Source of the DNA: Candidatus Binatia bacterium
GTDB taxonomy: Bacteria > Vulcanimicrobiota > Vulcanimicrobiia > Vulcanimicrobiales > Vulcanimicrobiaceae
Direction of reading: 5' to 3'
DNA: 64,000 bases
Assembly (NCBI GenBank): GCA_035544215.1
Contig: DATKHY010000007.1
Location: 1-64,000, forward strand
The translations under genes and the position numbers were made by a program. Of the stretch, positions 1-64,000 are shown one piece after another; position 1 is the stretch's first letter; each line of letters starts with the position of its first letter. Under the pieces are notes generated by a model. That model saw only the letters and a list, made by a program, of their open reading frames with translations, had not been told where the DNA came from and ran no database searches.

Positions 1-1025
1 CGGGTGGGTGCGGGACCGTTTACCGTGTGAGCACCACTGGCACGGAGAAAGTCCTGTACAGCTTCCATGGCGGCAGCTCCGACGGGGCCAACCCGGCCGG
101 GAATTTGATCGACGTGAACGGCACGCTATATGGCACGACCGAATACGGCGGTGGCGGATGCCCTGATCTTGGCTGCGGGACCGTGTACAGAATTAGCACG
201 ACCGGAACCGAGACGATGCTCCATAGCTTCGCTGATAGCTCATCCGACGACGGATATGCCCCGCTCGCGGGTTTGATCGACGTCAATGGCACTTTGTACG
301 GCACGACGAAATATGGCGGCGCAAACTGTGAGAGCTTTCTGGGCTGCGGAACCGTTTACAGCATTAGCACGAGCGGCTCGGAAAAAGTGCTCTTCAGTTT
401 CGGTGGCAGCCCCGACGGGGCGTGGCCAATCTCGGGCTTGATCAACGTGAAGGGTACTTTGTACGGCACGACGTTCACGGGCGGTTCATCCGGCCACGGA
501 ACGGTTTATCGCATAACCACAACCGGTACCGAGAAAGTGCTGCATAGCTTCAGCAACTCGCCGGACGGAGCGAGCCCCACCGCGGGGCTGATCGACGTGA
601 ACGGCACCCTGTACGGCACGACGAAAACTGGCGGCGGCACGCCGTGTGGGACGTCCTTTTACTTGGGCTGCGGAGTCGTTTACAGTATTACCACTACCGG
701 CAAGGAGAAGGTGCTGCACAGCTTCGTTCCAGCCAGCGACGGTCCGTATTATCCGTTGGGCGGTTTGGTAGAAGTGAGGGGGACCATGTACGGCACGACA
801 GAGGCCGGCGGGCAGTGCGGCGACAGTTGCGGAGTCGTTTACAGCGTTACCACGGCCGGCTATCTGACGACGCTCCACTACTTCCTTGGGGGCTCCGATG
901 GGGAGAACCCCGATACCGCCATGATCGATGTCAACGGTACTCTTTATGGGACGACGCCCAGCGGCGGGAGTTTGAAGTGCGATCATCACCGCGGCTGCGG
1001 AACCGTCTTCGCATTGACTCCATAA
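1..1025 (+). CDS. GloVer-type tandem repeat exported protein (5' truncated)
   Basis: The reading frame is already open at the window edge (codons in phase from base 3), so the N-terminus lies outside. The visible part is a tandem repeat of roughly 45-56 residues per unit. Each unit combines a GCGTVYSI-like strand, a TTGTEKVLHSF-like strand, a short DG-rich loop and a GLIDVNGTLYGTT-like strand ending in GG. Six G-T-(L/M)-Y-G-T-T cores are visible. Several inter-repeat loops carry paired cysteines, for example CPDLGC and CGDSC. This is the pattern of the GloVer choice-of-anchor tandem repeat family (TIGR03803), thought to form surface or secreted propeller-like structures. No anchor is visible at this C-terminus, which stops just after the last repeat. 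The function is unknown. Confidence 0.85.
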   Translation, partial: GGCGTVYRVSTTGTEKVLYSFHGGSSDGANPAGNLIDVNGTLYGTTEYGGGGCPDLGCGTVYRISTTGTETMLHSFADSSSDDGYAPLAGLIDVNGTLYGTTKYGGANCESFLGCGTVYSISTSGSEKVLFSFGGSPDGAWPISGLINVKGTLYGTTFTGGSSGHGTVYRITTTGTEKVLHSFSNSPDGASPTAGLIDVNGTLYGTTKTGGGTPCGTSFYLGCGVVYSITTTGKEKVLHSFVPASDGPYYPLGGLVEVRGTMYGTTEAGGQCGDSCGVVYSVTTAGYLTTLHYFLGGSDGENPDTAMIDVNGTLYGTTPSGGSLKCDHHRGCGTVFALTP

Positions 1026-1157
1026 CGACGAGATTGTCCTGCGCATTCCTCCCGTCACCCGGGCCCGCGAGGCCGCATCGCGATAGCCGGCGTTGGGGCT
1101 AAGCCTCGCAGGCTGGGGCCCGACCGTGCGAAAAAGCGTTATGGCATAAGGTGTTTG
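1026..1157. other. Intergenic, nothing recognised
   Basis: This is the first part of the roughly 280-base gap between the GloVer gene stop and the tRNA-Pro gene. I see no gene in it. The rest of the gap holds a decayed tRNA-Pro copy and a terminator hairpin, listed separately. Confidence 0.5.
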
Positions 1158-1222
1158 TACGGTCTGACTGCCTTAGCACAAACTAGCGATCTCTAGTCTC
1201 TTGGACTAGCGCTACCCACACA
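1158..1222 (-). pseudogene. Decayed partial copy of tRNA-Pro
   Basis: Bases 1185-1212 align without gaps to 1330-1357 of the neighbouring tRNA-Pro gene (offset 145), with 24 of 28 bases identical. This covers the variable region and the whole anticodon arm. A second block, 1160-1170, matches the 3' acceptor and T-stem part (1309-1319) at 10 of 11 bases, displaced by a further 4 bases, so the T-loop carries a 4-nt insertion. Similarity fades towards the D-arm and the 5' acceptor. The anticodon loop would read AAG but lacks U33, so the copy is unlikely to be a functional tRNA. It may be a duplication remnant or a relic of an integration event that copied the 3' part of the tRNA. Confidence 0.7.
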
Positions 1223-1271
1223 GTTACCCATATGGCTTACCCGCATGGCTTTTGGAGCGGTGCCGACCGGC

Positions 1272-1302
1272 ATAAAAAACCCTTACTCAGTAAGGGTTTT
1301 TA
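1272..1302 (-). terminator. Intrinsic terminator after HU/tRNA-Pro
   Basis: A perfect 7-bp stem (CCCTTAC / GTAAGGG) with a 3-base loop is flanked by an A-run on the left and a T-run on the right. Read on the minus strand it follows the tRNA-Pro CCA end within three bases, so it terminates the HU-tRNA-Pro transcript. The symmetric A/T flanks would let it work in both directions and also stop transcription arriving from the GloVer gene. Confidence 0.85.
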
Positions 1303-1304
1303 GG

Positions 1305-1382
1305 TGGTCGGGCTGACTGGATTCGAACCAGCGATCTCTAGTCCCCCAGACTAGCGCGATAACCAAGCTTCGCTACAGCCCG
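1305..1382 (-). tRNA. tRNA-Pro (anticodon GGG)
   Basis: The reverse strand folds into a complete cloverleaf. It has acceptor CGGGCTG/CAGCCCG, D-stem GCGA/TCGC, anticodon stem CTAGT/ACTAG with loop CTGGGGG (anticodon GGG, reading CCC) and T-stem GCTGG/CCAGT with loop TTCGAAT. The discriminator is A and CCA is encoded. The first ten bases overlap the end of the HU coding sequence. Confidence 0.95.
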
Positions 1383-1693
1383 TTCGATTTTTTCATCGGC
1401 TTCTTCGCACGCGATGCGTGGCCGCCGACCGCATCCTTCAAGGAGCTCCCGGCGACAAACGCCGGCACGTTGCGCGCGGCGATTTGTATCTTCTCACCGG
1501 TTTTCGGATTGCGCCCCTCGCGCGCCTGACGCGCGCGAACGACGAAACTTCCGAACGGGTTCAGCGCGACGCGGTCGCCCTTTTGCAACGCTCCTTGAAT
1601 TTCATTTAGGATGAAGTCCACTATCTGACCAGCCTGACGCCTCGACAGAGCTGCCTCTGTGGCTACCGCATCAACTACGTCGGCCTTCGTCAA
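1373..1693 (-). CDS. hup: HU/IHF-family DNA-binding protein
   Basis: This is a nucleoid-associated protein that bends and compacts DNA as a dimer. The frame stays open to 1750, but I place the start at the TTG at 1693. It gives the canonical N-terminus TKADVVDAVA and is preceded at ideal spacing by GGAGGAG. The product is 106 aa. The DNA-binding beta-arm is the stretch NPFGSFVVRARQAREGRNPK followed by TGEKIQI. The C-terminus has a short lysine-rich tail (KKPMKKS) beyond the usual 90-residue HU fold. The TAG stop lies inside the 5' acceptor strand of tRNA-Pro, so the two probably share a transcript ending at the terminator at 1272-1302, with the tRNA released by processing. Confidence 0.9.
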   Translation of the reverse strand: MTKADVVDAVATEAALSRRQAGQIVDFILNEIQGALQKGDRVALNPFGSFVVRARQAREGRNPKTGEKIQIAARNVPAFVAGSSLKDAVGGHASRAKKPMKKSNGL

Positions 1694-1759
1694 GTCGGAT
1701 CTCCTCCGCCCCCGGGATATACGCAGGCCGAATGTGCCCTCCTCCCGCACCCGCCGGCC

Positions 1760-2194
1760 CTACGCGGAAATGATTTCGGACAGCGCACGCAGCGCCGAGA
1801 CGTACCCGCGCGCTCCCAGCCCGCTGACGGTCCCGCGGCAGGCGGCCGCCGTCACGCTGGTCCGCCGGAACGCCTCGCGCGCCGCGATGTTCGAAAGATG
1901 CACTTCTACGACGGGAATGCCGATCGCCGCGATCGCGTCCGCGATTGCGTACGAGTAGTGCGCGTACGCGCCCGGGTTGATGACGACGCCCGCGTACGCG
2001 CCCCTCGCGGCGTGGAGAGCGTCGATGATCCGGCCCTCCGAGTTATACTGCTCGCAGCGGACCTCTAGGTCGAGCATTTTCGCTTCCTGTGCGATCGTAG
2101 CGTTCACTTCGGCGAGGGTCTCCGTCCCATAGATTTCCGGCTGGCGTTCGCCGAGCAGGTTGAGGTTTGGTCCGTGCAACACGAGAACGCGCAT
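1760..2194 (-). CDS. aroQ: 3-dehydroquinate dehydratase, type II
   Basis: Catalyses the third step of the shikimate pathway, 3-dehydroquinate to 3-dehydroshikimate, in the cytoplasm as a dodecamer. At 144 aa it has the normal type II length. The N-terminus HGPNLNLLGERQPEIYG supplies the catalytic Arg17 and Tyr22. Further signatures are NSEG, the INPGAYAHYS loop and EVHLSNIAAREAFR, which carries the active-site histidine. The gene lies upstream of HU on the same strand and is divergent from hslO. aroE (12847-13581) is in the same window but not adjacent. The ATG has only a weak ribosome binding site. Confidence 0.95.
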   Translation of the reverse strand: MRVLVLHGPNLNLLGERQPEIYGTETLAEVNATIAQEAKMLDLEVRCEQYNSEGRIIDALHAARGAYAGVVINPGAYAHYSYAIADAIAAIGIPVVEVHLSNIAAREAFRRTSVTAAACRGTVSGLGARGYVSALRALSEIISA

Positions 2195-2246
2195 CGAGTT
2201 CGCTTCTTTGGAGGAAAAGCGCGGGCCTCCGAATCAGACGCCCCTC

Positions 2247-3128
2247 ATGCCCGATACGCTGTTCGCAGCATCCGCGCCCGACGCCGCAGTCGCCCTCGTC
2301 GCCGCGATCACTACCGATCTGGTCGTAGAGATCCGCGACCGGCACGACCTCTGGCCCACGGCGACCGCCGCCGTGGGGCGCCTTACCACGGGTGCTGCGC
2401 TGTTCGGCGCCCAGCTGAAAGGCAACGAGCGCATCTCGCTGCAGATCGCGGGGAGCGGCCCGCTCGGAACGCTGGCGGCCGAGGCGTGGTTATTAGATGA
2501 GCGCACGGTCGCCGCGCGCGGATACGCGCAAAACGGGCGGGTGGATCTTCCGATCGACGCACGCGGTAAGTTTGACGTCTCGGGGGCGGTCGGGAAGGGA
2601 TCGCTTCAGGTTACGCGCTCGAGTGAAATCGGGCAGCCGTACGTTGGCGTGGTTCCGCTTCGCTCGGGCGAGATCGCCGAGGATCTCGCGGTGTATCTCG
2701 CTCAGTCGGAGCAGATACCCAGCGTCGTCGCAATCGGCGTGCTGGCCAATCCGGACGGCGTCGTTGCAGCCGGCGGAGTTCTCGCGCGAGCGCTGCCGGG
2801 TACCGACGAACGCGCGCTAGCCGAGCTGGAACGGCGCGCGGCCTTGATGCCGCCCGTGACGCAGCTGATCGCGAACGGCGCCGATGCGGGCGCACTGCTG
2901 CACGAGCTCGCGGGCGATTGGAAGCTACAATCCCAGCACGAGATGGCCGTGCGATTCGCCTGTCGGTGCAGCCGCGCGAAGGTCGAAGCCGTGCTCTTGG
3001 GCCTCGGCGCCGACGAGCTGTTGCGGCTGTCGCGAGAACGCGACGGCACCGAAGCGACCTGCGAGTATTGCAAGTTGCGCTACTTCTTCACCACCTCCGA
3101 GGTCGAGGAGCTGCTGGCGCGCGTCTAG
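2247..3128 (+). CDS. hslO: Hsp33 redox-regulated chaperonin
   Basis: Hsp33 is a cytoplasmic holdase activated when oxidation releases its zinc and forms disulfides. The frame is open further upstream, but the ATG at 2247 gives the usual beginning (MPDTLFAASAPDAAV) and a 293-aa protein of family length. The C-terminal redox switch is complete: CRC at residues 239-241 and CEYC at 272-275. No convincing ribosome binding site sits at the usual distance; a GGAGG lies about 30 bases upstream. The stop codon overlaps the stop of convergent tyrS in the palindrome CTAG. Confidence 0.93.
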   Translation: MPDTLFAASAPDAAVALVAAITTDLVVEIRDRHDLWPTATAAVGRLTTGAALFGAQLKGNERISLQIAGSGPLGTLAAEAWLLDERTVAARGYAQNGRVDLPIDARGKFDVSGAVGKGSLQVTRSSEIGQPYVGVVPLRSGEIAEDLAVYLAQSEQIPSVVAIGVLANPDGVVAAGGVLARALPGTDERALAELERRAALMPPVTQLIANGADAGALLHELAGDWKLQSQHEMAVRFACRCSRAKVEAVLLGLGADELLRLSRERDGTEATCEYCKLRYFFTTSEVEELLARV

Positions 3129-4315
3129 CGCCGAGGCAGCACCCGCGCAAACCGGCGCGAGCCCACCGACAGCACGGCGGGAGCCGCGGCCAACCACGGC
3201 GCGTTCGGATCGCTCACCGGTCGTCCGTCGATCTTCACGGCGTTGCCCGAGATCAGCCGCTCCGCCGCGCGGCGGCTCTCGGCAAAGCCCGCCTTCACGA
3301 CGACCTCTGCGACGCGCTTGCACTCGCCCAAATCGATTTCGGGCAGCGATTCGGTCGGGATTTCCTTGCGCTGGACGGTCCGCTCGAAGAATTCGCGCGC
3401 GCCCGCCGCGGCCGGCGCCCCGTGGTAGCGCGTCACGATCTCTTCCGCGAGGCGCTTCTTCTCTTCCATCGGATTAGCACGTCCCGCGGCCAGATCCGTC
3501 GCGAGCTTGGCGCTGTCGAACTTCGAGCGGAACGCGGCCAGCCGCGCGTAGATCGGCATGAGCTCGTCCGAGATCTTCATGAGCTTGCCGAACTGATCGC
3601 TGGGCGCCTCCGCGACGCCGACGTAGTTCCCGAGCGACTTGCTCATCTTCTTCTCGCCGTCCAGACCGACGAGCAGCGGCACCGTCGCGCAGATCTGCGG
3701 AAGCTGCCCGAACTCGCGCTGGTACTGGCGCCCCAGCAGCAGGTTGAAGAGCTGGTCCGTACCGCCCAGCTCTACGTCGGCTTCGATCGCGACCGAATCG
3801 TACGCCTGCGCGACCGGATAGAGCAGCTCGTGGAGCGAGATCGCGACGCCGGCGTCGTAACGCTCGCGAAAGTCGTTGCGCTCGAGCATCTGCGCGACCG
3901 TAGTCTTAGCGAGCAGCTTCACGAAGTCCGAAGGCGAGAGCCGATCGAGCCACTCCGAGTTGTAGCGCAGCTCGACGCGCTCCAGATCTAGCACCTTGCC
4001 CGCCTGTTCGCGGTAGGTCTGCATGTTCGCTTCGATCTCGTCGCGCGTCAGCTGCGGACGGGTCACGTTCCGGCCGCTCGGATCACCGATCCGCGCCGTG
4101 AAATCGCCGATGATCAGCGTGACCCGGTGCCCGGCCTCCGCGAACAGCGCGAGCTGATGCAGAACGACCATGAAGCCGAGGTGCAGGTCGGCACTGGTCG
4201 GATCGATGCCCAGCTTGACGCGCAGCGGCCTGCCCGTCGCTAGACGCTCGCGGAACTCCGCGCTCGTTTCGACGTGCTCGAAACCGTCCAGCAGCGCGTC
4301 GGCCGCGTGGCTCAC
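3125..4315 (-). CDS. tyrS: Tyrosyl-tRNA synthetase
   Basis: A class Ic aminoacyl-tRNA synthetase charging tRNA-Tyr. The 396-aa protein has the HIGH-like motif HLGF at 45-48, the KMSKS loop at 223-227 and a C-terminal S4-like RNA-binding domain from about residue 330. The intact KMSKS (rather than KFGKT) points to the TyrZ-type branch of bacterial TyrRS. Its start overlaps the mutS2 stop by 4 nt (ATGA), indicating translational coupling, and its stop overlaps the convergent hslO stop. Confidence 0.95.
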   Translation of the reverse strand: MSHAADALLDGFEHVETSAEFRERLATGRPLRVKLGIDPTSADLHLGFMVVLHQLALFAEAGHRVTLIIGDFTARIGDPSGRNVTRPQLTRDEIEANMQTYREQAGKVLDLERVELRYNSEWLDRLSPSDFVKLLAKTTVAQMLERNDFRERYDAGVAISLHELLYPVAQAYDSVAIEADVELGGTDQLFNLLLGRQYQREFGQLPQICATVPLLVGLDGEKKMSKSLGNYVGVAEAPSDQFGKLMKISDELMPIYARLAAFRSKFDSAKLATDLAAGRANPMEEKKRLAEEIVTRYHGAPAAAGAREFFERTVQRKEIPTESLPEIDLGECKRVAEVVVKAGFAESRRAAERLISGNAVKIDGRPVSDPNAPWLAAAPAVLSVGSRRFARVLPRR

Positions 4316-6657
4316 GTGCGCAGCTCGATCATCGTGACGCCGGTCGAGCCTTCGTCTTCGTTGCCGTAGCGCAGGCTCTTCACAGCCGGATGCGCGCGCA
4401 GATACTCCTGCAGGCCGCGTCCGAGCATGCCGGTTCCCTTACCGTGGATCAGGCGCAGCGGCGAGTTGCCCGCGAGCAACGCGTCGTCGATCCAGCGCTC
4501 GACCAGCGGCTCCGCCTCGGCGTAGCGCTTGCCGCGCACGTCCAGTGCCTCCGACGTGCGCGCGGCGGCGCTCAACCGCGCGCTCGCGGCGCCGGCGCTC
4601 CCGGCGGCCGTAACGGCCGAGGCCTCGCGCCCAACGTCGATCTTCTCCACCAGCATCTTCATTGAACCGACCGAAACGAGCAACCTCTCACCGTAATCCT
4701 CCGCGACGACGCCCTCTTGATTGAGCGAGAGGATGCGCACGCGGTCGCCGGGTTCAAAAGTATGATCGTCCGAAGCTTTGCGTTCGTCCGGCACGATCCC
4801 GAGGTCGCGGCGCATCGCTTCGATGGTTTGGGCGAGCAGGGCGGCCTGCGACGAGCTCACCTTGCCCTTGCGCTTGCGCTCGGAGTCGCCGCCGGACTCC
4901 GCTGCGCGCCGCTGCAGCTCGCGAACGAAGTCGCGCAAGCTCTGCTGCAGTCGCTCCTCAGCCCTTGTAGCGAAACGGCGCCGCTGCGTCTCGAGCTCCG
5001 CGCGTTCGCCGCGCAAGCGCTCGAGCTCGCCCGACGCCTCGCGGCGTTCGGTTTCCAGGCCGGAGCGCGCCTCGCGCAGCTCGGCGTTGCGCGCGGCGAG
5101 CTCGGCCAGCGCGGCCTCGTAGTCGCGTTCGCGGTGTTCGAGCAGTGCGGCTGCGCGCTCCACGATTTGCGGATCGATCCCAAGGCGCTCGGCGAGCGGA
5201 AACGCCAGCGACTGGCCAGGCGTGCCCACGTCCAGCTCGAACGTCGGCGCGAACGTCTGTGGATCAAATCGCACGCTTGCGTTCGCGACCCCCGGAGTGG
5301 AATGCGCGAACAGCTTGAGCTCGATCGAGTGCGTCGAGACGAGCGCCCGCGCGCCGCACTTGAGCAGCCGCTCCAGCATGGCGCGGGCGAGCGCGGCACC
5401 CGCGCTGGGTTCGGTTCCGCCGCCGATCTCGTCGACGACCGCGAGCGTCCGCGCGCCGGCCCCATCGAGGATCTCGCGCATGCGTTGGAGGTGCGCCGAG
5501 AACGTCGAGGCGTTGGCTACCAGCGACTGCTCGTCACCGATGTCTGCAATCAGCCGCTCGAAGCGGCCGATGCGCGTGCCGCTTGCGGCGGGCAGCTGCA
5601 TGCCGCAGTAGGCCATCACCACGAAGAGGCCCGCCATCTTTAACGCGACGGTCTTTCCGCCCATGTTGGGACCGCTGATCACGAGCAGACGCGTCGCGTC
5701 GTCGATGGCGAGCGACTGCGGAACCGCGCGTTCGCCGAGCAGCGGATGGCGCCCGCGCTGGATCGTGAGCACGGCGTTGTCGGTCAACTCGGGGGGCACG
5801 GCGCTGGTGCGTTGCGCGAGCTCGGCCTTGGCCGCCAAGAGATCGACGACCGCGAGCATCTCGACGTTGGCCTCGATCGCGGCGGCGTTGCGCCCAACGT
5901 CCGCGGAGAGCGCCTCGAGAATGCGCCGCACCTCGCGCTCTTCCTCGATCTGTAGCGTGCGCACGCGGTTGTTCGCCTCGAGCGCGGCAAGCGGCTCGAT
6001 GAAGAGCGTCTGCCCGCTGGCACTCGTGTCGTGGACGATGCCCGGCAGGCTGCCGGCGAACTCGGCCTTGATCGGAATCACAAAGCGCCCGTCTCGAACC
6101 GTGACGATGCGGTCCTGGATCGCCTTCTCGTTCTTGGACGAATTGAGGATGGAGCTCATGCGATCGCGCGCGTCTGCCTGCGCCTGCGCCAAGCTACGGC
6201 GGATCCTCCCGAGCGCGTGTGATGCGCGCTCGAGCACCACGCCGCGCTCATCGAGCGCGTCGACGATGGAACGCTGCAGTTCGTGCAGCGGCGTGTATGC
6301 CACGACGACGCCGGCGAGATCGCCGTGTTCGCGGACGGCGCGATGGGCCGAGGCCGCGGCGGCCACAGCGTCGCCGATGGCGCGGAGATCGCTCCCGGCT
6401 AGCGCGCGGCCGACTTGGGCGGCCGCCGTCAGCGGCGCGGTGTCGACGGCGCGCATCACGTGGAGTTCCCCGCCGGCCACGAGCGACCGCAGCCCCTCCG
6501 TGCGCAGCTGCTCGCGGCGGACGTCGGCGAAATCCGTCAGCGGCGAGAGCCGCGCCGCGAGGCCTTTGCCGCGTTCGGTGTGCGTTAAGCCCACGACGCG
6601 CTCGCGCACACCGGCGAAATCGATCGCCTCGAGGGTCCGCGGGTCGGCGAGGCTCAT
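4312..6657 (-). CDS. mutS2: MutS2 family ATPase/Smr nuclease
   Basis: MutS2 proteins are MutS paralogues. They act against recombination intermediates and, in some species, on collided ribosomes. The 781-aa protein has the MutS core and ATPase with Walker A GPNMGGKT at 329-336 and Walker B plus DEIGGGT around 405-415. A charged coiled coil rich in Ala, Glu and Arg spans about 510-640. A C-terminal Smr nuclease domain starts near 705 (DVRGKRYAEAEP, then HGKGTG). The MutS1 mismatch-recognition domain is absent, as expected. The gene lies 16 nt downstream of gatB and overlaps tyrS, so it is likely in the same operon. Confidence 0.95.
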   Translation of the reverse strand: MSLADPRTLEAIDFAGVRERVVGLTHTERGKGLAARLSPLTDFADVRREQLRTEGLRSLVAGGELHVMRAVDTAPLTAAAQVGRALAGSDLRAIGDAVAAAASAHRAVREHGDLAGVVVAYTPLHELQRSIVDALDERGVVLERASHALGRIRRSLAQAQADARDRMSSILNSSKNEKAIQDRIVTVRDGRFVIPIKAEFAGSLPGIVHDTSASGQTLFIEPLAALEANNRVRTLQIEEEREVRRILEALSADVGRNAAAIEANVEMLAVVDLLAAKAELAQRTSAVPPELTDNAVLTIQRGRHPLLGERAVPQSLAIDDATRLLVISGPNMGGKTVALKMAGLFVVMAYCGMQLPAASGTRIGRFERLIADIGDEQSLVANASTFSAHLQRMREILDGAGARTLAVVDEIGGGTEPSAGAALARAMLERLLKCGARALVSTHSIELKLFAHSTPGVANASVRFDPQTFAPTFELDVGTPGQSLAFPLAERLGIDPQIVERAAALLEHRERDYEAALAELAARNAELREARSGLETERREASGELERLRGERAELETQRRRFATRAEERLQQSLRDFVRELQRRAAESGGDSERKRKGKVSSSQAALLAQTIEAMRRDLGIVPDERKASDDHTFEPGDRVRILSLNQEGVVAEDYGERLLVSVGSMKMLVEKIDVGREASAVTAAGSAGAASARLSAAARTSEALDVRGKRYAEAEPLVERWIDDALLAGNSPLRLIHGKGTGMLGRGLQEYLRAHPAVKSLRYGNEDEGSTGVTMIELRT

Positions 6658-6673
6658 CGTGTTATGCGGGCTT

Positions 6674-8134
6674 TTAGGATTGGAGCTTAACGCTCACCAA
6701 CTCGTTGACGAGCGCGGGATCCGCCTTGCCGCGCGACGCCTTCATCACCTGGCCGATGAGAAACCCCGCAACGTTGGTCTTTCCGGCCCGATAGTCGGCG
6801 ACGACGCTCGGATTCGCGGCGAGCACGTCGTCTACAAAGCGTTCGATCGTCGCGCGGTCGGTCGTCTGCGCGAGACCCTCGCGCTCGACCATCTCCGCGG
6901 GCGAGCCGCCACCCTCCCACATGCGCGCGACGAGCTCCTTGGCGATCTTCGAGTTCACGCGTTTGCTCTCGACGAGCCCGATCAGCTCGGCCAGCTGCTC
7001 CGGCGCCACGCGCGACTCGGCCACGGCCACGCCGGTCTCGTTGGCGAGCCGCGACAGGTCGCCGAGCACGAAGTTGCTCGACTGGTGCGCGTTGCGGCTG
7101 CGTTCCACGACGCGGTCGAAGTAGTCCGCCAGCGCGAGGTTGTCGATCAACTGGTTCGCCGGCTTCGCGTCCATGCCGTACGACTTCGTGTAGCGCTCGA
7201 AGCGCTGCCACGGCAGCGCGGGCAGGCCCTCTTGGATGCGCTCGACGTCGCTGCGCTCAATCTCTAGCGGCACGAGATCGGGATCCGGGAAGTAGCGGTA
7301 GTCGTGCGCCTCTTCTTTGCTGCGCATCGAGTGCGTGACGCCGTTGATCTCGTCCCAGCCGCGCGTCTCTTGTACGACGCGCTGGCCGGCGCGCAGCAAC
7401 GCGACCTGCCGGTCGATCTCGCTCGCGATCGCGCGCTCGACCGAACGAAACGAGTTCATGTTCTTGATCTCCGCCTTCGTGCCGAGGGTGTTCGAGCCGG
7501 CCGGACGGACCGAGACGTTGGCGTCGCAGCGCAGCGAGCCTTCCTCCATCTTGACGTCGCTGACGCCGAGCGCCAGCAGAGTCCGACGCAGCGCCTCGAG
7601 ATAAGCGATCGCCTCCGCCGCGCTGTTCAGCTCGGGCTCCGAGACGCATTCCATCAGCGGCACTCCGGCGCGATTGAAGTCAACGAGCGAGTACGCGCTG
7701 CCGGCGATGCGCCCATCGCCGGAGCCTGCGTGTGTCGATTTGCCGGTATCCTCTTCTAAATGGATGCGCGTGAGGCGGCACTCCCGCATCGTGCCGTCCT
7801 CCATCCAATACTTGACCGCGCCCCCGACCGTCAGCGGCATGTCGTACTGCGAGATCTGATAGTTCTTGGGCATGTCCGGGTAGAAGTAATTCTTCCGGTC
7901 GAACTTCGAAAAGGCGGGGATCTCCGCGCCGAATGCAGCGCCTGTCTTCAGAATCAGCTCGATCGCTTTAGCGTTGGGCACGGGCAACGCGCCGGGCATG
8001 CCGAGGCACACGGGGCAGGTCTTCGTGTTTGGCTCGCCCCCGAACTCATTGCGGCAACCGCAAAACATCTTGGTTTCCGTCTTCAGCTCGACGTGGCATT
8101 CGATGCCGATGACGGCTTCGTACTCGCCGCTCAC
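6674..8134 (-). CDS. gatB: Asp-tRNA(Asn)/Glu-tRNA(Gln) amidotransferase subunit B
   Basis: GatB binds the misacylated tRNA and activates the side-chain carboxylate within the GatCAB complex. I place the start at the GTG at 8134, which overlaps the gatA stop as GTGA and yields 486 aa, the usual length. The N-terminus EAVIGIECHVELKTETKMFC and the following cysteine cluster (CGCRNEF, CPVCLGMPG) are the family hallmark, and a C-terminal YqeY-like tail domain is present. The open frame upstream of the GTG is only the shadow of gatA. A complete GatCAB set suggests that Gln-tRNA and/or Asn-tRNA is made indirectly. Confidence 0.95.
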   Translation of the reverse strand: MSGEYEAVIGIECHVELKTETKMFCGCRNEFGGEPNTKTCPVCLGMPGALPVPNAKAIELILKTGAAFGAEIPAFSKFDRKNYFYPDMPKNYQISQYDMPLTVGGAVKYWMEDGTMRECRLTRIHLEEDTGKSTHAGSGDGRIAGSAYSLVDFNRAGVPLMECVSEPELNSAAEAIAYLEALRRTLLALGVSDVKMEEGSLRCDANVSVRPAGSNTLGTKAEIKNMNSFRSVERAIASEIDRQVALLRAGQRVVQETRGWDEINGVTHSMRSKEEAHDYRYFPDPDLVPLEIERSDVERIQEGLPALPWQRFERYTKSYGMDAKPANQLIDNLALADYFDRVVERSRNAHQSSNFVLGDLSRLANETGVAVAESRVAPEQLAELIGLVESKRVNSKIAKELVARMWEGGGSPAEMVEREGLAQTTDRATIERFVDDVLAANPSVVADYRAGKTNVAGFLIGQVMKASRGKADPALVNELVSVKLQS

Positions 8135-9618
8135 GCGCTCACCCCCGACGCGGGCTTGTGCGCCCGCGCGTGCCGAGTCGCCTGCTCGTATGCGTGCGCC
8201 GCGCCGAGCAAGAGCCGCTCGGAAAACACCGGCCCCGCGAGCTGCAGCCCGATCGGCATCGGGATGCTTCCGCCCGCGGGCGTGGTCCATCCGCACGGAA
8301 CCGAGAGCGCGGGCAGCCCCGCGAGGGACATCGGAATTGTGTAGTAGTCCATCAGATACATGCTGTACGGATCGCTCTTTGCGTTAAACTCAAACGCGGG
8401 GCAGCTCGTCGCCGGGCACGCGATCAGATCGCATGCCGCAAAGGCGCGCTCGAAGTCGCTAGCGATCAGCGTACGCGCTTTCTGCGCCCGGAGATAGTAC
8501 GCGTCGTAGTAGCCGCTCGAGAGCGCGTACGTCCCGATCAAGATCCGGCGCTTCACCTCGGGTCCGAAGCCGGCGGCGCGCGTCCGGTCATACATCTGCC
8601 GCACGTCGTCGCCGTCGACGCGTAAGCCGTAGCGCACGCCGTCGAAGCGCGCCAGGTTCGACGAGCACTCCGCGGGCGCGATCAGATAGTACGTCGCGAC
8701 GCCGTAGTCCGCCGTCGGCAGCGAGACCTCGACGAGCTGCGCGCCGAGGCTTTCTAGGTCGCGATACGCGGCGCGATAGAGCGCGTCCATGCCGTCCCCG
8801 AGCGCCGCCGTATCGAATTCCTTGACGATGCCGATCCGCAGGCCGCGGAGGTCGGTGCGAAGCGCGTCGGCCGTAGCGGCGACCGGCGAGTCGATCGAGG
8901 TCGCATCCATCGGATCGAAACCGGCCATCGCATCGTAGGCGAGCGCCGCGTCTTCGACCGTGCGTGTCAGCGGCCCGATCTGATCGAGGCTGGAAGAGAA
9001 CGCGATCAGGCCGTAGCGCGACACGCGCCCGTACGTCGGCTTGAATCCGATCAGGTTGCAGAACGCGCCGGGCTCGCGGATCGATCCGCCGGTGTCGCTG
9101 CCTAGACCGATGACGGCCTCGTACGCCGCGACGGCGGCGGCGGAACCGCCGCTGGATCCGCCGGGAACGCGCGACGGATCGTAGGGATTGCGCGTCACGC
9201 CGAGCGCCGAGTTCTCACACGAGCTGCCCATCGCGAACTCGTCGCAGTTGCTTTTGCCGATCGGAACGGCGCCCGCGGCGAGCATGCGCGCGACGGCCGT
9301 CGCCGTATACGGCGCGATCCAGTGTTCGAGGATCTTGCTGCCCGCCGTCGTGCGCGTGCCGTCGAGACACATGTTGTCTTTCACGGCGATCGGCACGCCC
9401 GCGAGCGGCAGCGACTCGCTCCGGCGGACGCGTTCGTCGACGCTCGCCGCCTGCACGAGCGCCAGGTCGCCCAACACCGTCAAATAGCTGCCGAAGAGTC
9501 CGTCGACGTCGCGCACTCGGGCGAGCGTCGCCTCCGCGACCTCGACCGCGCTGACCCGGCCGGAGCGCACGTCGGCCGCGATCTCCGCGCCGCTGCGTTC
9601 GATCAGCTCGGCTGCCAT
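8131..9618 (-). CDS. gatA: Asp-tRNA(Asn)/Glu-tRNA(Gln) amidotransferase subunit A
   Basis: GatA is the glutaminase subunit that supplies ammonia to GatB. The 495-aa protein carries the amidase-signature triad. Lys80 lies in AVKDNM, the cis-Ser is Ser155 in GGSSGGSAAAVAAYEA and the nucleophile is Ser179 in SDTGGSIREPG. The gene sits between gatC (6 nt upstream) and gatB (4-nt overlap), the classical C-A-B order. Confidence 0.96.
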   Translation of the reverse strand: MAAELIERSGAEIAADVRSGRVSAVEVAEATLARVRDVDGLFGSYLTVLGDLALVQAASVDERVRRSESLPLAGVPIAVKDNMCLDGTRTTAGSKILEHWIAPYTATAVARMLAAGAVPIGKSNCDEFAMGSSCENSALGVTRNPYDPSRVPGGSSGGSAAAVAAYEAVIGLGSDTGGSIREPGAFCNLIGFKPTYGRVSRYGLIAFSSSLDQIGPLTRTVEDAALAYDAMAGFDPMDATSIDSPVAATADALRTDLRGLRIGIVKEFDTAALGDGMDALYRAAYRDLESLGAQLVEVSLPTADYGVATYYLIAPAECSSNLARFDGVRYGLRVDGDDVRQMYDRTRAAGFGPEVKRRILIGTYALSSGYYDAYYLRAQKARTLIASDFERAFAACDLIACPATSCPAFEFNAKSDPYSMYLMDYYTIPMSLAGLPALSVPCGWTTPAGGSIPMPIGLQLAGPVFSERLLLGAAHAYEQATRHARAHKPASGVSA

Positions 9619-9624
9619 CTTCGT

Positions 9625-9915
9625 CTACTCCGCGAGGATCCGCGGAACGCGGAAGAACGGGCCCTGCCGCTGCGGCGCCTCGGCCAGCACGCGCTCGCGA
9701 TCGAGGCACGGCTGCGGGACGTCGTCCCGCGTCACGTTACGCGATTCGACGACCTGCGCGGTCGCGGCGACGTTCGAGACGTCGAGCTCCGCGAGCGCGT
9801 CAACGTGGCCCAGCAAGTCGCCGAGCTGTTTTCCGAAGCGCTCGACCTCCTCGTCGGTCAGAGCGATGCGCGCGAGTTTGGCGACGTAACGAATGTCGAT
9901 GCTATCGGCTGACAA
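9625..9915 (-). CDS. gatC: Asp-tRNA(Asn)/Glu-tRNA(Gln) amidotransferase subunit C
   Basis: GatC is a small subunit that wraps around GatA and stabilises the complex. The 96-aa protein has the family pattern IRYVAKLARIALTDEEVERF, followed by a central ALAELDVSNVA and a proline-rich C-terminus. No ATG fits, so the TTG at 9915 is the likely start. It overlaps the end of the upstream methyltransferase gene by 14 nt. Confidence 0.9.
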   Translation of the reverse strand: MSADSIDIRYVAKLARIALTDEEVERFGKQLGDLLGHVDALAELDVSNVAATAQVVESRNVTRDDVPQPCLDRERVLAEAPQRQGPFFRVPRILAE

Positions 9916-11245
9916 GGTCGGAGTACTCCAGGAGGACCAGCGTCTCGACGTGGCCGGTCTGTGGAAACATGTCGAATGGTTGCACGATTTCGAGGCGGTA
10001 GCCCTTGGCTGCCAGGAACTTCAAATCCCGTGCGAGGGTCGCGGCATCGCAGGAAAGATACCAGAGACGGGGCACCCGCGCTCGCGCGATCGCCGCAAGC
10101 GTCACGTCGTCGCATCCCTTGCGCGGCGGATCCAGGAACACGGTCGGCGCCCGGCGCAGCGCCGATCGCAGCGGCTGCGTCCCGAGCGCCGTCTCCACCC
10201 GGGCGGCGACGAAAGCCGCGCGCGACTCCAGCCCGTTGAGACGCGCATTGGCAACGGCCTCGGCGACGGCCCGTGCATTCTCCTCGACGCCCACGACGTT
10301 CCAGCCACGCTTCGCGAAGAACAGCGCGAACGTGCCGATTCCGCAATACAGATCGACGAGCGAGCCCGGTTCGCCGAGCCGCTGCGACAAAAACTCGAAA
10401 ATGCGTCCGACCATCTCGGCGTTGATCTGAAAGAACGAGCCCGCCGACACGCGGTAGCGCACGCCGCCGATCTCCTCTTCGATCTCTGGCGTGCCGCACA
10501 GCACGCGATGATTCCGGCCCGCGATCGCGTTGGCGCTGCTGAGGTCGAAGGAGTTAGTGACCCCTACGATCCACGGCGCCTCTTCCACGAGGAGCCGCGC
10601 GGCTTGCGCGGCTCCGCGCGACTGTCGCTCGGTCGTCACGCTCACGACCACCTGACCGGTCGTGCGAGCGCTGCGCGCGACGATGTGCCGCGCGTCGGCG
10701 AGCATGTGCTTCACGGGGTCGCTTGCGCTCAGCGCTTCGATGCGGCCAAGCGTAGCGTCGAGCTGCGGTGTGACGACGGGGCACGTATCGATCGGCACGA
10801 CGTCGTGCGAGCGCTGGCGGTAGAAGCCGAGCCGCGCCTGCGCGGCGGCGTGGTCCACGACGAGCGCCATCTTGTTGCGATACGCGCGGGGGTTGCTCAT
10901 CCCGATCGTCTCGCCGACGACGGCATTCAATCCGCCGATGCGCGCAAGCGCGTTGCGCACGATCCCCTGTTTCCACGCGAGCTGAGCGGGATAGGCCAGG
11001 TGCTGAACCTGACATCCGCCGCACTCCCCGAAAACGCGGCAAAACGGCTCGGCGCGATCGGACGAATCGGAGAGTCGCTCGATCATCTCCCCAACCGCAT
11101 AGCGCCGCTTCACCTCCGAGATGCGGACGCGCGCGCGCTCATGCGGGAGCGGGCCGAAGCAAAAGACGGCCATCTCGCCGGCGCGAGCGACACCTTGCCC
11201 GTTGCTCAACAGATCCGTGAAGAGAAGCTCGAGTTCGGCTCCCAC
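9902..11245 (-). CDS. 23S rRNA (uracil-5-)-methyltransferase, RlmD/RlmCD family
   Basis: SAM-dependent formation of 5-methyluridine in 23S rRNA. The 447-aa protein begins at a GTG. It has a TRAM-type N-terminal segment, then iron-sulfur cysteines (CRVFGECGGCQVQH plus a later CPVV), a SAM-binding motif DLYCGIGTFAL, the catalytic region VFLDPPRKGC and the nucleophile motif LSCDAATLARDL. These place it in the RumA/TrmA family. Which uridine(s) it modifies cannot be read from sequence. It is first in the run leading into gatCAB and mutS2-tyrS. Confidence 0.9.
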   Translation of the reverse strand: MGAELELLFTDLLSNGQGVARAGEMAVFCFGPLPHERARVRISEVKRRYAVGEMIERLSDSSDRAEPFCRVFGECGGCQVQHLAYPAQLAWKQGIVRNALARIGGLNAVVGETIGMSNPRAYRNKMALVVDHAAAQARLGFYRQRSHDVVPIDTCPVVTPQLDATLGRIEALSASDPVKHMLADARHIVARSARTTGQVVVSVTTERQSRGAAQAARLLVEEAPWIVGVTNSFDLSSANAIAGRNHRVLCGTPEIEEEIGGVRYRVSAGSFFQINAEMVGRIFEFLSQRLGEPGSLVDLYCGIGTFALFFAKRGWNVVGVEENARAVAEAVANARLNGLESRAAFVAARVETALGTQPLRSALRRAPTVFLDPPRKGCDDVTLAAIARARVPRLWYLSCDAATLARDLKFLAAKGYRLEIVQPFDMFPQTGHVETLVLLEYSDLVSR

Positions 11246-11264
11246 GCGGAGCGCGGGTGAGCGC

Positions 11265-11507
11265 TTAAGCGCTGTGTCGCTGCTCGTCGAGCGCCTTGAG
11301 CAGAGAGTTGGCTTCGTCGATCAATTCCTGAATGCGCTGCGTCGTCGGATCCTCGCGCCGGCCGATGGAGGCGATCCGGATCGCCGTGTACGCGAGGCCC
11401 GTGCCGAGGACGGCCACGCCGACGCCAAAGCCGATCCAAAAGAGCGTGCGCGCCGTGCGTCGCTGTTCGCTGTGTTCCGGTTCGGGCGTCTGGTTCGGGA
11501 ATTCCAT
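11265..11507 (-). CDS. Small single-pass membrane protein
   Basis: An 80-residue protein of no family I recognise. A charged, glutamate- and proline-rich N-terminus is followed by one hydrophobic helix (about residues 22-45). The C-terminal helix is amphipathic (RIQELIDEANSLLKALDEQ) and could form a coiled coil. It lies between an exported protein gene (7 nt upstream) and the rRNA methyltransferase gene (19 nt downstream) on the same strand, so it is probably cotranscribed. Its function is unknown. Confidence 0.6.
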   Translation of the reverse strand: MEFPNQTPEPEHSEQRRTARTLFWIGFGVGVAVLGTGLAYTAIRIASIGRREDPTTQRIQELIDEANSLLKALDEQRHSA

Positions 11508-11514
11508 GGCGCGC

Positions 11515-12156
11515 TTATTCGCCTTTCGGCGATGCGCTGCCTGTCAGCGTGACATCGTCCACGAACTGTTCGGTGGCGAGCTTTGCGTAACCGTCGCCGT
11601 GCACGCCGAAGTAGAGCCAATAGGTATGGCCGGCGTATGCGCCGAGGTTCCAGGTGCCGCGCACCCATGCCGGCTTGTAGTTGGCCGTCTTGTACAGATT
11701 GACCACCACGTTGCCGCGATCGTCGAGTAGATCCGCCTCTTGATACGCGAAGCTCGTGTTCGCCTCGTCCGAGAGCTGATACAGGTACGCCGTCAACACG
11801 GCGCCCGCCGGAATCGCAACCGACTGACAGACGCCCGAGTTGCCCAGCGGCTCGCTCGCGCCGGTCAGCGTTCCGGAATATTCCTCGTAGGTGCCGGAGT
11901 GCGGATGCTCGCGCGTAACGTAGGCGGGCACGTCGCCGCACTCAAACCAGCCGCCGTCGAGCTTTCCGGACTCGAAGCCGCCGTTGCTTACAGCGTCGGC
12001 GCTAGCGCTGGAAGCGGGGCTCGGCCGCACGCGGGGCACGTTAAAGTGCCCCGCCACGACGGAACGCGTCTGCGCTTGGGCGCATGCGCCGGCGAACGCG
12101 AACATAAGCGAGAGCGCGACGCTGCGACTAGTTCGCGACACCGAGGTGACCCACAT
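11515..12156 (-). CDS. Exported protein with CBM-like beta-sandwich
   Basis: The N-terminus has a positively charged stretch followed by ALSLMFAFAGACAQAQ, a convincing signal peptide. The rest resembles a carbohydrate-binding-module-like jelly roll: it opens with SNGGFESGKLDGGW and closes with a FVDDVTLTG strand, typical for such extracellular domains. No enzymatic residues are recognisable. The first 29 nt overlap the end of the histidine phosphatase gene. An extracellular binding role is inferred, and the ligand is unknown. Confidence 0.65.
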   Translation of the reverse strand: MWVTSVSRTSRSVALSLMFAFAGACAQAQTRSVVAGHFNVPRVRPSPASSASADAVSNGGFESGKLDGGWFECGDVPAYVTREHPHSGTYEEYSGTLTGASEPLGNSGVCQSVAIPAGAVLTAYLYQLSDEANTSFAYQEADLLDDRGNVVVNLYKTANYKPAWVRGTWNLGAYAGHTYWLYFGVHGDGYAKLATEQFVDDVTLTGSASPKGE

Positions 12157-12721
12157 CGTTCAGTCTGAGGAGACGCGCTCGGTCTTCGCCGATCGCGACG
12201 CGGGTGATCCCGCCCGGCGAGAATCGCGTGGTCTCCAGCTCCAGCTCCGCGCAAAACGCGTGCAGCGCTCCCGCGTGCGTCACGACGGCGACCGGCGATT
12301 CGCCCTTCGCGATCAAATCGTCGAGAAACGCTCGCACGCGCCGCCGAACTTGCTCGAACGATTCACCGCCGGCCGGCCGGTAGTAGCGCGCCGCGTTGCG
12401 AGGACGGCGCGCAAGTTCCGGGTCGTGCGCGAGGATCTCGTCCCACGTGAGCCCCTCCCAGCGTCCGAAATCGAACTCACGCAGGCGCGAGTCATCGACG
12501 AGCGGCACGCCGTACGCGTCAGCCAAGGCACGCGCCGTCTCTCGCGCACGTTGCATATCGCTCGAGTAGACCTTGCGAAAGCCATCGGCCCCCAGAGCGC
12601 TCGCGATGGCAAGCGCGTGCGCCCGGCCACGCTCGGACAGCGGGAGATCCGTGCTTCCCTGGAAGCGGCCCGTCTCGTTCCACTCCGTCGGGCCGTGGCG
12701 AATCAGCGCGACGTGCAGCAT
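12128..12721 (-). CDS. Histidine phosphatase (phosphoglycerate mutase-like) family
   Basis: The ATG at 12721 gives a 197-aa protein beginning MLHVALIRHGPTEWNETGRF. The RHG motif carries the phospho-acceptor histidine. Other markers are YSSDMQRARETA, the REFDFGRWEG loop and VVTHAGALHAF, which supplies the second catalytic histidine. The length and the E-F-x-x-W-E-G motif fit the small-molecule phosphatase branch (CobC/GpmB/PhoE-like) better than true glycolytic mutase. The substrate cannot be assigned. The tRNA-Ser gene lies just upstream on the same strand. Confidence 0.88.
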   Translation of the reverse strand: MLHVALIRHGPTEWNETGRFQGSTDLPLSERGRAHALAIASALGADGFRKVYSSDMQRARETARALADAYGVPLVDDSRLREFDFGRWEGLTWDEILAHDPELARRPRNAARYYRPAGGESFEQVRRRVRAFLDDLIAKGESPVAVVTHAGALHAFCAELELETTRFSPGGITRVAIGEDRARLLRLNDVGHLGVAN

Positions 12722-12729
12722 GCGCGAAG

Positions 12730-12820
12730 TGGCGGAGAGGGAGGGATTCGAACCCTCGAGAGGCTCATCACCTCTGCTCGCTTTCCAAGCGAGTGCATTC
12801 GACCACTCTGCCACCTCTCC
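12730..12820 (-). tRNA. tRNA-Ser (anticodon GGA)
   Basis: A class II tRNA with a long variable arm. The acceptor is GGAGAGG/CCTCTCC and the anticodon stem CTCGC/GCGAG encloses TTGGAAA (anticodon GGA). The T-arm is GAGGG TTCGAAT CCCTC and the discriminator is G. CCA is encoded. It sits 8 nt upstream of the histidine phosphatase start. Confidence 0.95.
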
Positions 12821-12846
12821 AGATGTCACGCCTCGGGTGTCGAGCC

Positions 12847-13581
12847 TCAACCACTGACGCGATCGACGTGCGCGAGCCAGTAGTCGAAGCTGGCTCGCGC
12901 CTGCCCCTCGAGCATCGCGTCGCCCGGAACGACCTCGCGGCGCAGGAGCTCCGCGAGGTTCGCGCGCGGCCCGTAGTTCGCGTCGATCACCAGTTCGGCC
13001 GCGCGCAGCTGCGCGACCAGGCTGTCCGACAACGAAACGTTGGGCGGAAGCGTGCTGAGCACGATTTCCGGCGGATTGGCGTTCGGCCACGGTTTCGCCT
13101 CGAAACGCCGGCAGGTCGCGTCGCGGCGGCGCGCGTCGCGCCCCCAGACGAAGGTGTATGCGTCGTTGTCGTGCAGCTCGGCGAGGATCGCGCGCGCGGT
13201 GGCGCCGTAGCCGAGGATTCCGATGCGCTTGAGCGCGACCGGTTCGTCCAGCAGGGCCTCGATTGCCGTGCGGGCGCCGATGCCGTCCGTGTTCGTGCCG
13301 AACGCTTCGCGACCGAAGAAGATCGTGTTGACGGCCTCGGCCCGCTGCGCCTCGTCGGTCAGCGCGTCGCAGGCGCGCACCGCCTCTTCCTTTAGCGGAT
13401 ACGTGACGTTACAGCCGACGAAGCCGTCCGCCATCAGGCGCCGGATCGCCGCGACGCCACCGCCCCGCGCCACCCGAATCGTGACGTAGCTCCCGTCGAT
13501 CGCGGCATCGTCGAGGAAGCCGCGATGCAGCCGCGGGCTGGCGCTGTGCTCGACCGGGTCGCCGATCAGGGCGAGCTTCAT
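12847..13581 (-). CDS. aroE: Shikimate dehydrogenase
   Basis: NADPH-dependent reduction of 3-dehydroshikimate to shikimate. The ATG at 13581 yields 244 aa starting MKLALIGDPVEHSASPRLH, the substrate-binding motif with the S-x-S pair. NVTYPLKEE contains the catalytic lysine, and GILGYGATARAILAEL is the nucleotide-binding loop. The end, EGQARASFDYW, is the usual C-terminal helix. The protein is slightly shorter than typical AroE (about 270 aa). Its start overlaps the yqeG stop (ATGA). Confidence 0.93.
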   Translation of the reverse strand: MKLALIGDPVEHSASPRLHRGFLDDAAIDGSYVTIRVARGGGVAAIRRLMADGFVGCNVTYPLKEEAVRACDALTDEAQRAEAVNTIFFGREAFGTNTDGIGARTAIEALLDEPVALKRIGILGYGATARAILAELHDNDAYTFVWGRDARRRDATCRRFEAKPWPNANPPEIVLSTLPPNVSLSDSLVAQLRAAELVIDANYGPRANLAELLRREVVPGDAMLEGQARASFDYWLAHVDRVSG

Positions 13582-14060
13582 CCGCGCCGCCCGCGCAGCA
13601 TCAGCCGCTCGAAGAACCGGAAGACGCGCGTCACGGGAAAGTCCTTGGCCTCGATCGGTTCCGTGAGGATCGTATACAGCCCGCATAGCTTGCCGCCCAG
13701 GACGTCGGTGAAGAGCTGGTCGCCCACCACCGCGATCTCGCGCCGGCGCATTCCCAGACACTGCTTCGCGCGCAGAAAACCGAAGGGCAAGGGCTTGAGC
13801 GCATTGGGGATGCACGCGACGTTCAACTGCGCGGCGAGGCCGTTCACGCGGTCCGAGAAGTTGTTCGATAACATCACGATGCGAAATCCGCGATCGTGCG
13901 CGCGCGAGACCCACGAGAGGTGCTCCGCAGCCAGCTCCGTCTCCCGGAATCCCAAGAGGGTGTTGTCGAGGTCGACGATGAGCCCGCGGATCCCGGCCGC
14001 CTCGAGCTCCTCGTGGGGAACGTCGTAGAGTCGCGGGGCAAAGCGGTCCGGCCCGAACAT
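13578..14060 (-). CDS. YqeG family HAD phosphatase
   Basis: A 160-aa HAD superfamily protein. The start is placed at the ATG at 14060 (MFGPDRFAPRLYDVPHEEL). Motif I is IVDLDNTLLGF with the two catalytic aspartates, motif II is MLSNNFSDRV and motif IV is VVGDQLFTDVLGG. This is the YqeG/subfamily IIIA arrangement, often found next to aroE in Firmicutes-like operons. The physiological substrate in this organism is unknown. It is transcribed away from nrdJ across a 237-nt intergenic region. Confidence 0.87.
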   Translation of the reverse strand: MFGPDRFAPRLYDVPHEELEAAGIRGLIVDLDNTLLGFRETELAAEHLSWVSRAHDRGFRIVMLSNNFSDRVNGLAAQLNVACIPNALKPLPFGFLRAKQCLGMRRREIAVVGDQLFTDVLGGKLCGLYTILTEPIEAKDFPVTRVFRFFERLMLRGRRG

Positions 14061-14187
14061 TGCGCTTGGCTTGCGCCGTTTATCCCCGGTATCCTCGGAC
14101 CTTTCCACACGCCCTCCACCCGCGTGCCCGCCGTCCACCGATTTGACGCAGATACCCACAGAATCCCCACAAGGATTCCCAGAGGGA

Positions 14188-14203
14188 CCCCAATATATTG
14201 TGG
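14188..14203. promoter_or_regulatory. NrdR-like box upstream of nrdJ
   Basis: The 16-mer CCCCAATATATTGTGG matches the core of the NrdR operator consensus (ACACWATATATWGTGT): C-A-ATATAT-T-G-TG, with mismatches only at the outer bases. NrdR is the ATP/dATP-sensing repressor of ribonucleotide reductase genes. Functional sites normally occur as a pair about 31 bp apart. A much weaker half-site-like stretch (CACTATAGGTGT, 14221-14232) lies at roughly that distance. The site is 53 bp upstream of the -35-like hexamer of nrdJ. Confidence 0.6.
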
Positions 14204-14255
14204 AAAACTTCACTCAACGGCACTATAGGTGTCCCCGACCCGTTGCCGCCGGCCA

Positions 14256-14284
14256 TTGAAAATCGAACGTTTGTTCGATATAAT
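14256..14284 (+). promoter_or_regulatory. nrdJ promoter (TTGAAA-17-TATAAT)
   Basis: TTGAAA at 14256-14261 and TATAAT at 14279-14284 are separated by exactly 17 bp, a near-ideal sigma-70-type promoter in an otherwise GC-rich region. Transcription would start around 14290-14292, only a few bases before the ATG at 14298, so the mRNA leader would be very short and would include only part of the GAGGAG at 14286-14291. A second, upstream start cannot be excluded. Confidence 0.65.
14262..14279. promoter_or_regulatory. LexA (SOS) box in the nrdJ promoter spacer
   Basis: ATCGAAC-GTTT-GTTCGAT is a perfect 7-bp inverted repeat with a 4-bp centre. It contains the GAAC-N4-GTTC core recognised by Gram-positive/actinobacterial-type LexA. 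It fills the spacer between the -35 and -10 hexamers almost exactly, the classic repressor position. It implies induction of dNTP synthesis after DNA damage. Confidence 0.7.
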
Positions 14285-14297
14285 TGAGGAGCTCCCT

Positions 14298-17200
14298 ATG
14301 AAGTTTACGCGCACCTATTCGCGCCCAGGCGAACCCTACGCCGGAGTCGCCTTCGAGCCGCGCTCTTCCCGGATCGTCAATCCCGACGGATCGGTCATCT
14401 TCGAGGCCGATGACGTGCTGGTCCCGACGACCTGGAGCCAGGTCGCCGTGGACGTTCTCGCTCAGAAGTACTGCCGCAAGGCCGGCGTGCCCAAGGCTAC
14501 GGCCCGGGTAGCCGAGGAGGGGGTGCCCGAGTGGCTGCAGCGCTCGGTGGGCGACGGCCCGGCGCTGGAGGCCATGCCGCGCGACGTGCAGTTTGGTTCG
14601 GAGCGGGATGCCCGCCAGGTCTTCAACCGGATGGCCGGCTGCTGGACCTACTGGGGCTGGAAATACGGCTACTTCGATTCCGAGGCCGACGCGCAGATCT
14701 ACTACGACGAGATGTGCGCGATGCTAGCGCGTCAGATCGGTGCGCCCAACTCACCGCAATGGTTCAACACCGGATTGCATTGGGCGTACGGCATCTCGGG
14801 ACCGGCGCAGGGACACTGGTTTGTGGATCCCGCGGATGGAACCGCGACCGCGTCGCCGGACACCTTCTCTCACCCACAGGTTTCCGCTTGTCTTCCGCAC
14901 CGCGCGCTCGTGTCAACGCCGGACGGACCAATCCCGATCGGCGACATCGTTGACGGGAAGATGACGGGACAGCTAGTTTTCGATGCCCACGGCGTGACAC
15001 GCGTCGTCGCAACCAGAGCGAACGGCGTCAAGCCCGTGTTCCGAATCAACCTCTCCAACGGCAACTTCATCGAAGCCACCGCTGAGCATCTGATTCTTAC
15101 GCGAGCCGATCGCATGAAGAGTTCGGCCTGGAAGCGTGTCGACGAGCTCGCTGTCGACGATCGCGTCGTCGAAAAGACGCGAACGACCATTTTGAAACGC
15201 TCCGCGTCCTTTGCCGACCTTGCGGAGGCCTCGTTAGCCGGTTGGGTTCAAGCCGACGGTTTCGTCGGTCAATACGACCATGGCACGAACCAGAGCCTGA
15301 CACTCGAAGCAATGCCGGTTACAGATGAAGAGCGCGAGCACGTCCGGGCCAGCAGCGATCTCGTCTTAAGCTCATGCCATTATATCGAGTCCACAAACGA
15401 AATGCCGATTGGCGCCGTGCTGGTAACGCGAAGGCGCTATTACGGCGAAGTTCTCAGGCCATTCGTCGAAAAGTACGAACTCCAACGGCGCAGCGACTCC
15501 CTTCGCGTGCCAAAGTTCGTCATGCGACTTGGCAGGGAAGCGGTGTGCGAATACCTGCGCTCCCTTTTCCAAGCTGACGGCTGCGTAACGGCGCGGGGCA
15601 AGGTCGAGTTCGGCACGGTGTCGCGATTATTTGCGGATGACATATCGGCGATGCTTCGTAACCTTGGGATCACGCACGCCGTACACACGTACGGGCCATA
15701 CGACGACACTCGTAAGCCGTTTACCAAAATCACCATCGGCCTGCATCACGCGAGACAACGCTTTGCCGAGCAGATCGGCTTCGCGGACGGAACGAAGAAC
15801 GACCGTCTGCTCGAAACTTTCCTAAGGCCGGGAAAAGAGTCGCCGCGCGAGAGACTCGTTCGCATCACGTCGATCGAGCCGATCGGTTCACTGCCCGTGT
15901 ACGATATTCAGACGGAGAGTGGTACGTTCCTGACGCGCAACGTCGTCGTGCACAACTGCTTTATTCTTGGAATCGAGGATGATCTCGTCAACGAGGGCGG
16001 CATTTTTGATGGCGTCATTCGCGAGGCGCGCATCTTTAAGGGCGGCTCCGGCAGCGGCGCTAACTTCTCGAAGCTGCGCGCGGCGGGCGAGAAGCTGACG
16101 GGCGGCGGAACGTCGAGCGGCCTCATGTCGTTCCTCAAGGTCTTTGACCGTGCTGCCGGTGCGATTAAGTCCGGCGGAACGACGCGCCGAGCCGCCAAGA
16201 TGGTCGTACTCAACGCCGACCATCCCGACATCGAAGAATTCGTCAACTGGAAGGTCCGCGAGGAACGCAAGGTTGCCGATCTTGTTATCGGCGCTCGCGT
16301 GTTCGAGCGTCATCTCAACGCAGTTATCAGTGCAGCACACGACACGCGCGTACCGGAGCATGCTCGCCTCGACCCTGCGCTCAATGCATCGTTGCGCCAC
16401 GCCATTCGAGATGCACTAACCGCCGGCGTGCCGTCGGGAGCAACGCAGAACGCGCTGGATTATGCGCGCCAGGGCTACACTCGCCTGGAAGTCGAGCAGT
16501 ACGACACATCGTGGGATTCTGAGGCTTACCTGACGGTGTCGGGACAGAATTCCAACAACTCCGTTCGCCTCGACAATGCGTTTTTCCAGGCCATCGATCG
16601 CGACGACGATTGGCTGCTGACGGCGCGGACCACGGGCGACGTCGTCAAGCGCATCAAGGCGCGCGACCTCTGGGAGCAGATCGCGGTCGCCGCGTGGCAG
16701 TGCGCGGATCCCGGCCTGCAGTTCGACGACACGATTCAAGAGTGGCACACGTGCTCTAACGACGAGCGCATCAATGCGACGAACCCTTGTTCAGAATACG
16801 TATTCGTAGATGATAGCGCTTGCAACCTAGCAAGCGCCAATCTGGTTAAATTCCTCAATAACGACGGTAATTTTGACGCGACGCGCTTCGCTGATGCCGT
16901 GCGCATGTGGACCACGACGCTTGAAATCTCCGTCGCGATGGGCCAAATGCCGTCCAAGCGCATCGCCGAGAAGAATCACGGCTATCGCACACTAGGTCTT
17001 GGCTATGCCAACCTCGGCACGCTGTTGATGAGGATGGGATTACCCTACGACTCCGAGGAGAGCTTCGGTTGGTGCGGAGCGATCAACGCGTTACTGACTG
17101 GAATGGCGTACCGCACTTCGGCTGAAATCGCGCAGAAACTCGGTGCGTTCGCGCGCTACGAGGCGAACCGTGAGCCGATGCTGCGCGTCATTCGCAATCA

Positions 17201-20200
17201 TCGCAGAGCGGCCTACGCAGTAGATCCTAACGAATACGAAGGCTTGACCGTAAAGCCGGTGACGCATACGCCGACGCTGTTCACGCAGGAAACGTGGGCG
17301 CTCGCGCGTAAGATGTGGGACGAAGCGCTTTCAATCGGCGAAATAGCCGGCTATCGCAATGCGCAGGTGTCCGTAACCGCACCTACCGGTACCATAGGGC
17401 TCGTGATGGATTGCGATACGACCGGTATCGAGCCGGACTTCGCGCTCGTCAAATTTAAGAAGCTCGCTGGCGGCGGATACTTCAAGATTGTCAATCAATC
17501 CGTCGATGCCGCGCTGCATAAGCTCGGCTACTCGCAAGAACAGATTGATGCCATTGAAACGTACGCGAAGGGTACCGGAACGCTTGACGAGGCGCCACAC
17601 GTCAATCGGGCGACCCTAAAGGCCAAAGGCTTCGACGACGATGCACTCGCGCGCGTCGAGGCCGCGCTGCCAACGGCCTTCGAGCTACCGTTCGTGTTCA
17701 ACAAGTTCGTGTTAGGCGAGGACTTCTGCAAGGAAAAACTGGGGCTCACAGACGAGCAGCTAAACGACTGGCACTTCTCGATCCTCCGCGACGGGCTCGG
17801 TTTCAGTCCGCGTCAGGTCGAAGAGGCGTCCGCGCAAATCTGCGGACGCATGACCGTCGAGGGTGCGCCCGATCTCAAGGACGAGCATCTCGCGGTCTTC
17901 GACTGCGCGACGCCGTGCGGCAGGTACGGCACGCGGTACATCCGCCCACTCGCACACGTCGACATGATGGCGGCCGCTCAGCCATGGGTCTCGGGCGCAA
18001 TCTCGAAGTGCGTTGTCGGGAACTCGTTGCTCACTACGCACAACGGACTTGTGCGCATCGCGTCAATGTACCGAGGGGAAGCCGAGGACACCTTTAGGTC
18101 GCACGAGATACAGGTCGCCTCGCTTAACGGCGCCCAGGCAACCGATGCGTTCTACTATGGTGGGAAGCGCGCCGTTCGGGAGGTACGGCTCCGTTCCGGT
18201 CACCGGATCGTTGGCACACCGAATCACCGCGTGTTGACCTGTGGCGACGCCGGTCCTGCGTGGCGCTCTTTATCCGAAATCCAGCCGGGCGAACACGTCG
18301 CCGTCAAGTATGGCGACGATATGTGGTCGCAGGAGCCAGCGCGCTTTATCGACTTTCAGCCATCGCGTCCCTATGGGTCGCAGAAGCCCCTGATAGTGCC
18401 GGGCGAAATGAGCTCTGATCTCGCGTTCCTTCTAGGTGCGTATGCCGCCGAGGGGCACACCTGTCGCTCAACCTACACACTTAGCATTGCTAACTCGGTT
18501 GAGGTGGTTCTACAGCGAGTCCTCGACTGTGCTCGCTCGACCTTTGGCATAGAGGGTAAGATCGTACGTCAGCCGGAGAAATGTCCCAGCGTAGTATTCG
18601 CGTCCAAAACGTTGGTTGAGTTCTTCGAGTACCTTGGATCCGGGTCGCGCGCTCGAAACAAGCGTATTCCCGACCACGTCCTGCGGTCGACCCGCGAACA
18701 CGTCCTCGCGTTCCTCAGCGGTTTGTCACTCGATGCGTACGTTACCACGGGAGGCATGCGCAAGTGGGCCATCTGCCTTGACTCTCCGTCGCTCCTCGAC
18801 GATCTCCAGGCTGTACTCACCAATCTCGGTATCGTTCACAGCCGTATTGAAAAATATAATAAAGACTACGACAAGACTTACGGAGAGGTTTACGCGGGCG
18901 GCCGGCAAGCGCAGAAGCTGCTGGCGCTGATACGGTTTCCCGAGCCCCTCAAGCTGGCCCGGTCTTGGGAGCTGCTCACTAAAGAGTTCGCGCAAAGCTC
19001 GGCTGACGTTATTCCAGGTATAAGCGGACGGAGTCTTTACGAGATGATCCCCAAAGCTCACGGGGGTCGAAGCGTTTCCGGAACGCGAATCCGTAGCAAT
19101 CACGGATACCTGCTCGACTCACGTACGAAACACGTTTCGTGGGAAACCGTCCGTAAACTCGGAGAGCAGATGGAACTTCCTGAGTGGCTCGATGACATCG
19201 TCGGTGACCACCTGCACTTCAGCCCTGTAGAACATGTTGCCGATGCCGGAACACAGGATGTTTACGACATCTCCGTACCGGTCACGCATGCGTTCGTAGG
19301 GAACGGCATCGTAAACCACAACACTATCAACTTTCCACAAACTGCCACGATCGCCGACGTCAAAGAGGCTTACCGGTATTCGTGGGAGCGCATGATCAAG
19401 GCGGTCGCGCTCTATCGCGATGGATCGAAGCTCTCGCAGCCGCTCGCCGCGAGCTACGACTTCGGCGGCGACACCGGCGAGGAGGAATCGGCTGCCGCGG
19501 CGACACCGCAGCCCTTCGTGCAACCGCTCCAGATCGCCGAAAAGATCGTCTACCGCTACATCGCCAAGCGCCGCTCCATGCCCCAGCGCCGCAGCGGCTA
19601 CACGCAGAAGGCCACGATCTCGGGCCATAAGGTCTACCTGCGCACCGGCGAGTACGAGGGCGGCCAGCTCGGCGAGATCTTCATCGACATGCACAAGGAG
19701 GGCGCGGCCTTCCGCTCGTTGATGAACAACTTCGCGATCGCGATCTCGCTGGGCTTGCAACACGGCGTGCCGCTCGAGGAGTTCGTCGAAGCGTTCACGT
19801 TCACACGCTTCGAGCCCAACGGGCCGGTGATCGGACACGACCACATCAAGATGGCGACGTCGATCCTCGACTACATCTTCCGCGAGCTCGCCGTCAGCTA
19901 TCTCGGCCGCTACGACCTCGCGCACGTGCAGCCGTCAATGCAGATGGACGCGATGGGTCCGGAGGCGCAAGAGGAGTACGTCGCCGAGGAAGAGGGCGAT
20001 GTGCGCGTGACGCCTGCAGGAGTCGCGGAGAAACTGCATCCGGTCAGCACGCATCTGCATCCGGGTCAGGAGACGCCGACATCACAACCGATGGCGAGCG
20101 CTGCTGCCGTAACGGAGCCGCCTCCCTCGCCGGTCTCCCGCACCAGCAACGGCACCGCGACGGCGACGCTGGTGAGAACGCAAGCCATCAACGCGTCGAA

Positions 20201-20312
20201 GGCCAAGGGCTACACGGGCAACGCGTGCTCCGAGTGCGGGCAGCTCACGATGGTCCGCAACGGCGCGTGCGAAAAATGCGACTCGTGCGGCGCGACGTCG
20301 GGCTGCAGTTAG
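14298..20312 (+). CDS. nrdJ: Adenosylcobalamin-dependent (class II) ribonucleoside-diphosphate reductase with two inteins
   Basis: Reduces ribonucleotides to deoxyribonucleotides using an AdoCbl-derived thiyl radical, without oxygen or an NrdB partner. The start is the ATG at 14298, with GAGGAG 7 nt upstream. The precursor is 2004 aa. Removing inteins of 356 and 438 aa leaves 1210 aa (197 + 684 + 329). The extein shows QVSA joined to CFILGIEDD (the redox cysteine), [19 protein letters not shown] (the radical cysteine region) and AISK joined to TINFPQTA. Its C-terminal tail has cysteine pairs CSECG and CEKCDSCG that may shuttle electrons. The extein between the inteins looks less GC-rich than its flanks. 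Upstream lie a LexA-type palindrome and a NrdR-like box. Confidence 0.95.
14889..15956 (+). mobile_element. Intein 1 of NrdJ (LAGLIDADG, 356 aa)
   Basis: The intein begins at Cys ([19 protein letters not shown], block A) and ends VVVHN, followed by extein Cys+1. Block B is the region around [13 protein letters not shown], with the usual T-x-x-H. Two endonuclease helices are visible, [14 protein letters not shown] and [13 protein letters not shown], both keeping the catalytic Asp-Gly, so homing activity may survive. It is inserted directly before the active-site redox cysteine of the reductase, which serves as the +1 splicing nucleophile. Splicing is therefore essential for enzyme activity. 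Confidence 0.92.
18009..19322 (+). mobile_element. Intein 2 of NrdJ (LAGLIDADG-type, 438 aa)
   Basis: The intein begins [20 protein letters not shown] and ends [10 protein letters not shown] before extein Thr+1 in AISK/TINFP, the conserved substrate-loop motif. Block B is [13 protein letters not shown]. The endonuclease region has a first helix [12 protein letters not shown] (Glu in place of Asp). The second helix, [12 protein letters not shown], lacks the Asp-Gly pair, so the nuclease may be decaying while splicing elements look intact. The middle contains AT-richer stretches (around 18841-18870) unlike the host genome, consistent with horizontal origin. Confidence 0.92.
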
Positions 20313-20375
20313 ACAGTTGATAGCTAAAGGGAGACCGCACAAGGGTTTTTGAACTCGCAGGCGCGATAACGCGGA

Positions 20376-23300
20376 ATGAAGCGTCTTCTTCCTTCCGTCA
20401 TCGTTGCCGCGCTCCTCATCGCCGCGCTCGGCGCCGGCGCCGCCAACTCCTCATCGCCCGCGGCGCAGCTCATGAGCAAGCTCAAGTGGCGCAGCATCGG
20501 CCCGTACATCGGAGGCCGCGTCGTCGCGATCGCGGGCGTGCCGAGCCAGCAGGACCTGTTCTACATGGGCGGCGTCCAGGGCGGAATTTGGAAGAGTACC
20601 AACTACGGATTGAGCTGGACGAACATCAGCGACGGTAAGATTCCCGGCGTCGCCGATCCGATCGGCGCCCTCGCGGTCGCGCCCTCCAACCCGAAGGTCA
20701 TCTACGCCGGGACCGGCGAGGCCGACATCCGCAGCGACTTCGATACCGGCGACGGCATGTACAAGTCGACCGACGCCGGGAAGACCTGGTCGTACGCCGG
20801 ACTGCGCGACACTCACATGATCGCGCGGATCATCGTGGACCCGCGCAACGCCAACGTCGCCTACGCCGCGTCGATGGGCCACGTCTTCAAGCCCAACCCC
20901 GAACGCGGCGTCTTTAAGACGACCGACGGCGGCCGTAGCTGGAACAAAGTGCTCTTCGTGGACGAGCGGACCGGCGGCGTCGACCTCGCAATTGATCCGC
21001 GCAATCCGAACACACTGTACGCCGCGATGTGGCAGGCCCAGCGCGTGCCGTGGAAGCTGAACGACGGCGGGCCTGGCAGCGCGCTCTACAAGACGACCGA
21101 CGCCGGCGCGCACTGGACCAAGATCTCGCGTAATCCCGGCTTCGCACTCGGCGTCCTCGGAAAGATCGGCGTATCGGTCGCCGCCAGCGATCCACGGATC
21201 GTCTACGCGATCGTTCAGGCCCACCAGGGCGGCGTCTTCCGCTCGAGCGACGGCGGGGCGACGTGGCGGCGCGTCAACTCCGAAATGAAGCTGCGCCAGC
21301 GCGGCTTCTACTACATCGCCATCTTCGTGGATCCGACAAACCCGCAGGTCGCGTATGCCCCCGAGGTAGACGGCGTCTACAAGACGACCAACGGTGGAGT
21401 GAACTGGAAGCTGTTGCAAATGCCGCACGGCGACAACCACATCGTCTGGATCAACCCGCGCAATCCGAAGATCTTGCTGGTCGGAAACGACGGCGGCGCT
21501 ACCGTCTCTGTGGACGGCGGCAGCACCTGGAGCAACGAGCACAATCAGCCGACCGGACAATACTACCACGTCGCGCTCGACGACCAGTTCCCGTTTCACG
21601 TCTTCGGCGCGGCGCAAGACGAAGGTGCTTTCGAAGGGCCAAGCGCGGCCGTCGGACCAGGCATCGGACCGGGAGAGTGGTACGGCGTCGCGCTGGGCGA
21701 GAGCACGTTCGTCGCTCCGGAGCCCGGCGATCCGCACGCGACCTACGGCAGCGGCTACTACAGCTCGTTCGTGCGACTCGATCGCGTGACCGGAGACGCC
21801 AAGAACGTCAGCCCATGGCCGCGCTACATGTCCGGAGCATCGTCCGCGGAGACGAAGTATCGCTTCGGATGGACGCATCCGGTCTTTTTCTCGCCTGCGA
21901 ATCCGCGGGAGCTGCTGGTCGCGGCGCAAGTCGTCTTCTCCAGCACGGATCACGGCCAGACCTGGAAGATACTCAGCCCAGACCTCACGCGCAACGATCC
22001 CACGAGCGAAGCGGCCACGGGCGGGCCGGTGGATCTCGACCAAACCGGCGCGGAAACGTTTCCCGACATCTCGGCGCTCGCGGTCTCGCCGTTGGATGCC
22101 GACGTCCTGTGGGCCGGCTCCGCGGACGGCCTCGTGCACGTGACGACCGATCACGGCGGGCGCTGGACCGACGTCACGCCGCCGCAGCTGCCGCAGTGGG
22201 CGCAGATCACCTCGATCGAACCCTCACACACGAGCAAGTCGACGGCCTATCTGACCGCCTCGCGCTTCATGTGGGACGACTACCACCCCTACGTCTACGA
22301 GACGACCGACTACGGCGCGCATTGGATGGCCCTGACCAGCGGCTTACCGTCGGATCAATACGCCCTGGTGGTGCGGCAGGATCCGCGCGAGCCGCGCCTG
22401 CTCTTCGCCGGGACGCGCAGCACGGTCTACGTTAGCCTCGACGGCGGCGGTCAGTGGCAGCCGATCACGCTCAACCTGCCCGGCGTCCAGGTGCGCGACC
22501 TCGCGATCGACGCTCGCGAGGGCGAGCTCGTCGCAGCGACGCACGGCCGCGCGTTTTGGATCCTCGACGACCTTTCGCTGCTCGAACAGCTCGCGCAGCA
22601 GACGTCCTACTCGGTCGCTACGACGCAGCTCTTCGCGCCGGAAACCGCGTGGCTGAGCAACGCTTACGGTGGCCCGCCCTTCTCGATTCCCAACTTCGGC
22701 GACAATCCGGACTATGGCGCGGTGGTCTTCTTCAACCTGCCGAAATCGTACAACGGCCGCACGCCGCTGACGCTGACGTTCTTGGACGGCAACGGCGCCA
22801 CCGTCCGAAGCTTCACGCTGCATCTGAAGGCCAAGCACGAGCAGAAGCTCACGCCCGAGCAGGAGGCGAATCTCGACGCGAATCAGTCGCGGGCACGCGA
22901 CGTCGATCGCTTGACGGCGGTCGAGCCCGGCATCAATCGTTTTCTGTGGGACATGCGCTACACGCCGGCCTACGACGTGCCGGGGTTCCGCATCACGCAG
23001 ACGGACGACTTCCCCGACGCCGGAGACGGCCCGACGATTGTCCCCGGCAAGTATACGGCCGTGCTGCAGTACGGCACGACGCAGCTTCGCGCCCCGTTCG
23101 AGGTGCGCCTCGACCCGCGGCTGCATCCGGCGCCCGGCGATCTGCAGGCCCGGCTCGCGCTCGAGATGCAGATTCTGGGCGCGATCGACCGTTTGGATAG
23201 ATCGATCGCCGCGGCGCTGAGCGCAGGCTCGAAAGCGCCGGCCGCGCAGCGCCTCCAAATCGATGCGCAGATCGCGAACGTGGTCATGCTCCAGATGAAC

Positions 23301-23477
23301 TCGAGCGAAGCCAACTTGCTGCACGAGACGAAGGTGCGCGAGCAGCTCGGTTTCTTGATGGGCTCACTCGAGGGCGCCTATCAGCGTCCGACGGCGGCCG
23401 AGTACACCACGTTCAAGGAACTCGACGCGGAGGCGTCCGCGGGCGAAGCACGTCTACAGACGCTGACGGCGCGCTAA
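20376..23477 (+). CDS. Exported BNR/sortilin-like beta-propeller protein
   Basis: A 1033-aa protein with a clear signal peptide (KRLLPSVIVAALLIAALGAG). It is followed by many BNR-type blades of the form G-x-Y-K-S-T-D-A-G-K-T-W, spaced as in Vps10/sortilin-like propellers, and a non-repetitive C-terminal region from about residue 790. No sialidase catalytic set is evident, so the annotation glycosyl hydrolase often given to such proteins would be unsupported. It probably acts extracytoplasmically in binding. It lies 63 bp after nrdJ and is convergent with the selenium-binding protein gene. Confidence 0.82.
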   Translation: MKRLLPSVIVAALLIAALGAGAANSSSPAAQLMSKLKWRSIGPYIGGRVVAIAGVPSQQDLFYMGGVQGGIWKSTNYGLSWTNISDGKIPGVADPIGALAVAPSNPKVIYAGTGEADIRSDFDTGDGMYKSTDAGKTWSYAGLRDTHMIARIIVDPRNANVAYAASMGHVFKPNPERGVFKTTDGGRSWNKVLFVDERTGGVDLAIDPRNPNTLYAAMWQAQRVPWKLNDGGPGSALYKTTDAGAHWTKISRNPGFALGVLGKIGVSVAASDPRIVYAIVQAHQGGVFRSSDGGATWRRVNSEMKLRQRGFYYIAIFVDPTNPQVAYAPEVDGVYKTTNGGVNWKLLQMPHGDNHIVWINPRNPKILLVGNDGGATVSVDGGSTWSNEHNQPTGQYYHVALDDQFPFHVFGAAQDEGAFEGPSAAVGPGIGPGEWYGVALGESTFVAPEPGDPHATYGSGYYSSFVRLDRVTGDAKNVSPWPRYMSGASSAETKYRFGWTHPVFFSPANPRELLVAAQVVFSSTDHGQTWKILSPDLTRNDPTSEAATGGPVDLDQTGAETFPDISALAVSPLDADVLWAGSADGLVHVTTDHGGRWTDVTPPQLPQWAQITSIEPSHTSKSTAYLTASRFMWDDYHPYVYETTDYGAHWMALTSGLPSDQYALVVRQDPREPRLLFAGTRSTVYVSLDGGGQWQPITLNLPGVQVRDLAIDAREGELVAATHGRAFWILDDLSLLEQLAQQTSYSVATTQLFAPETAWLSNAYGGPPFSIPNFGDNPDYGAVVFFNLPKSYNGRTPLTLTFLDGNGATVRSFTLHLKAKHEQKLTPEQEANLDANQSRARDVDRLTAVEPGINRFLWDMRYTPAYDVPGFRITQTDDFPDAGDGPTIVPGKYTAVLQYGTTQLRAPFEVRLDPRLHPAPGDLQARLALEMQILGAIDRLDRSIAAALSAGSKAPAAQRLQIDAQIANVVMLQMNSSEANLLHETKVREQLGFLMGSLEGAYQRPTAAEYTTFKELDAEASAGEARLQTLTAR

Positions 23478-23487
23478 CGGCGCCGCT

Positions 23488-24891
23488 TTAGGAATAGCAG
23501 TAGGAGTCGGAGGAAGCGTCTCCGCCCTGCAAGCGAACTTGGTGCGCGCGGTGATCGCCATCGAATTCGACGAAGAATTTCGGATCGAAGGCAATCGCCC
23601 CGTCAGCGCCCACGTCGAGCTTCACCATCCAGTTGCCGACGCCGTCGGGATAGAATTGATCGTCCCACGCCCGATAGAGCGAGTTGGTAAAGTAGACGCG
23701 CTTTCCATCGCGGCTGATCTCGACCATCTGCGGGCCGCCCGCGAGCGAGCGCGAGGGATCCTTGGGGTGCGGCGCCCGGCGCGCGATGCCGCCGATGTGC
23801 ACCGATCCGACGAGCTTTGGGTGAAATGGATCGCTCACGTCGTACTGCCGCATCTCGCCGGTTCCCCAGCACGACGCGTAGAGATAACGATCGTCGAGCG
23901 ACAGATCGATGTCGCTGAGCAGCGGCGGCACCGCAGAGAAGCCCTTGAGCATGTCCGGCAGCTGCGCGGGCTCGGCCGGCTCGGCCGGAATCTCGATCAC
24001 CTTCTCCACCTTCCACTCGCCCTCGCTGCGATGCCAGAGCCAGATCGAGCTCGACAAATCTTTGAGCGACACTACGACGCCGACGAAGCCCCAAGCGTTC
24101 GCCGGATCGTGCGACGGCCGCAGCTCGAGCACCATCTGCTGCTCGGCGCCGAGATCGACGGTCTGCGCGTGCCGCCTGGTCCTCAGATTCCAGAAATGCA
24201 GCTCGTGCCCATACTTTCCCGCGAGCAACAAATTCGGGTCGAGGCCGCCTTCGATCATCTTCGGCGTGCCCCACTCACTTGTTACCATCGCGTCCTGCGT
24301 CAGGTGCCACCAGAAGTCGTAGGCCAAGTATTGCGGTCCGCGATCGACCTCCCACGGCCCGATGACGTCGAACGTGTCGCAGTCCAGCATGAAGATTCCG
24401 CCGGGGCCGTCGCCCGCGGCGTTACCTAGGGCGCTGACGTAGATGGCGTCCGGACCGCAGTGCACCGTGTGGGGCCGCGTGTAGCCCGTGCGCTCGACGA
24501 TCTCTTGGGGTTCGATGACGCGCACGATGCGCGGATGCGCCGGATCGGGCTTGGTGTCGATGACGTGGATGCGCGTCGACCGCAGGCCCGGCACGATGAG
24601 GTAGCGCCGTTCGACGTGCGGACGCGGCGCGAACGGACACAGCGCCGCGCTGCAGGCGTTCCACCCGAAGTGATGCAGCTCGTCGCCGGTATTCGGCAGC
24701 TCGACGCGCCCGATCTCGCCGGCAAAGCTCGCCGAAGAAGGGTCGGCATCCACGACCGCGAGCGCGTCCGGGCGAGCGTTTCCCGAGGCGCTGAGCAGCG
24801 CGACGTAGGCGACCGTTTCGGGCGGCGCCTTCATGGCGTCTTTGGCAGAGGCGTAGAAGGTGGGATCCGGTTTCAGCAGCATGGCACGCAC
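23488..24891 (-). CDS. Selenium-binding protein 1 family / methanethiol oxidase-like
   Basis: A 467-aa protein matching the SBP56 family along its length: an early DELHHFGWNACSA, RPHTVHCGPDAIYVSALG, LTQDAMVTSEWGTP, DIDLSLDDRYLYASCWGTGE and a C-terminal DGDHRAHQVRLQGGDASSD. Characterised members oxidise methanethiol to formaldehyde, sulfide and peroxide using copper. Conserved His and Cys residues are present, but activity is inferred. No export signal is visible. The gene is 25 nt downstream of a membrane protein gene on the same strand, suggesting an operon. Confidence 0.88.
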   Translation of the reverse strand: MRAMLLKPDPTFYASAKDAMKAPPETVAYVALLSASGNARPDALAVVDADPSSASFAGEIGRVELPNTGDELHHFGWNACSAALCPFAPRPHVERRYLIVPGLRSTRIHVIDTKPDPAHPRIVRVIEPQEIVERTGYTRPHTVHCGPDAIYVSALGNAAGDGPGGIFMLDCDTFDVIGPWEVDRGPQYLAYDFWWHLTQDAMVTSEWGTPKMIEGGLDPNLLLAGKYGHELHFWNLRTRRHAQTVDLGAEQQMVLELRPSHDPANAWGFVGVVVSLKDLSSSIWLWHRSEGEWKVEKVIEIPAEPAEPAQLPDMLKGFSAVPPLLSDIDLSLDDRYLYASCWGTGEMRQYDVSDPFHPKLVGSVHIGGIARRAPHPKDPSRSLAGGPQMVEISRDGKRVYFTNSLYRAWDDQFYPDGVGNWMVKLDVGADGAIAFDPKFFVEFDGDHRAHQVRLQGGDASSDSYCYS

Positions 24892-24916
24892 CTTTCGCTA
24901 ACGAGGACTGCCGTTG

Positions 24917-25522
24917 TTACACAAAGGCGGCGATGATCCCCGTAACGATCAATGCGATTGCCCAGATGACGTCCACGTTCAACCAGGCCGTGCGCAAGAA
25001 GCTTACCCCGATCTTCGCGTACACCACGAGCGCGATCGCCGTCATCGTTGCGAGATAGCCCAGCGTGTGCACGGCCATCATCGCCGCGCCCGTGGCGTAG
25101 GGCGTGCCGGACGGCGCCGCAGCCACGAAGGGCACGAGCATGAGACCGGCGCCGTGCGCGCTGGACATGAGGAATCCCCACAACAGCAGCCCCCAAAAAC
25201 CGACGCGCATTCCCACCCAGCGGGGATGGCGCACCCGAATCAATCGATAGGCGCCGAACGCGAGGAGCACTCCCGCGGCGACCCAGTGCACGATCGCACG
25301 CGGGAGCTCCACCGCCACGACCACCGCCACCAGCACGATCGCCGCGACCGATGCGATGTGCCCGAGCGCGAGCGGCACGATCGCGCGAAGCACCGCCGCG
25401 ATGCGCCCTTCCTGCAGCCCGAGCGCCACCGCAAACAGCCATCCCATTCCTGGATTGAGCCCGTGGTAGCAGCCAAGAAGAAACAGCGCGGTCCACGCGA
25501 AATGACCGCCCATCTCGCCCAT
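24917..25522 (-). CDS. Polytopic membrane protein with HGLNPGMGW motif
   Basis: A 201-aa protein with about five or six hydrophobic helices. The N-terminal motif CYHGLNPGMGWLFAVALGLQE and a later SSAHGAGLMLVPF place conserved histidines near membrane segments. The layout is reminiscent of NicO/UreH-type metal or small-molecule transporters, but I cannot assign a substrate. Operon context with the selenium-binding protein gene suggests a role linked to its metal cofactor or its substrate. It is divergent from the lipoprotein gene at 25541 across 18 bp. Confidence 0.65.
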   Translation of the reverse strand: MGEMGGHFAWTALFLLGCYHGLNPGMGWLFAVALGLQEGRIAAVLRAIVPLALGHIASVAAIVLVAVVVAVELPRAIVHWVAAGVLLAFGAYRLIRVRHPRWVGMRVGFWGLLLWGFLMSSAHGAGLMLVPFVAAAPSGTPYATGAAMMAVHTLGYLATMTAIALVVYAKIGVSFLRTAWLNVDVIWAIALIVTGIIAAFV

Positions 25523-25540
25523 CAGCTTGGAGGTTTTTCG

Positions 25541-26188
25541 ATGCCCTTCGGCCGTCTTTTGTTGCGCATCGCGTTCTGCGCGTTACCCGCCTCCGCCTTA
25601 GCCGCCTGCTCGACGCACGCAGCCGCGCCGCTCCCGTCGACGGTGTTCGCGCCGCCGGCCGGCGTTCTGCCCGATACGGGGCCGCCGGCCTGCAAGGGCC
25701 AGACGACGAAGAAGGACTACGCTTCGTTGACCGTCACGCTCTCCACTAAGGGCGGCTCGTTCTGCATTCCCGCATACGGCGGGTTCGGCGGCAGCGTCAA
25801 GTACCCGGGCGCCAACCCGTCGGTGAAGCTCAACCTGATCAGCAGCACGAAAGACTACAATCATCTTCCGCAGCTCGGCCGAGGCACGGCCATCTTCTAC
25901 TTGCAGCTGGCGCTGTCAGGCGGGACGAGTTTCGCGCCGAAAGTTCAGGCCGGCGGCGGTTTGACCGCCAAGAAGATCGTGCCGGGAGAGCCGTACACGG
26001 CGTACGGGCAGGCCACGATCTCGGGATTCACGTTTTCCTTCGGCCCGTGCTACTCGGTCGCCAAGAAGGGCAAGTACGGCGGCGTCATAGGAGGCATCGG
26101 GACGCTGCTTAAGGGGCAGACGATTTTTGCCGCCGCGAGCGGCGTGATCGAGCTCTACTCCGGTAAACAGACCTCGACGAAGTGCTGA
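25541..26188 (+). CDS. Putative lipoprotein
   Basis: The start at ATG 25541 has GGAGG ten bases upstream. The 215-aa product begins with a type II signal peptide ending in the lipobox LAAC (Cys23), then a proline-rich linker. The mature part is rich in Gly, Thr and Ser and looks all-beta, with scattered cysteines. I do not recognise a family. It is convergent with lhr, with only 10 bp between stops, and divergent from the membrane protein at 24917-25522. Confidence 0.7.
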   Translation: MPFGRLLLRIAFCALPASALAACSTHAAAPLPSTVFAPPAGVLPDTGPPACKGQTTKKDYASLTVTLSTKGGSFCIPAYGGFGGSVKYPGANPSVKLNLISSTKDYNHLPQLGRGTAIFYLQLALSGGTSFAPKVQAGGGLTAKKIVPGEPYTAYGQATISGFTFSFGPCYSVAKKGKYGGVIGGIGTLLKGQTIFAAASGVIELYSGKQTSTKC

Positions 26189-26198
26189 CTGTGAAACC

Positions 26199-29100
26199 CT
26201 AGGACACAGACCGCAAGGACCCGGGCGCGGCGGGTAAGACGATCCCGGCGAGATTGAGCGGATCGTACGCGCCGATCGCGACCTCCTCCGGCCCGATGCC
26301 GGCGCGGCGCACCGCGCGCAGCGCATCGATCGCCTCGGGTAGCGCGAACTGTTCGCCGACGTAGCCCGCCACGAAGCGTCCGCCGCGAATCTCGCCGCGC
26401 GATTCCATCCGACGCAGCACGACCAGGAGCTCGCGCCAGGGCGGCGCCAGGCTCTCGCGCGTGATGACATCGCGAAAGACGACGCCCCAGCGCGCGAGCA
26501 GCCGGCGAGCGAACGCCTCGCGATCGATGCGATCGGTAGCCGCCGGCAATAAGGTCCAGCGGCCGCTCGAAGAGCGCGGACGCGCGCGCAATCCCTTCTC
26601 TCCCAGGCGGCGCTTCGCGTCGCTGAGCGAGCGCAGCGCATCGAATCCATCCGCCGTCACGAGACCCGCGGCCACGAGCTGCCACAGCGCCTCCTCCACC
26701 TCGCTGGGAAGGCGCTTCGCGCTGCGCAAGATCTCGGCGAAGAACGGCGCGTGCAGCTCCTCGATGCGATCCAGGACCTCGCGCGCCGCGTGCGACAACG
26801 CCGCGACGTCGCGTTCCCGGCGAACGATCAGCTCCTCCGCGTTGGCGCGTAAGAAGAGCGCGATCGGAGCGAGCCGCGTCGGCCGCACGCGCGACCGCTG
26901 CGCCGTGGGATTCGGATCGAGCGCCGGGTGCGGCGTCAGGCGACCCCACATGACGTCTCCGGCGTAGCAGAGACGATCCAGATATTCGGAACGGTAGCCG
27001 GCAATGCGCGCCGGCAGCACCTGTCCCTCCCAGGCAACGGCCGGAATTTCGTAGCCTTCGAGCTGCCGAATGACTTGCAGCGTGCCGTCGATGCCGTGCA
27101 GCCGCGACATCGGTGCCGCGTGCTGCCAGCGCTGCAGAAACGCCACGTACTGCGCCGACGTGACGGGCTCGATCTCGCGCCGGAGCCGGCCCAGCGTCAA
27201 GCGGTGAATTCGCGCGAGCACGCGCCGGTTGCACCACTCCTCGCTCGCCGACTGCGTGAACCGCCCGCGCAACACTTGACCCTGCGTCTCGAGGCGGATG
27301 AGCGCCGTCTCCACGGTTTGCGCATCGACGAACAGCCGCTGCGCGAGGGCCTCGACCGTCGCCGGCCCGGTGCACTCGAGCCAACCACGCAGCACCTCGG
27401 CGAACGCCTCCTCGCGTGTTTCTGGAACGGCCTCCCCGCTCACCGCGGCGATCGGCGGCGCGATCGCCGCACCGGGATACGCGGCCCGAGCGAGTTCCAA
27501 GCGCTCCGCACACGTCCACCCTTCGGCTCCGCTCAGGCTGACACGGATGGTGGTGGCGCGGCGCTGCGCCGCCAGCTCGTCGTGCCACGCCTGCCACTCT
27601 GCGACGGGCGGCAGAACGACCAGCGTCGAGAGCGCGTCGTGCAGCTCGTCGGCGTCGCGGACGACCGGCCACGAATCCGCAGAGACCTCGGCGATTGCCG
27701 CCGGATCGAGCACTCCCGCCCCATCTACGTCGTCGCGCATCGTGCGCCGCAGCTGCACCGCGCGTGCGCGGCGCTCCTCCAACGGCGCGTCGTCGAGATA
27801 CGCGAACGGATTCGCGTTGAGGATCTCGTGGCAGAACACCGACGGCTCCGGCGTGTCCACGGCGAATGTCCGCACGCGCCCAGCCTCGATCTCGCGCAGG
27901 ACCGCGACGAATCGGTCGAAGTCCATCGCCTCGCGCAGACAGTTGTCGATCGTTTCGCGCACGAGCACGTGATCCGGGACGCGTATCGGCCCCGTTAGGT
28001 TCTCGGGGCACGCGGCCTGATCCGGAAACACCGCGGCGAGCAGGTCGTCGGCGCGCATGCGCAGCAGCTGCGGCGGCACCTTGCGCCCACCGCTGAAGCG
28101 CAGGATCGCGAGCGAGCGCGCCGCGTTCCAGCGCCAGCGCGCCGCGAACATCGGCGCGGGCAGCAGGGCCTGCGTCAGCGTGTATTCTGCGCTCGCCGAT
28201 TTGACGAACTCGAAGACCGCGTCGAGCGGAAACGCGTGCTGATCGCTGAGCGACAGGACGATGCCGTTGTCCGTCGCCGCGGCCTGCAGCTCGAGGTTGA
28301 ACGAGCGGCAGAAGCGCTTGCGCAGCGCGAGCCCCCACGCGCGGTTGATGCGCGCGCCGAACGGCGTGTGCAGGATCAGCTGCATCCCGCCGCCCTCGTC
28401 GAAGAAGCGCTCGGCCACGATGGCCTGCTGCGTCGGAACGACCCCCAGAACCGCCTTCCCCGCGCGCACGTACGCCACGGCCTGCTCCGCGCCGGCGCGA
28501 TCCAGGCTGCATTCGCTCGCGAGCCACGCGCAGGCGGACTCGTCGTCGCGCTCGTCGATCGCGGCGCGCACATCGCACACCTCGCGCGAGAGCTCGATCG
28601 TTCGGCCCAGTCCCTCGCCGTTCCAAAACGGAATCGACGGCGGCGCGCCGTGCGCATCTTCGACGCGGACGACGCCGGCTTCGACGCGACGGATGCGCCA
28701 CGAGTTTGTGCCTAATAGGAAGATGTCGCCGGCCATGCTCTCGATCGCGAAGTCTTCGTCGAGCGTCCCGATCGCGTGTCCGTCGGGTTCGACGATCACG
28801 GTGTAGTTCGCGGTGTCCGGGATCGCGCCGCCGCACGTGAGCGCCGCGAGCCGCGCCCCGCGCCGTGCGCGCAACCGTCCGTTGACGCGATCGTAGTGCA
28901 GGAACGTACCGCTGCGTCCGCGGGAGGTCGCGACGCCATCCGCGAGCATCGCGACGACCGCCTCGAAGTCTTTTCGCTCGAGCTCGCGATAGGGATAGGC
29001 GCTGCGTATCGTCGCGAACAGCGCGTCCGTCTCCCACTCATGCTGCGCGCACGCCGCGACGATCTGCTGCGCGAGGATGTCGAGCGGAGCGCTCGGGATC

Positions 29101-30320
29101 GTGAGCGCGTCCAGGCCGCCCGCGCGGATCGCCCGCACGAGCGCCGCGCATTCCACGAGCTCGTCGCGCGTCGTGACGTAAAAGGCTCCCTTCGGCAGGG
29201 CGCCGATCCAGTGGCCCGAGCGACCGATGCGCTGCATCGCGACGGCGATCGCGCGCGGCGACCCGAGCTGCACGACGAGGTCCACCGAGCCGATGTCGAT
29301 TCCCAGCTCGAGCGAAGCCGTCGCCGTGACCGCGCGAAGCTCGCCGCTGCGCAGCCGGCGCTCCACGTCGAAGCGCATCTCTCGCGCGAGGCTGCCGTGG
29401 TGCGGCATCACGAAGCCGTCCCCCAGGCGCTCGTTCAACGCGAACGCGACGCGCTCGCTCATGCGGCGCGTTCCAACGAAGATCAGCGTGGTGCGATGGC
29501 TTCGAATCTGCTCCGCGACGCGATCGTAGATCTCGCCCCACATCTCACCGCTCGCGACGGGGCCGAGCTCGTCGGACGGCACCGCAACCGAGAGCTCCAT
29601 GGCGCGGCGGTGTCCCACGTCCACGACCTGCGCCGTCGGGCTCAGGAAGCGTGCGACCTCGTCGAGGGGCCGCACCGTCGCGGACAGCCCGATGCGCTGC
29701 GGGCGCTTTCCGCCCTCACGGGTCACGAGGTCGTCCAACCGCGCGAGCGTCAGCGCTAGGTGTGATCCGCGTTTGTTGCCCGCCATCGCGTGAATCTCGT
29801 CCACGATGACACATTTCACACTCGAAAAGAGTCTGCGCGAGCGTTCTGCCGTGAGGAGGATAAAGAGCGACTCCGGCGTCGTGACCAGAACGTGGGGCGG
29901 CTCGCGCAACATGCGCTGCCGCTGCACGGGCGTCGTATCGCCGGTTCGCACCGCCGTCCGGATCGGCGCGAGCTCGATCTCGCGCCGCCGCGCCAGCGCG
30001 GTTAGCTGCGCGAGCGGCTTCTCGAGGTTCTCGCGAACGTCGTTCGACAGGGCCTTGAGCGGCGACACGTAGACGACTAGCGTGTGATCCTCGAGAGCGT
30101 TAGCGGCGGAGCGGCGAACGAGGTCGTCCAGCGCCAGCGTGAAGGCCGCCAGCGTCTTGCCCGACCCGGTCGGCGCCGCGATGACGACGTCCTGTCCGGC
30201 GCGAATGGCGGGCCACCCGCGCGCTTGCGGCTCCGTCGGCGCGTCGAATGCCGCGTCAAACCACTCGCGCAGCAGCGGATGAAAATCTTCTAGCACTGCC
30301 GTCTTTAACTTCAATACCAC
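26199..30320 (-). CDS. lhr: Lhr-type ATP-dependent DNA helicase
   Basis: Lhr is an SF2 3'-5' translocase that unwinds RNA:DNA and DNA:DNA hybrids in repair. The 1373-aa protein shows motif I APTGSGKT (49-56) and motif II DEIH (174-177), then the second RecA domain with RIGRSGHW. The winged-helix and Lhr-core regions and the long C-terminal extension of full-length Lhr are also present. Around residue 925-935 the peptide SLSGAEGW coincides with a REP-like DNA fragment (27520-27543). Several very long open frames on both strands here are composition shadows. Confidence 0.93.
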   Translation of the reverse strand: MVLKLKTAVLEDFHPLLREWFDAAFDAPTEPQARGWPAIRAGQDVVIAAPTGSGKTLAAFTLALDDLVRRSAANALEDHTLVVYVSPLKALSNDVRENLEKPLAQLTALARRREIELAPIRTAVRTGDTTPVQRQRMLREPPHVLVTTPESLFILLTAERSRRLFSSVKCVIVDEIHAMAGNKRGSHLALTLARLDDLVTREGGKRPQRIGLSATVRPLDEVARFLSPTAQVVDVGHRRAMELSVAVPSDELGPVASGEMWGEIYDRVAEQIRSHRTTLIFVGTRRMSERVAFALNERLGDGFVMPHHGSLAREMRFDVERRLRSGELRAVTATASLELGIDIGSVDLVVQLGSPRAIAVAMQRIGRSGHWIGALPKGAFYVTTRDELVECAALVRAIRAGGLDALTIPSAPLDILAQQIVAACAQHEWETDALFATIRSAYPYRELERKDFEAVVAMLADGVATSRGRSGTFLHYDRVNGRLRARRGARLAALTCGGAIPDTANYTVIVEPDGHAIGTLDEDFAIESMAGDIFLLGTNSWRIRRVEAGVVRVEDAHGAPPSIPFWNGEGLGRTIELSREVCDVRAAIDERDDESACAWLASECSLDRAGAEQAVAYVRAGKAVLGVVPTQQAIVAERFFDEGGGMQLILHTPFGARINRAWGLALRKRFCRSFNLELQAAATDNGIVLSLSDQHAFPLDAVFEFVKSASAEYTLTQALLPAPMFAARWRWNAARSLAILRFSGGRKVPPQLLRMRADDLLAAVFPDQAACPENLTGPIRVPDHVLVRETIDNCLREAMDFDRFVAVLREIEAGRVRTFAVDTPEPSVFCHEILNANPFAYLDDAPLEERRARAVQLRRTMRDDVDGAGVLDPAAIAEVSADSWPVVRDADELHDALSTLVVLPPVAEWQAWHDELAAQRRATTIRVSLSGAEGWTCAERLELARAAYPGAAIAPPIAAVSGEAVPETREEAFAEVLRGWLECTGPATVEALAQRLFVDAQTVETALIRLETQGQVLRGRFTQSASEEWCNRRVLARIHRLTLGRLRREIEPVTSAQYVAFLQRWQHAAPMSRLHGIDGTLQVIRQLEGYEIPAVAWEGQVLPARIAGYRSEYLDRLCYAGDVMWGRLTPHPALDPNPTAQRSRVRPTRLAPIALFLRANAEELIVRRERDVAALSHAAREVLDRIEELHAPFFAEILRSAKRLPSEVEEALWQLVAAGLVTADGFDALRSLSDAKRRLGEKGLRARPRSSSGRWTLLPAATDRIDREAFARRLLARWGVVFRDVITRESLAPPWRELLVVLRRMESRGEIRGGRFVAGYVGEQFALPEAIDALRAVRRAGIGPEEVAIGAYDPLNLAGIVLPAAPGSLRSVS
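27520..27543 (-). repeat. REP-like fragment inside lhr
   Basis: The plus-strand stretch CCTTCGGCTCCGCTCAGGCT (ending GACA) closely matches the right half of the intergenic palindrome at 54661-54719, with its CTCCGCTCAGGATGACA end. It is in frame in lhr and encodes the S-L-S-G-A-E-G segment. It is interpreted as a repeat insertion absorbed by the gene. Confidence 0.5.
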
Positions 30321-30359
30321 GGCGGCGGGTTCCGGGGACGGGCGCCGAACGGGCGTCGC

Positions 30360-32372
30360 ATGCGAGGTGCCGTGTTCTTCGTTTTGCTCGCGCTGGCTGC
30401 GACGGCAGTGCCCGCGGTGGCGCTGCCCGCATTGCAGCTGAGCGACATGGCGCGGATCGTCGATCTGGAGGAGCCGGCGATCTCACCCGACGGCGCGCGC
30501 GTCGCGCTCGTGAGGATCGACCAAGACCTCCGTCATGCCGCATACGTCGACAGCCTCGTCCTGATCGGCACGCGCGACGGGCGCAGCCGCATGCTCGTGC
30601 GTGGAGGCGACGTCGCCGTTCCCCGCTGGTCGCCGGACGGCTCCCGGCTGCTCTATCTGGCTCGTCCGCCCGCGGGAGGATTCCACCAGCTCTTCGTTCG
30701 CTCGCTCGGGGGCGCAGCCAGGCAGCTCACGCGCGGCGGCGGCGAGGTGATCGACGCGGCGTGGAGTCCCGACGGGCGCACGATTGCGTTCGTCGCTGCG
30801 GATCGCCTCGCGCCGGCCGCGTACTTCTTCGCCGGCGACAACGACTACACGGCCGCGGCGCTCACGCCGCCGGACCACCTCTGGGTCATCCCGGCCGCCG
30901 GCGGCCGGGCGCGGCGCTTGACCGCGGGATCCTGGACGATCGCGCCGACCGATCCCGGCGGCATCTTTTCGCCGCAGATTGCCTGGACGCGCGACGCACG
31001 CCGCATCGCGTTCACGCGCGTCGAGAACACGTTCAGCGGCGACGACGAGCGCTCGACGCTCTGGCAAGTCGACGCCGCTGGCGGTGCGCTGCGCAAGCTC
31101 ACGGCGCACGCGGAGCTTGAGCTGAGCCCCGCGTATTCACCGGACGGCTCGGCGCTCGCGTACTGGTATCCGCGCAATGGAGATTTCAACTCGGAGAACA
31201 CGCTGCGGATGGCCGCGAGCGGTCGCGACATTCTACTCTCCGAGCGACTCGACCGCAACGTCGCCGGCTCGCTCTGGTTTCCCGGCGGCCGCCGGCTGTT
31301 GCTCTGCGCGGCGGACGGGACGCGGATGAACGCCTGGACGGTCGACCTTGCGGGCGCGTCGACGCCGCTGGAGCTCGGCGACGTGCACGTCGTGTGCGAT
31401 CCGTACTCGAGCAGCACGTTCGATTCCGGAATCGCCGCGGACATCGCGCGCGACGGGTCGATCGCCTTCGTCGGCACGAGCGCGACGAGCGCGCGCGAGC
31501 TGTACTATCTCGCTAAAGGCGCGAGCGCGCCGCGCCGCCTGACGCATTTCAACGACTTTCTCGCGCGGATCGCTCTGGGACGTATGACCGAGCTGAACTG
31601 GACCGGGGCCGACGGTTTTGCGGAGGATGGCGTCGTGACGTATCCGCCTTCGTTCCCCCTGCGCCAAGCTCAGGGTGACAAGTATCCGGTCGTGCTGCTG
31701 ATTCACGGCGGGCCCGGCCTCTCGAGCACCCGCGACTTCGTCTGGGAACAGTGGCCGCTCGCGCAGATGATCGCGTCGCGCGGCTACGTCGTGCTGCAGC
31801 CGAACTATCGCGGCAGCGACAACCTCGGCAACGCCTACATGACCGCGATCGTGCGCAACACCGTCGCCGGCCCCGGCGCGGATATCATGGCCGGCCTGGC
31901 CGCGGTCGGACGGATTCCGGGCGTCGACGCGTCGCGCGTCGCCGTCTCGGGCTGGTCGTACGGCGGCGAGCTAACCTCGTGGCTCATCGGCCACTATCAC
32001 ACGTGGCGAGCGGCCGTTTCAGGCGCAGCCGTCAACAGCGAGTTCGACGAGTACAACCTCTCGACGTCGAACGTGCAAGACCGCTATCCGTTGGGAACTT
32101 CGCCTTTCACGGACGACGGACAGCGCATCTACCGCGACAACTCACCGATCACGTACTACGCGCAGATCACGACTCCGACGCTGATCTGGGGCACGACGCT
32201 GGATCCCGTCGTGCCGATCACGCAATCCTACGCGCTCTTCCACGCGCTGACCGACAACCACGTGCCGGTGCGCTTCGCCGTGTTTCCCGCGGCAACGCAC
32301 GGGCCGGCCGACCCGCGCCAGACCGCGGCGCTGACCCGCCTGTGGCTCGATTGGCTCGGCCAACATCTGTGA
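30360..32372 (+). CDS. Exported S9 family (prolyl oligopeptidase-like) peptidase
   Basis: A 670-aa protein with a signal peptide (GAVFFVLLALAATAVPAVA). The N-terminal TolB/DPP-like propeller has ISPDGARVALV and WSPDGSRLLYL blades. The C-terminal alpha/beta hydrolase domain starts near YPVVLLIHGGPG. The nucleophile is in GWSYGGEL, the acid is probably in DPVVPI and the histidine is in AATHGP. It likely degrades peptides outside the cytoplasm. Just before the hydrolase domain the peptide PLRQAQGDK is encoded by a REP-like sequence. msrA follows 43 bp downstream on the same strand. Confidence 0.88.
   Translation: MRGAVFFVLLALAATAVPAVALPALQLSDMARIVDLEEPAISPDGARVALVRIDQDLRHAAYVDSLVLIGTRDGRSRMLVRGGDVAVPRWSPDGSRLLYLARPPAGGFHQLFVRSLGGAARQLTRGGGEVIDAAWSPDGRTIAFVAADRLAPAAYFFAGDNDYTAAALTPPDHLWVIPAAGGRARRLTAGSWTIAPTDPGGIFSPQIAWTRDARRIAFTRVENTFSGDDERSTLWQVDAAGGALRKLTAHAELELSPAYSPDGSALAYWYPRNGDFNSENTLRMAASGRDILLSERLDRNVAGSLWFPGGRRLLLCAADGTRMNAWTVDLAGASTPLELGDVHVVCDPYSSSTFDSGIAADIARDGSIAFVGTSATSARELYYLAKGASAPRRLTHFNDFLARIALGRMTELNWTGADGFAEDGVVTYPPSFPLRQAQGDKYPVVLLIHGGPGLSSTRDFVWEQWPLAQMIASRGYVVLQPNYRGSDNLGNAYMTAIVRNTVAGPGADIMAGLAAVGRIPGVDASRVAVSGWSYGGELTSWLIGHYHTWRAAVSGAAVNSEFDEYNLSTSNVQDRYPLGTSPFTDDGQRIYRDNSPITYYAQITTPTLIWGTTLDPVVPITQSYALFHALTDNHVPVRFAVFPAATHGPADPRQTAALTRLWLDWLGQHL
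31655..31682 (+). repeat. REP-like fragment inside the S9 peptidase gene
   Basis: The segment containing GCGCCAAGCTCAGGGTGACA resembles the ends of the intergenic palindromes near 54.7 kb (CTCAGGATGACA). It encodes L-R-Q-A-Q-G-D in the linker just before the catalytic domain, where homologues usually have a short charged turn before K-Y-P-V. It is interpreted as an in-frame repeat insertion. Confidence 0.55.
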
Positions 32373-32415
32373 TGACCCCCTCATCCAATCGGCCCGCGAG
32401 CGCGTTGTAGAGGAC

Positions 32416-33039
32416 ATGAAGCTCTTCGCCGCTGCCGCCCTGCTCTTCAGCCTCTCCGTCGGCGCTGCCGCGCCGGCACAGGCCGCCTCGGAGCGCGTTG
32501 TGCTCGCCGGGGGCTGCTTCTGGGGGATGCAGCTCGTTTTCGAATCGCTGCGCGGCGTCGACCACGTCGTCGCCGGCTACTCCGGCGGCAGCGCCGGAAC
32601 CGCGCAGTACGAGACGGTCAGCACCGGGACGACCGGGCACGCCGAGTCGGTCGAGATCACGTACGATCCGGCTAAGATCTCGTTCAAGGAACTGCTCGAC
32701 GTCTATTTTCTCGTCGCGCACGACCCGACCGAGCTCAACCGCCAAGGCCCGGACGAAGGCACGCAGTATCGTTCGGAGATCTTCCACACGTCAACCCGGC
32801 AGCGCGCAGAGGCGCTTGCCTACATCGCGCACCTGGAACGGCAGCACGTCTACGCCTCGCGCGTCGTGACGCTCGTGGCGCCGCTGCGCAGCTTCTATCC
32901 CGCCGAGGCGTACCATCAGGACTACGCCGTGCACAACCCGCAGAACCCGTACATCGCCTTCAACGAGTTGCCGAAGATGAAGGCGCTGCGTGAAAAGTAC
33001 CCGAGCCTCGTCAAAGCCGACGCCCCGTTCGGGACGTAA
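32416..33039 (+). CDS. msrA: Peptide-methionine (S)-S-oxide reductase, exported
   Basis: Repairs methionine-S-sulfoxide in proteins. The 207-aa protein has a signal peptide (KLFAAAALLFSLSVGAAAPAQA) and the catalytic motif GGCFWG with Cys34. It then has the usual GYSGG, EVTYDP-like and YHQDYAVHNP elements. Export indicates a role in protecting envelope proteins. It follows the exported S9 peptidase by 43 bp. Its stop abuts the stop of the convergent exported protein gene with no spacer. The msrB partner is not in this window. Confidence 0.95.
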   Translation: MKLFAAAALLFSLSVGAAAPAQAASERVVLAGGCFWGMQLVFESLRGVDHVVAGYSGGSAGTAQYETVSTGTTGHAESVEITYDPAKISFKELLDVYFLVAHDPTELNRQGPDEGTQYRSEIFHTSTRQRAEALAYIAHLERQHVYASRVVTLVAPLRSFYPAEAYHQDYAVHNPQNPYIAFNELPKMKALREKYPSLVKADAPFGT

Positions 33040-33933
33040 CTATAACGGCGCGTTCGCCACGTTCTCCGCGTAGCTGTGCGGATCGAAGTACCAATCCGGC
33101 AACGACTGCGGGAACGTGATGCTCGTGAAGTCGTAGTCCACGGTCGCGTCTGTACCGAGGTACTCCGCGTCGGCTTCGTAGGTCGGCGTGCCGTGGATGT
33201 GCGTGACGATCGGCATGTTGTTCATCCAGCCGAGCGTGACCGTAAAGAGCATCGCGTACACGTGATGGCCGCTGTCTTCTTCGTAGAGCTTGTCGGTCGC
33301 GACGACTTCCTTGAGCTCTAGCGTCTTGCGATCAACGTACAGTTCGCGCAGGCGATTGCGGTCCGGGTCGCGCCGCGGCATAATGCTCACGTGGATCAAC
33401 TCGCCCTCGTCGGCGATACGCGTCACCCTGTAGTCGAACTCGCCCAGCACCGTGACGCTCGCGATGACCGGCGGCAGACTTCCGGTGGGCTCGGGCGTCG
33501 GCACGAACTCCCGGGGATTGGTGTGCGGATGCACCGGCGCCGGCTCGAAGAGATCGGCCGTCGGCGGCCCCGGGTCCCATGGCTCGTTGAACGATGGACG
33601 CAGAAACTCGAGCGTTCCGCGCGCGGAGCCGCGATAGACCCGCCGCCCGAGAGCGGCGCGATCGGTCGTGCGGCACCAGATGTGATACGTGTAGCTGTTG
33701 ACCAGATCCGGATAGCCGTCGTCGAGCGTCTGCTTGCGGATCAGCGTATACGTGATGTAGGGTGGCGGCGGCCGATGCGAGCGAAACTGCCGGCGAATCT
33801 GGTAGAGCAGCTTATCCGGCGAGGGCAGCGCGATCGGCGTCGTGGCCGGAGCCGGGCGCGGCGCTGCGTGCGACGGCTGGGCCGCGATCAGTATGCCGAG
33901 CAAGACGAGCGCGGCACCGAGCGTAGTCTTCAC
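33040..33933 (-). CDS. Exported protein of unknown function
   Basis: A 297-aa protein with a clean signal peptide (TLGAALVLLGILIAAQPSHAA) and a long mature part containing several paired-aromatic beta strands. A proline-rich segment lies in the middle (PTPEPTGSLPP). A stretch YRVTRIADEGELIHVSIMPR near its centre resembles outer-membrane lipid or lipoprotein carrier-like folds, but the resemblance is weak. I do not recognise a family. It has no co-directional close neighbour and ends exactly at the msrA stop. Confidence 0.6.
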   Translation of the reverse strand: MKTTLGAALVLLGILIAAQPSHAAPRPAPATTPIALPSPDKLLYQIRRQFRSHRPPPPYITYTLIRKQTLDDGYPDLVNSYTYHIWCRTTDRAALGRRVYRGSARGTLEFLRPSFNEPWDPGPPTADLFEPAPVHPHTNPREFVPTPEPTGSLPPVIASVTVLGEFDYRVTRIADEGELIHVSIMPRRDPDRNRLRELYVDRKTLELKEVVATDKLYEEDSGHHVYAMLFTVTLGWMNNMPIVTHIHGTPTYEADAEYLGTDATVDYDFTSITFPQSLPDWYFDPHSYAENVANAPL

Positions 33934-33987
33934 GCCTAATTTTTGGCTATGCGACCTTAGAAGCCCCTGTGTTTAGCGTTCGCGGCA

Positions 33988-34752
33988 CTACCTCGGCGCC
34001 ATTCGGATCGCGCCGTCGAGGCGAATCACCTCGCCGTTGAGCATTTGATTTTCGACGATGTGCCGCGCGAGCGCGGCATACTCCGCCGGTCTTCCCAGCC
34101 GCGACGGGAAGGGCACCTGCTTGCCCAGCGACTCCCGCGCCGCCTCCGGGAGCCCGGCCAGCATCGGCGTGTCGAAGATCCCAGGAGCGATGCTCGCGAC
34201 GCGGATCTGATGCTGCGCGAACTCGCGCGCAATCGGAAGCGTCAATCCCACGACGCCGCCTTTGGACGCGGAGTATGCGGCTTGCCCGACCTGCCCGTCG
34301 TAGGCAGCGACCGACGCCGTGCACACGATCACGCCGCGATCCTCACCCGGCTCGACGGTCCTCTCCAGCATCTTCGCCGCCGCGAGACGGATGACGTTGA
34401 ACGTGCCGATCAGATTGACGGCGATGACCTTCGTGAAGTGGTCGAGCGGCAGCGGTCCGTTGCGGCCGATCACGCGCTCGGCGGTTGCGATCCCCGCGCA
34501 GTTGATCGCTGCGTGTACGCCGCCGAATCGGTCCGCCGCCTCGTCGACGGCCCGCTGCACCTGGGCGCCGTCCGTGACGTCGGTGCGCACGAAGCAGACT
34601 CGTTCCCCGAGTTCGCGCGCGAGCTCAGCGCCCCGTTCGCTCACGTCGCAAATTACGACGTTGCCGCCGTTGCGAGCGAACTCCGCGACGCAAGCGGCCC
34701 CAAGGCCGGAGCTGCCCCCGCTAACCAAAAACGTCCGTCCGTCTATTTGCAT
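33988..34752 (-). CDS. SDR family 3-hydroxyacyl-CoA dehydrogenase-like (HSD10 type)
   Basis: A 254-aa short-chain dehydrogenase. The cofactor motif is SGGSSGLG and the D in CDVSE favours NAD. The structural motif is NCAGIA, the catalytic serine is in CTASVAA and Y-x-x-x-K is YSASK. The pattern [17 protein letters not shown] and the end GAIRMAPR resemble type II 3-hydroxyacyl-CoA dehydrogenase (HSD17B10-like) used in fatty acid or branched-chain amino acid breakdown. The specific substrate is inferred only. Confidence 0.83.
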
Positions 34753-34832
34753 AGGCGGCTGTGGTTACAGCCTCTCGATGAGGATATCCTACAGGCCGCC
34801 ACCAAGGCGAGCGAGCGGGGGTTCCTACCAGC

Positions 34833-35333
34833 ATGAGCATTGCATTCTTGATCGTGCGACTGATCCTCGGGTTGAGCTTCATGGCTCACGGAACGCAGAA
34901 GCTCTTCGGCTGGTTCGGCGGCGGCGGCATAACCGGAACCGGCGATTTTTTCGAGGGTCTCGGCTACCGGCCGGGCAAGACGTTCGCGGCGATGGCCGCC
35001 TTCGCTGAGACGATCGGCGGGTTTCTCACGGTCCTCGGCGCAGGCGGAGCGTTGGGTCCCGTGCTGATCGTCATCGTTATGCTCGTCGCGATCGGCTCCG
35101 TGCACTACAAGAGGGGTTTCTTCGTCGCCAACGGCGGATGGGAGCTAAACACGGCGTACATCGCCGCGGCCGTCGCAGTGGCCTTCGCAGGCAACGGGCT
35201 ATACTCGATCGACGGTTATCTCGGCATGCGATTCCTCACCGATCCGGTACAGGTCGGCTACGCGTTTGCCGCGGCTGTGATCGTCGCCGCGCTGAACTTG
35301 TTGTCGCGCCGAACGACGGCGCCCGCGGCATAA
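34833..35333 (+). CDS. DoxX family membrane protein
   Basis: A 166-aa four-helix membrane protein. It begins IAFLIVRLILGLSFMAHGTQKLFGWFGGGG, the signature of the DoxX family, whose N-terminal helix carries the H-G-x-x-K motif. Related proteins are linked to thiosulfate oxidation, redox stress or quinone metabolism, but this subgroup is functionally open. It is followed 7 nt later by an oxidoreductase gene and probably shares its transcript. Confidence 0.85.
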   Translation: MSIAFLIVRLILGLSFMAHGTQKLFGWFGGGGITGTGDFFEGLGYRPGKTFAAMAAFAETIGGFLTVLGAGGALGPVLIVIVMLVAIGSVHYKRGFFVANGGWELNTAYIAAAVAVAFAGNGLYSIDGYLGMRFLTDPVQVGYAFAAAVIVAALNLLSRRTTAPAA

Positions 35334-35340
35334 GCGCGTC

Positions 35341-36180
35341 ATGGAAACCGTAGCCTTCTACGGAGCCGGAATGCTCGGCTCCGCGATGATTCGCGCGATG
35401 CTGGACCGCGGCGTGGCGGTGCGTGTCTGGAGCCGTTCGCGACATAAGGCCGAGGCGCTGCAGGCCGACGGCGCGCGAGCGTACGCCGATGCCGCGGAAG
35501 CGGCGTCCGGAGCGGACCGCGTGCACCTGTGCTTGAGCGATGATGCCAGCGTCGACGCCGTTATCGAGGCCGCGCTTCCCGGCATCGCCGCAAGCAGCCC
35601 GATCGTCGATCACACGACGGTAACGCCGCAGGGCGTGCTGGAGCGCGTGCGCCGCCTGGGCGAGACGGGATATTCGTTCCTACACGCGCCGGTATTCATG
35701 GGGCCGCCGATGGCCCTGCGGGCGACCGGCGTCATGATGGTCTCGGGTGACGCGGTGCTGGTCGAGCGCGTTCGCGGCGCGCTCGAAGCCATGTGCAGCG
35801 ACCTTCGCTATATGGGCGAGCGCCCCGACGCGGCTGCGATTTACAAGTTGATGGGCAACGCGATGATCTTCGCCGTCGTCGCCGGGATCAACGACGTGCT
35901 CCGCATCGGCGAGCAGCAAGGGCTCTCGCGTGAGCAGATCTACGCGCTATTCGACTTCTACGATCCGTCTGGGCAGATCAAGGGGCGCGGTAAGCGCATG
36001 GCAGGCGAAGACTACGCTCCCGTGTGGAGCGTAGACATGGCGCACAAGGATGCCGTCCTGATGCAGACCGCGGCGCATCACGAGCGCCTTCCCCTGATCG
36101 ACGCGGTCGAAGCGCTGCTGCGAAACGTCTCCGACCGCGGCTTGGGCGCGCTCGATCTCGCCGCCGTCGCGCAGCGCTGA
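35341..36180 (+). CDS. 3-hydroxyisobutyrate dehydrogenase-like NAD(P)-dependent oxidoreductase
   Basis: A 279-aa beta-hydroxyacid dehydrogenase. The Rossmann motif at the N-terminus is FYGAGMLGSAMIRAML. Substrate-side elements include HAPVFMGPPMAL and the catalytic lysine region IYKLMGNAMIF. The C-terminal helical domain ends with KDAVLMQTAAHHERLPL. Members reduce or oxidise small 3-hydroxyacids or glyoxylate-type compounds, and the actual substrate is not readable. It is flanked by doxX and a methyltransferase gene on the same strand with 7-nt gaps. Confidence 0.85.
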   Translation: METVAFYGAGMLGSAMIRAMLDRGVAVRVWSRSRHKAEALQADGARAYADAAEAASGADRVHLCLSDDASVDAVIEAALPGIAASSPIVDHTTVTPQGVLERVRRLGETGYSFLHAPVFMGPPMALRATGVMMVSGDAVLVERVRGALEAMCSDLRYMGERPDAAAIYKLMGNAMIFAVVAGINDVLRIGEQQGLSREQIYALFDFYDPSGQIKGRGKRMAGEDYAPVWSVDMAHKDAVLMQTAAHHERLPLIDAVEALLRNVSDRGLGALDLAAVAQR

Positions 36181-36187
36181 AGCACGC

Positions 36188-37093
36188 GTGGACCTGAACC
36201 CGCAGGCGCGGCAGATGGCCGACGAATCGATGGTGCGCAACCTCGACGCGCAAGCGCGCGCAATCTGGCCGCAAGAGGTCGAGCTCGTGCGCCGCTACGC
36301 CCTTCCAGAAGGTCCTCACATCCTCGACGCCGGCTGCGGCACCGGCGAGATCGCGTCGCGTGTGACGCACCTTTTCCCCACGGCGCGCGTGCTCGGCGTC
36401 GACATCATCGACGCGCATTTGGAGATCGCGCGAACGCGCTATGCCGAGCTCTCTCCGCGGCTGCGCTTCGAGCATCAAAGCGTGTACGAACTGGAAGCGG
36501 CCGACGACACCTTCGACCTAACGCTGTGCCGCCACGTGCTGCATTCGATTCCGCAGGCCGATCGCGTCGTCGCCGAGCTCGTGCGCGTCACGCGTCCGGG
36601 TGGCTACCTGCACCTTATCCCCGAAGATTACGGGATGCTCGCATTCGAGCGCGGTGTGCCCGATCCGCGCGATTTCTGGCACGAGGTGCCCGCAAGCATG
36701 AGCGAAGCCACGGGAATCGATCTGTTCTCGGGGCGTGACGCATACGGCGTGTTGGCGCGGCAAGGCCTCGAGGAGATCGCCATCTACTACGTCATCGTGG
36801 ATCCGCTGCGCGTTCCGCGCGAGACATTTGCCGCTATCCTCACCGCATGGCGCGACGGCTATGCCGGGCCGATCGGCGAGACGACGGCGATCAGCGAGGA
36901 CGCCGCCAGGGCGTATTTCGACCGAATGATCGACAACGTACGCGACCCACTCGGTTACGCCGTTTGGTTCGTGCCGATCGTCAGCGCTCGCAAGCCCGGC
37001 GGCGGACCGGAGGAGGCGCGGGCAACGGGGTCCGGCGCGGCAGCGGCGAGCCGGTCCAGACCGGGCGCGGCGTCGGCGACTCGGCCGGCGTGA
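36188..37093 (+). CDS. Class I SAM-dependent methyltransferase
   Basis: The likely start is the GTG at 36188 (an ATG at 36218 is possible). Motif I is ILDAGCGTGEIA and motif II contains VLGVDIIDAHL. The post-I acidic residue follows in the next strand, and VTRPGGYLHLIPEDYG is the motif III region. The fold ends around residue 271, after VWFVPIVSARKPGGG. The remaining Ala, Arg and Ser-rich tail overlaps the convergent gene by 113 nt and looks like read-through composition. The substrate is unknown, although the general shape resembles small-molecule methyltransferases. Confidence 0.83.
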   Translation: MDLNPQARQMADESMVRNLDAQARAIWPQEVELVRRYALPEGPHILDAGCGTGEIASRVTHLFPTARVLGVDIIDAHLEIARTRYAELSPRLRFEHQSVYELEAADDTFDLTLCRHVLHSIPQADRVVAELVRVTRPGGYLHLIPEDYGMLAFERGVPDPRDFWHEVPASMSEATGIDLFSGRDAYGVLARQGLEEIAIYYVIVDPLRVPRETFAAILTAWRDGYAGPIGETTAISEDAARAYFDRMIDNVRDPLGYAVWFVPIVSARKPGGGPEEARATGSGAAAASRSRPGAASATRPA

Positions 37094-37484
37094 AGACCGC
37101 GCTGGGCCGCACCGACGGCGCGCTCGGATTAAATGGCGTCGGCGACACGACAGCGCTGCGCGGTGGAACGTGCACGATCAGGCGCCGGGCCGCCGGGTCG
37201 TAGCGAACCGACGCGCCCAGCGCGCGTAGAACCGGCCCAACCGCCACGAAGGACGCGCCGAGCTGCCCCGGAAGCGTCGGCGCGAGCACGACCCGGACAC
37301 GCACGTCGCCGCGCTGGATCACCAGCGTATCGCCTTGTGACCACACCCGATCGGCGAGGCGCGTCAGCAGTGGGCTCACCGGCGCGTACACTCGGCCCGC
37401 AAACGCGTACGCGCGAACGTATGCGGCGAGCGGACGGCCGTCGACGATGATGCTCACGGGAGCCGGCGGTGGGAATGTCGGCAC
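36981..37484 (-). CDS. Copper amine oxidase N-terminal-like domain protein
   Basis: A 167-aa protein from a GTG start. Two stretches have the look of the stalk-like copper amine oxidase N1 domain: IIVDGRPLAAYVRAYAFAGR then VYAPVSPLL, and FVAVGPVLRALGASVRYDP then ARRLIVHVP. Such domains are usually extracytoplasmic binding modules, but I see no signal peptide from this start. The last third is proline- and arginine-rich and lies in the 113-nt antisense overlap with the methyltransferase gene. Its function is unknown. Confidence 0.7.
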   Translation of the reverse strand: MPTFPPPAPVSIIVDGRPLAAYVRAYAFAGRVYAPVSPLLTRLADRVWSQGDTLVIQRGDVRVRVVLAPTLPGQLGASFVAVGPVLRALGASVRYDPAARRLIVHVPPRSAVVSPTPFNPSAPSVRPSAVFTPAESPTPRPVWTGSPLPRRTPLPAPPPVRRRACER

Positions 37485-37507
37485 GATGCCACGATATACC
37501 GCCTGGG

Positions 37508-38335
37508 ATGGAGCGACTCATCTCCGCGTTTCGCGATGCCGGTGTGCGCTTCACTCGCGACGGGTGCGCCTTCCTCGCCCAATCCCTTGCATACAACGCG
37601 CTCTTTGCGCTGTTCCCATTGACTGTATTAGCGCTGGGCGCCCTCACGCTCGTGCTGCCCGAGGCACAGCATCGAACGCTGCTCTTCTTCGATACGCTCG
37701 CGCCGACGCTGCACGATTACATCGTCAACAACCTCCAGACGTACATCTACGGGCGCGGTATCTCGAGCATCGTCGCGCTCGCGTTCCTCCTGTGGTCCGG
37801 GAAGAATCTCTTCATGGGCTTGGCCTATGCGCTCAATCGCGCGCTCAACGTGCCCAAGGGGCGGCCACTCGTCCACAACGTGCTGTTATCGGTCGTCATG
37901 CTGCCCGTCACGGGCATCTTGCTGGCGATCGCGATAGGATTGCCGATCGTGCTCTCGATCACTTTTCACGTCGCGGGCCTTGAAGATCCAGCCCGCATCA
38001 CCCACATCCTCGCATATCTCGTCTCGATCGCGCTCGTTTTCATCGTCGCGGTCGTGCTCTATCGCTTTCTGCCGAACACCCGCGTAACGTGGGCCTTCGC
38101 GCTGCGCGGCGCAGCGGTCGTAGCGATCGCGTGGCCGGTCGTCCAGATCGCGTTCGCCCAGTACCTAACCCACGTGAACTTTACGTACGTCTACGGCGCG
38201 CTCACGGCGCCGCTCGTCTTGCTGCTCTGGTTCTACTGCATCGGCTCGATCTTTTTGTTCGGCGCCGAATACAGCATCGCGTGGCAGACCGGATATTCGC
38301 ACTCCGTCCCCGAAGAATCGGCGCTTGATGCTTGA
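37508..38335 (+). CDS. YihY/BrkB family membrane protein
   Basis: A 275-aa protein starting MERLISAFRDAGVRFTRDG, with about six transmembrane helices. Family signatures are FLAQSLAYNALFALFPLTV near the N-terminus, LLWSGKNLFMGLAYALN in the middle and the YVYGALTAPLVLLLWFYCIG region near the C-terminus. Despite old names (ribonuclease BN, virulence factor BrkB), the function is uncertain; a transport or envelope role is likely. The next gene starts 8 nt before its stop, so the two are translationally coupled. Confidence 0.87.
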   Translation: MERLISAFRDAGVRFTRDGCAFLAQSLAYNALFALFPLTVLALGALTLVLPEAQHRTLLFFDTLAPTLHDYIVNNLQTYIYGRGISSIVALAFLLWSGKNLFMGLAYALNRALNVPKGRPLVHNVLLSVVMLPVTGILLAIAIGLPIVLSITFHVAGLEDPARITHILAYLVSIALVFIVAVVLYRFLPNTRVTWAFALRGAAVVAIAWPVVQIAFAQYLTHVNFTYVYGALTAPLVLLLWFYCIGSIFLFGAEYSIAWQTGYSHSVPEESALDA

Positions 38336-39347
38336 AGGACTCCTGCGCCGCCTCGTGGGCGCGGCGCTGCTCTGTTCGTCGATCGCGCTGGCCGCGACGA
38401 CGCCGCCGCCCCCTCCGCCTCCGACGCCCGGTCCCTCGCTGGCGGGTCAAAATCCCTCTGTGGTCGTCTATCCGTTCGACGTCCAGACCGGCGCCGATCC
38501 GAAGATCGGCATCGCCATCGCGCAGATCCTGGGCCAAGAAATGGTCGCCGCCGGCGGCATCAACGTGCCGCCCGTGCCGCAGGGCGTCAAGCGTGCGGAC
38601 TTCCTGCAGTACGCGCACAACGCGAATGCCGACTTTTACATCAGCGGATACGTGACGCCGGTCGGCGACAGCGCCGCCGTCGTCGAGCAGGTCGTCAGCG
38701 TGGAGAGCGGCGTCATCCTCTTCTCGCAGACCGCGCAGGTTTCGAGCGTCGCCGACGTGGCATCACAGTCGCTTCTGGCACGCTCGCAGATACTCGCGTT
38801 CGTCGGACGCGGCACGCAGACCGTGCAAGCGCAGTCGACAAACACGCCCGCGCCGACCTCGACCAACGGCGCGCAGGTTCCTCTGAAGGGCATCGCGAGT
38901 ATCGTCGACTCGGTCTTCAAGCACGGCCACGGCAGCCGCACGCCGACGCCGGGGCCCACGACGAAGCCGCCGCGCGGCGTCATCGTCACGCCCGTCGGCG
39001 CCTCCGGCTACGTCGCCGCCGCAGATCTGACCGACGCCACCCACGAGCTCTACTTCGCGCTCAACCGCGCGTTCACGACGACGATGTCCTCCGCTTCCGT
39101 CGCGCCGGCCGACGTCGGGCGCTACGCGGACCAGATCTGCGGCGCGAATCGCGACAACACGATCGCGAGCGGCACGGTACTGGTCGCGGCCGCGCATCAC
39201 GGCAAGCAGGACGTGACCTTCAACCTCGCAGTCTATACGTGTTTCGGGGCTGCGCTCGAGCATGAGGTCGGGAAGGGCTCGTCGATCAAGAGCGCCGTGG
39301 ACGCAGCCGTCGCGGCGTATGCCACGGCTCACCCCGACAACAGTTAA
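38328..39347 (+). CDS. Exported protein of unknown function
   Basis: A 339-aa protein. The ATG at 38328 overlaps the BrkB-family stop. The signal peptide (RRLVGAALLCSSIALAAT) is followed by a run of prolines. The first half (VVVYPFDVQTGADPKIGIAI, then AQILGQEMVAAGGI) resembles the nucleotide-free TolB-N or FlgT/penicillin-binding activator fold, which assembles periplasmic structures. A proline/threonine linker leads to a second domain with two cysteines. No precise family is assigned. The stop TAA is shared with the rimM stop in the palindrome TTAA. Confidence 0.62.
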   Translation: MLEGLLRRLVGAALLCSSIALAATTPPPPPPPTPGPSLAGQNPSVVVYPFDVQTGADPKIGIAIAQILGQEMVAAGGINVPPVPQGVKRADFLQYAHNANADFYISGYVTPVGDSAAVVEQVVSVESGVILFSQTAQVSSVADVASQSLLARSQILAFVGRGTQTVQAQSTNTPAPTSTNGAQVPLKGIASIVDSVFKHGHGSRTPTPGPTTKPPRGVIVTPVGASGYVAAADLTDATHELYFALNRAFTTTMSSASVAPADVGRYADQICGANRDNTIASGTVLVAAAHHGKQDVTFNLAVYTCFGAALEHEVGKGSSIKSAVDAAVAAYATAHPDNS

Positions 39348-39862
39348 GGCGAACTCTGCTCGAAGAGTCCCAGCGGAGGATCGATGACGATCCGCCGTTT
39401 CGCCACCTCGATTTCGCTGACGATAGAACGCACCATCGGCACCATCGTTCCGTCGACGATCAGCATATCGCTCGACGGGTAGTGCTCGACACGCTGGACC
39501 GTCCCGTACGCCGTTCCGTCTTTCCCGAGCACGCTGCAACCGACCAGATCGTCGTCGAGATACTCGCCCTCGCTCAAGCTGATTCGGTCGCGCGCCGCAT
39601 ACAATAGCGCTCCGGCGTAGTTTTCCGCGCTCGCCGCGTCCTCGACTCCGGTGATCCGGATGAGCAGCCGCCCTCCGTGTGGCCGGACGGCGGCCAGCCG
39701 TATCGGGGTGCGCGCGTCGCCGCGCGCGCAGTCTAGCACCGCACCCGGCGAAAAGACGATGCGACCCGCGCTGGTCGGGTCGCATTTCAACTCTCCGCGG
39801 ACGCCAAAGACTCCGGCGATTCTTCCGACTACTACGGCCTGCCCTGAGTCATTCGGAGTCAT
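39344..39862 (-). CDS. rimM: Ribosome maturation factor RimM
   Basis: RimM helps 16S rRNA processing by binding S19 in the 30S head. The 172-aa protein has the N-terminal barrel (VVVGRIAGVFGVRGELKCDP) and the C-terminal PRC-like barrel (EYLDDDLVGCSVLGKDGT, later VPMVRSIVSEIEV). It is last in the ffh-rpsP-KH-rimM run and overlaps the KH gene by 14 nt. trmD and rplS, which usually follow, are absent here, and a convergent gene abuts instead. Confidence 0.95.
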   Translation of the reverse strand: MTPNDSGQAVVVGRIAGVFGVRGELKCDPTSAGRIVFSPGAVLDCARGDARTPIRLAAVRPHGGRLLIRITGVEDAASAENYAGALLYAARDRISLSEGEYLDDDLVGCSVLGKDGTAYGTVQRVEHYPSSDMLIVDGTMVPMVRSIVSEIEVAKRRIVIDPPLGLFEQSSP

Positions 39863-40337
39863 CCCCGAGTCCCTCGGCCGCCTCGGTCGTGTCGAGAATG
39901 TCGACGGCGACGCGCCCTTCGGCCGTTGCGCGCACGACCGTGCGCAGCGCCTGTGCGACGCGCCCGCTGCGGCCGATCACCTTGCCGAGGTCCTCGGGAT
40001 CGACGATCAGCTCGATCACCGGCTGCTGCTGCTCGTCGATGAACAGCTCGACGGAGACGCTCTCCGGCTTCTGCACGAGTTTGCGCGCCAGAAACCCGAG
40101 GAGCTCCGCCGCGCGGCGGTGACCGGCCCACGGATCGTTGGCCGCGGCGCGCGGCTGCCTCGGGCGACGCTCCGGCGCGCGCGGCGTGCGCGGCGGCGCC
40201 GGTTCGCGCGGCGACGGCTGTTCGCGTGGCGACGGCTGTTCGCGCGGAGGCGGCTCTTCGCGGCGTGTCGGTTGGCGCTCTACTTCGTCGACGACGGTCT
40301 CGCCGAACAGGCCGAACTCGTCATCGAATGCACTCAC
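39849..40337 (-). CDS. KH-domain RNA-binding protein with disordered N-terminal extension (KhpA-like)
   Basis: The GTG at 40337 overlaps the rpsP stop (GTGA) and yields 162 aa. The C-terminal 75 residues are a KhpA-type KH domain with the RNA-binding GxxG loop in [16 protein letters not shown]. KhpA is normally only about 75-80 aa. Here an 85-residue extension rich in Pro, Arg and Glu precedes it, including three copies of a six-residue unit encoded by 18-nt tandem repeats (40203-40256). The position between rpsP and rimM is the conserved khpA position, so the role in RNA and ribosome biology is well supported. Confidence 0.88.
40203..40256 (-). repeat. Three 18-nt tandem repeats inside the KH gene
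   Basis: Three adjacent copies of an 18-base unit (TTCGCGCGGCGACGGCTG on the plus strand; the second copy has one change, the third several) encode repeated R-E-Q-P-S-P. This is a slippage-prone tract in the disordered linker, so length variation between strains would be expected. Confidence 0.8.
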
Positions 40338-40633
40338 GCTCCACTGCCCTCCGCGTGCTTCGCGGCGCGTTTCGTCGTCGGAATCGGACCGCGCTCCATG
40401 ATGCCCTTTTCCGCGAACAGCCGGCGCACCGTTTCCGACGGTTGCGCGCCTTTTGCCAACCACTCGCGCGCCTTCGTCTCGTCGACGACGACCGTTCGCG
40501 GCTCGGTGCGCGGGTTATAGTGCCCCAAGATCTCGATGAAGCGGCCGTCGCGCGGCGCCCGCGCGTCGGAGACCACGAAACGGTAAGTGGGCTGCTTTTT
40601 TGCGCCCATTCGGCGCAGTCGAATACGTACCAT
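40334..40633 (-). CDS. rpsP: 30S ribosomal protein S16
   Basis: The ATG at 40633 gives a 99-aa protein beginning [20 protein letters not shown], the canonical S16 N-terminus, followed by [19 protein letters not shown] and the usual C-terminal basic tail. It lies 22 nt after ffh and overlaps the KH gene, part of the conserved ffh-rpsP-khpA-rimM operon. The frame is open upstream, but only this start fits the family. Confidence 0.97.
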
Positions 40634-40655
40634 ATTTTTTGCGTTGCCTTCGTTG

Positions 40656-41990
40656 TTAGGGCGTACGAAACGGCAGCAATCCGCCGCGTTTGCGTCCGCC
40701 AAGCTGTTTGGTCATTTCGCGCGCCTGCTCGAACCGTTTGACCAGCCGGTTCACGTCCGAAACCTGGCTGCCCGAACCGCGCGCAATTCGCTTGCGCCGC
40801 GATCCGTCGAGGACATTCGGGTTTCGGCGCTCGCCGCGCGTCATCGACGAGATGATCGCCTCGACCTTCACGAACTCGCGCTCAGGTATCTCGAAATCCT
40901 TGGGCAGCACTTTCGACAAACCGGGGACCATTTTCAACAGGTCACCGATAGAACCGATCTTGCGGACCTGGCGCACCTGATCGAGAAAGTCGTCGAGGGT
41001 GAAGCTAGACTTTAGCAGCTTTTCGTGCAGCCGCTTCGCCTGATCCTCAGAGTAGAGGCTCTGCGTCTTCTCGATCAGCGTCAGCGCGTCGCCCATGCCG
41101 AGGATGCGCGAGGCGAGCCGTTCGGGATAGAAGGGCTCCAGCGCGGACAGCTTCTCGCCGACGCCGATCAACTTGATCGGAGCGCCCGTAACGCTGTGTA
41201 TCGACAGCGCCGCGCCGCCGCGCGTGTCCCCGTCCATCTTCGTGAGAATCACGCCGGTGATCCCGAGCCGATCGTGAAACCCTTTGGCCACATTGGTCGC
41301 TTCTTGACCCGTCATCGCGTCGGCCACGAGCAGAATCTCGCACGGATTGGCGACGGCCTTGACGCGCTCGAGCTCCTCCATCAGCGCCTCGTCGATCTGC
41401 AGCCGCCCGGCCGTGTCGACGATCACCGTCGATACCCCGAGGCGCTTGGCCTCGGCAATCGCGTCGCGAACGATCTGCACGGGATCGGCAGTGCCGCGCT
41501 CGTAGACCGGAAGATCGACCTGTTTGCCGAGCGTCCGGAGCTGATCGATAGCCGCGGGGCGATACACGTCAGCAGCAACCAACAGGCTGCGCCGGCCCTG
41601 CTCTTTGAGGCGCAGGCCGAGCTTGCCGGCCTGCGTGGTCTTTCCGGATCCTTGCAGTCCGACGAGCATGATCGTCGACGGCGGCGCATCCGAGAAGTGC
41701 AGCCGCGCCTGTGGCGAGCCGCTCGCCGGACCGAGCAGCGCCACAAGCTCGTCGTATACGATCTTGAGGATCGTCTGCGCCGGCGTCAGCGACTCGAGGG
41801 CGTTGGCCCCGACCGCCTCTTCCTTGACCCTCGCGACGAACGCCTTAGCTGCCGCGAGCGAGACGTCGGCCTCGAGCAAGGCCACGCGAATCTCGCGCAT
41901 CGCGTCGTTGACCTCACCCTCGCTGACCCGGCCCCGACCGCTCAGCCGGTCGAAGATCGCGCCTAAGCGATCACTTAATTGATCGAACAA
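40656..41990 (-). CDS. ffh: Signal recognition particle protein Ffh
   Basis: GTPase of the SRP that recognises signal sequences and targets ribosomes to the membrane via FtsY. The 444-aa protein starts at a TTG ([18 protein letters not shown]). The N domain is followed by the G domain with P-loop GLQGSGKTT (111-119) and DTAGRLQ. The C-terminal methionine-rich M domain ends in [11 protein letters not shown]. The gene is 11 nt after acpP, linking fatty acid synthesis and secretion genes. I did not find the SRP RNA gene in the window. Confidence 0.96.
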
Positions 41991-42001
41991 CTAAAAGCCG
42001 T

Positions 42002-42253
42002 CTACGACGTCGATGAACCCGCGGTCGTCTCGTCGATGCGCTTCACGGCATCGCCGACCGTCTTGATCTTCTCGGCCTCCTCGTCGGGAATGTCGATGTT
42101 GAACTCGGTCTCGAACGCCATCACCAGCTCGACCTGGTCGAGCGAATCGGCGCCGAGATCGTCGGTGATCGACGCTTCGGGCGTGACTTCCGACTCGTCG
42201 ACGCCAAGCTGCTCGACGATGATCTTTTTGACTTTATCGAAGGTGGTGGGCAT
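42002..42253 (-). CDS. acpP: Acyl carrier protein
   Basis: An 83-aa acidic carrier of growing fatty acyl chains. The 4'-phosphopantetheine attachment site is Ser37 in [15 protein letters not shown]. An AAAGGAG ribosome binding site precedes the ATG at good distance, fitting high expression. It is the last fatty acid gene in the fabH-fabD-fabG-acpP series; fabF is not adjacent, and ffh follows. Confidence 0.97.
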
Positions 42254-42278
42254 CCTAGTCTCCTTTCAGGACCTGGGG

Positions 42279-43025
42279 TTACATCAAAATGCCGCCGTCG
42301 ACCACGAGCGTCTGTCCGGTAATGTAGCCGGCGGCGTCAGAGCAGAGGAACGCGACGGCCCCGCTGACGTCTTCCGGCTTCCCGGCTCGGCCGAGAGCGG
42401 CTTGCTTGACTAAAAACTCCTTAGCGGCGTCGGGCATCTTTTCGGTCATAGCGGTTTCGATGAAGCCAGGCGCGACGGCGTTGACTCTTATATTCCTCGA
42501 ACCCAACTCCTTTGCCAGCGATTTACTTAAGCCCAGGAGGGCCGCTTTCGAGGCCGCGTATGCCGCTTGGCCCGCGTTGCCGCTCAGCCCCACGATGCTC
42601 GACATCAAAACGATCGATCCCGCTCGCTGTTTCATCATCGGCTTGGCGACGGCGCTGCACAAGTGAAACGCCGACTTGAGGTTAACGTCAAGCATCTGAT
42701 CGATCGTCTCGGGCTTCAATCGTAGCAGAAGGGAATCGATGCTCTGACCTGCGTTCGAGATCGCGCAATCGAGCGTTCCGAATCGCTCGACGACGCGCCC
42801 GATGATGGCATCCATCGCGGCGCGATCGGTCACGTCTCCCGGAAATACCTCCGCGGTCGCGCCCACGCGCGCGCTCGCGCTCGCCGCGGCCGTCTCTTCG
42901 AGTGCGGCCACGTCCCGGCCGATCAGCGCAACGTCGGCGCCCTCACGCGCGAACTCGACAGCGATCGCGCGTCCGATCCCTCGACTCGCGCCCGTGATCA
43001 GCGCCGTCTTCCCGGACAGCATCAT
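42279..43025 (-). CDS. fabG: 3-oxoacyl-[acyl-carrier-protein] reductase
   Basis: NADPH-dependent reductase of the FAS II elongation cycle. The 248-aa SDR has the [12 protein letters not shown] cofactor loop, SNAGQS, the catalytic serine in VLMSSIVGL and Y-x-x-x-K in YAASKAAL. The C-terminus [15 protein letters not shown] is the FabG hallmark. The start overlaps the fabD stop (ATGA). Context between fabD and acpP makes the assignment firm. Confidence 0.96.
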
Positions 43026-43966
43026 ACGCTCGCCGAGGCCGTTCCCGCGAGCGTCGCGCGGAACCGCTCGACGCTCGCATAGTCGCTCACCACCGTCGCC
43101 GGCGGAGCTCCCGGCATGCGCTTCATCAGCGCGCTCAACACGCCGCTCGCGCCGAACTCCGCGATTGCGTCGATCCGGTACGATAGGAGCCGCTCCGCCG
43201 TATCGTGCCAGCGCACCTCGTCGACCACCGATCGAATGAGGTTCTCCTTGATCGTCGCGATGTCGCGATACGGGCGCCCATCGACGTTCGATATCACGTC
43301 GAACTGCGGCAGACGGAAGCGGCCGGCCTCAACCGCGGCGGCGAGACGCGCGACCGCGGGTTCCATCAGCGGGCTGTGCCAGGCGCCGGAAACGTTCAGC
43401 GGCACGACGCGCTTCGCGCCCGCCGCGAGCATCGCCGCGCCGGCCGTCTGGACCTGCGCGAGCTCGCCGCTGATCACGATCTGCGTGGGCGAGTTGAAAT
43501 TGGCCAGCGACACGCCGTGGAGGCCGCTGTGCTGCAGCGTCTCACGGACCCGCTCCGCGTCGAGACCGAGGACCGCCGACATCCCGCCGCAGGCGCGCTG
43601 CGCCGCCTCCTGCATCGCCTTGCCACGTTCGCTCACGATGCGCAGCGCATCGTCGAACTCGAGCGAATCGGCGATCACGAGGCTGCACAACTCGGCGAAC
43701 GAGTGTCCGGCGGTAGCGACGGGACGCAGGCCCGCGCCAACGGCGCGGTAGAGCGCGATGTTGGTCGCGAAGATGGCCGGCTGGCTGAACTCGGTCTCGC
43801 GCAGCTTCTCTTCCGGCCCGCGGCGTTGCAGCGCGAGCAGATCGTAGCCGAGCACCTCGGACGCGCGCTCGAACGTCGCGAGCGCTTCGCTCGAATGCGC
43901 CGCGGCGTCGCAGCCCATTCCGACGCCCTGCGAGCCCTGGCCCGGAAAGACGACGGCGATTCGCAT
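43022..43966 (-). CDS. fabD: Malonyl CoA-acyl carrier protein transacylase
   Basis: Transfers malonyl from CoA to ACP. The ATG at 43966 (sharing one base with the fabH stop, TAATG) gives 314 aa beginning [18 protein letters not shown]. The nucleophile Ser89 lies in [11 protein letters not shown], where the usual glycine of G-H-S-x-G is alanine. The catalytic histidine is in [10 protein letters not shown], and the malonate-binding arginine and GQGSQ loop are present. The neighbours fabH and fabG confirm the role. Confidence 0.95.
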
Positions 43967-44955
43967 TAGGCCGCCCACCGCCAGGCGACCGCGCCCCACG
44001 ACAGCCCCCCGCCGAACGCGACGAAGATGATGATGTCACCGGGTTTCACCATGCCGGCGCGCACCGTCTCGGAAAGCGCCATCGGAATCGAGGCTGCGGA
44101 CGTGTTGCCATACTCCGCTATATTGACGACGACTTTCTCTTCCGGCACCTCCAGATACCGCGCCATTGCGTCGATGATCCGTTTGTTGGCCTGATGCGGA
44201 ATCAGGAAGGTCACGTCGGCCTTGGTCAGGTTCGCCTTGCCCAGCACTGCGTCGGCGGACTCGACCATCTTCGTCACGGCCAGCTTGAACGTCTCGCGAC
44301 CCTGCATGTGAATCAGGTGTACCTTCGCGTCGAGTGCAGCGTGATCGAGTGGCCGGCGCGCGCCGCCGCCGTGCGCGTAGAGAAGCTCCGGGCGGCTGCC
44401 GTCCGCGCCGAGCTCAGCCGCCAAGAACGAGTCATCGTTCGAGCGTTCCAAAATCACGGCGCCGGCGCCGTCGCCGAACAAGATCGCGGTGGAGCGATCG
44501 TCCTTGTCGAGGATCTTCGAGAGCGATTCCGCGCCGATGAGCATCACTCGGCGATAGACGCCCGAGTGTATGAGCCCCGATGCGACGGTCAGCCCATAGA
44601 TGAAGCCGCTGCAGGCGATGGCGATGTCGAAGGCCGGCTTTTGGAGCACGCCCAACTTGGACGCGACGAGGCACGCCGTCGCGGGAAACTCATAGTCCGG
44701 CGTTACCGTCGCGACGATGACGCAATCGATCTCCTGCGCGCTCAATCCGGCGTGGACGAGCGCCGCGGAGGCGGCGGCTGTGGCCAGGTCGCTCGTCGCT
44801 TCTTCTTCCGAGGCCCAGTGGCGCCGCTTCATTCCCGTGCGCGTGGTGATCCACTCGTCCGACGTGTCCAACCAGGTCTCGAGGTCGTGATTCGTTACGA
44901 CGCGGGCCGGCGCATAGTGGCCGACCCCGACGATCTTCACGCCGTGCAACGACAC
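43966..44955 (-). CDS. fabH: 3-oxoacyl-ACP synthase III
   Basis: Initiates fatty acid synthesis by condensing acyl-CoA with malonyl-ACP. The 329-aa protein shows the complete triad: Cys115 (AIACSGFIYGL), His254 (IPHQANKRI) and Asn284 (EYGNTSAAS). It also has the N-terminal GVGHYAPARVVTN and the C-terminal GGGLSWGA loop. It lies 6 nt after rpmF. The plsX gene often found between rpmF and fabH is missing. Confidence 0.96.
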   Translation of the reverse strand: MSLHGVKIVGVGHYAPARVVTNHDLETWLDTSDEWITTRTGMKRRHWASEEEATSDLATAAASAALVHAGLSAQEIDCVIVATVTPDYEFPATACLVASKLGVLQKPAFDIAIACSGFIYGLTVASGLIHSGVYRRVMLIGAESLSKILDKDDRSTAILFGDGAGAVILERSNDDSFLAAELGADGSRPELLYAHGGGARRPLDHAALDAKVHLIHMQGRETFKLAVTKMVESADAVLGKANLTKADVTFLIPHQANKRIIDAMARYLEVPEEKVVVNIAEYGNTSAASIPMALSETVRAGMVKPGDIIIFVAFGGGLSWGAVAWRWAA

Positions 44956-44961
44956 GTGCCG

Positions 44962-45156
44962 TTAGCCGGCCGACTCGTCTTGAACTTTAACGACTTGCCT
45001 GCCCTTGTACGTGCCGCAGTTGGGGCATGCGAAGTGCGGCCGCTTGGCTTGGTGACACTGCGGGCATCGCACCGTCGTGACGCTGCCCAGCTTCCAGTTT
45101 GCGGCGCGGCGGCTGCGCGTCTTGCTGCGGGGCGTCTTCCATTTTAAATTAGCCAC
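44962..45156 (-). CDS. rpmF: 50S ribosomal protein L32
   Basis: The GTG at 45156, preceded by GGAGAG, gives a 64-aa protein beginning (M)ANLKWKTPRSKTRSRRA, the standard L32 N-terminus after an N-terminal Met-Ala. The zinc-binding pairs CPQC and CPNC are intact, so this is the zinc-dependent form. The start overlaps the yceD stop by 8 nt, the usual yceD-rpmF coupling. Confidence 0.95.
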   Translation of the reverse strand: MANLKWKTPRSKTRSRRAANWKLGSVTTVRCPQCHQAKRPHFACPNCGTYKGRQVVKVQDESAG

Positions 45157-45649
45157 GTCTCTCTCCGTTCCAAAGCTCGTCCCCGCCTTCGCAGGTACAA
45201 TCGGTGCCGTTGCGGTTGGCACCGCACACCTCGCAGAGTCCTTTGCAGTCTTGCCTGCAGCGCAATCCCATCGGCAAGGTGCTGACGACGGACTGCTGCG
45301 CCAGGTCCGCCACGTCGAGGCGCTCGCCCGTCAAAACGTTGCTCTCGCCAAACGGGTCGGACTCCCTGCCCTGCGAGGGATCGAGCCGCTCGTTGACGTC
45401 GACGTGGACCTGCATCTCCACGTCTTCCAAGCAAGCGTCACACGGACCCCGCACCCGCGCGTCGATGCTGCCCTCGACCGCGAGCATGTGATCCGCCTGG
45501 CGCAGCTCGAGGCGAACGATGGCCGGCTCCGGGAAGACGATCCCTTCGAAGGGCTCAATCGGGACCTCGTCTGCCACCGCCATGACCTGGCGGCTGCCTG
45601 CGAGGAGCCCACTGATATCCACCCTGTGCGATCGATCCATAAAACCCAT
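45149..45649 (-). CDS. YceD family (DUF177) protein
   Basis: A 166-aa protein of the YceD/DUF177 family, associated with 23S rRNA accumulation and nearly always upstream of rpmF. The N-terminal beta domain includes DISGLLAGSRQ. Two cysteines lie in GPCDACLEDVE, and the C-terminal cluster CRQDCKGLCEVCGANRNG ends in CTCEGG and probably binds metal. An in-frame ATG at 45640 is an alternative start (MDRSHRVDI). It overlaps rpmF by 8 nt and heads the run that continues to rimM. Confidence 0.88.
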   Translation of the reverse strand: MGFMDRSHRVDISGLLAGSRQVMAVADEVPIEPFEGIVFPEPAIVRLELRQADHMLAVEGSIDARVRGPCDACLEDVEMQVHVDVNERLDPSQGRESDPFGESNVLTGERLDVADLAQQSVVSTLPMGLRCRQDCKGLCEVCGANRNGTDCTCEGGDELWNGERRG

Positions 45650-45666
45650 GCCGCCGCAGTATGAAA

Positions 45667-45686
45667 CCCCGCCAGCGAGGGCGGGG
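45667..45686. terminator. GC-rich hairpin between yceD and the lytic transglycosylase operon
   Basis: The inverted repeat CCCCGCC-AGCGAG-GGCGGGG forms a 7-bp all-GC stem. On the minus strand it is followed by TTTC. It lies in the 5' region of yceD and upstream of the divergent operon at 45764. It may be a terminator-like structure, an insulating element or a REP-type palindrome. No long T-run follows. Confidence 0.45.
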
Positions 45687-45763
45687 CGCCACGGACCTTG
45701 CCCATTCTAAGACCCGCTTCCATTCCTTGTCAAACACGTCGCGCCGAGTGATAGAGCTCGGCC

Positions 45764-46426
45764 ATGAGCCTTGATCCGATTGCGTCTCGCCTGGCCGCCG
45801 CGGGGGCGGCGTTCGCTCCCCAGATTGCCGGCGCGGCGCAGCGGCACGAAATCGATCCCGCGCTCCTGGCGGCCGTGGCGGCCCAAGAGACGGGTGGCCC
45901 CGGCGCCAACGCCGGCGCCAATATCATCGGCGACGGAGGTCACGGTCGCGGGCTCTTCCAGATCGACGACCGCTGGCACGCCTTCGCCTCGACTCCGGCC
46001 GCCATGGACCCCCAGAAAAACGCCGATTACGCCGCCGGCATGCTCTCCGGCTTACTCAAGCGCTACGGCGGGAACGTGCGCGAGGCGTTGTCAGCATACA
46101 ACGCCGGCTCGCCCACCGCGACGGGGACGAAGACTCGCTGGGCCGACGGCAGCGACCTTTCGTATGCGGACTCCGTGCTGCGCCACTACAAGCTCCTGAG
46201 CGGCGGATCGCAGCCGCGCGTCCAGATCGACGAATCGCCGGAAGCATCGGCGATCGCGGAGTCCGGCGCCACGATCGCATCCATCGGCTCGCTGCGCGCA
46301 CACGCACAACTCATGCCGATGCCGCCGCCGCCCATCGCGAGCCCCCCGCGATCGCACGCCTACCATCGGCAGGCGACCGACTACCAACAGTTTTTCAACG
46401 ACGACACCGACGAGACAGCCTCGTAG
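45764..46426 (+). CDS. Lysozyme-like lytic transglycosylase with operon-specific C-terminal tail
   Basis: A 220-aa protein. The SLT/lysozyme-like domain (about residues 20-145) has the catalytic Glu42 in AAQETGGPGAN, GHGRGLFQIDDR (60-70) and AYNAGSPTATG (111-121). There is no signal peptide, so it either leaves the cell through a dedicated route or acts after lysis. Residues 170-213 form a proline-rich tail that aligns without gaps with the C-terminus of the next protein (20 of 44 identical, ending Q-x-T-D-Y-x-Q-F). First of four tightly spaced genes. Similar small peptidoglycan-cutting enzymes accompany secretion machines and phage tails, but no such machine is recognisable here. Confidence 0.82.
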   Translation: MSLDPIASRLAAAGAAFAPQIAGAAQRHEIDPALLAAVAAQETGGPGANAGANIIGDGGHGRGLFQIDDRWHAFASTPAAMDPQKNADYAAGMLSGLLKRYGGNVREALSAYNAGSPTATGTKTRWADGSDLSYADSVLRHYKLLSGGSQPRVQIDESPEASAIAESGATIASIGSLRAHAQLMPMPPPPIASPPRSHAYHRQATDYQQFFNDDTDETAS

Positions 46427-46441
46427 AACAGGAGAAACACC

Positions 46442-46732
46442 ATGTCATCCTTGCCTCCAATCGAAGGCAGCGTCGCGGCCAAACCTTTCATGCCACTGAG
46501 CGGCACCGTGCGCGGTGCATGCCAAGCCGGAACCGTCTCAGGCGACACTGGCGACTCTCCCGAAAGCGCGGCGCTGGCCGAGTTGAACGGGCTCATCTCA
46601 TCGCTCGGCTCGCTGTCGGCGCAGGCGCAGAGCCTGCCGCTTAGCCCGCCCACGCTGCCTGTGCTGCCGCAAGGCCAGAACTATCGGCCGCAGACGACCG
46701 ATTACACCCAGTTCGCCGACGATTCGAACTGA
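46442..46732 (+). CDS. Small protein sharing a C-terminal tail with the lytic transglycosylase
   Basis: A 96-aa protein of no recognised family. The ATG has AGGAG at good distance, 15 nt after the previous stop. The N-terminal half is low-complexity (Gly, Ser, Thr, Ala). Residues 51-94 align without gaps to 170-213 of the upstream enzyme: the I-x-S-x-G-S-L-x-A-x-A-Q helix, a proline stretch, then Y-x-x-Q-x-T-D-Y-x-Q-F and an acidic end. The shared tail suggests that both bind the same partner or carry the same export or assembly signal. There is no signal peptide and no membrane segment. Confidence 0.72.
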   Translation: MSSLPPIEGSVAAKPFMPLSGTVRGACQAGTVSGDTGDSPESAALAELNGLISSLGSLSAQAQSLPLSPPTLPVLPQGQNYRPQTTDYTQFADDSN

Positions 46733-46750
46733 TCGCAAAGGAGCGACGTC

Positions 46751-47083
46751 ATGGCATTTTTGCTTCCGATCCTCGAGGGGGTCGGCTCCGGACTTCTCGG
46801 TAACGCGATCGGTGGCGCGGTCGGCTCCGGCGTAGCCGGCAACGCGCAGAACGCTGCGATGAACGCGCTCAACACCCAAGACGAAACCTTCCAGCTGGGC
46901 ATGTACGCGTCCGAGATCCAGAATCAGGAGCAACTGCAGATGCAGTCCGAGGTCTTCGATCAAATGATGGACGAGCGCAGTGAAAACATGCGCGAGGTCG
47001 ACACGCTGCGCAACGTCGACATGGCGCAGCGCAAAATGGACGACTCCATCACCAAGAAGTTCATCCAGTCGATCACCGAGTGA
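46751..47083 (+). CDS. Small helical protein with glycine-rich N-terminus
   Basis: A 110-aa protein. AAGGAG precedes the ATG. The N-terminal 35 residues are glycine/alanine-rich and hydrophobic (FLLPILEGVGSGLLGNAIGG), possibly membrane-inserting or assembly-prone. The rest is a long charged helix. Residues 68-108 align without gaps to 49-89 of the next protein, with 18 of 41 identical and a common ending D-x-I-T-K-K-(F/W)-I. I do not recognise the family. Its size and layout resemble secreted helical needle or filament subunits, but that is only a resemblance. Confidence 0.72.
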   Translation: MAFLLPILEGVGSGLLGNAIGGAVGSGVAGNAQNAAMNALNTQDETFQLGMYASEIQNQEQLQMQSEVFDQMMDERSENMREVDTLRNVDMAQRKMDDSITKKFIQSITE

Positions 47084-47352
47084 TGAACGCGCCGGTCCTT
47101 CCGGTTCGTTCCGAGCGCACGACGGCGCCGCGCGGCTCCCCGGTCGCGCAGCGCGGCAGCGCGGAGAAAGCGCCCGAGCCTCCTGCGGATCCCGAGCTGC
47201 AGGCCCAAGTCGCGGCGCAGCGCCAGGCGTTCGACTACGAGACGGCCGAGCGAGCCGAGATCGTGCGCGAGCACGAGGTGCTCGAAGCGCTCCTCATGGC
47301 GCACCTCAAGAACGAAGACGAGATCACCAAGAAGTGGATCGCGCTGATTTGA
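47083..47352 (+). CDS. Small helical protein paralogous at its C-terminus to the upstream gene product
   Basis: An 89-aa protein. The ATG shares its A with the upstream TGA (TGATG), so translation is coupled. The N-terminal 45 residues are Pro, Arg and Ala-rich and probably disordered. Residues 49-89 form a charged helix homologous to the C-terminus of the previous protein and end directly after ITKKWIALI. The gene ends the operon, 38 bp before tRNA-Ile. Function unknown; a structural or chaperone partner of the 46751-47083 protein is the simplest guess. Confidence 0.7.
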   Translation: MNAPVLPVRSERTTAPRGSPVAQRGSAEKAPEPPADPELQAQVAAQRQAFDYETAERAEIVREHEVLEALLMAHLKNEDEITKKWIALI

Positions 47353-47390
47353 AGGGAGGCTCGCAGGGCATGCGATACTCTCCCTCACCC

Positions 47391-47467
47391 GGGCCGTTAG
47401 CTCAGCTGGTTAGAGCGCATGCTTGATAAGCATGAGGTCCCTGGTTCGATCCCAGGACGGCCCACCA
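47391..47467 (+). tRNA. tRNA-Ile (anticodon GAT)
   Basis: A complete cloverleaf: acceptor GGGCCGT/ACGGCCC, D-arm GCTC/GAGC, anticodon stem CATGC/GCATG enclosing TTGATAA (anticodon GAT), and T-arm CCTGG TTCGATC CCAGG. The discriminator is A and CCA is encoded. It stands alone rather than in an rRNA spacer. Confidence 0.96.
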
Positions 47468-47486
47468 GCAAGATTTCGCGTTACAA

Positions 47487-48026
47487 TTACAGGTCAGTCA
47501 TGCGCGGCTGACGTCGCGGGTAGGTACCCTCGGGATATCTACGCTCCCATAGCTTTGCACGAACGGCCAGATACTCGAAATTCTCAAATGCCCACGGTCC
47601 GGAGCGCTCTCGGAGCAGCGCGATCGCGGGTTCCGCGCATCTCCAGCACCTTCCGACTTGACCCGATGCAATGTCTAGCAGAATCCGCTCGTCAACGAGC
47701 CCGTACTTACAATATGTACCGATCTGCTCCCAGAGATCGAGGGCAAGAAACTCTCGATGCGTTACCCGATCGATCGCGCCGGGGCCCTTAAGGGACGCGA
47801 CGTACTGCGAATCCCTCATTTTGTCCGGAATCGCGACGAGCTCCGCCAAGGCCTCCTGCACCGCGGGAAGGTTCCATTGATTCAGGATTGCCAGCAGCGC
47901 GTTCAACTGATTGCTCGTGCGCAGATGGCTCAGTTGAACGATGGCGGCCGCCGACGCTGCGCCGACGACCATCAGCGTCGCCACCGACAACGCGATGCTG
48001 ACCGAAACTGCGTTCACAAACCCCAT
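47487..48026 (-). CDS. Membrane-anchored protein, DUF4760-like
   Basis: From the ATG at 48026 the product is 179 aa. An N-terminal transmembrane helix (AVSVSIALSVATLMVVGAAS) is followed by a cytoplasmic helical domain with RTSNQLNALLAILNQWN, a motif seen in DUF4760-type proteins that often stand alone near tRNA genes and mobile islands. Function is unknown. An in-frame start further upstream (48092) would read through a strong hairpin (48047-48077), so I prefer the downstream start. The gene is convergent with tRNA-Ile. Confidence 0.65.
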   Translation of the reverse strand: MGFVNAVSVSIALSVATLMVVGAASAAAIVQLSHLRTSNQLNALLAILNQWNLPAVQEALAELVAIPDKMRDSQYVASLKGPGAIDRVTHREFLALDLWEQIGTYCKYGLVDERILLDIASGQVGRCWRCAEPAIALLRERSGPWAFENFEYLAVRAKLWERRYPEGTYPRRQPRMTDL

Positions 48027-48046
48027 TATATCAGAGGCTATCGAAT

Positions 48047-48077
48047 GAAAGGCGCTCGCAGATCTCGAGCGCCTTTC
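48047..48077. promoter_or_regulatory. Strong 12-bp inverted repeat upstream of the DUF4760-like gene
   Basis: GAAAGGCGCTCG and CGAGCGCCTTTC form a perfect 12-bp stem around a 7-nt CAGATCT loop. On the minus strand it lies about 20 nt before the start of the membrane protein gene and would sit in its leader. It could also be an intrinsic terminator with a short U-tract (CCTTTC), a protein-binding operator, or a REP-like element. Confidence 0.6.
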
Positions 48078-48181
48078 GGGTTCCGAGTGCACCTCGGTTC
48101 CGGCGGTATTCCCGTAAGTGTCGGAGTAACGTCGGGCCTTCAGTAGTTTTTAATCGCCGGACGCTAGAGTCGCCGCTCGAC

Positions 48182-48222
48182 AGCTCCTCGGATAGCCTCT
48201 GCGTTTCGTCTTACGAGGAGCT
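48182..48222. promoter_or_regulatory. Long-loop inverted repeat upstream of the exported protein gene
   Basis: AGCTCCTCG (48182-48190) pairs with CGAGGAGCT (48214-48222) across a 23-nt loop, 45 nt before the start codon at 48268. In RNA the right arm contains a GAGGAG element, so the hairpin could hide a ribosome-binding-like sequence. The true ribosome binding site appears to be the AAAGGAG nearer the ATG. Confidence 0.4.
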
Positions 48223-48267
48223 CGGCAGCGCGAAAACCAACGATACCTTTGAAAGGAGCTTCTCACC

Positions 48268-48747
48268 ATGGTGCGTTTTATCACGGCCTTGACGTTCGGC
48301 TTTGCGGTCGCGGGTTCGGTCGCACTCCTGGGAGCCGACGCGGCCGCGCCGTCGCTGCCGCCCCAACCGGTCACGCGTCCAGCGGGAATCCCGTCCGATG
48401 CCATGCTGGTGTCGCCGTGCATCGCCACGATGGGCGAGCATTGGGCGAATCTCAAGAACCTGCCGCTGGGGCCGATCTACGGGGTATGGCAGGGCAAGCC
48501 GGTCTTCACCGAGATCATGGTCTCCGTGCAGCAGTTGCAACAGGGCTTCAGCTACGCCGACATCCACGCGCTTCCGGGTTATACGATCGATCACATCGAC
48601 GTGAGCTACGAACCGCACGGCCACGAGGGCTATCCGATCCCACACTACGACATCCACGCGTACTACGTCTCGCCGGCGCTGCAAGCGACGATCTGCCCCA
48701 ACGGCATTCCGGACCCGTCGATGAAGCCGATGAATACGCCGCGCTAA
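48268..48747 (+). CDS. Exported protein of unknown function, His-rich
   Basis: A 159-aa protein preceded by AAAGGAG. The signal peptide is RFITALTFGFAVAGSVALLG and the mature part carries two cysteines. It has a histidine-dense segment, IDHIDVSYEPHGHEG then YPIPHYDIHAYYV, suggesting metal binding. MGEHWANLKNLPLGPIYGVW precedes it. The pattern resembles small exported DUF5602/TTHB210-like proteins, but I cannot assign a function. Its stop is only 7 bp from the convergent S9 peptidase stop. Confidence 0.68.
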   Translation: MVRFITALTFGFAVAGSVALLGADAAAPSLPPQPVTRPAGIPSDAMLVSPCIATMGEHWANLKNLPLGPIYGVWQGKPVFTEIMVSVQQLQQGFSYADIHALPGYTIDHIDVSYEPHGHEGYPIPHYDIHAYYVSPALQATICPNGIPDPSMKPMNTPR

Positions 48748-48754
48748 AGGCGGC

Positions 48755-50719
48755 CTACGATTTCAGGTAACGATCGAACCAGTCAGCGGTCTGCGTCAGG
48801 ACGTCGATCTGATCGCGGATCTTCTGAAACGAGTGCCCCTCGTCCGCATAGACGACGAGCCGCGTCGGCACGCCGAGCGTCGTCATCGCGTGCCAGAACT
48901 CGAACGCCTGCGGCGCCGGAACCTCTTCGTCGCGCTCGCCCTGCAGAATTAAGACTGGCGTCTTCGAGCGCGAGATGAACGTGATCGGCGAACTCTTTGC
49001 GTACACAACGGGATCCTGATAGACGGACGCGCCGAAGAACGGGATCATCCATTCGTCGATTTTGTTCTGGCCATAGTACGACTGCAAGTTGACGACGCCG
49101 GCGCCGGCGACGATCGCCTTGAAGCGCGACGTCTGCGTCTCGCCCCACATCGCCATGTATCCCCCGTAGCTCCACCCCATCAGCCCTAGGCGGTTCGGAT
49201 CGATCGACGCGTGCGCGATCGCCGCGTCGACGCCCGCCAGATCATCCCGCCAGTCGCCATAGCCGAAGTCCTTGATGTTGGCGCGCGTGAACGACTCGCC
49301 GCGCCCAAAGCTGCCGCGCGGATTGGGCATGAGCACGAAGTAGCCCTGGGATGAGAGCGCGCTATCGTTGCGGCTGCCGAAGATCGGCGACGCCTGCGCC
49401 GAAGGTCCGCCGTGCACCATCATCACGAGCGGATAGCGGCGGCGCGGATCGTAATCGAGCGGATAGAGCAGCCAGCCCTGGATATTGAATCCATCGCTCT
49501 TCCACTCCAGCGAGACGGCCTTGCCGTAGAGGCGCTTCACCCCAGCGTTGCTGTCGGTGATGCGGCGAAGGCTCGATGGAGGTCCTACCCAGAGGTCGGG
49601 TGGCGCGTCGAACGACTCGCGGGCGAGCGCGACGAGCCGCCCCGCCTTCGCACTCGACCAGCTGCGCAGCGTCTCCGGGCGATCCGTCAACGTCGCGATA
49701 TTTCCGCCGGCGGCGTCTACGCGCATCAACCGCATCGCTCCGGGCACGTGCGTTACTACGTCGAGGCTGTCGGCGTCGCTCCAACGCAACGACTGCACCG
49801 AGATCGGCACGCCGGCCGTGAGGTTGCGGGATGCCCCGGTTTGGGCGTCGACCAGATACAGGTCGCCGCCGGTCGATCCGAAGTCGCTCATGATGCCGCC
49901 GATGATCGCGATCTGCTTGCCGTCGGGGGACCACTGCGGGTCGTCAATCTGGTACGACGGCGCGAGCAGATCGCGCATCGCCCCGCTGGCGACGTCGACC
50001 CGAGCGAGGCGCGCCACCCACCAGTTGTTATCGCCGTTACCCACCGCATACGTCGCCGCGATCGATCGGCCATCCGGCGACCAGCCGTATTCGTAAACGT
50101 AACGGTCCGCCGGCGTGAGCACTCGCATCGTTCCGGTTCGAGCATTCATGATCGCGAGCCGTTGCTCGTCCACCACGCTGCCGACCACGCCCACGTCCCG
50201 CGCTCCCGGTTGCAAGGCGCCGGCCTTCCGGTGTGCGCCCGCGATGTAGAGCACGGCGAGCACGTCGCCCGCCGGCGACCAGGTGAGGCGCTGCACGTTG
50301 CCGCTGAGCCGCCCCAGCTCGCGAACACGACTGCCCGTCGCGCTCGCGACGAAAATTTGCAGCTGGTCCTTCGAGCGCGCATCCGAAAGGAACGCGAGGC
50401 TGCGGCCGTCCGGCGACCAGACCGGATTCTCCTCGTCGTAGTATTCCGCAGGTGCGCCGGCGGTGAGGTGAATGCGCGTGCCGCCTCCCGGACTCTGCAC
50501 GTACGCGGCGTGATAGAGCGGAGACTCCAACAGCCGCCGAGGATCGTGGAAGCTCTCTTCCCACGCGACGGCAGTTCCGTTCGGTGAGAGCGCTACGTCG
50601 GTCAGGTCGCGCACCGCATACGACGCCGTGAGAACTTCGCGCATCGTCGGCGGTGCCGCCGCCGCAACGCCGCAGCTCAGGACGACGGCGGCGGCTCCCC
50701 AGACCGCGACGCGCCTCAT
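48755..50719 (-). CDS. Exported S9 family peptidase (prolyl oligopeptidase/DPP-like)
   Basis: A 654-aa protein from the ATG at 50719, with a signal peptide (RRVAVWGAAAVVLSCGVAAA). The N-terminal propeller has repeated WSPDG motifs (VWSPDGRSLAFLS, QWSPDGKQIAII). The C-terminal alpha/beta hydrolase carries the nucleophile in GWSYGGYMAMWGE, the acid in GERDEEVPAPQ and His in DEGHSFQKI. It is probably an extracytoplasmic oligopeptidase. It lies 14 nt downstream of the ubiquitin-like gene and may share its transcript. It is a different subgroup from the S9 enzyme at 30360-32372. Confidence 0.9.
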   Translation of the reverse strand: MRRVAVWGAAAVVLSCGVAAAAPPTMREVLTASYAVRDLTDVALSPNGTAVAWEESFHDPRRLLESPLYHAAYVQSPGGGTRIHLTAGAPAEYYDEENPVWSPDGRSLAFLSDARSKDQLQIFVASATGSRVRELGRLSGNVQRLTWSPAGDVLAVLYIAGAHRKAGALQPGARDVGVVGSVVDEQRLAIMNARTGTMRVLTPADRYVYEYGWSPDGRSIAATYAVGNGDNNWWVARLARVDVASGAMRDLLAPSYQIDDPQWSPDGKQIAIIGGIMSDFGSTGGDLYLVDAQTGASRNLTAGVPISVQSLRWSDADSLDVVTHVPGAMRLMRVDAAGGNIATLTDRPETLRSWSSAKAGRLVALARESFDAPPDLWVGPPSSLRRITDSNAGVKRLYGKAVSLEWKSDGFNIQGWLLYPLDYDPRRRYPLVMMVHGGPSAQASPIFGSRNDSALSSQGYFVLMPNPRGSFGRGESFTRANIKDFGYGDWRDDLAGVDAAIAHASIDPNRLGLMGWSYGGYMAMWGETQTSRFKAIVAGAGVVNLQSYYGQNKIDEWMIPFFGASVYQDPVVYAKSSPITFISRSKTPVLILQGERDEEVPAPQAFEFWHAMTTLGVPTRLVVYADEGHSFQKIRDQIDVLTQTADWFDRYLKS

Positions 50720-50733
50720 CGTTGCGATCGCCT

Positions 50734-51030
50734 CTAGCCGCCCGACATCGCGCCGACGACGAGAAACGGCTCCGCGCCACTCGCTACGTCCCGCGGCAAC
50801 GGAGCATCGGGCGTTTCGTGCGAGAGGTCGCGCTCGCAGGCGAAGAACCGGACGTAGGCGCGACGCCGGTGCGTGACGTGATCGCGGATCGTTCCGCGCA
50901 GGACTGGATAGAGCGATTCCAGCGCGTCGAGCACGGAACGCTGCGTAACGTCGCCGTCGACTTCGACGCCGACCTCGCCGCCGACGCGCGCCAGCGCGCG
51001 CAAATGCGCGGGCAGCACGACGCGAATCAC
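50734..51030 (-). CDS. MoaD/ThiS-type beta-grasp protein ending in Gly-Gly
   Basis: The GTG at 51030 overlaps the stop of the upstream propeller gene (GTGA). The 98-aa product has the beta-grasp look of MoaD/ThiS ([13 protein letters not shown], then [14 protein letters not shown]-like helix, FVVGAMSGG end). The C-terminal Gly-Gly is the residue pair thiocarboxylated or conjugated in sulfur-carrier and ubiquitin-like proteins. No molybdopterin or thiamine genes are near, so it may be a carrier for another pathway. Pairing of such genes with BNR propeller genes is known in other bacteria but not explained. Confidence 0.8.
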
Positions 51031-52142
51031 GGCAGCGTCTGCACCTCGACGGAGAGCACCGCCGGCAGGTCGCGCACGATCGGCGCCCATGTGTCGCCCG
51101 CGTCCGGGGACGCGTAGACCTGCCCGCCGGTCGTGCCGAAATAGATGCCGCACTCGTCCAGCGCATCGACCGCCATCGCGTCGCGCAGCACGTTGACGTA
51201 ACAGTCCTTCTGCGGCAGCCCGTTGGTGAGCGGCTCCCACTCGCCGCCGCCGCTGCGGCTGCGATACACGCGCAGCTGCCCGTCGATCGGGTAGTGCTCG
51301 GAATCGCTTTTAATCGGGACGACGTAGATCGTCTCGGGCTGGTGTGCGTGGACGTCGATGCAGAATCCGAAGTCGGACGGCAGGTTGCCGCTGACCTCGC
51401 GCCACGAGTCGCCACCATCGTCACTGCGCATCACGTCCCAGTGCTTCTGCATGAACAGCACGTTCGGATCGCTCGAGTGCATCGCGAGGCGATGGACGCA
51501 GTGGCCGACCTCGGCCTCCGGCTGCGGCAGCACCTCCGAGCGCAGGCCGCGATTGATCGGCATCCAGGTCGCGCCCGCGTCGTCGCTGCGAAACGCGCCG
51601 GCCGCGGAGATCGCTGTGAAGATGCGGCCGGCCGTGCGCGGATCGAGGATGATCGTGTGCAGGCACATGCCGCCGGCCCCCGGCTGCCATCCGTCGGCCG
51701 ATGGGTGACGGCGCAGCCCCGCGAGCTCTTCCCAGCTCTTCCCGCCATCGGTCGAACGGAACAGCGCGGCGTCTTCGACGCCAGCGTAAACTGCATCGGG
51801 ATCGTCGCGGGACGGCTCGAAGTGCCAGACGCGGGCGAACTCCCACGGATGCGGCGTGCCGTCGTACCATCGGTGCGTCCCGGGCGTCCCATCGTAGACG
51901 AAGCGGTTGTCCACCGGCTCCCACGTGCGTCCGCCGTCGTCGGAGCGTTGCACGACTTGTCCAAACCAGCTCGACGACTGCGACGCGTAGATTCGATTCG
52001 GGTCGGCCGGCGAGCCCTTCACGTGGTAGATCTCCCAGCCGCCGAAGTGCGGCCCCGCAACCTTCCAGTCCTTACGCTTGCCATCCGATTCCAAGACGAA
52101 CGCGCCCTTGCGCGTCCCGACGAGTACGCGTACCGCGCTCAC
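51027..52142 (-). CDS. BNR-repeat beta-propeller protein (cytoplasmic)
   Basis: From the GTG at 52142 (overlapping the VOC stop) the product is 371 aa with no signal peptide. Repeats include [53 protein letters not shown] and [12 protein letters not shown], giving about five or six blades of the sortilin/BNR type. Although such proteins are often labelled glycosyl hydrolase, no catalytic Asp-box chemistry is supported here. It is coupled to a glyoxalase-family gene upstream and a beta-grasp gene downstream, suggesting a scaffold or ligase-independent partner for the carrier protein. Confidence 0.83.
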
Positions 52143-52489
52143 GTTGCAAGCGGCGAAGGATGCCGCGGCTCGTAAAGACCGATGCGCTCGCCTCCTGGAA
52201 GCAGCAGCGTCGTCGACAGACCCCAAGACTGATCCGAGATGGGGCCGTCAGTTTGGATGCCGCGCTGCGCCAGCCGCGCGACCACCGCGTTGACGTCATC
52301 GCACATGAGAAAGACCTCATGCTCTGGCTCTCCGTCCGTCGGGTGTACGGCCAGTTCCGTCGGCGGCGCCGCGAAGATCGGCCAACCTTCGCCCGCATCC
52401 ACCGAGCGAAGGCCCAGCACGTCGCCGAGAAACTCCCGCACCTTCTCGGCGTGCCGGCTAAACAAGATCACGTGCATGCCGGTTATCAT
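52139..52489 (-). CDS. VOC (glyoxalase/bleomycin resistance) superfamily protein
   Basis: A 116-aa single VOC unit: [20 protein letters not shown], a mid-strand [18 protein letters not shown] and the end [17 protein letters not shown]. Potential metal ligands are His6, a Glu/His in the PEHEVF strand and Glu109 in the GLYEP strand. Function in the family ranges from glyoxalase to dioxygenase to resistance protein, so the substrate is open. It is first in the coupled VOC-BNR-beta-grasp operon. Confidence 0.85.
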
Positions 52490-52546
52490 GATGGGTCGGA
52501 GAGTACGCGGCCGCTTTAGAACGCCCCTCCGTTTGACGCCGGAGCA

Positions 52547-53176
52547 CTAATAGCGGCGCAGTATTCCCAGCCTCGGTGCGAACACGTAGTTCAGCTGAAC
52601 GACGACCATGAACCCTATGCTCAGGTAGGTGTTGATCAAGCAGAGCCCGGCGCCGAGCGCGTACAGGGCTTGGGCGAGGAGGATCCGACCACGAACCGCA
52701 GTGTCGATGCCGGCGGGTGCCCCGGGCTTGATGAGCTTGTTCCTAAACGCGTAGTTCCAGCTCGAGTAGAGCCCGGCGCCGAGCGCGAGTATGTTGAGCC
52801 AGTAGATGACGACCGACGTTCGATAGGTTATGAACGCTGCCAACAACTTCGTGGAAAACGGCATGAGCGTCACGCCGAGCAAGAACGCGAGGTAAATCCA
52901 CGTCAGATTCCGGTCGGAACGCTCGAGCTTGCTCAGGGCGGTATGCTGTCCGACCCAAAAGATGCCGAGCGTCATGAAGCTCAGGAGGTACGCGAGAGCA
53001 TTGGGCGCGAGCGCGCCGAGCGCGAGCCACAGATCGCGCTCTGAGTGAACCGCCTCGACGGCCGGGAGGCGTAGATCGAGCACGAGCAGCGTCATGGCAA
53101 ACGCGAAGACGCCGTCGCTGAGCGACCCGAGGCGCTCGACGCTGCGGCCGGCGATCTCGTTGTACGATATTGCCAT
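52547..53176 (-). CDS. TMEM175/DUF1211 family membrane protein
   Basis: A 209-aa protein with six hydrophobic helices. The N-terminal signature RLGSLSDGVFAFAMTLLVLDL matches bacterial TMEM175 potassium channels, whose helix 1 normally carries R-x-x-x-F-S-D; here the aromatic residue is leucine (L-S-D). One six-helix repeat is the usual bacterial form, which assembles as a tetramer. Potassium conduction is inferred from family. The gene is divergent from the lipoprotein gene at 53260. Confidence 0.82.
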   Translation of the reverse strand: MAISYNEIAGRSVERLGSLSDGVFAFAMTLLVLDLRLPAVEAVHSERDLWLALGALAPNALAYLLSFMTLGIFWVGQHTALSKLERSDRNLTWIYLAFLLGVTLMPFSTKLLAAFITYRTSVVIYWLNILALGAGLYSSWNYAFRNKLIKPGAPAGIDTAVRGRILLAQALYALGAGLCLINTYLSIGFMVVVQLNYVFAPRLGILRRY

Positions 53177-53259
53177 CCTGCGAGGGCTTCGCCTGCGGGG
53201 ACGAGCGGCCCGCTCTCGAACGCGTACGATCCCAAAGCTGATCGATCGGGGTAACGGGC

Positions 53260-54186
53260 ATGGTCACACGAATTTGTTTCTTAGCGGCGCTGCTCGCCGG
53301 ATGCGGCGGACAGCTGGGCATCGGCGGCACAACAGCACCGAAAGCGTTCCAGAATTTCCGCGCGGCGCAAGGCGCCCGCCACGGCGACCTCTTATACGTC
53401 TCCGACTACACCAGCCCCACGGGTCACGTACTCATCCTCTCGTTTCCCTCTGGCGAGAGGCTTGCCACCATCTCAGGATTCGCGCCGGTTTCTCCGTGCT
53501 CCGACGCGTCCGGCAACGTCTGGATTCCGGGGTACGTCGACGGTCACGCCTCGGTTTATAAATTCGCGCACGGCGGAACGAAGCCGATATCGAAGATCGC
53601 CATCCCGCACCGCTATGGGGCGCAAGCGTGCGCGGTCGATCCGACGACCGGCGATCTCGCAGTCGCGGGCGACACGTCGATCAACGTCTTCCCGGGCGGC
53701 GTCTCTGGCACACCGACACACTACGACCTCGGCTACGCGTCACCGCGGGACTGCGCGTACGATGCGCACGGAAACCTATATTTCGACGGGGCGCAGGGGA
53801 GCACGGCGTTCTATCTGTTGGCCGAGCTGACTAAAGGCAGCAGCAACTTCCGGTATTTCTCGCTCGATAAGCGCGCGGGATTCTACCCGACGGGCCTCAT
53901 CTGGGACGGTCAGCACATGGCCGTCGAGGGCTTCCCGGGACGGCGAACGGACATCTATCGCTTCGACGTTTCGGGGAAGAAAGGCGACGTCGTCCAGGTC
54001 GTTCGTGCAACGGATCTGTCACGTCATCCATGGTTCGGGGTGCTCGGGAACGAGCTCGTGGGAACGGCAAACGAGAACGGGACGGGAATTTTGCTGTGGA
54101 AGTACCCCCAGGGTGGACCGCCAATCGCCGAGTTTTCGCGGCGCTTCACCGACATCCAGGGCATGACGATCTCCGTCGCTCAATGA
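53260..54186 (+). CDS. Putative lipoprotein with NHL/SMP-30-like propeller
   Basis: A 308-aa protein with a type II signal peptide (TRICFLAALLAGC, lipid-modified Cys15). The mature part shows repeated strands of propeller type, for example YVSDYTSPTGHVLILSFPSG, PCSDASGNVWIPGYVDGHA and DCAYDAHGNLYFDGAQG, each pairing a D-x-x-G-N turn with aromatic strands. This resembles NHL or SMP-30-like extracellular propellers, which are numerous in this kind of genome. Its function is unknown. It ends 5 bp before the convergent small gene. Confidence 0.72.
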   Translation: MVTRICFLAALLAGCGGQLGIGGTTAPKAFQNFRAAQGARHGDLLYVSDYTSPTGHVLILSFPSGERLATISGFAPVSPCSDASGNVWIPGYVDGHASVYKFAHGGTKPISKIAIPHRYGAQACAVDPTTGDLAVAGDTSINVFPGGVSGTPTHYDLGYASPRDCAYDAHGNLYFDGAQGSTAFYLLAELTKGSSNFRYFSLDKRAGFYPTGLIWDGQHMAVEGFPGRRTDIYRFDVSGKKGDVVQVVRATDLSRHPWFGVLGNELVGTANENGTGILLWKYPQGGPPIAEFSRRFTDIQGMTISVAQ

Positions 54187-54191
54187 TACGG

Positions 54192-54503
54192 CTAGCCGGT
54201 ATCGTCGTCAGTCACGTTCAGATCGTTGTCGATTCCGAAGTACGCGAGGGCTTTAATCGCGGCGCTCCTCGCGCCATAGTCGTCCAGCTTGAATAGTAAG
54301 GGCGCCTGGTTTCCGGCGCTGAAATCCAAGCGAACCGGATAAGCTACGTCCTCCGGCTCGTACGTTAAGATCACCGCGGCCGAGCCGCTGGGCGCCTTCC
54401 ACGCTCCCCTATCCGGTGCACTTTCTTCGGCCAGTTGTGCGCCGCATGGACGGATCAAGCTGTCCATGAGGTCGATGAAATCGTCGAAGCCCATGCTAGG
54501 CAA
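54192..54503 (-). CDS. Small protein of unknown function
   Basis: A 103-aa acidic protein (an alternative start at 54494 gives MGFDDFIDLMDSL). It has an N-terminal helix and a central strand VILTYEPEDVAYPVRLDFSAG, then a C-terminal helix. It has two cysteines at most and no signal peptide. The single-copy, soluble, cytoplasmic look suggests an uncharacterised domain protein. I do not recognise a family. Convergent with the lipoprotein gene. Confidence 0.5.
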   Translation of the reverse strand: MPSMGFDDFIDLMDSLIRPCGAQLAEESAPDRGAWKAPSGSAAVILTYEPEDVAYPVRLDFSAGNQAPLLFKLDDYGARSAAIKALAYFGIDNDLNVTDDDTG

Positions 54504-54567
54504 CTTCGACCGCTAAAACGGCAAAGCCCGCAGTGAATGCGGCTGCTGCGTAACGCGGTTCCGATTG

Positions 54568-54640
54568 TGGAGATGAGGGGATTCGAACCCCTGACCCCCT
54601 GCTTGCAAAGCAGGTGCTCTACCAGCTGAGCTACATCCCC
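54568..54640 (-). tRNA. tRNA-Ala (anticodon TGC)
   Basis: The reverse strand folds as GGGGATG/CATCTCC acceptor, D-arm GCTC/GAGC, anticodon stem CCTGC/GCAGG around TTTGCAA (anticodon TGC), T-arm AGGGG TTCGAAT CCCCT, discriminator A. The next three bases would be CAA, so the CCA end must be added enzymatically. Confidence 0.95.
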
Positions 54641-54660
54641 AAACGACGGTTCGCTTCTTC

Positions 54661-54719
54661 GTCATCCTTCGACAGGCTCAGCCCTTCGACTCCGCGCTTC
54701 GCGCTCCGCTCAGGATGAC
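54661..54719. repeat. REP-like palindromic element 1
   Basis: An imperfect palindrome bounded by GTCATCCT and AGGATGAC (8-bp perfect terminal inverted repeat) and containing CCTTCGAC and CTCCGCTCAGG. It belongs to a family of short dispersed palindromes. A related copy follows at 54746, and fragments occur inside lhr and an S9 peptidase gene. Confidence 0.75.
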
Positions 54720-54745
54720 ATCGCAGGTGAGACCTAACTTGCAAT

Positions 54746-54797
54746 GTCATGCTTCGACGGAGCTTGTCCTGAGCGAAGTCGAAAGGCTCAGCATGAC
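54746..54797. repeat. REP-like palindromic element 2
   Basis: Bounded by GTCATGC and GCATGAC, with nested TTCGAC/GTCGAA arms and a GAGCTTGTCCTGAGCG centre. It shares core and end motifs with element 1, from which it is separated by 26 bp. The pair lies between two tRNA-Ala genes on opposite strands. Confidence 0.75.
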
Positions 54798-54850
54798 GCC
54801 GAGAGAAGGCGGGGGGTCGGGGCATCCGGAATACCGGCGCCGGGCCCGTG

Positions 54851-54923
54851 GGGGGCATAGCTCAGTTGGTAGAGCATTACGCTGGCAGCGTAAGGGTCAG
54901 GAGTTCGAGTCTCCTTGCCTCCA
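54851..54923 (+). tRNA. tRNA-Ala (anticodon GGC)
   Basis: Acceptor GGGGGCA/TGCCTCC, D-arm GCTC/GAGC, anticodon stem TTACG/CGTAA around CTGGCAG (anticodon GGC), T-arm AGGAG TTCGAGT CTCCT, discriminator A. CCA is not encoded (CAA follows). Confidence 0.95.
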
Positions 54924-54927
54924 CAAT

Positions 54928-56040
54928 TTAGGCATCGCGCTCGTAGAGCCAGCGCATCACGCCCGCTCGGACGACGCCCCGTTCGATCTCGTGCACGCGC
55001 TCCATAAGCTGCGCTTCATCTTCTCCCGGCTTGACGCGCAGCGGCTTGCGGGCCATGACCGGTCCGCGATCGGTCGCGCCGGTCACGCGATGCAGTGTCG
55101 CTCCTACCCACGCGCTCGAAGCCTTCAAGGCATCCCGGACCGCGCGCGCGCCGCGAAATGCCGGCATGTGCGAACCGTCCGGCAAAACAACGTCGTCGCG
55201 CGCCGCATCGAGCGGGAGAAACGCGGGATGGAGGTTCAGCAGCTCCGGAAACTCCGCGACGAACGAGCGCGACAATAGGTGCATCCAGCCCAGTAACAGC
55301 ACGAGGTCCGGCTCATCCGCCTTCACCGCGGCCAGCAACCGCGTGTCGTATTCGGCACGTAACTCGCGCTCGCGATCCCAGCTCACGACCGTCGCAGATA
55401 CGCCGGCCGCGCGAGCCCGTTCGAGAGCGTACGCACTCTCGTTATTTGCGATGAGGCCGACGATATCCAGCGGCACCGTACCCCCGCGAACAGCGTCGAG
55501 TACCGCCGCAAAGTTGCTCCCGTTGCCCGACGCCAGCACCAGCGTGCGGCGCCGCGGCCGCATCAAGGCGGCGCGGCCGAAGCGTTCCGCGACTTGCGCA
55601 CCGGCTACGTGAGCGTAATATCCCGCGAGCCGCTCGCCACCGACCGCGGGGACGATCGCACGCGCGTATCCTGACTCGCGCAGCGCGCCGAGCGCGCGGC
55701 CGAGCAGCGCGCTTCCGACCCCGCGGCCGCGCTCACACGGCGCGACGCCGAACGGGCCGAAGACGCCGACGCCGGGTTCCCGCGCGAGGCCGTGGAGCCA
55801 AGAAAACTTCAACCCTTGTGGATCGATCGTCGCGAAGCCAACGGGCGACCCGTCGCGGCGTGCGACGACGCTGCGTCCGACGTACGCTTCGGAGCTCCAC
55901 GTGCCGCCGAAGGTCTCGTCGATCCATGCCAGCGTCCGTTCGTCGCTCGGCGCAGGGCGCGCGATCTCAACGTCTGCCGGCGCCGGCGCGATCGCCCGTT
56001 CGAGCGACAGGTCCACGACGAGGTTCAGAATCTCAGGCAA
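54928..56040 (-). CDS. purN: GNAT acetyltransferase-PurN fusion (phosphoribosylglycinamide formyltransferase)
   Basis: The likely start is the TTG at 56040, right after the upstream stop; the GTG at 56016 is an alternative. From the TTG the product is 370 aa. Residues about 25-160 form a GNAT domain with the acetyl-CoA loop CERGRGVGSALLGRA. Residues 165-370 are a complete PurN that transfers formyl from 10-formyl-THF to GAR: SGNGSNF near the N-terminus, and catalytic Asn269/His271 (LLNLHPAFLP) and Asp324 (TGATDRGPVM). No stop or gap separates the domains. The GNAT substrate is unknown. The order with purM and a GAF-like gene is purM, GAF, GNAT-PurN. Confidence 0.88.
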   Translation of the reverse strand: MPEILNLVVDLSLERAIAPAPADVEIARPAPSDERTLAWIDETFGGTWSSEAYVGRSVVARRDGSPVGFATIDPQGLKFSWLHGLAREPGVGVFGPFGVAPCERGRGVGSALLGRALGALRESGYARAIVPAVGGERLAGYYAHVAGAQVAERFGRAALMRPRRRTLVLASGNGSNFAAVLDAVRGGTVPLDIVGLIANNESAYALERARAAGVSATVVSWDRERELRAEYDTRLLAAVKADEPDLVLLLGWMHLLSRSFVAEFPELLNLHPAFLPLDAARDDVVLPDGSHMPAFRGARAVRDALKASSAWVGATLHRVTGATDRGPVMARKPLRVKPGEDEAQLMERVHEIERGVVRAGVMRWLYERDA

Positions 56041-56041
56041 C

Positions 56042-56446
56042 TCAGTCGTACAGCGGCCGAAGCACCGCCGCGCAATCCTCCAAAAACGCAACTTGTTCGG
56101 ATGACACTTCGCGCGAATCATCGGCGCCAGCATCTAGCGTTCCGATCGCGACGCCGCTTTCCGCACCCAGGATAGGCACCACCGCCTCGGCTATGGCGAC
56201 GGCCGTGTCGCGCGTGCTTACCGCCTCGCCGTTCGTCCCTGTCGTCACGAGCAGGCGCTGCTCCCCGACCTCGGCCGCGCCCGCAGATCCGACCAGCGTG
56301 AGAAGCTCGTCACCTACGTCGTAGATCCGCACGCGATCGAAACCTCCCGCATCGCGGATCATCTCGGCCGCCGCGCGCGCCCGCTCCTCGCGCGGCGCCT
56401 CGTTATCGACGACCACCGCGAGCTCGGCAACGATCGAGTGCGGCAT
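56042..56446 (-). CDS. Small GAF-domain-like protein
   Basis: A 134-aa protein whose ATG shares a base with the purM stop (TGATG). The sequence has the alternating strand/helix pattern of a single GAF domain (VRIYDVGDELLTLVGSAGAA, GAESGVAIGTLDAGADD, FLEDCAAVLRPLYD) and no output domain. It may sense a small molecule or serve as a structural module. It sits between purM and the PurN fusion, so a role in regulating purine synthesis is possible but not shown. Confidence 0.65.
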   Translation of the reverse strand: MPHSIVAELAVVVDNEAPREERARAAAEMIRDAGGFDRVRIYDVGDELLTLVGSAGAAEVGEQRLLVTTGTNGEAVSTRDTAVAIAEAVVPILGAESGVAIGTLDAGADDSREVSSEQVAFLEDCAAVLRPLYD

Positions 56447-57480
56447 CAATCGCGTGCCGGATGAACCACGACTCGCGGCTCGTCCGGCACTCGTTCTTCA
56501 ATCCATCCGACGACTTTCGCGCCAGGCACCTCTTGCAGCGCCGCCCCCGCGTCGCCGAGCGAGACGATCAGCGTGTAGCCGATGCCCATGTTGAAGACGC
56601 GATAGCGCTCTTCTTCTCCGAGGTCGCCGCGACGCACGAGCTCGCGCAGGATCGGCGGTACGCTCCAGCGCTGCTGCTCGAAGACCGCCTTGACGTTATC
56701 GGGAAGGGTGCGCGCGACGTTTTCGAGCAGCCCGCCGCCCGTGATGTGCGCCATTGACTTCACGTCCGCGACCGCCTGGATGGCGCGCACGTCGCGATAG
56801 TACGAAGGATGTTCCGCGAGCAACGCGTCGGCGTAGCTCTCGTCGCCGAACTGCGCGCCCCACTCCTGTGGCGGGATCAACGTACGCGCCAGCGAGTAGC
56901 CGTTCGTATGGAGCCCGACCGCGGGCAGGCCGAGCACGGCGTCTCCGGCGACGACACTCTCCCGTTGCGGAAGCGCGTCGACGTCGACGACGCCGACGAT
57001 CGTTCCGGCGAGATCGAAGTGTTCGGCTTGATAGACTCCGGGCATCTCGGCGGTCTCGCCGCCCAGGAGCGCGCAATCGTGACGGCGGCACGCGTCCGCG
57101 CAGCCCGCCACGATCTCAGCGGCCACTTCGGGATCGAGCCGCCCGACCGCGAGATAGTCCAAGAAAAACAGCGGCGTGGCATTGGAGACGAGGATGTCGT
57201 TCACGCAGTGATTGACGAGGTCGGCGCCAACCTGGCCGTAGCGCCGCAATGCCGCGGCGATCGTGACTTTGGTGCCCACGCCGTCCGTCGAGGCGACCAA
57301 GGCGCGGCGCGCGTCGCCCGGGAGCCGAAACAGCCCCGCGAACCCTCCGACGGCGTCGAGCTGATCGGCGTGGCGCCAGCGTCCGAGCACCTCGCGATAG
57401 CGCGCGACGGCTTCGTTGCCCGAGGCCACGCTTACGCCCGCGCGGGCGTAGCTATCGGCCGCGTCTTTTGGCTCGGACAC
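56446..57480 (-). CDS. purM: Phosphoribosylformylglycinamidine cyclo-ligase
   Basis: AIR synthetase of de novo purine synthesis, closing the imidazole ring with ATP. The 344-aa protein begins at a GTG with YARAGVSVASGNEAV, and the P-loop-like substrate region is ASTDGVGTKV. Further signatures are VNHCVNDILVSNATPLFFLDY, GGETAEMPGVY and ITGGGLLENVAR. It is divergent from pepA over a 60-bp gap and the first gene of the purM-GAF-purN cluster. Confidence 0.96.
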   Translation of the reverse strand: MSEPKDAADSYARAGVSVASGNEAVARYREVLGRWRHADQLDAVGGFAGLFRLPGDARRALVASTDGVGTKVTIAAALRRYGQVGADLVNHCVNDILVSNATPLFFLDYLAVGRLDPEVAAEIVAGCADACRRHDCALLGGETAEMPGVYQAEHFDLAGTIVGVVDVDALPQRESVVAGDAVLGLPAVGLHTNGYSLARTLIPPQEWGAQFGDESYADALLAEHPSYYRDVRAIQAVADVKSMAHITGGGLLENVARTLPDNVKAVFEQQRWSVPPILRELVRRGDLGEEERYRVFNMGIGYTLIVSLGDAGAALQEVPGAKVVGWIEERVPDEPRVVVHPARD

Positions 57481-57540
57481 GAGGATTCTCCCAGCTTTGC
57501 GCCATAGGCTGGCAGTACTTCACCATCCGAAAGGTCCACC

Positions 57541-59076
57541 ATGCAAGTTCGTCTTAGTCACGATGCGCCGCTTGGCGTCCGCGCCGGGGCTCTCGTCGTT
57601 CCCGTCTTTTCCGATATTCCGCTCGACGGCGCGGCTAAAGAGGTCGACGCCGCGCTCGGTGGCGTCATCGCCGATGCGATTTCGTCCGGCGAAATTCGCG
57701 GCCGTCTCGGAGAACACGTGCTGGTCTACGCCAAGGGCCAGCCATACCGCCGCGTCCTGGCGGTCTCACTCGGCGAGCACGCCAAGTTCGAGCCCTACTT
57801 TCTCGCGCGGTACGCGGGTACCGCGGTGCGCTACCTCGGCCGGCGCAACGTCGACGAGATCGCGATCGCCCTGCCCGAAGCGGCGCGCGGACACGAGGCG
57901 ATGGCCGCGTCGTTCGTCGCGGAGGGAGCGATCACGGGATCTTTCGACACGACGATCTATCAAGAGAAGCCGGACGTACGCATCGCCACCGCGACCATCG
58001 ACGTCGTCGCGCCCGGACTCGATGCTTCCGAGGTCGAGCGCGGCATCGCGCACGGCACTATCTTGGGCGAGGCCGTCAATCTCGCGCGCCGGCTGGCCGT
58101 CACGCCGGCCAACGACATGACGCCGATGCGGCTGGCTGAAGCGGCATCGGACGTCGCCAAGCAGACCGGGCTCGAAGTCGAGGTTTTCGACGAGGCGCGC
58201 GCGCGTCAAGAGCGGATGGGATGCTTTCTGTCGGTCGCGCAGGGCAGCGCGCAGCCGCCCAAGTTCATCATCCTGCGCTACAACGGCGACCCTTCGAGCA
58301 AAGAGCTGCTAGCACTCGTCGGCAAGGGCATAACCTTCGACTCCGGCGGCATCTCGATCAAACCGGCGGAACGCATGGAGGAAATGAAGTACGACATGTC
58401 CGGCGGCGCGGGCGTCATCGCAGCAATGTCCGCGATCGGCAGGCTGAAGCCGAAGATCAACGTCGTCGGTCTCGTGCCGGCCACGGAAAACATGCCGGGC
58501 GGTAAGGCCACGAAACCGGGCGACATCTTCGCCGCCATGAACGGCAAGACCATCGAGGTGATCAACACGGATGCCGAGGGGCGGCTCATCCTCGCCGACG
58601 CGTTGTGCTACGCGAACAAGCTGGGCGCGACGCACATCGTCGACGCCGCGACGCTCACCGGCGCATGCGTCATCGCGCTGGGGCACGCGAGCTCGGCTGC
58701 GGTCGCGAACGACGACAAGTTCGTCGCGGAGTTCCTCGCCGCGGCCAAGCCGACCGGCGAACGCTACTGGCAGATGCCGCTGTATGAGGATTACACGGCG
58801 GCGATGAAGAGCGACATCGCCGACCTCAAGAACACCGGCGGACGCCCGGCCGGGACGCTGACCGCAGCGGCCTTCCTCAAGGAGTTCGTCGGGAACACGC
58901 CTTGGATCCACCTCGACATCGCGGGCACCGCCTATCTCGATAACGAGTTTGCCTGGCAGGCGAAGGGGCCGACGGGTACGCCCGTCCGCGCCTTCGTCGC
59001 ACTGGTCGAGGCAATGTCTCCCAAACAAATGGGTACACATCCCAACGGAGCCCGAGGAACAGAGTTGACGGTGTGA
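57541..59076 (+). CDS. pepA: Leucyl aminopeptidase (M17 family)
   Basis: A hexameric dizinc aminopeptidase of the cytoplasm. The 511-aa protein has the N-terminal macro-like domain and the C-terminal catalytic domain. Catalytic and metal residues lie in GKGITFDSGGISIKP and the signature NTDAEGRL, and the carbonate-binding arginine is there too. An AAAGG element precedes the ATG. The stop overlaps the panB GTG (GTGA). In some bacteria PepA also binds DNA, but no evidence for that is visible here. Confidence 0.95.
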   Translation: MQVRLSHDAPLGVRAGALVVPVFSDIPLDGAAKEVDAALGGVIADAISSGEIRGRLGEHVLVYAKGQPYRRVLAVSLGEHAKFEPYFLARYAGTAVRYLGRRNVDEIAIALPEAARGHEAMAASFVAEGAITGSFDTTIYQEKPDVRIATATIDVVAPGLDASEVERGIAHGTILGEAVNLARRLAVTPANDMTPMRLAEAASDVAKQTGLEVEVFDEARARQERMGCFLSVAQGSAQPPKFIILRYNGDPSSKELLALVGKGITFDSGGISIKPAERMEEMKYDMSGGAGVIAAMSAIGRLKPKINVVGLVPATENMPGGKATKPGDIFAAMNGKTIEVINTDAEGRLILADALCYANKLGATHIVDAATLTGACVIALGHASSAAVANDDKFVAEFLAAAKPTGERYWQMPLYEDYTAAMKSDIADLKNTGGRPAGTLTAAAFLKEFVGNTPWIHLDIAGTAYLDNEFAWQAKGPTGTPVRAFVALVEAMSPKQMGTHPNGARGTELTV

Positions 59077-59918
59077 AGACACATTTGGCCAAGGCTCGCA
59101 ACGGGATCGAGAGCGCTCGTCCCTACGAGCCCGAGAAAAATCCGGCGATCCGGCGCCTCACGGCGGGCGCGATTAAACGCCGCAAGGGCAAGACGCTCTT
59201 CCCGATCGCGACGGCGTACGACGCGCCGTTTGGACAGTTCGTCGAGCAAGCCGGGATCGACGTGATTCTCGTCGGCGACAGCGTCGGCAACGTCGTCCTC
59301 GGCTTCGACGAGACGACGCCCGTCACGGTGGACAGCATCATCTATCACACGCAGGCCGTCGTTCGAGGGACGACGCGCGCGCACATCATGGCCGACATGC
59401 CGTTCGGCTCGTACCAAGTCAGCAACGAAGAGGCGCTCCGCAACGCGATTCGCTTCGTCAAAGAGGGCGGGGCGTGCTCGGTGAAGCTCGAGGGCGGGCG
59501 CGATCAAACGGAGCGCATCCGCGCGATCACCGGCGCGGGCATCCCCGTCGTTGGACACATCGGCGTGACGCCGCAGACGGCCGGGCTCGGTCCCGGCTTC
59601 AAGATGCGCACCCATCGCGACCGGCTGATCGACGACGCGCGCGCCGTCGAGGCGGCCGGCGCCTACGCAATCGTGCTCGAGGTCGTCGATTTCGAGATCT
59701 CGCGCGAGATCACCGAGATGCTCTCGATTCCGACCATCGGGATCGGCTCCGGCCCGCACTGCGACTCGCAGGTGCTCGTGCTGCACGACATCCTCGGGAT
59801 GTATCCACATTCGCCGAGTTTCGCGAAGCGCTACGCGGAGATCGGGAGCCTCGCGACGGAGGCGCTGCAAGCCTTCGCGCAAGAGGTACGCGACAAAGCT
59901 TTTCCGCGCGCCGATTAG
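59073..59918 (+). CDS. panB: 3-methyl-2-oxobutanoate hydroxymethyltransferase
   Basis: First step of pantothenate/CoA biosynthesis, transferring a hydroxymethyl group from 5,10-methylene-THF. The 281-aa protein carries the magnesium-binding ILVGDSVGNVVLGF, the catalytic Glu region in VGHIGVTPQTAG, the LEGG loop and VLHDILGMYP. The start GTG overlaps pepA; about 40 N-terminal residues precede the usual PanB core, so a later start is possible. It needs panC and panE, which are not in the window. Confidence 0.94.
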   Translation: MKTHLAKARNGIESARPYEPEKNPAIRRLTAGAIKRRKGKTLFPIATAYDAPFGQFVEQAGIDVILVGDSVGNVVLGFDETTPVTVDSIIYHTQAVVRGTTRAHIMADMPFGSYQVSNEEALRNAIRFVKEGGACSVKLEGGRDQTERIRAITGAGIPVVGHIGVTPQTAGLGPGFKMRTHRDRLIDDARAVEAAGAYAIVLEVVDFEISREITEMLSIPTIGIGSGPHCDSQVLVLHDILGMYPHSPSFAKRYAEIGSLATEALQAFAQEVRDKAFPRAD

Positions 59919-59940
59919 AGTGCCGACCAGCTGGCACTCT
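59917..59940. terminator. Hairpin at the panB stop codon
   Basis: AGAGTGCC and GGCACTCT form an 8-bp perfect stem with an 8-nt loop. The left arm includes the last two bases of the panB stop codon TAG. It lies between convergent panB and the XRE regulator gene and could terminate panB, though no T-run follows. Confidence 0.5.
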
Positions 59941-59993
59941 GCGGTGCTAGCGTCGGGGAATGTTGGAACAGGACGAGTGGCCGGATCCGTTGA

Positions 59994-60527
59994 TCATCGC
60001 GATGCGCGCTTTCGAGCGCGTCCTTCTTGGCCACGGCGCCATGCCTCGAGCGCATCCAGTCGGCGACGAACCGACTGCAACGCATCGACGAGAGCCAGAC
60101 CACCCGCCGCCAAGTGCCCCGCCTCGGCGGGCAGATGTGATTCCGCTTCGGCGTCCTCGTCGCTCGGGCTAGGCGCCTCACGCACGCGCGCGCCGGCGCG
60201 CTCGAGGGCTCCGGCGACAATGCTCTGCGCGCGGCTGCGCGCCGCGTCTGTGAGCTTGCGTCCGAGCGGCCGAATCTCGACGACCATGGAAGTCTTGTTG
60301 GCCTCCACGAGCAGCCGCGTCTCCTCGCGTTCGATGCCGAGCAACGCCTCGGCCGTCGTGCCGAGCGCGCGTGCAATCAGAACGACCACGCCGATCGAAG
60401 GATTGCGCCGCTGGTCCGCTTCGATCTTGAAGAGCGTCGGATGATTTACTCCCGCGCGCCGCGCGAGCTCGTTTTGCGACCACCCTAAGGCGAGGCGCCG
60501 CGCCGCGATGCGTTTCCCAAGCGTCAC
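59994..60527 (-). CDS. XRE family transcriptional regulator
   Basis: The GTG at 60527 starts a 177-aa protein with an N-terminal helix-turn-helix, LGWSQNELARRAGVNHPTLF followed by KIEADQRRNPS, the standard XRE/Cro fold. The C-terminal half is a long charged and alanine-rich region that could dimerise (ALVDALQSVRRRLDALEAWR). An upstream TTG (60545) adds six residues. Possible targets are neighbours panB, pepA or purF, but no operator was recognised. It is convergent with panB and transcribed in the same direction as purF. Confidence 0.85.
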   Translation of the reverse strand: MTLGKRIAARRLALGWSQNELARRAGVNHPTLFKIEADQRRNPSIGVVVLIARALGTTAEALLGIEREETRLLVEANKTSMVVEIRPLGRKLTDAARSRAQSIVAGALERAGARVREAPSPSDEDAEAESHLPAEAGHLAAGGLALVDALQSVRRRLDALEAWRRGQEGRARKRASR

Positions 60528-60588
60528 GCATCTGGACTGTAGCAAGGGCCGAGCCGGGCCCTTGAACCATCCGGTCTTACCGAATGGC

Positions 60589-61959
60589 TTAGGCTGGCGC
60601 CCTCTGCAAGCGGTGGGCGGCGGGAACGTTGGGGTATTCGCCGATGAGGCAGCCGAGGCACATGTCCTCGCGGCGGCGCCCGACCGAGGCGATCAGGCCC
60701 TCCAGGCTGAGGTAGCCGAGCGAGTCCGCGCCCGTGCGCTCCCGAATCTGCTCCACGCTGTAGTTCGCGGCGATCAGCTCGTCGTAGGTGGCCATGTCGA
60801 CGCCGAGGTAGCACGGGTGCTTGATAGGCGGTGACGTGATGCGCAAGTGCACCTCGCGTGCCCCGGCCTCGCGCAGCAGAGCCACGATGCGCGGCGTGGT
60901 CGTGCCGCGCACGATCGAATCGTCCACGACGATCACCCGCTGGTCGCGCAGGTTCTCGACGAGCGGATTGAACTTGAGATGCACGCCGCGCGAGCGCATG
61001 CGCTGATCCGGGCTGATGAACGTCCGGCCGATGTAGCGGTTCTTGATGAGCCCCTCGATGTAGGGCAGTCCGCTCTCCGCCGCGTAGCCGATGCCGCCGG
61101 CGACCGCCGAGTCGGGCACGGCCATCACGACGTCCGCGTCGACGGGGTGCTCCTTGGCCAGCTCGCGCCCCATCGCGTAGCGCGCCATGTAGACGGACCG
61201 CTCGTTGAGCCTCGAGTCGGGTCGCGCGAAGTAGATGTATTCGAACATGCAGAGCGCGGACTGGGCGCCTTCGACCTCGACGCGATGCGACTCGAGCCCG
61301 TCCGCCCCGATGCGCACGATCTCGCCCCGCTCGATCTCGCGCAGATACTGTGCGCCGACCGTCCCGAGCGCGCACGACTCGGACGCCACGACGTAGCCGT
61401 TCTCGCCGAGCTTTCCGAGGCAGAGCGGGCGCACGCCCCACGGATCGCGGAACGCGTACAGCTCGCCCTGCGTGCAGAGCACGATCGAATAGGCACCGCG
61501 CGCCGACTGGAGCACCGACTTGATGCGGTCCACCATCGAGCCCTTCGCCTCGACAATGAGCTTGGCGAGCACCTCGGAGTCCGAGGAGGCCTGCAGTACC
61601 GTCGTGGGCGCGAGCCGCTCGCGCAGCTCGTCGGTGTTGGTGAGGTTGCCGTTATGCGCGAAGGCGAAGTCGCCGAGATCGGAGCGTTCGAGCAGAGGCT
61701 GCGCGTTGACGACAATTGACGAGCCGGTCGTCGAGTAGCGCGTATGCCCGATCGCGATGTGGCCGCTGAGCTCGCTCAGGATGTCTTCGTCGAAGATGGC
61801 GCCCAGCAGACCCATCTCCTTGTGCGAGCGGATCGTGCCGCCGTCCGCGGCGGCGATGCCGGCCGATTCCTGTCCGCGGTGCTGCAGCGCATAAAGCGCA
61901 AAGAACGCGAGTCGAGCGGCATCGCGTTCCGGTGCGAAGACCCCGGTTATCCCGCACAT
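60589..61959 (-). CDS. purF: Amidophosphoribosyltransferase
   Basis: Commits PRPP to purine synthesis. The 456-aa protein starts MCGITGVFAPERDAARL, with Cys2 exposed as the N-terminal nucleophile after Met removal and with no propeptide. The glutaminase domain has ALQHRGQESAGI and the PRTase domain VIVVDDSIVRGTTT. The C-terminal CLGCL pair and other cysteines suggest the iron-sulfur-containing type known from Bacillus. The TATAAT hexamer at 61969-61974 lies only 9 nt upstream of the ATG. Confidence 0.96.
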   Translation of the reverse strand: MCGITGVFAPERDAARLAFFALYALQHRGQESAGIAAADGGTIRSHKEMGLLGAIFDEDILSELSGHIAIGHTRYSTTGSSIVVNAQPLLERSDLGDFAFAHNGNLTNTDELRERLAPTTVLQASSDSEVLAKLIVEAKGSMVDRIKSVLQSARGAYSIVLCTQGELYAFRDPWGVRPLCLGKLGENGYVVASESCALGTVGAQYLREIERGEIVRIGADGLESHRVEVEGAQSALCMFEYIYFARPDSRLNERSVYMARYAMGRELAKEHPVDADVVMAVPDSAVAGGIGYAAESGLPYIEGLIKNRYIGRTFISPDQRMRSRGVHLKFNPLVENLRDQRVIVVDDSIVRGTTTPRIVALLREAGAREVHLRITSPPIKHPCYLGVDMATYDELIAANYSVEQIRERTGADSLGYLSLEGLIASVGRRREDMCLGCLIGEYPNVPAAHRLQRAPA

Positions 61960-61968
61960 CGTATGGCT

Positions 61969-61974
61969 ATTATA
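61969..61974 (-). promoter_or_regulatory. Candidate -10 element of purF, implying a leaderless transcript
   Basis: Read on the minus strand, TATAAT ends 9 nt before the purF ATG. With normal spacing the transcript would begin about 3 nt before the start codon, and no ribosome binding site would fit. A matching -35 element is weak (GCTCGA-like). Leaderless transcription is the simplest reading if this element is used. Confidence 0.5.
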
Positions 61975-62004
61975 GCAGACAGGCCCGGATATCGAGCCTG
62001 GAGG

Positions 62005-62676
62005 CTAGTCGCTCGCCCGCCTTCCGCCGAAAATCTGCAGCAAAGCGAGGAAGATATTGATCGCATCCAGGTAGATGCTCGTCGCCATCAGGACAGGCGT
62101 GAGGCCGTCGCCGCCGGCGCGCAGGCGCGCGAAGTCGATCAGCACCAAACCGGAGAAGATCACGAGCGTGATCCATGCGTACGTCTCCGGATGGATGAAG
62201 CGCACGAAGATCGAGATGATGCCGACGACGATGAGGCCCATCAGGGCGATCATGAAAATGCCCTGGAAGCGGCGCAGGTCGAGGCCGGTCGCGTAGACGA
62301 TCGCGCCAAGCGCGAACATGCCGAGGCCGGTGGTCAGTGCGGCGTTAACCACCACGTCGGGACCGAACGCGCGGACGTACTGGCCGACGACCGGCGCGAT
62401 GCCGACGCCTTCGCAGAACGTGAACGCGTAGAACAGCAGCAGCGAGAGCCCCTCGTTGCGCCGGACGGCATAGATCGAGAACAGCAGAATCAGCCCGACG
62501 ATCATCGCAACAAGGCCGATGCCGGGGCTGAGATCGTGGAACAGCCACGCGGCGAGCGCGCTGACGCACAGGCCCAGCGCCGTGATGCCTAGCACCTGCG
62601 CGAGTATAGAGTGCGTCGGGACCGCGGGCGCGACCGGACCACCGAATCGATTTTGCGGTTGTAAGCCGTAAGCCAT
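62005..62676 (-). CDS. Bax inhibitor-1/YccA family membrane protein
   Basis: A 223-aa protein from the ATG at 62676 with six to seven hydrophobic helices. The family pattern is visible: an N-terminal soluble stretch, IYAVRRNEGLSLLLFYAFTF followed by CEGVGIAPVV, and near the C-terminus LIDFARLRAGG then SIYLDAINIFLALLQIFG, whose aspartates form the BI-1 di-aspartyl pH sensor. Bacterial relatives leak calcium in a pH-dependent way; the role here is unknown. It is on the same strand as purF, 45 bp upstream. Confidence 0.9.
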   Translation of the reverse strand: MAYGLQPQNRFGGPVAPAVPTHSILAQVLGITALGLCVSALAAWLFHDLSPGIGLVAMIVGLILLFSIYAVRRNEGLSLLLFYAFTFCEGVGIAPVVGQYVRAFGPDVVVNAALTTGLGMFALGAIVYATGLDLRRFQGIFMIALMGLIVVGIISIFVRFIHPETYAWITLVIFSGLVLIDFARLRAGGDGLTPVLMATSIYLDAINIFLALLQIFGGRRASD

Positions 62677-62732
62677 GACGCTCTCTACTAACCTTGGGAG
62701 CGGAAAAGAGTTTCTCGAAGCCCCTCTGCTCG

Positions 62733-63869
62733 CTAGGTTCGCCGCACCCGGCCGAGCCCAAAGGCCAGCAACGCCGCAAATGCCGGCAAGACGCCGAGGT
62801 ACCTGGGATTGGCGCCGATGATCGCCGAGCCCGTCGCCGGGCCAAGGATCATCGCAAGTCCGTTGATCGAGTCGCTGACGCCCATGATCGCGCCGCGCTC
62901 GGATGGCCTCGCCCGCACTGACAGCAGCGCGGTCAGCGTCGGCTCGACCATCGCCGATCCGATGGCCCAGACGATCAAGGCGATCCCGAAGACCCAAAGG
63001 TCCGTGACGAACGAGAGCAGGCCATAGGCGAGGAAACTCGCGAGCAGGCCGATCTGCGCGACGCGCCGGTTCCCGAGGCGCGTGGCCAGCGGCGAAACGA
63101 CGAAGATCAGGGCCGCCCCGCCGACCACGCCTGCGCCCGCCAGAAGCCAGCCGACCTCCGATACCGGCGAACCGAGCACGTGGTTGAGATACAGCGCGAA
63201 GTTCGCGAGAAAGCACACGATCGCGAAGATCGCGAGGAAATGGCGGATCAACACGAGGCGCACTCCCGGCGCGTTAGCGGCCCGCAGCGACGCCTTGACG
63301 CTCGTGTGACTCGTGCGCTGCATGTGTGAGGGTAACAGCAGGACCGTGATCAGAATCGTGACGAGCTCGATGCCCGCCGCGACGAAGAACGGCACCGCGA
63401 GCCCGGCATGTATCAGGAAGCCCGACGTCACCGGCCCCACGATGAACGCGATCCCGAAGACCGCGCCGTACAGCGAGTACGCCAGGTCGCGCTGATCCTC
63501 GCGCGTGACGTCCGCGATGTACGACTGTACCGCGCCGAGCGCACCGCCGCCGCATCCCGAGATGATGCGCGACATGAAGATCAAGAACAGAGACGGCGCC
63601 GTCGCCTGCATCAGGTATCCAGCCAGCGTCAGGAACTGCGCGATTAGGATAATCGTCTTGCGCCCCAGGCGATCGCTGAGCTTGCCCCACACGGGCGCCG
63701 CTACCATGGAGCAGAACGCTGGAACGCTGAGCAGCGCGCCCACCATCACATCCGACGCATGGTACTGCCGCACGATCGCCGGCAGCAACGGAATCATCAG
63801 CGTGTAGCCGAGCGTCTCGACCAGCGTCGTGCCATAAACGGGCAGCAACGCTCGCGGTAAGCGTTGCAA
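62733..63869 (-). CDS. MFS transporter, DHA1/TetA-like
   Basis: A 378-aa transporter with about twelve helices starting at a TTG (MQRLPRALLPVYGTTLVETL). The loop motif GKLSDRLGRKTIILI between helices 2 and 3 is the MFS signature, and the motif-C-like GIAFIVGPVTSGFLI in helix 5 is typical of drug/H+ antiporters. Substrate is unknown. It starts 2 nt after the purD stop, so it is likely cotranscribed with purD. Confidence 0.9.
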   Translation of the reverse strand: MQRLPRALLPVYGTTLVETLGYTLMIPLLPAIVRQYHASDVMVGALLSVPAFCSMVAAPVWGKLSDRLGRKTIILIAQFLTLAGYLMQATAPSLFLIFMSRIISGCGGGALGAVQSYIADVTREDQRDLAYSLYGAVFGIAFIVGPVTSGFLIHAGLAVPFFVAAGIELVTILITVLLLPSHMQRTSHTSVKASLRAANAPGVRLVLIRHFLAIFAIVCFLANFALYLNHVLGSPVSEVGWLLAGAGVVGGAALIFVVSPLATRLGNRRVAQIGLLASFLAYGLLSFVTDLWVFGIALIVWAIGSAMVEPTLTALLSVRARPSERGAIMGVSDSINGLAMILGPATGSAIIGANPRYLGVLPAFAALLAFGLGRVRRT

Positions 63870-63871
63870 TA

Positions 63872-64000
63872 TTAGGGGAGCTTTGCGATGTCGGTGCGGT
63901 AGGTGAGCGCGTCGGTGCCGAGGCGGCCCGCGAGCTCTTTCACGCTCGCATATGCGCGCGTGCGCGCCTGCGCGAGATCGTCCCCGAGCGCGGTGACCGT
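63872..64000 (-). CDS. purD: Phosphoribosylamine-glycine ligase, C-terminal end (cut by window)
   Basis: The last 42 residues are visible, ending in TAA at 63872: VTALGDDLAQARTRAYASVK followed by a Leu/Gly-rich stretch and the terminal YRTDIAKLP. Both the V-T-A-x-G-x-x-L-x-x-A-R and the Y-R-x-D-I-A elements are the standard PurD C-terminus. PurD makes GAR, the substrate of the PurN fusion encoded 8 kb away. It lies immediately upstream of the MFS gene. Confidence 0.85.
   Translation of the reverse strand, partial: TVTALGDDLAQARTRAYASVKELAGRLGTDALTYRTDIAKLP

Follow-up and report, generated by a model that had tools for sequence, protein, structure and literature searches.

A lytic transglycosylase and its small neighbour share a C-terminal tail in an operon of Eremiobacterota, possibly tied to a flagellum-like type III secretion system

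Two proteins encoded side by side in Candidatus Eremiobacterota, a lytic transglycosylase (LT) and a small protein without an enzyme domain (S), share a C-terminal tail of 57 residues, which is best read as a docking, export or chaperone site. They belong to an operon of four genes, found in a 64,000-nucleotide stretch of DNA (hereafter the window) from a genome of 3.23 Mb (G000). The operon tends to be broken where the flagellum-like type III secretion system (T3SS) of these bacteria was lost or damaged. For this reason we tentatively consider that its products serve the T3SS as accessory parts or cargo, independently of Sec. The link between operon and T3SS is moderately supported.

The four genes, LT, S, A and B, lie in this order on the + strand (45764-47352), between divergent DUF177/rpmF/fabH genes on one side and a tRNA-Ile (47391-47467) on the other. 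The start context of S is good in the window, and the ATG of B and the stop codon of A overlap. The features are:

45764-46426, + strand: LT, lytic transglycosylase of 220 aa, Pfam SLT domain (PF01464, E 2.9e-12)
46232-46402, + strand: shared tail in LT (residues 157-213), 26/57 identical to S; helix (159-183), Pro-rich part, YHRQATDY and acidic end, a low-confidence helix plus coil in the model
46442-46732, + strand: S, 96 aa, its C-terminal 57 residues repeating the LT tail
46553-46723, + strand: shared tail in S (residues 38-94), from the LT-S alignment
46751-47083, + strand: A, 110 aa, the best conserved of the four, with a Gly-rich N-terminus and a long helix at the C-terminal end
46925-47074, + strand: segment of A (residues 59-108) in common with B, 21/50 identical
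47083-47352, + strand: B, 89 aa (90 from an upstream GTG), the C-terminal halves of B and A being homologous
47200-47349, + strand: copy in B (residues 40-89) of the segment shared with A
Contig C4 of the same genome (G000:C4), 105292-117583: T3SS operon, also carried by relatives

Searches of Pfam and PHROGs gave no confident match for A, B and S. No signal peptide was evident on any of the four proteins; inspection of the N-termini of LT and S revealed no hydrophobic leader, as the original prediction had claimed for these two. The catalytic domain of LT spans approximately residues 1-145. The glutamate of its QETGG motif (E42), the putative catalytic residue of the SLT domain, is invariant in 21 relatives. 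The model of LT had a pLDDT mostly >80 across residues 1-150, and the folds nearest to it were those of goose-type lysozymes and of MltF/Slt, with a best E value of 1.3e-3. The model of A, with a low confidence (mean pLDDT 64), showed a single long helix preceded by a short one at the N-terminus. It gave no structural matches in the fold search, and a PDB sequence search with A was also empty.

The core unit of the operon is LT-A-B. These genes, adjoining DUF177/rpmF, were found in this order in most of family f1. In the one genome examined from family f2 we found A-B, and in family f3 only A was recognized. A was present in 97 of the 149 genomes of the phylum. The module-type LT occurred in most of f1, but not in G022, G028 and G039, where A directly follows DUF177. 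S was confined to the genus of the window and was kept in all its genomes with a readable locus, while the outgroup genera had a single tail, on LT. The LT tail of G030 reached 53 bits against the S profile, about equal to the better LT tails within the genus. S thus looks like a free-standing copy of the LT tail, made in the window's genus. The original prediction had suggested that LT and S may be partners delivered or assembled together, and in this respect it has to be modified: judging by its distribution, S is a genus-level copy of the tail and not an ancient partner, and in other lineages the core A-B pair does without the tail.

Similar copying is apparent in the other half of the operon. 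None of 5000 shuffles reached the similarity between A (59-108) and B (40-89), and the A profile matched B with an E value of 3.4e-6. It seems that the operon grew through the copying of C-terminal segments, with B resembling the end of A, and S the end of LT. In the simplest history, A would have come first, followed by B from the end of A, then by LT, and last by S from the LT tail. A second tail-only protein was found in G133. There, a 124-aa non-enzyme with an LT-tail-like end (L193, G133:C10 276659-277033) takes the place of LT before A and B, indicating by its sequence that tail-like proteins lacking the enzyme have originated twice. A 51-aa S-like ORF in G060 was rejected as an S gene, because it is the LT's own tail after a frameshift.

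The genome of the window has a single FlhA-type export gate. Its T3SS operon encodes flgB-like, flgC, fliE, fliF, fliH, fliI, an LT of its own, x187, flgE/F/G-like, x266, fliN, fliP, metF, fliQ, fliR, flhB and flhA. No hook, flagellin or motor genes were recognized in this locus. LT is on contig C7 and the T3SS on C4; hence, the module lies outside the T3SS locus, and no promoter motif common to the module and the T3SS operon was evident by eye. In the open literature searched, we found no paper describing a T3SS of Eremiobacterota.

Several peculiarities of the T3SS locus were recorded. The FliF-like protein (G000:C4 115300-116772, L043) ends with a match to the FliG middle domain (PF14841, E 7.7e-6), as if FliF and a part of FliG were fused. 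A metF-like gene (G000:C4 109316-110215) lies between fliP and fliQ in the T3SS operon of family f1. In G061 this position lacks it, and in G026, G029 and G030 it has unrelated genes as inserted neighbours. In several genomes of the genus the operon is flanked by a divergent gene (G000:C4 117758-118966), present in two copies in G003 and G014. Its product is probably a secreted protein, with a Pro/Tyr-rich stretch (YPNYQWTPGYW).

Export gates related to that of the window's genome (46-93% identical) were almost universal in families f1-f3, and therefore the presence or absence of module and T3SS says little. The simple co-occurrence of A with the T3SS was rejected as evidence for the same reason, and also because many absences of A are assembly gaps: in G005, G015, G021, G023, G059, G038, G115 and G134 the locus was at a contig end or unassembled. 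Damage to the two loci was more informative. Only readable loci were counted, and G021, G051 and G115 were left unscored, as the module locus was at a contig end or unassembled. Where the T3SS was lost or broken, the module was broken in four of five genomes; where the export gate was intact, it was broken or altered in 2 of 57. The Fisher p value was 1.3e-4 (4.4e-4 and 2.6e-4 with stricter counts), to be taken as a guide only, with hand-curated lists, the T3SS scored solely from FlhA in the majority of the 57 genomes, and low-quality assemblies able to mimic frameshifts. The co-occurrence with secretion genes, a check proposed with the original prediction, was thus uninformative as presence and absence; the damaged cases suggest shared decay.

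The damage took different forms. G114 and G060 had neither FlhA nor FliP. In the LT of G114, a stop replaces the Trp of FQIDDRWH; in G060, LT carries a frameshift and a recombinase element divides A. Most of flgC to fliP is gone from G014, where flhB and flhA are broken as well and an element cuts A. In G008, flhB and x266 are split, and all that is left of the module is a shortened LT together with a remnant of B. G042 has no T3SS, yet LT, A and B are open frames. In its A, a nearly invariant Leu has become Pro (L86P); in the genus of G042, A is strongly constrained. In the T3SS-less genomes of genus g26 there was no rate signal of relaxed selection, the sole changes being this L86P and the LT stop of G114. 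The two altered modules among the 57 genomes were those of G009 (insertion in A) and G133 (LT replaced).

The T3SS-operon LT was not found in the otherwise readable operons of G011, G029, G035, G031 and G020, all of which carry the module LT. Conversely, the T3SS-operon LT is present in G028, G039, G061 and G133, which are without the module LT. None of the genomes with both loci readable was without both LTs. This pattern, not significant by itself, is suggestive of one job shared by the two enzymes.

Mobile elements interrupt A repeatedly near 47034-47043 (codons 95-98; L046, L052, L057, L159). Insertions at nt 284-292 of the gene were found in G060, G010/G014 and one IMG/VR contig, so that codons ~95-98 look like a recurrent integration site. 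In G060, the recombinase ORF of the element ends in the displaced C-terminus of A. The insertion in G009 is at a separate site (nt 182, L049). Remains of another A gene, decayed and covering residues 24-63, were found at G000:C1 184303-184401 (L117), ~200 bases after a 129-aa Gly-rich ORF (183709-184098) with GVLQQLMQMLQSLM. The truncated LT of G008 (L188, G008:C26 7419-8459) runs into a short collagen-like repeat, KGDKGDKGDMGDMGDMG.

We propose the following working of the operon. All four proteins would leave the cytoplasm, and since the module is damaged where the T3SS is damaged, the flagellum-like T3SS is their most likely route. LT would be a second peptidoglycan cutter for the T3SS, opening the wall for the machine. 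A and its shorter paralogue B would form the conserved core, which is helical. It is probably exported and may serve the T3SS as a distal part, either structural or active on membranes. The tail of LT and S, with its helix, Pro-rich linker and aromatic/acidic end, may bind a chaperone or dock on a common partner, S being a free tail copy from a duplication within the genus. Against a T3SS accessory speak the place of the module outside the T3SS operon with no evident common promoter motif, the open LT, A and B of G042, and the nature of the damage to A in G060, G014 and G009, where element insertions could have struck by chance. A bolder version, in which A and B form the outer structure or translocon of an undescribed filament-less flagellum-derived T3SS and the tail of LT and S is the docking signal, is doubtful. 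If true, the enzyme can be accompanied by a tail-only protein or, as in G133, give way to it.

Alternatively, the module could be independent of the T3SS, as a domesticated phage-ejection or holin-endolysin-like unit. A would perturb the membrane and let LT reach the wall, and S and B would be helpers. The main fact in favor is the module kept by G042 without a T3SS. The Gly-rich hydrophobic N-terminus and long helix of A fit as well. A also matched the family of the T7 gp14 internal virion protein (PF24072, E 0.0041), but with 17.5 bits this match is below the Pfam cut-off of 27. At the domain level LT matched transglycosylases of phages and an internal virion protein that has an endolysin domain; however, no relatives of LT were found in 50,697 phage records. 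Relatives of A in viral contigs were absent outside integrated elements, the sole viral-contig match being a host gene cut by such an element. With the phage and viral searches negative, a phage origin of the operon was rejected. No phage structural genes adjoin the operon within the window, the module occupies the same chromosomal place across the family, and its damage tracks that of the T3SS. We consider this explanation unlikely, and weaker than that of a T3SS accessory.

With respect to the tail itself, the original prediction had counted 20 of 44 identical residues without a gap between LT 170-213 and S 51-94. Our recount gave exactly this number, and the match extends further: the Smith-Waterman alignment joined LT 157-213 with S 38-94 without gaps (26/57 identical, score 135). 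With S as a query, the LT tail of the same genome was found with an E value of 6.7e-11, and in 98 relatives the matches were S itself and LT tails. The S profile matched LT tails with E values down to 5e-18. In the 149 genomes of the phylum it recognized the LT and S of the operon plus one marginal match outside of it (G126 C43, E 0.002), so that the tail is nearly confined to these two proteins, and the wide presence in unrelated proteins that would speak against the original prediction was not observed.

Within the genus, pN/pS was lowest in residues 46-110 of A (0.05), followed by B 39-89 (0.15), A 1-45 (0.18) and the LT catalytic domain (0.23). The S tail had 0.36, the LT tail 0.50 and the S N-part 0.66, the highest value in the operon being 0.76 for the B N-part. 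The S tail is thus more constrained than the rest of S and is under purifying selection. In the S of G011 (L044), the N-part lies in frame upstream of the start taken in the alignment. These values bear on the possibility that the S tail is a duplication relic without own function, with S a by-product and LT acting alone. The restriction of S to one genus would agree with a relic, as would the occurrence of LT-A-B without S in other genera, the faster evolution of the S and LT tails compared with A and the catalytic domain, and the open module of G042. Against a relic speak the stronger constraint on the tail of S than on its N-part, the retention of S in all genomes of the genus in which the locus can be read, its good start context in the window, and the tail-like protein without enzyme in G133. 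This explanation, too, is weaker than that of a T3SS accessory, and we regard it as improbable.

In the model of LT, the tail lies outside the folded enzyme as one helix (159-183) plus coil, with a pLDDT of 48-65; LT and S are thus predicted to have a disordered C-terminal region in common. The module may also be part of the T3SS with the tail acting outside the cell, as a structural or wall-targeting element. This would suit a Pro-rich, acidic and mostly disordered tail, as predicted, and an enzyme that has to remain close to the machine it serves. Nothing specific speaks against it, and the data do not separate it from a chaperone site, but we give it little weight. The docking or export signal suggested in the original prediction stood as the best reading, because the tail is nearly confined to the operon, constrained in S, predicted to be a helix plus disorder, and arose again in G133. 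A similarity by chance or low-complexity composition, conceivable for tails rich in Ala, Ser and Pro, is refuted by the profile E values, by the near-confinement to two genes, and by shuffling of S, in which 0/5000 sequences reached the score of 135, either globally (28.8 ± 5.4) or inside 10-residue windows that keep the local composition (41.6 ± 9.1).

The operon resembles several known systems. Like the T7 ejection proteins gp14/gp16, A is a small Gly-rich helical protein encoded beside a transglycosylase; unlike them, it is below the Pfam cut-off, has no phage context and is vertically inherited at one chromosomal place. EtgA, IpgF and FlgJ are lytic transglycosylases dedicated to T3SS or flagella. 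LT is likewise an SLT-type wall cutter, apparently tied to type III export. It differs from them in being encoded far from the T3SS operon, which usually has its own LT, in having no evident signal peptide, and in the C-terminal tail that it has in common with a non-enzyme. The operon is a compact test case for a shared export or docking tail. In flagella, the chaperones FlgN, FliS and FliT bind their export substrates at disordered C-terminal regions, and FlgN serves both FlgK and FlgL (PMC8527033). By analogy, LT and S would be two different proteins with a predicted disordered C-terminal region in common; unlike FlgK and FlgL, they have no D0/D1 domains, their tail is a recent duplication and its partner is putative. 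In the scheme of Abby and Rocha, FlgB, FlgC and FliE are flagellum-specific, and the NF-T3SS of Myxococcales are without them (PMC3459982). The Eremiobacterota locus is similar to the latter in that it encodes an export apparatus while hook, filament, needle and secretin were not recognized in it, and differs in keeping FlgC, FliE, an FlgE/F/G-like protein and an FlgB-like gene. Because it keeps these rod genes, we call this T3SS, known here from its genes alone, flagellum-like. If the link to the operon is true, LT, S, A and B are candidates for the exported parts of a secretion system that is flagellum-like, apparently lacks a filament and spans a largely uncultured phylum.
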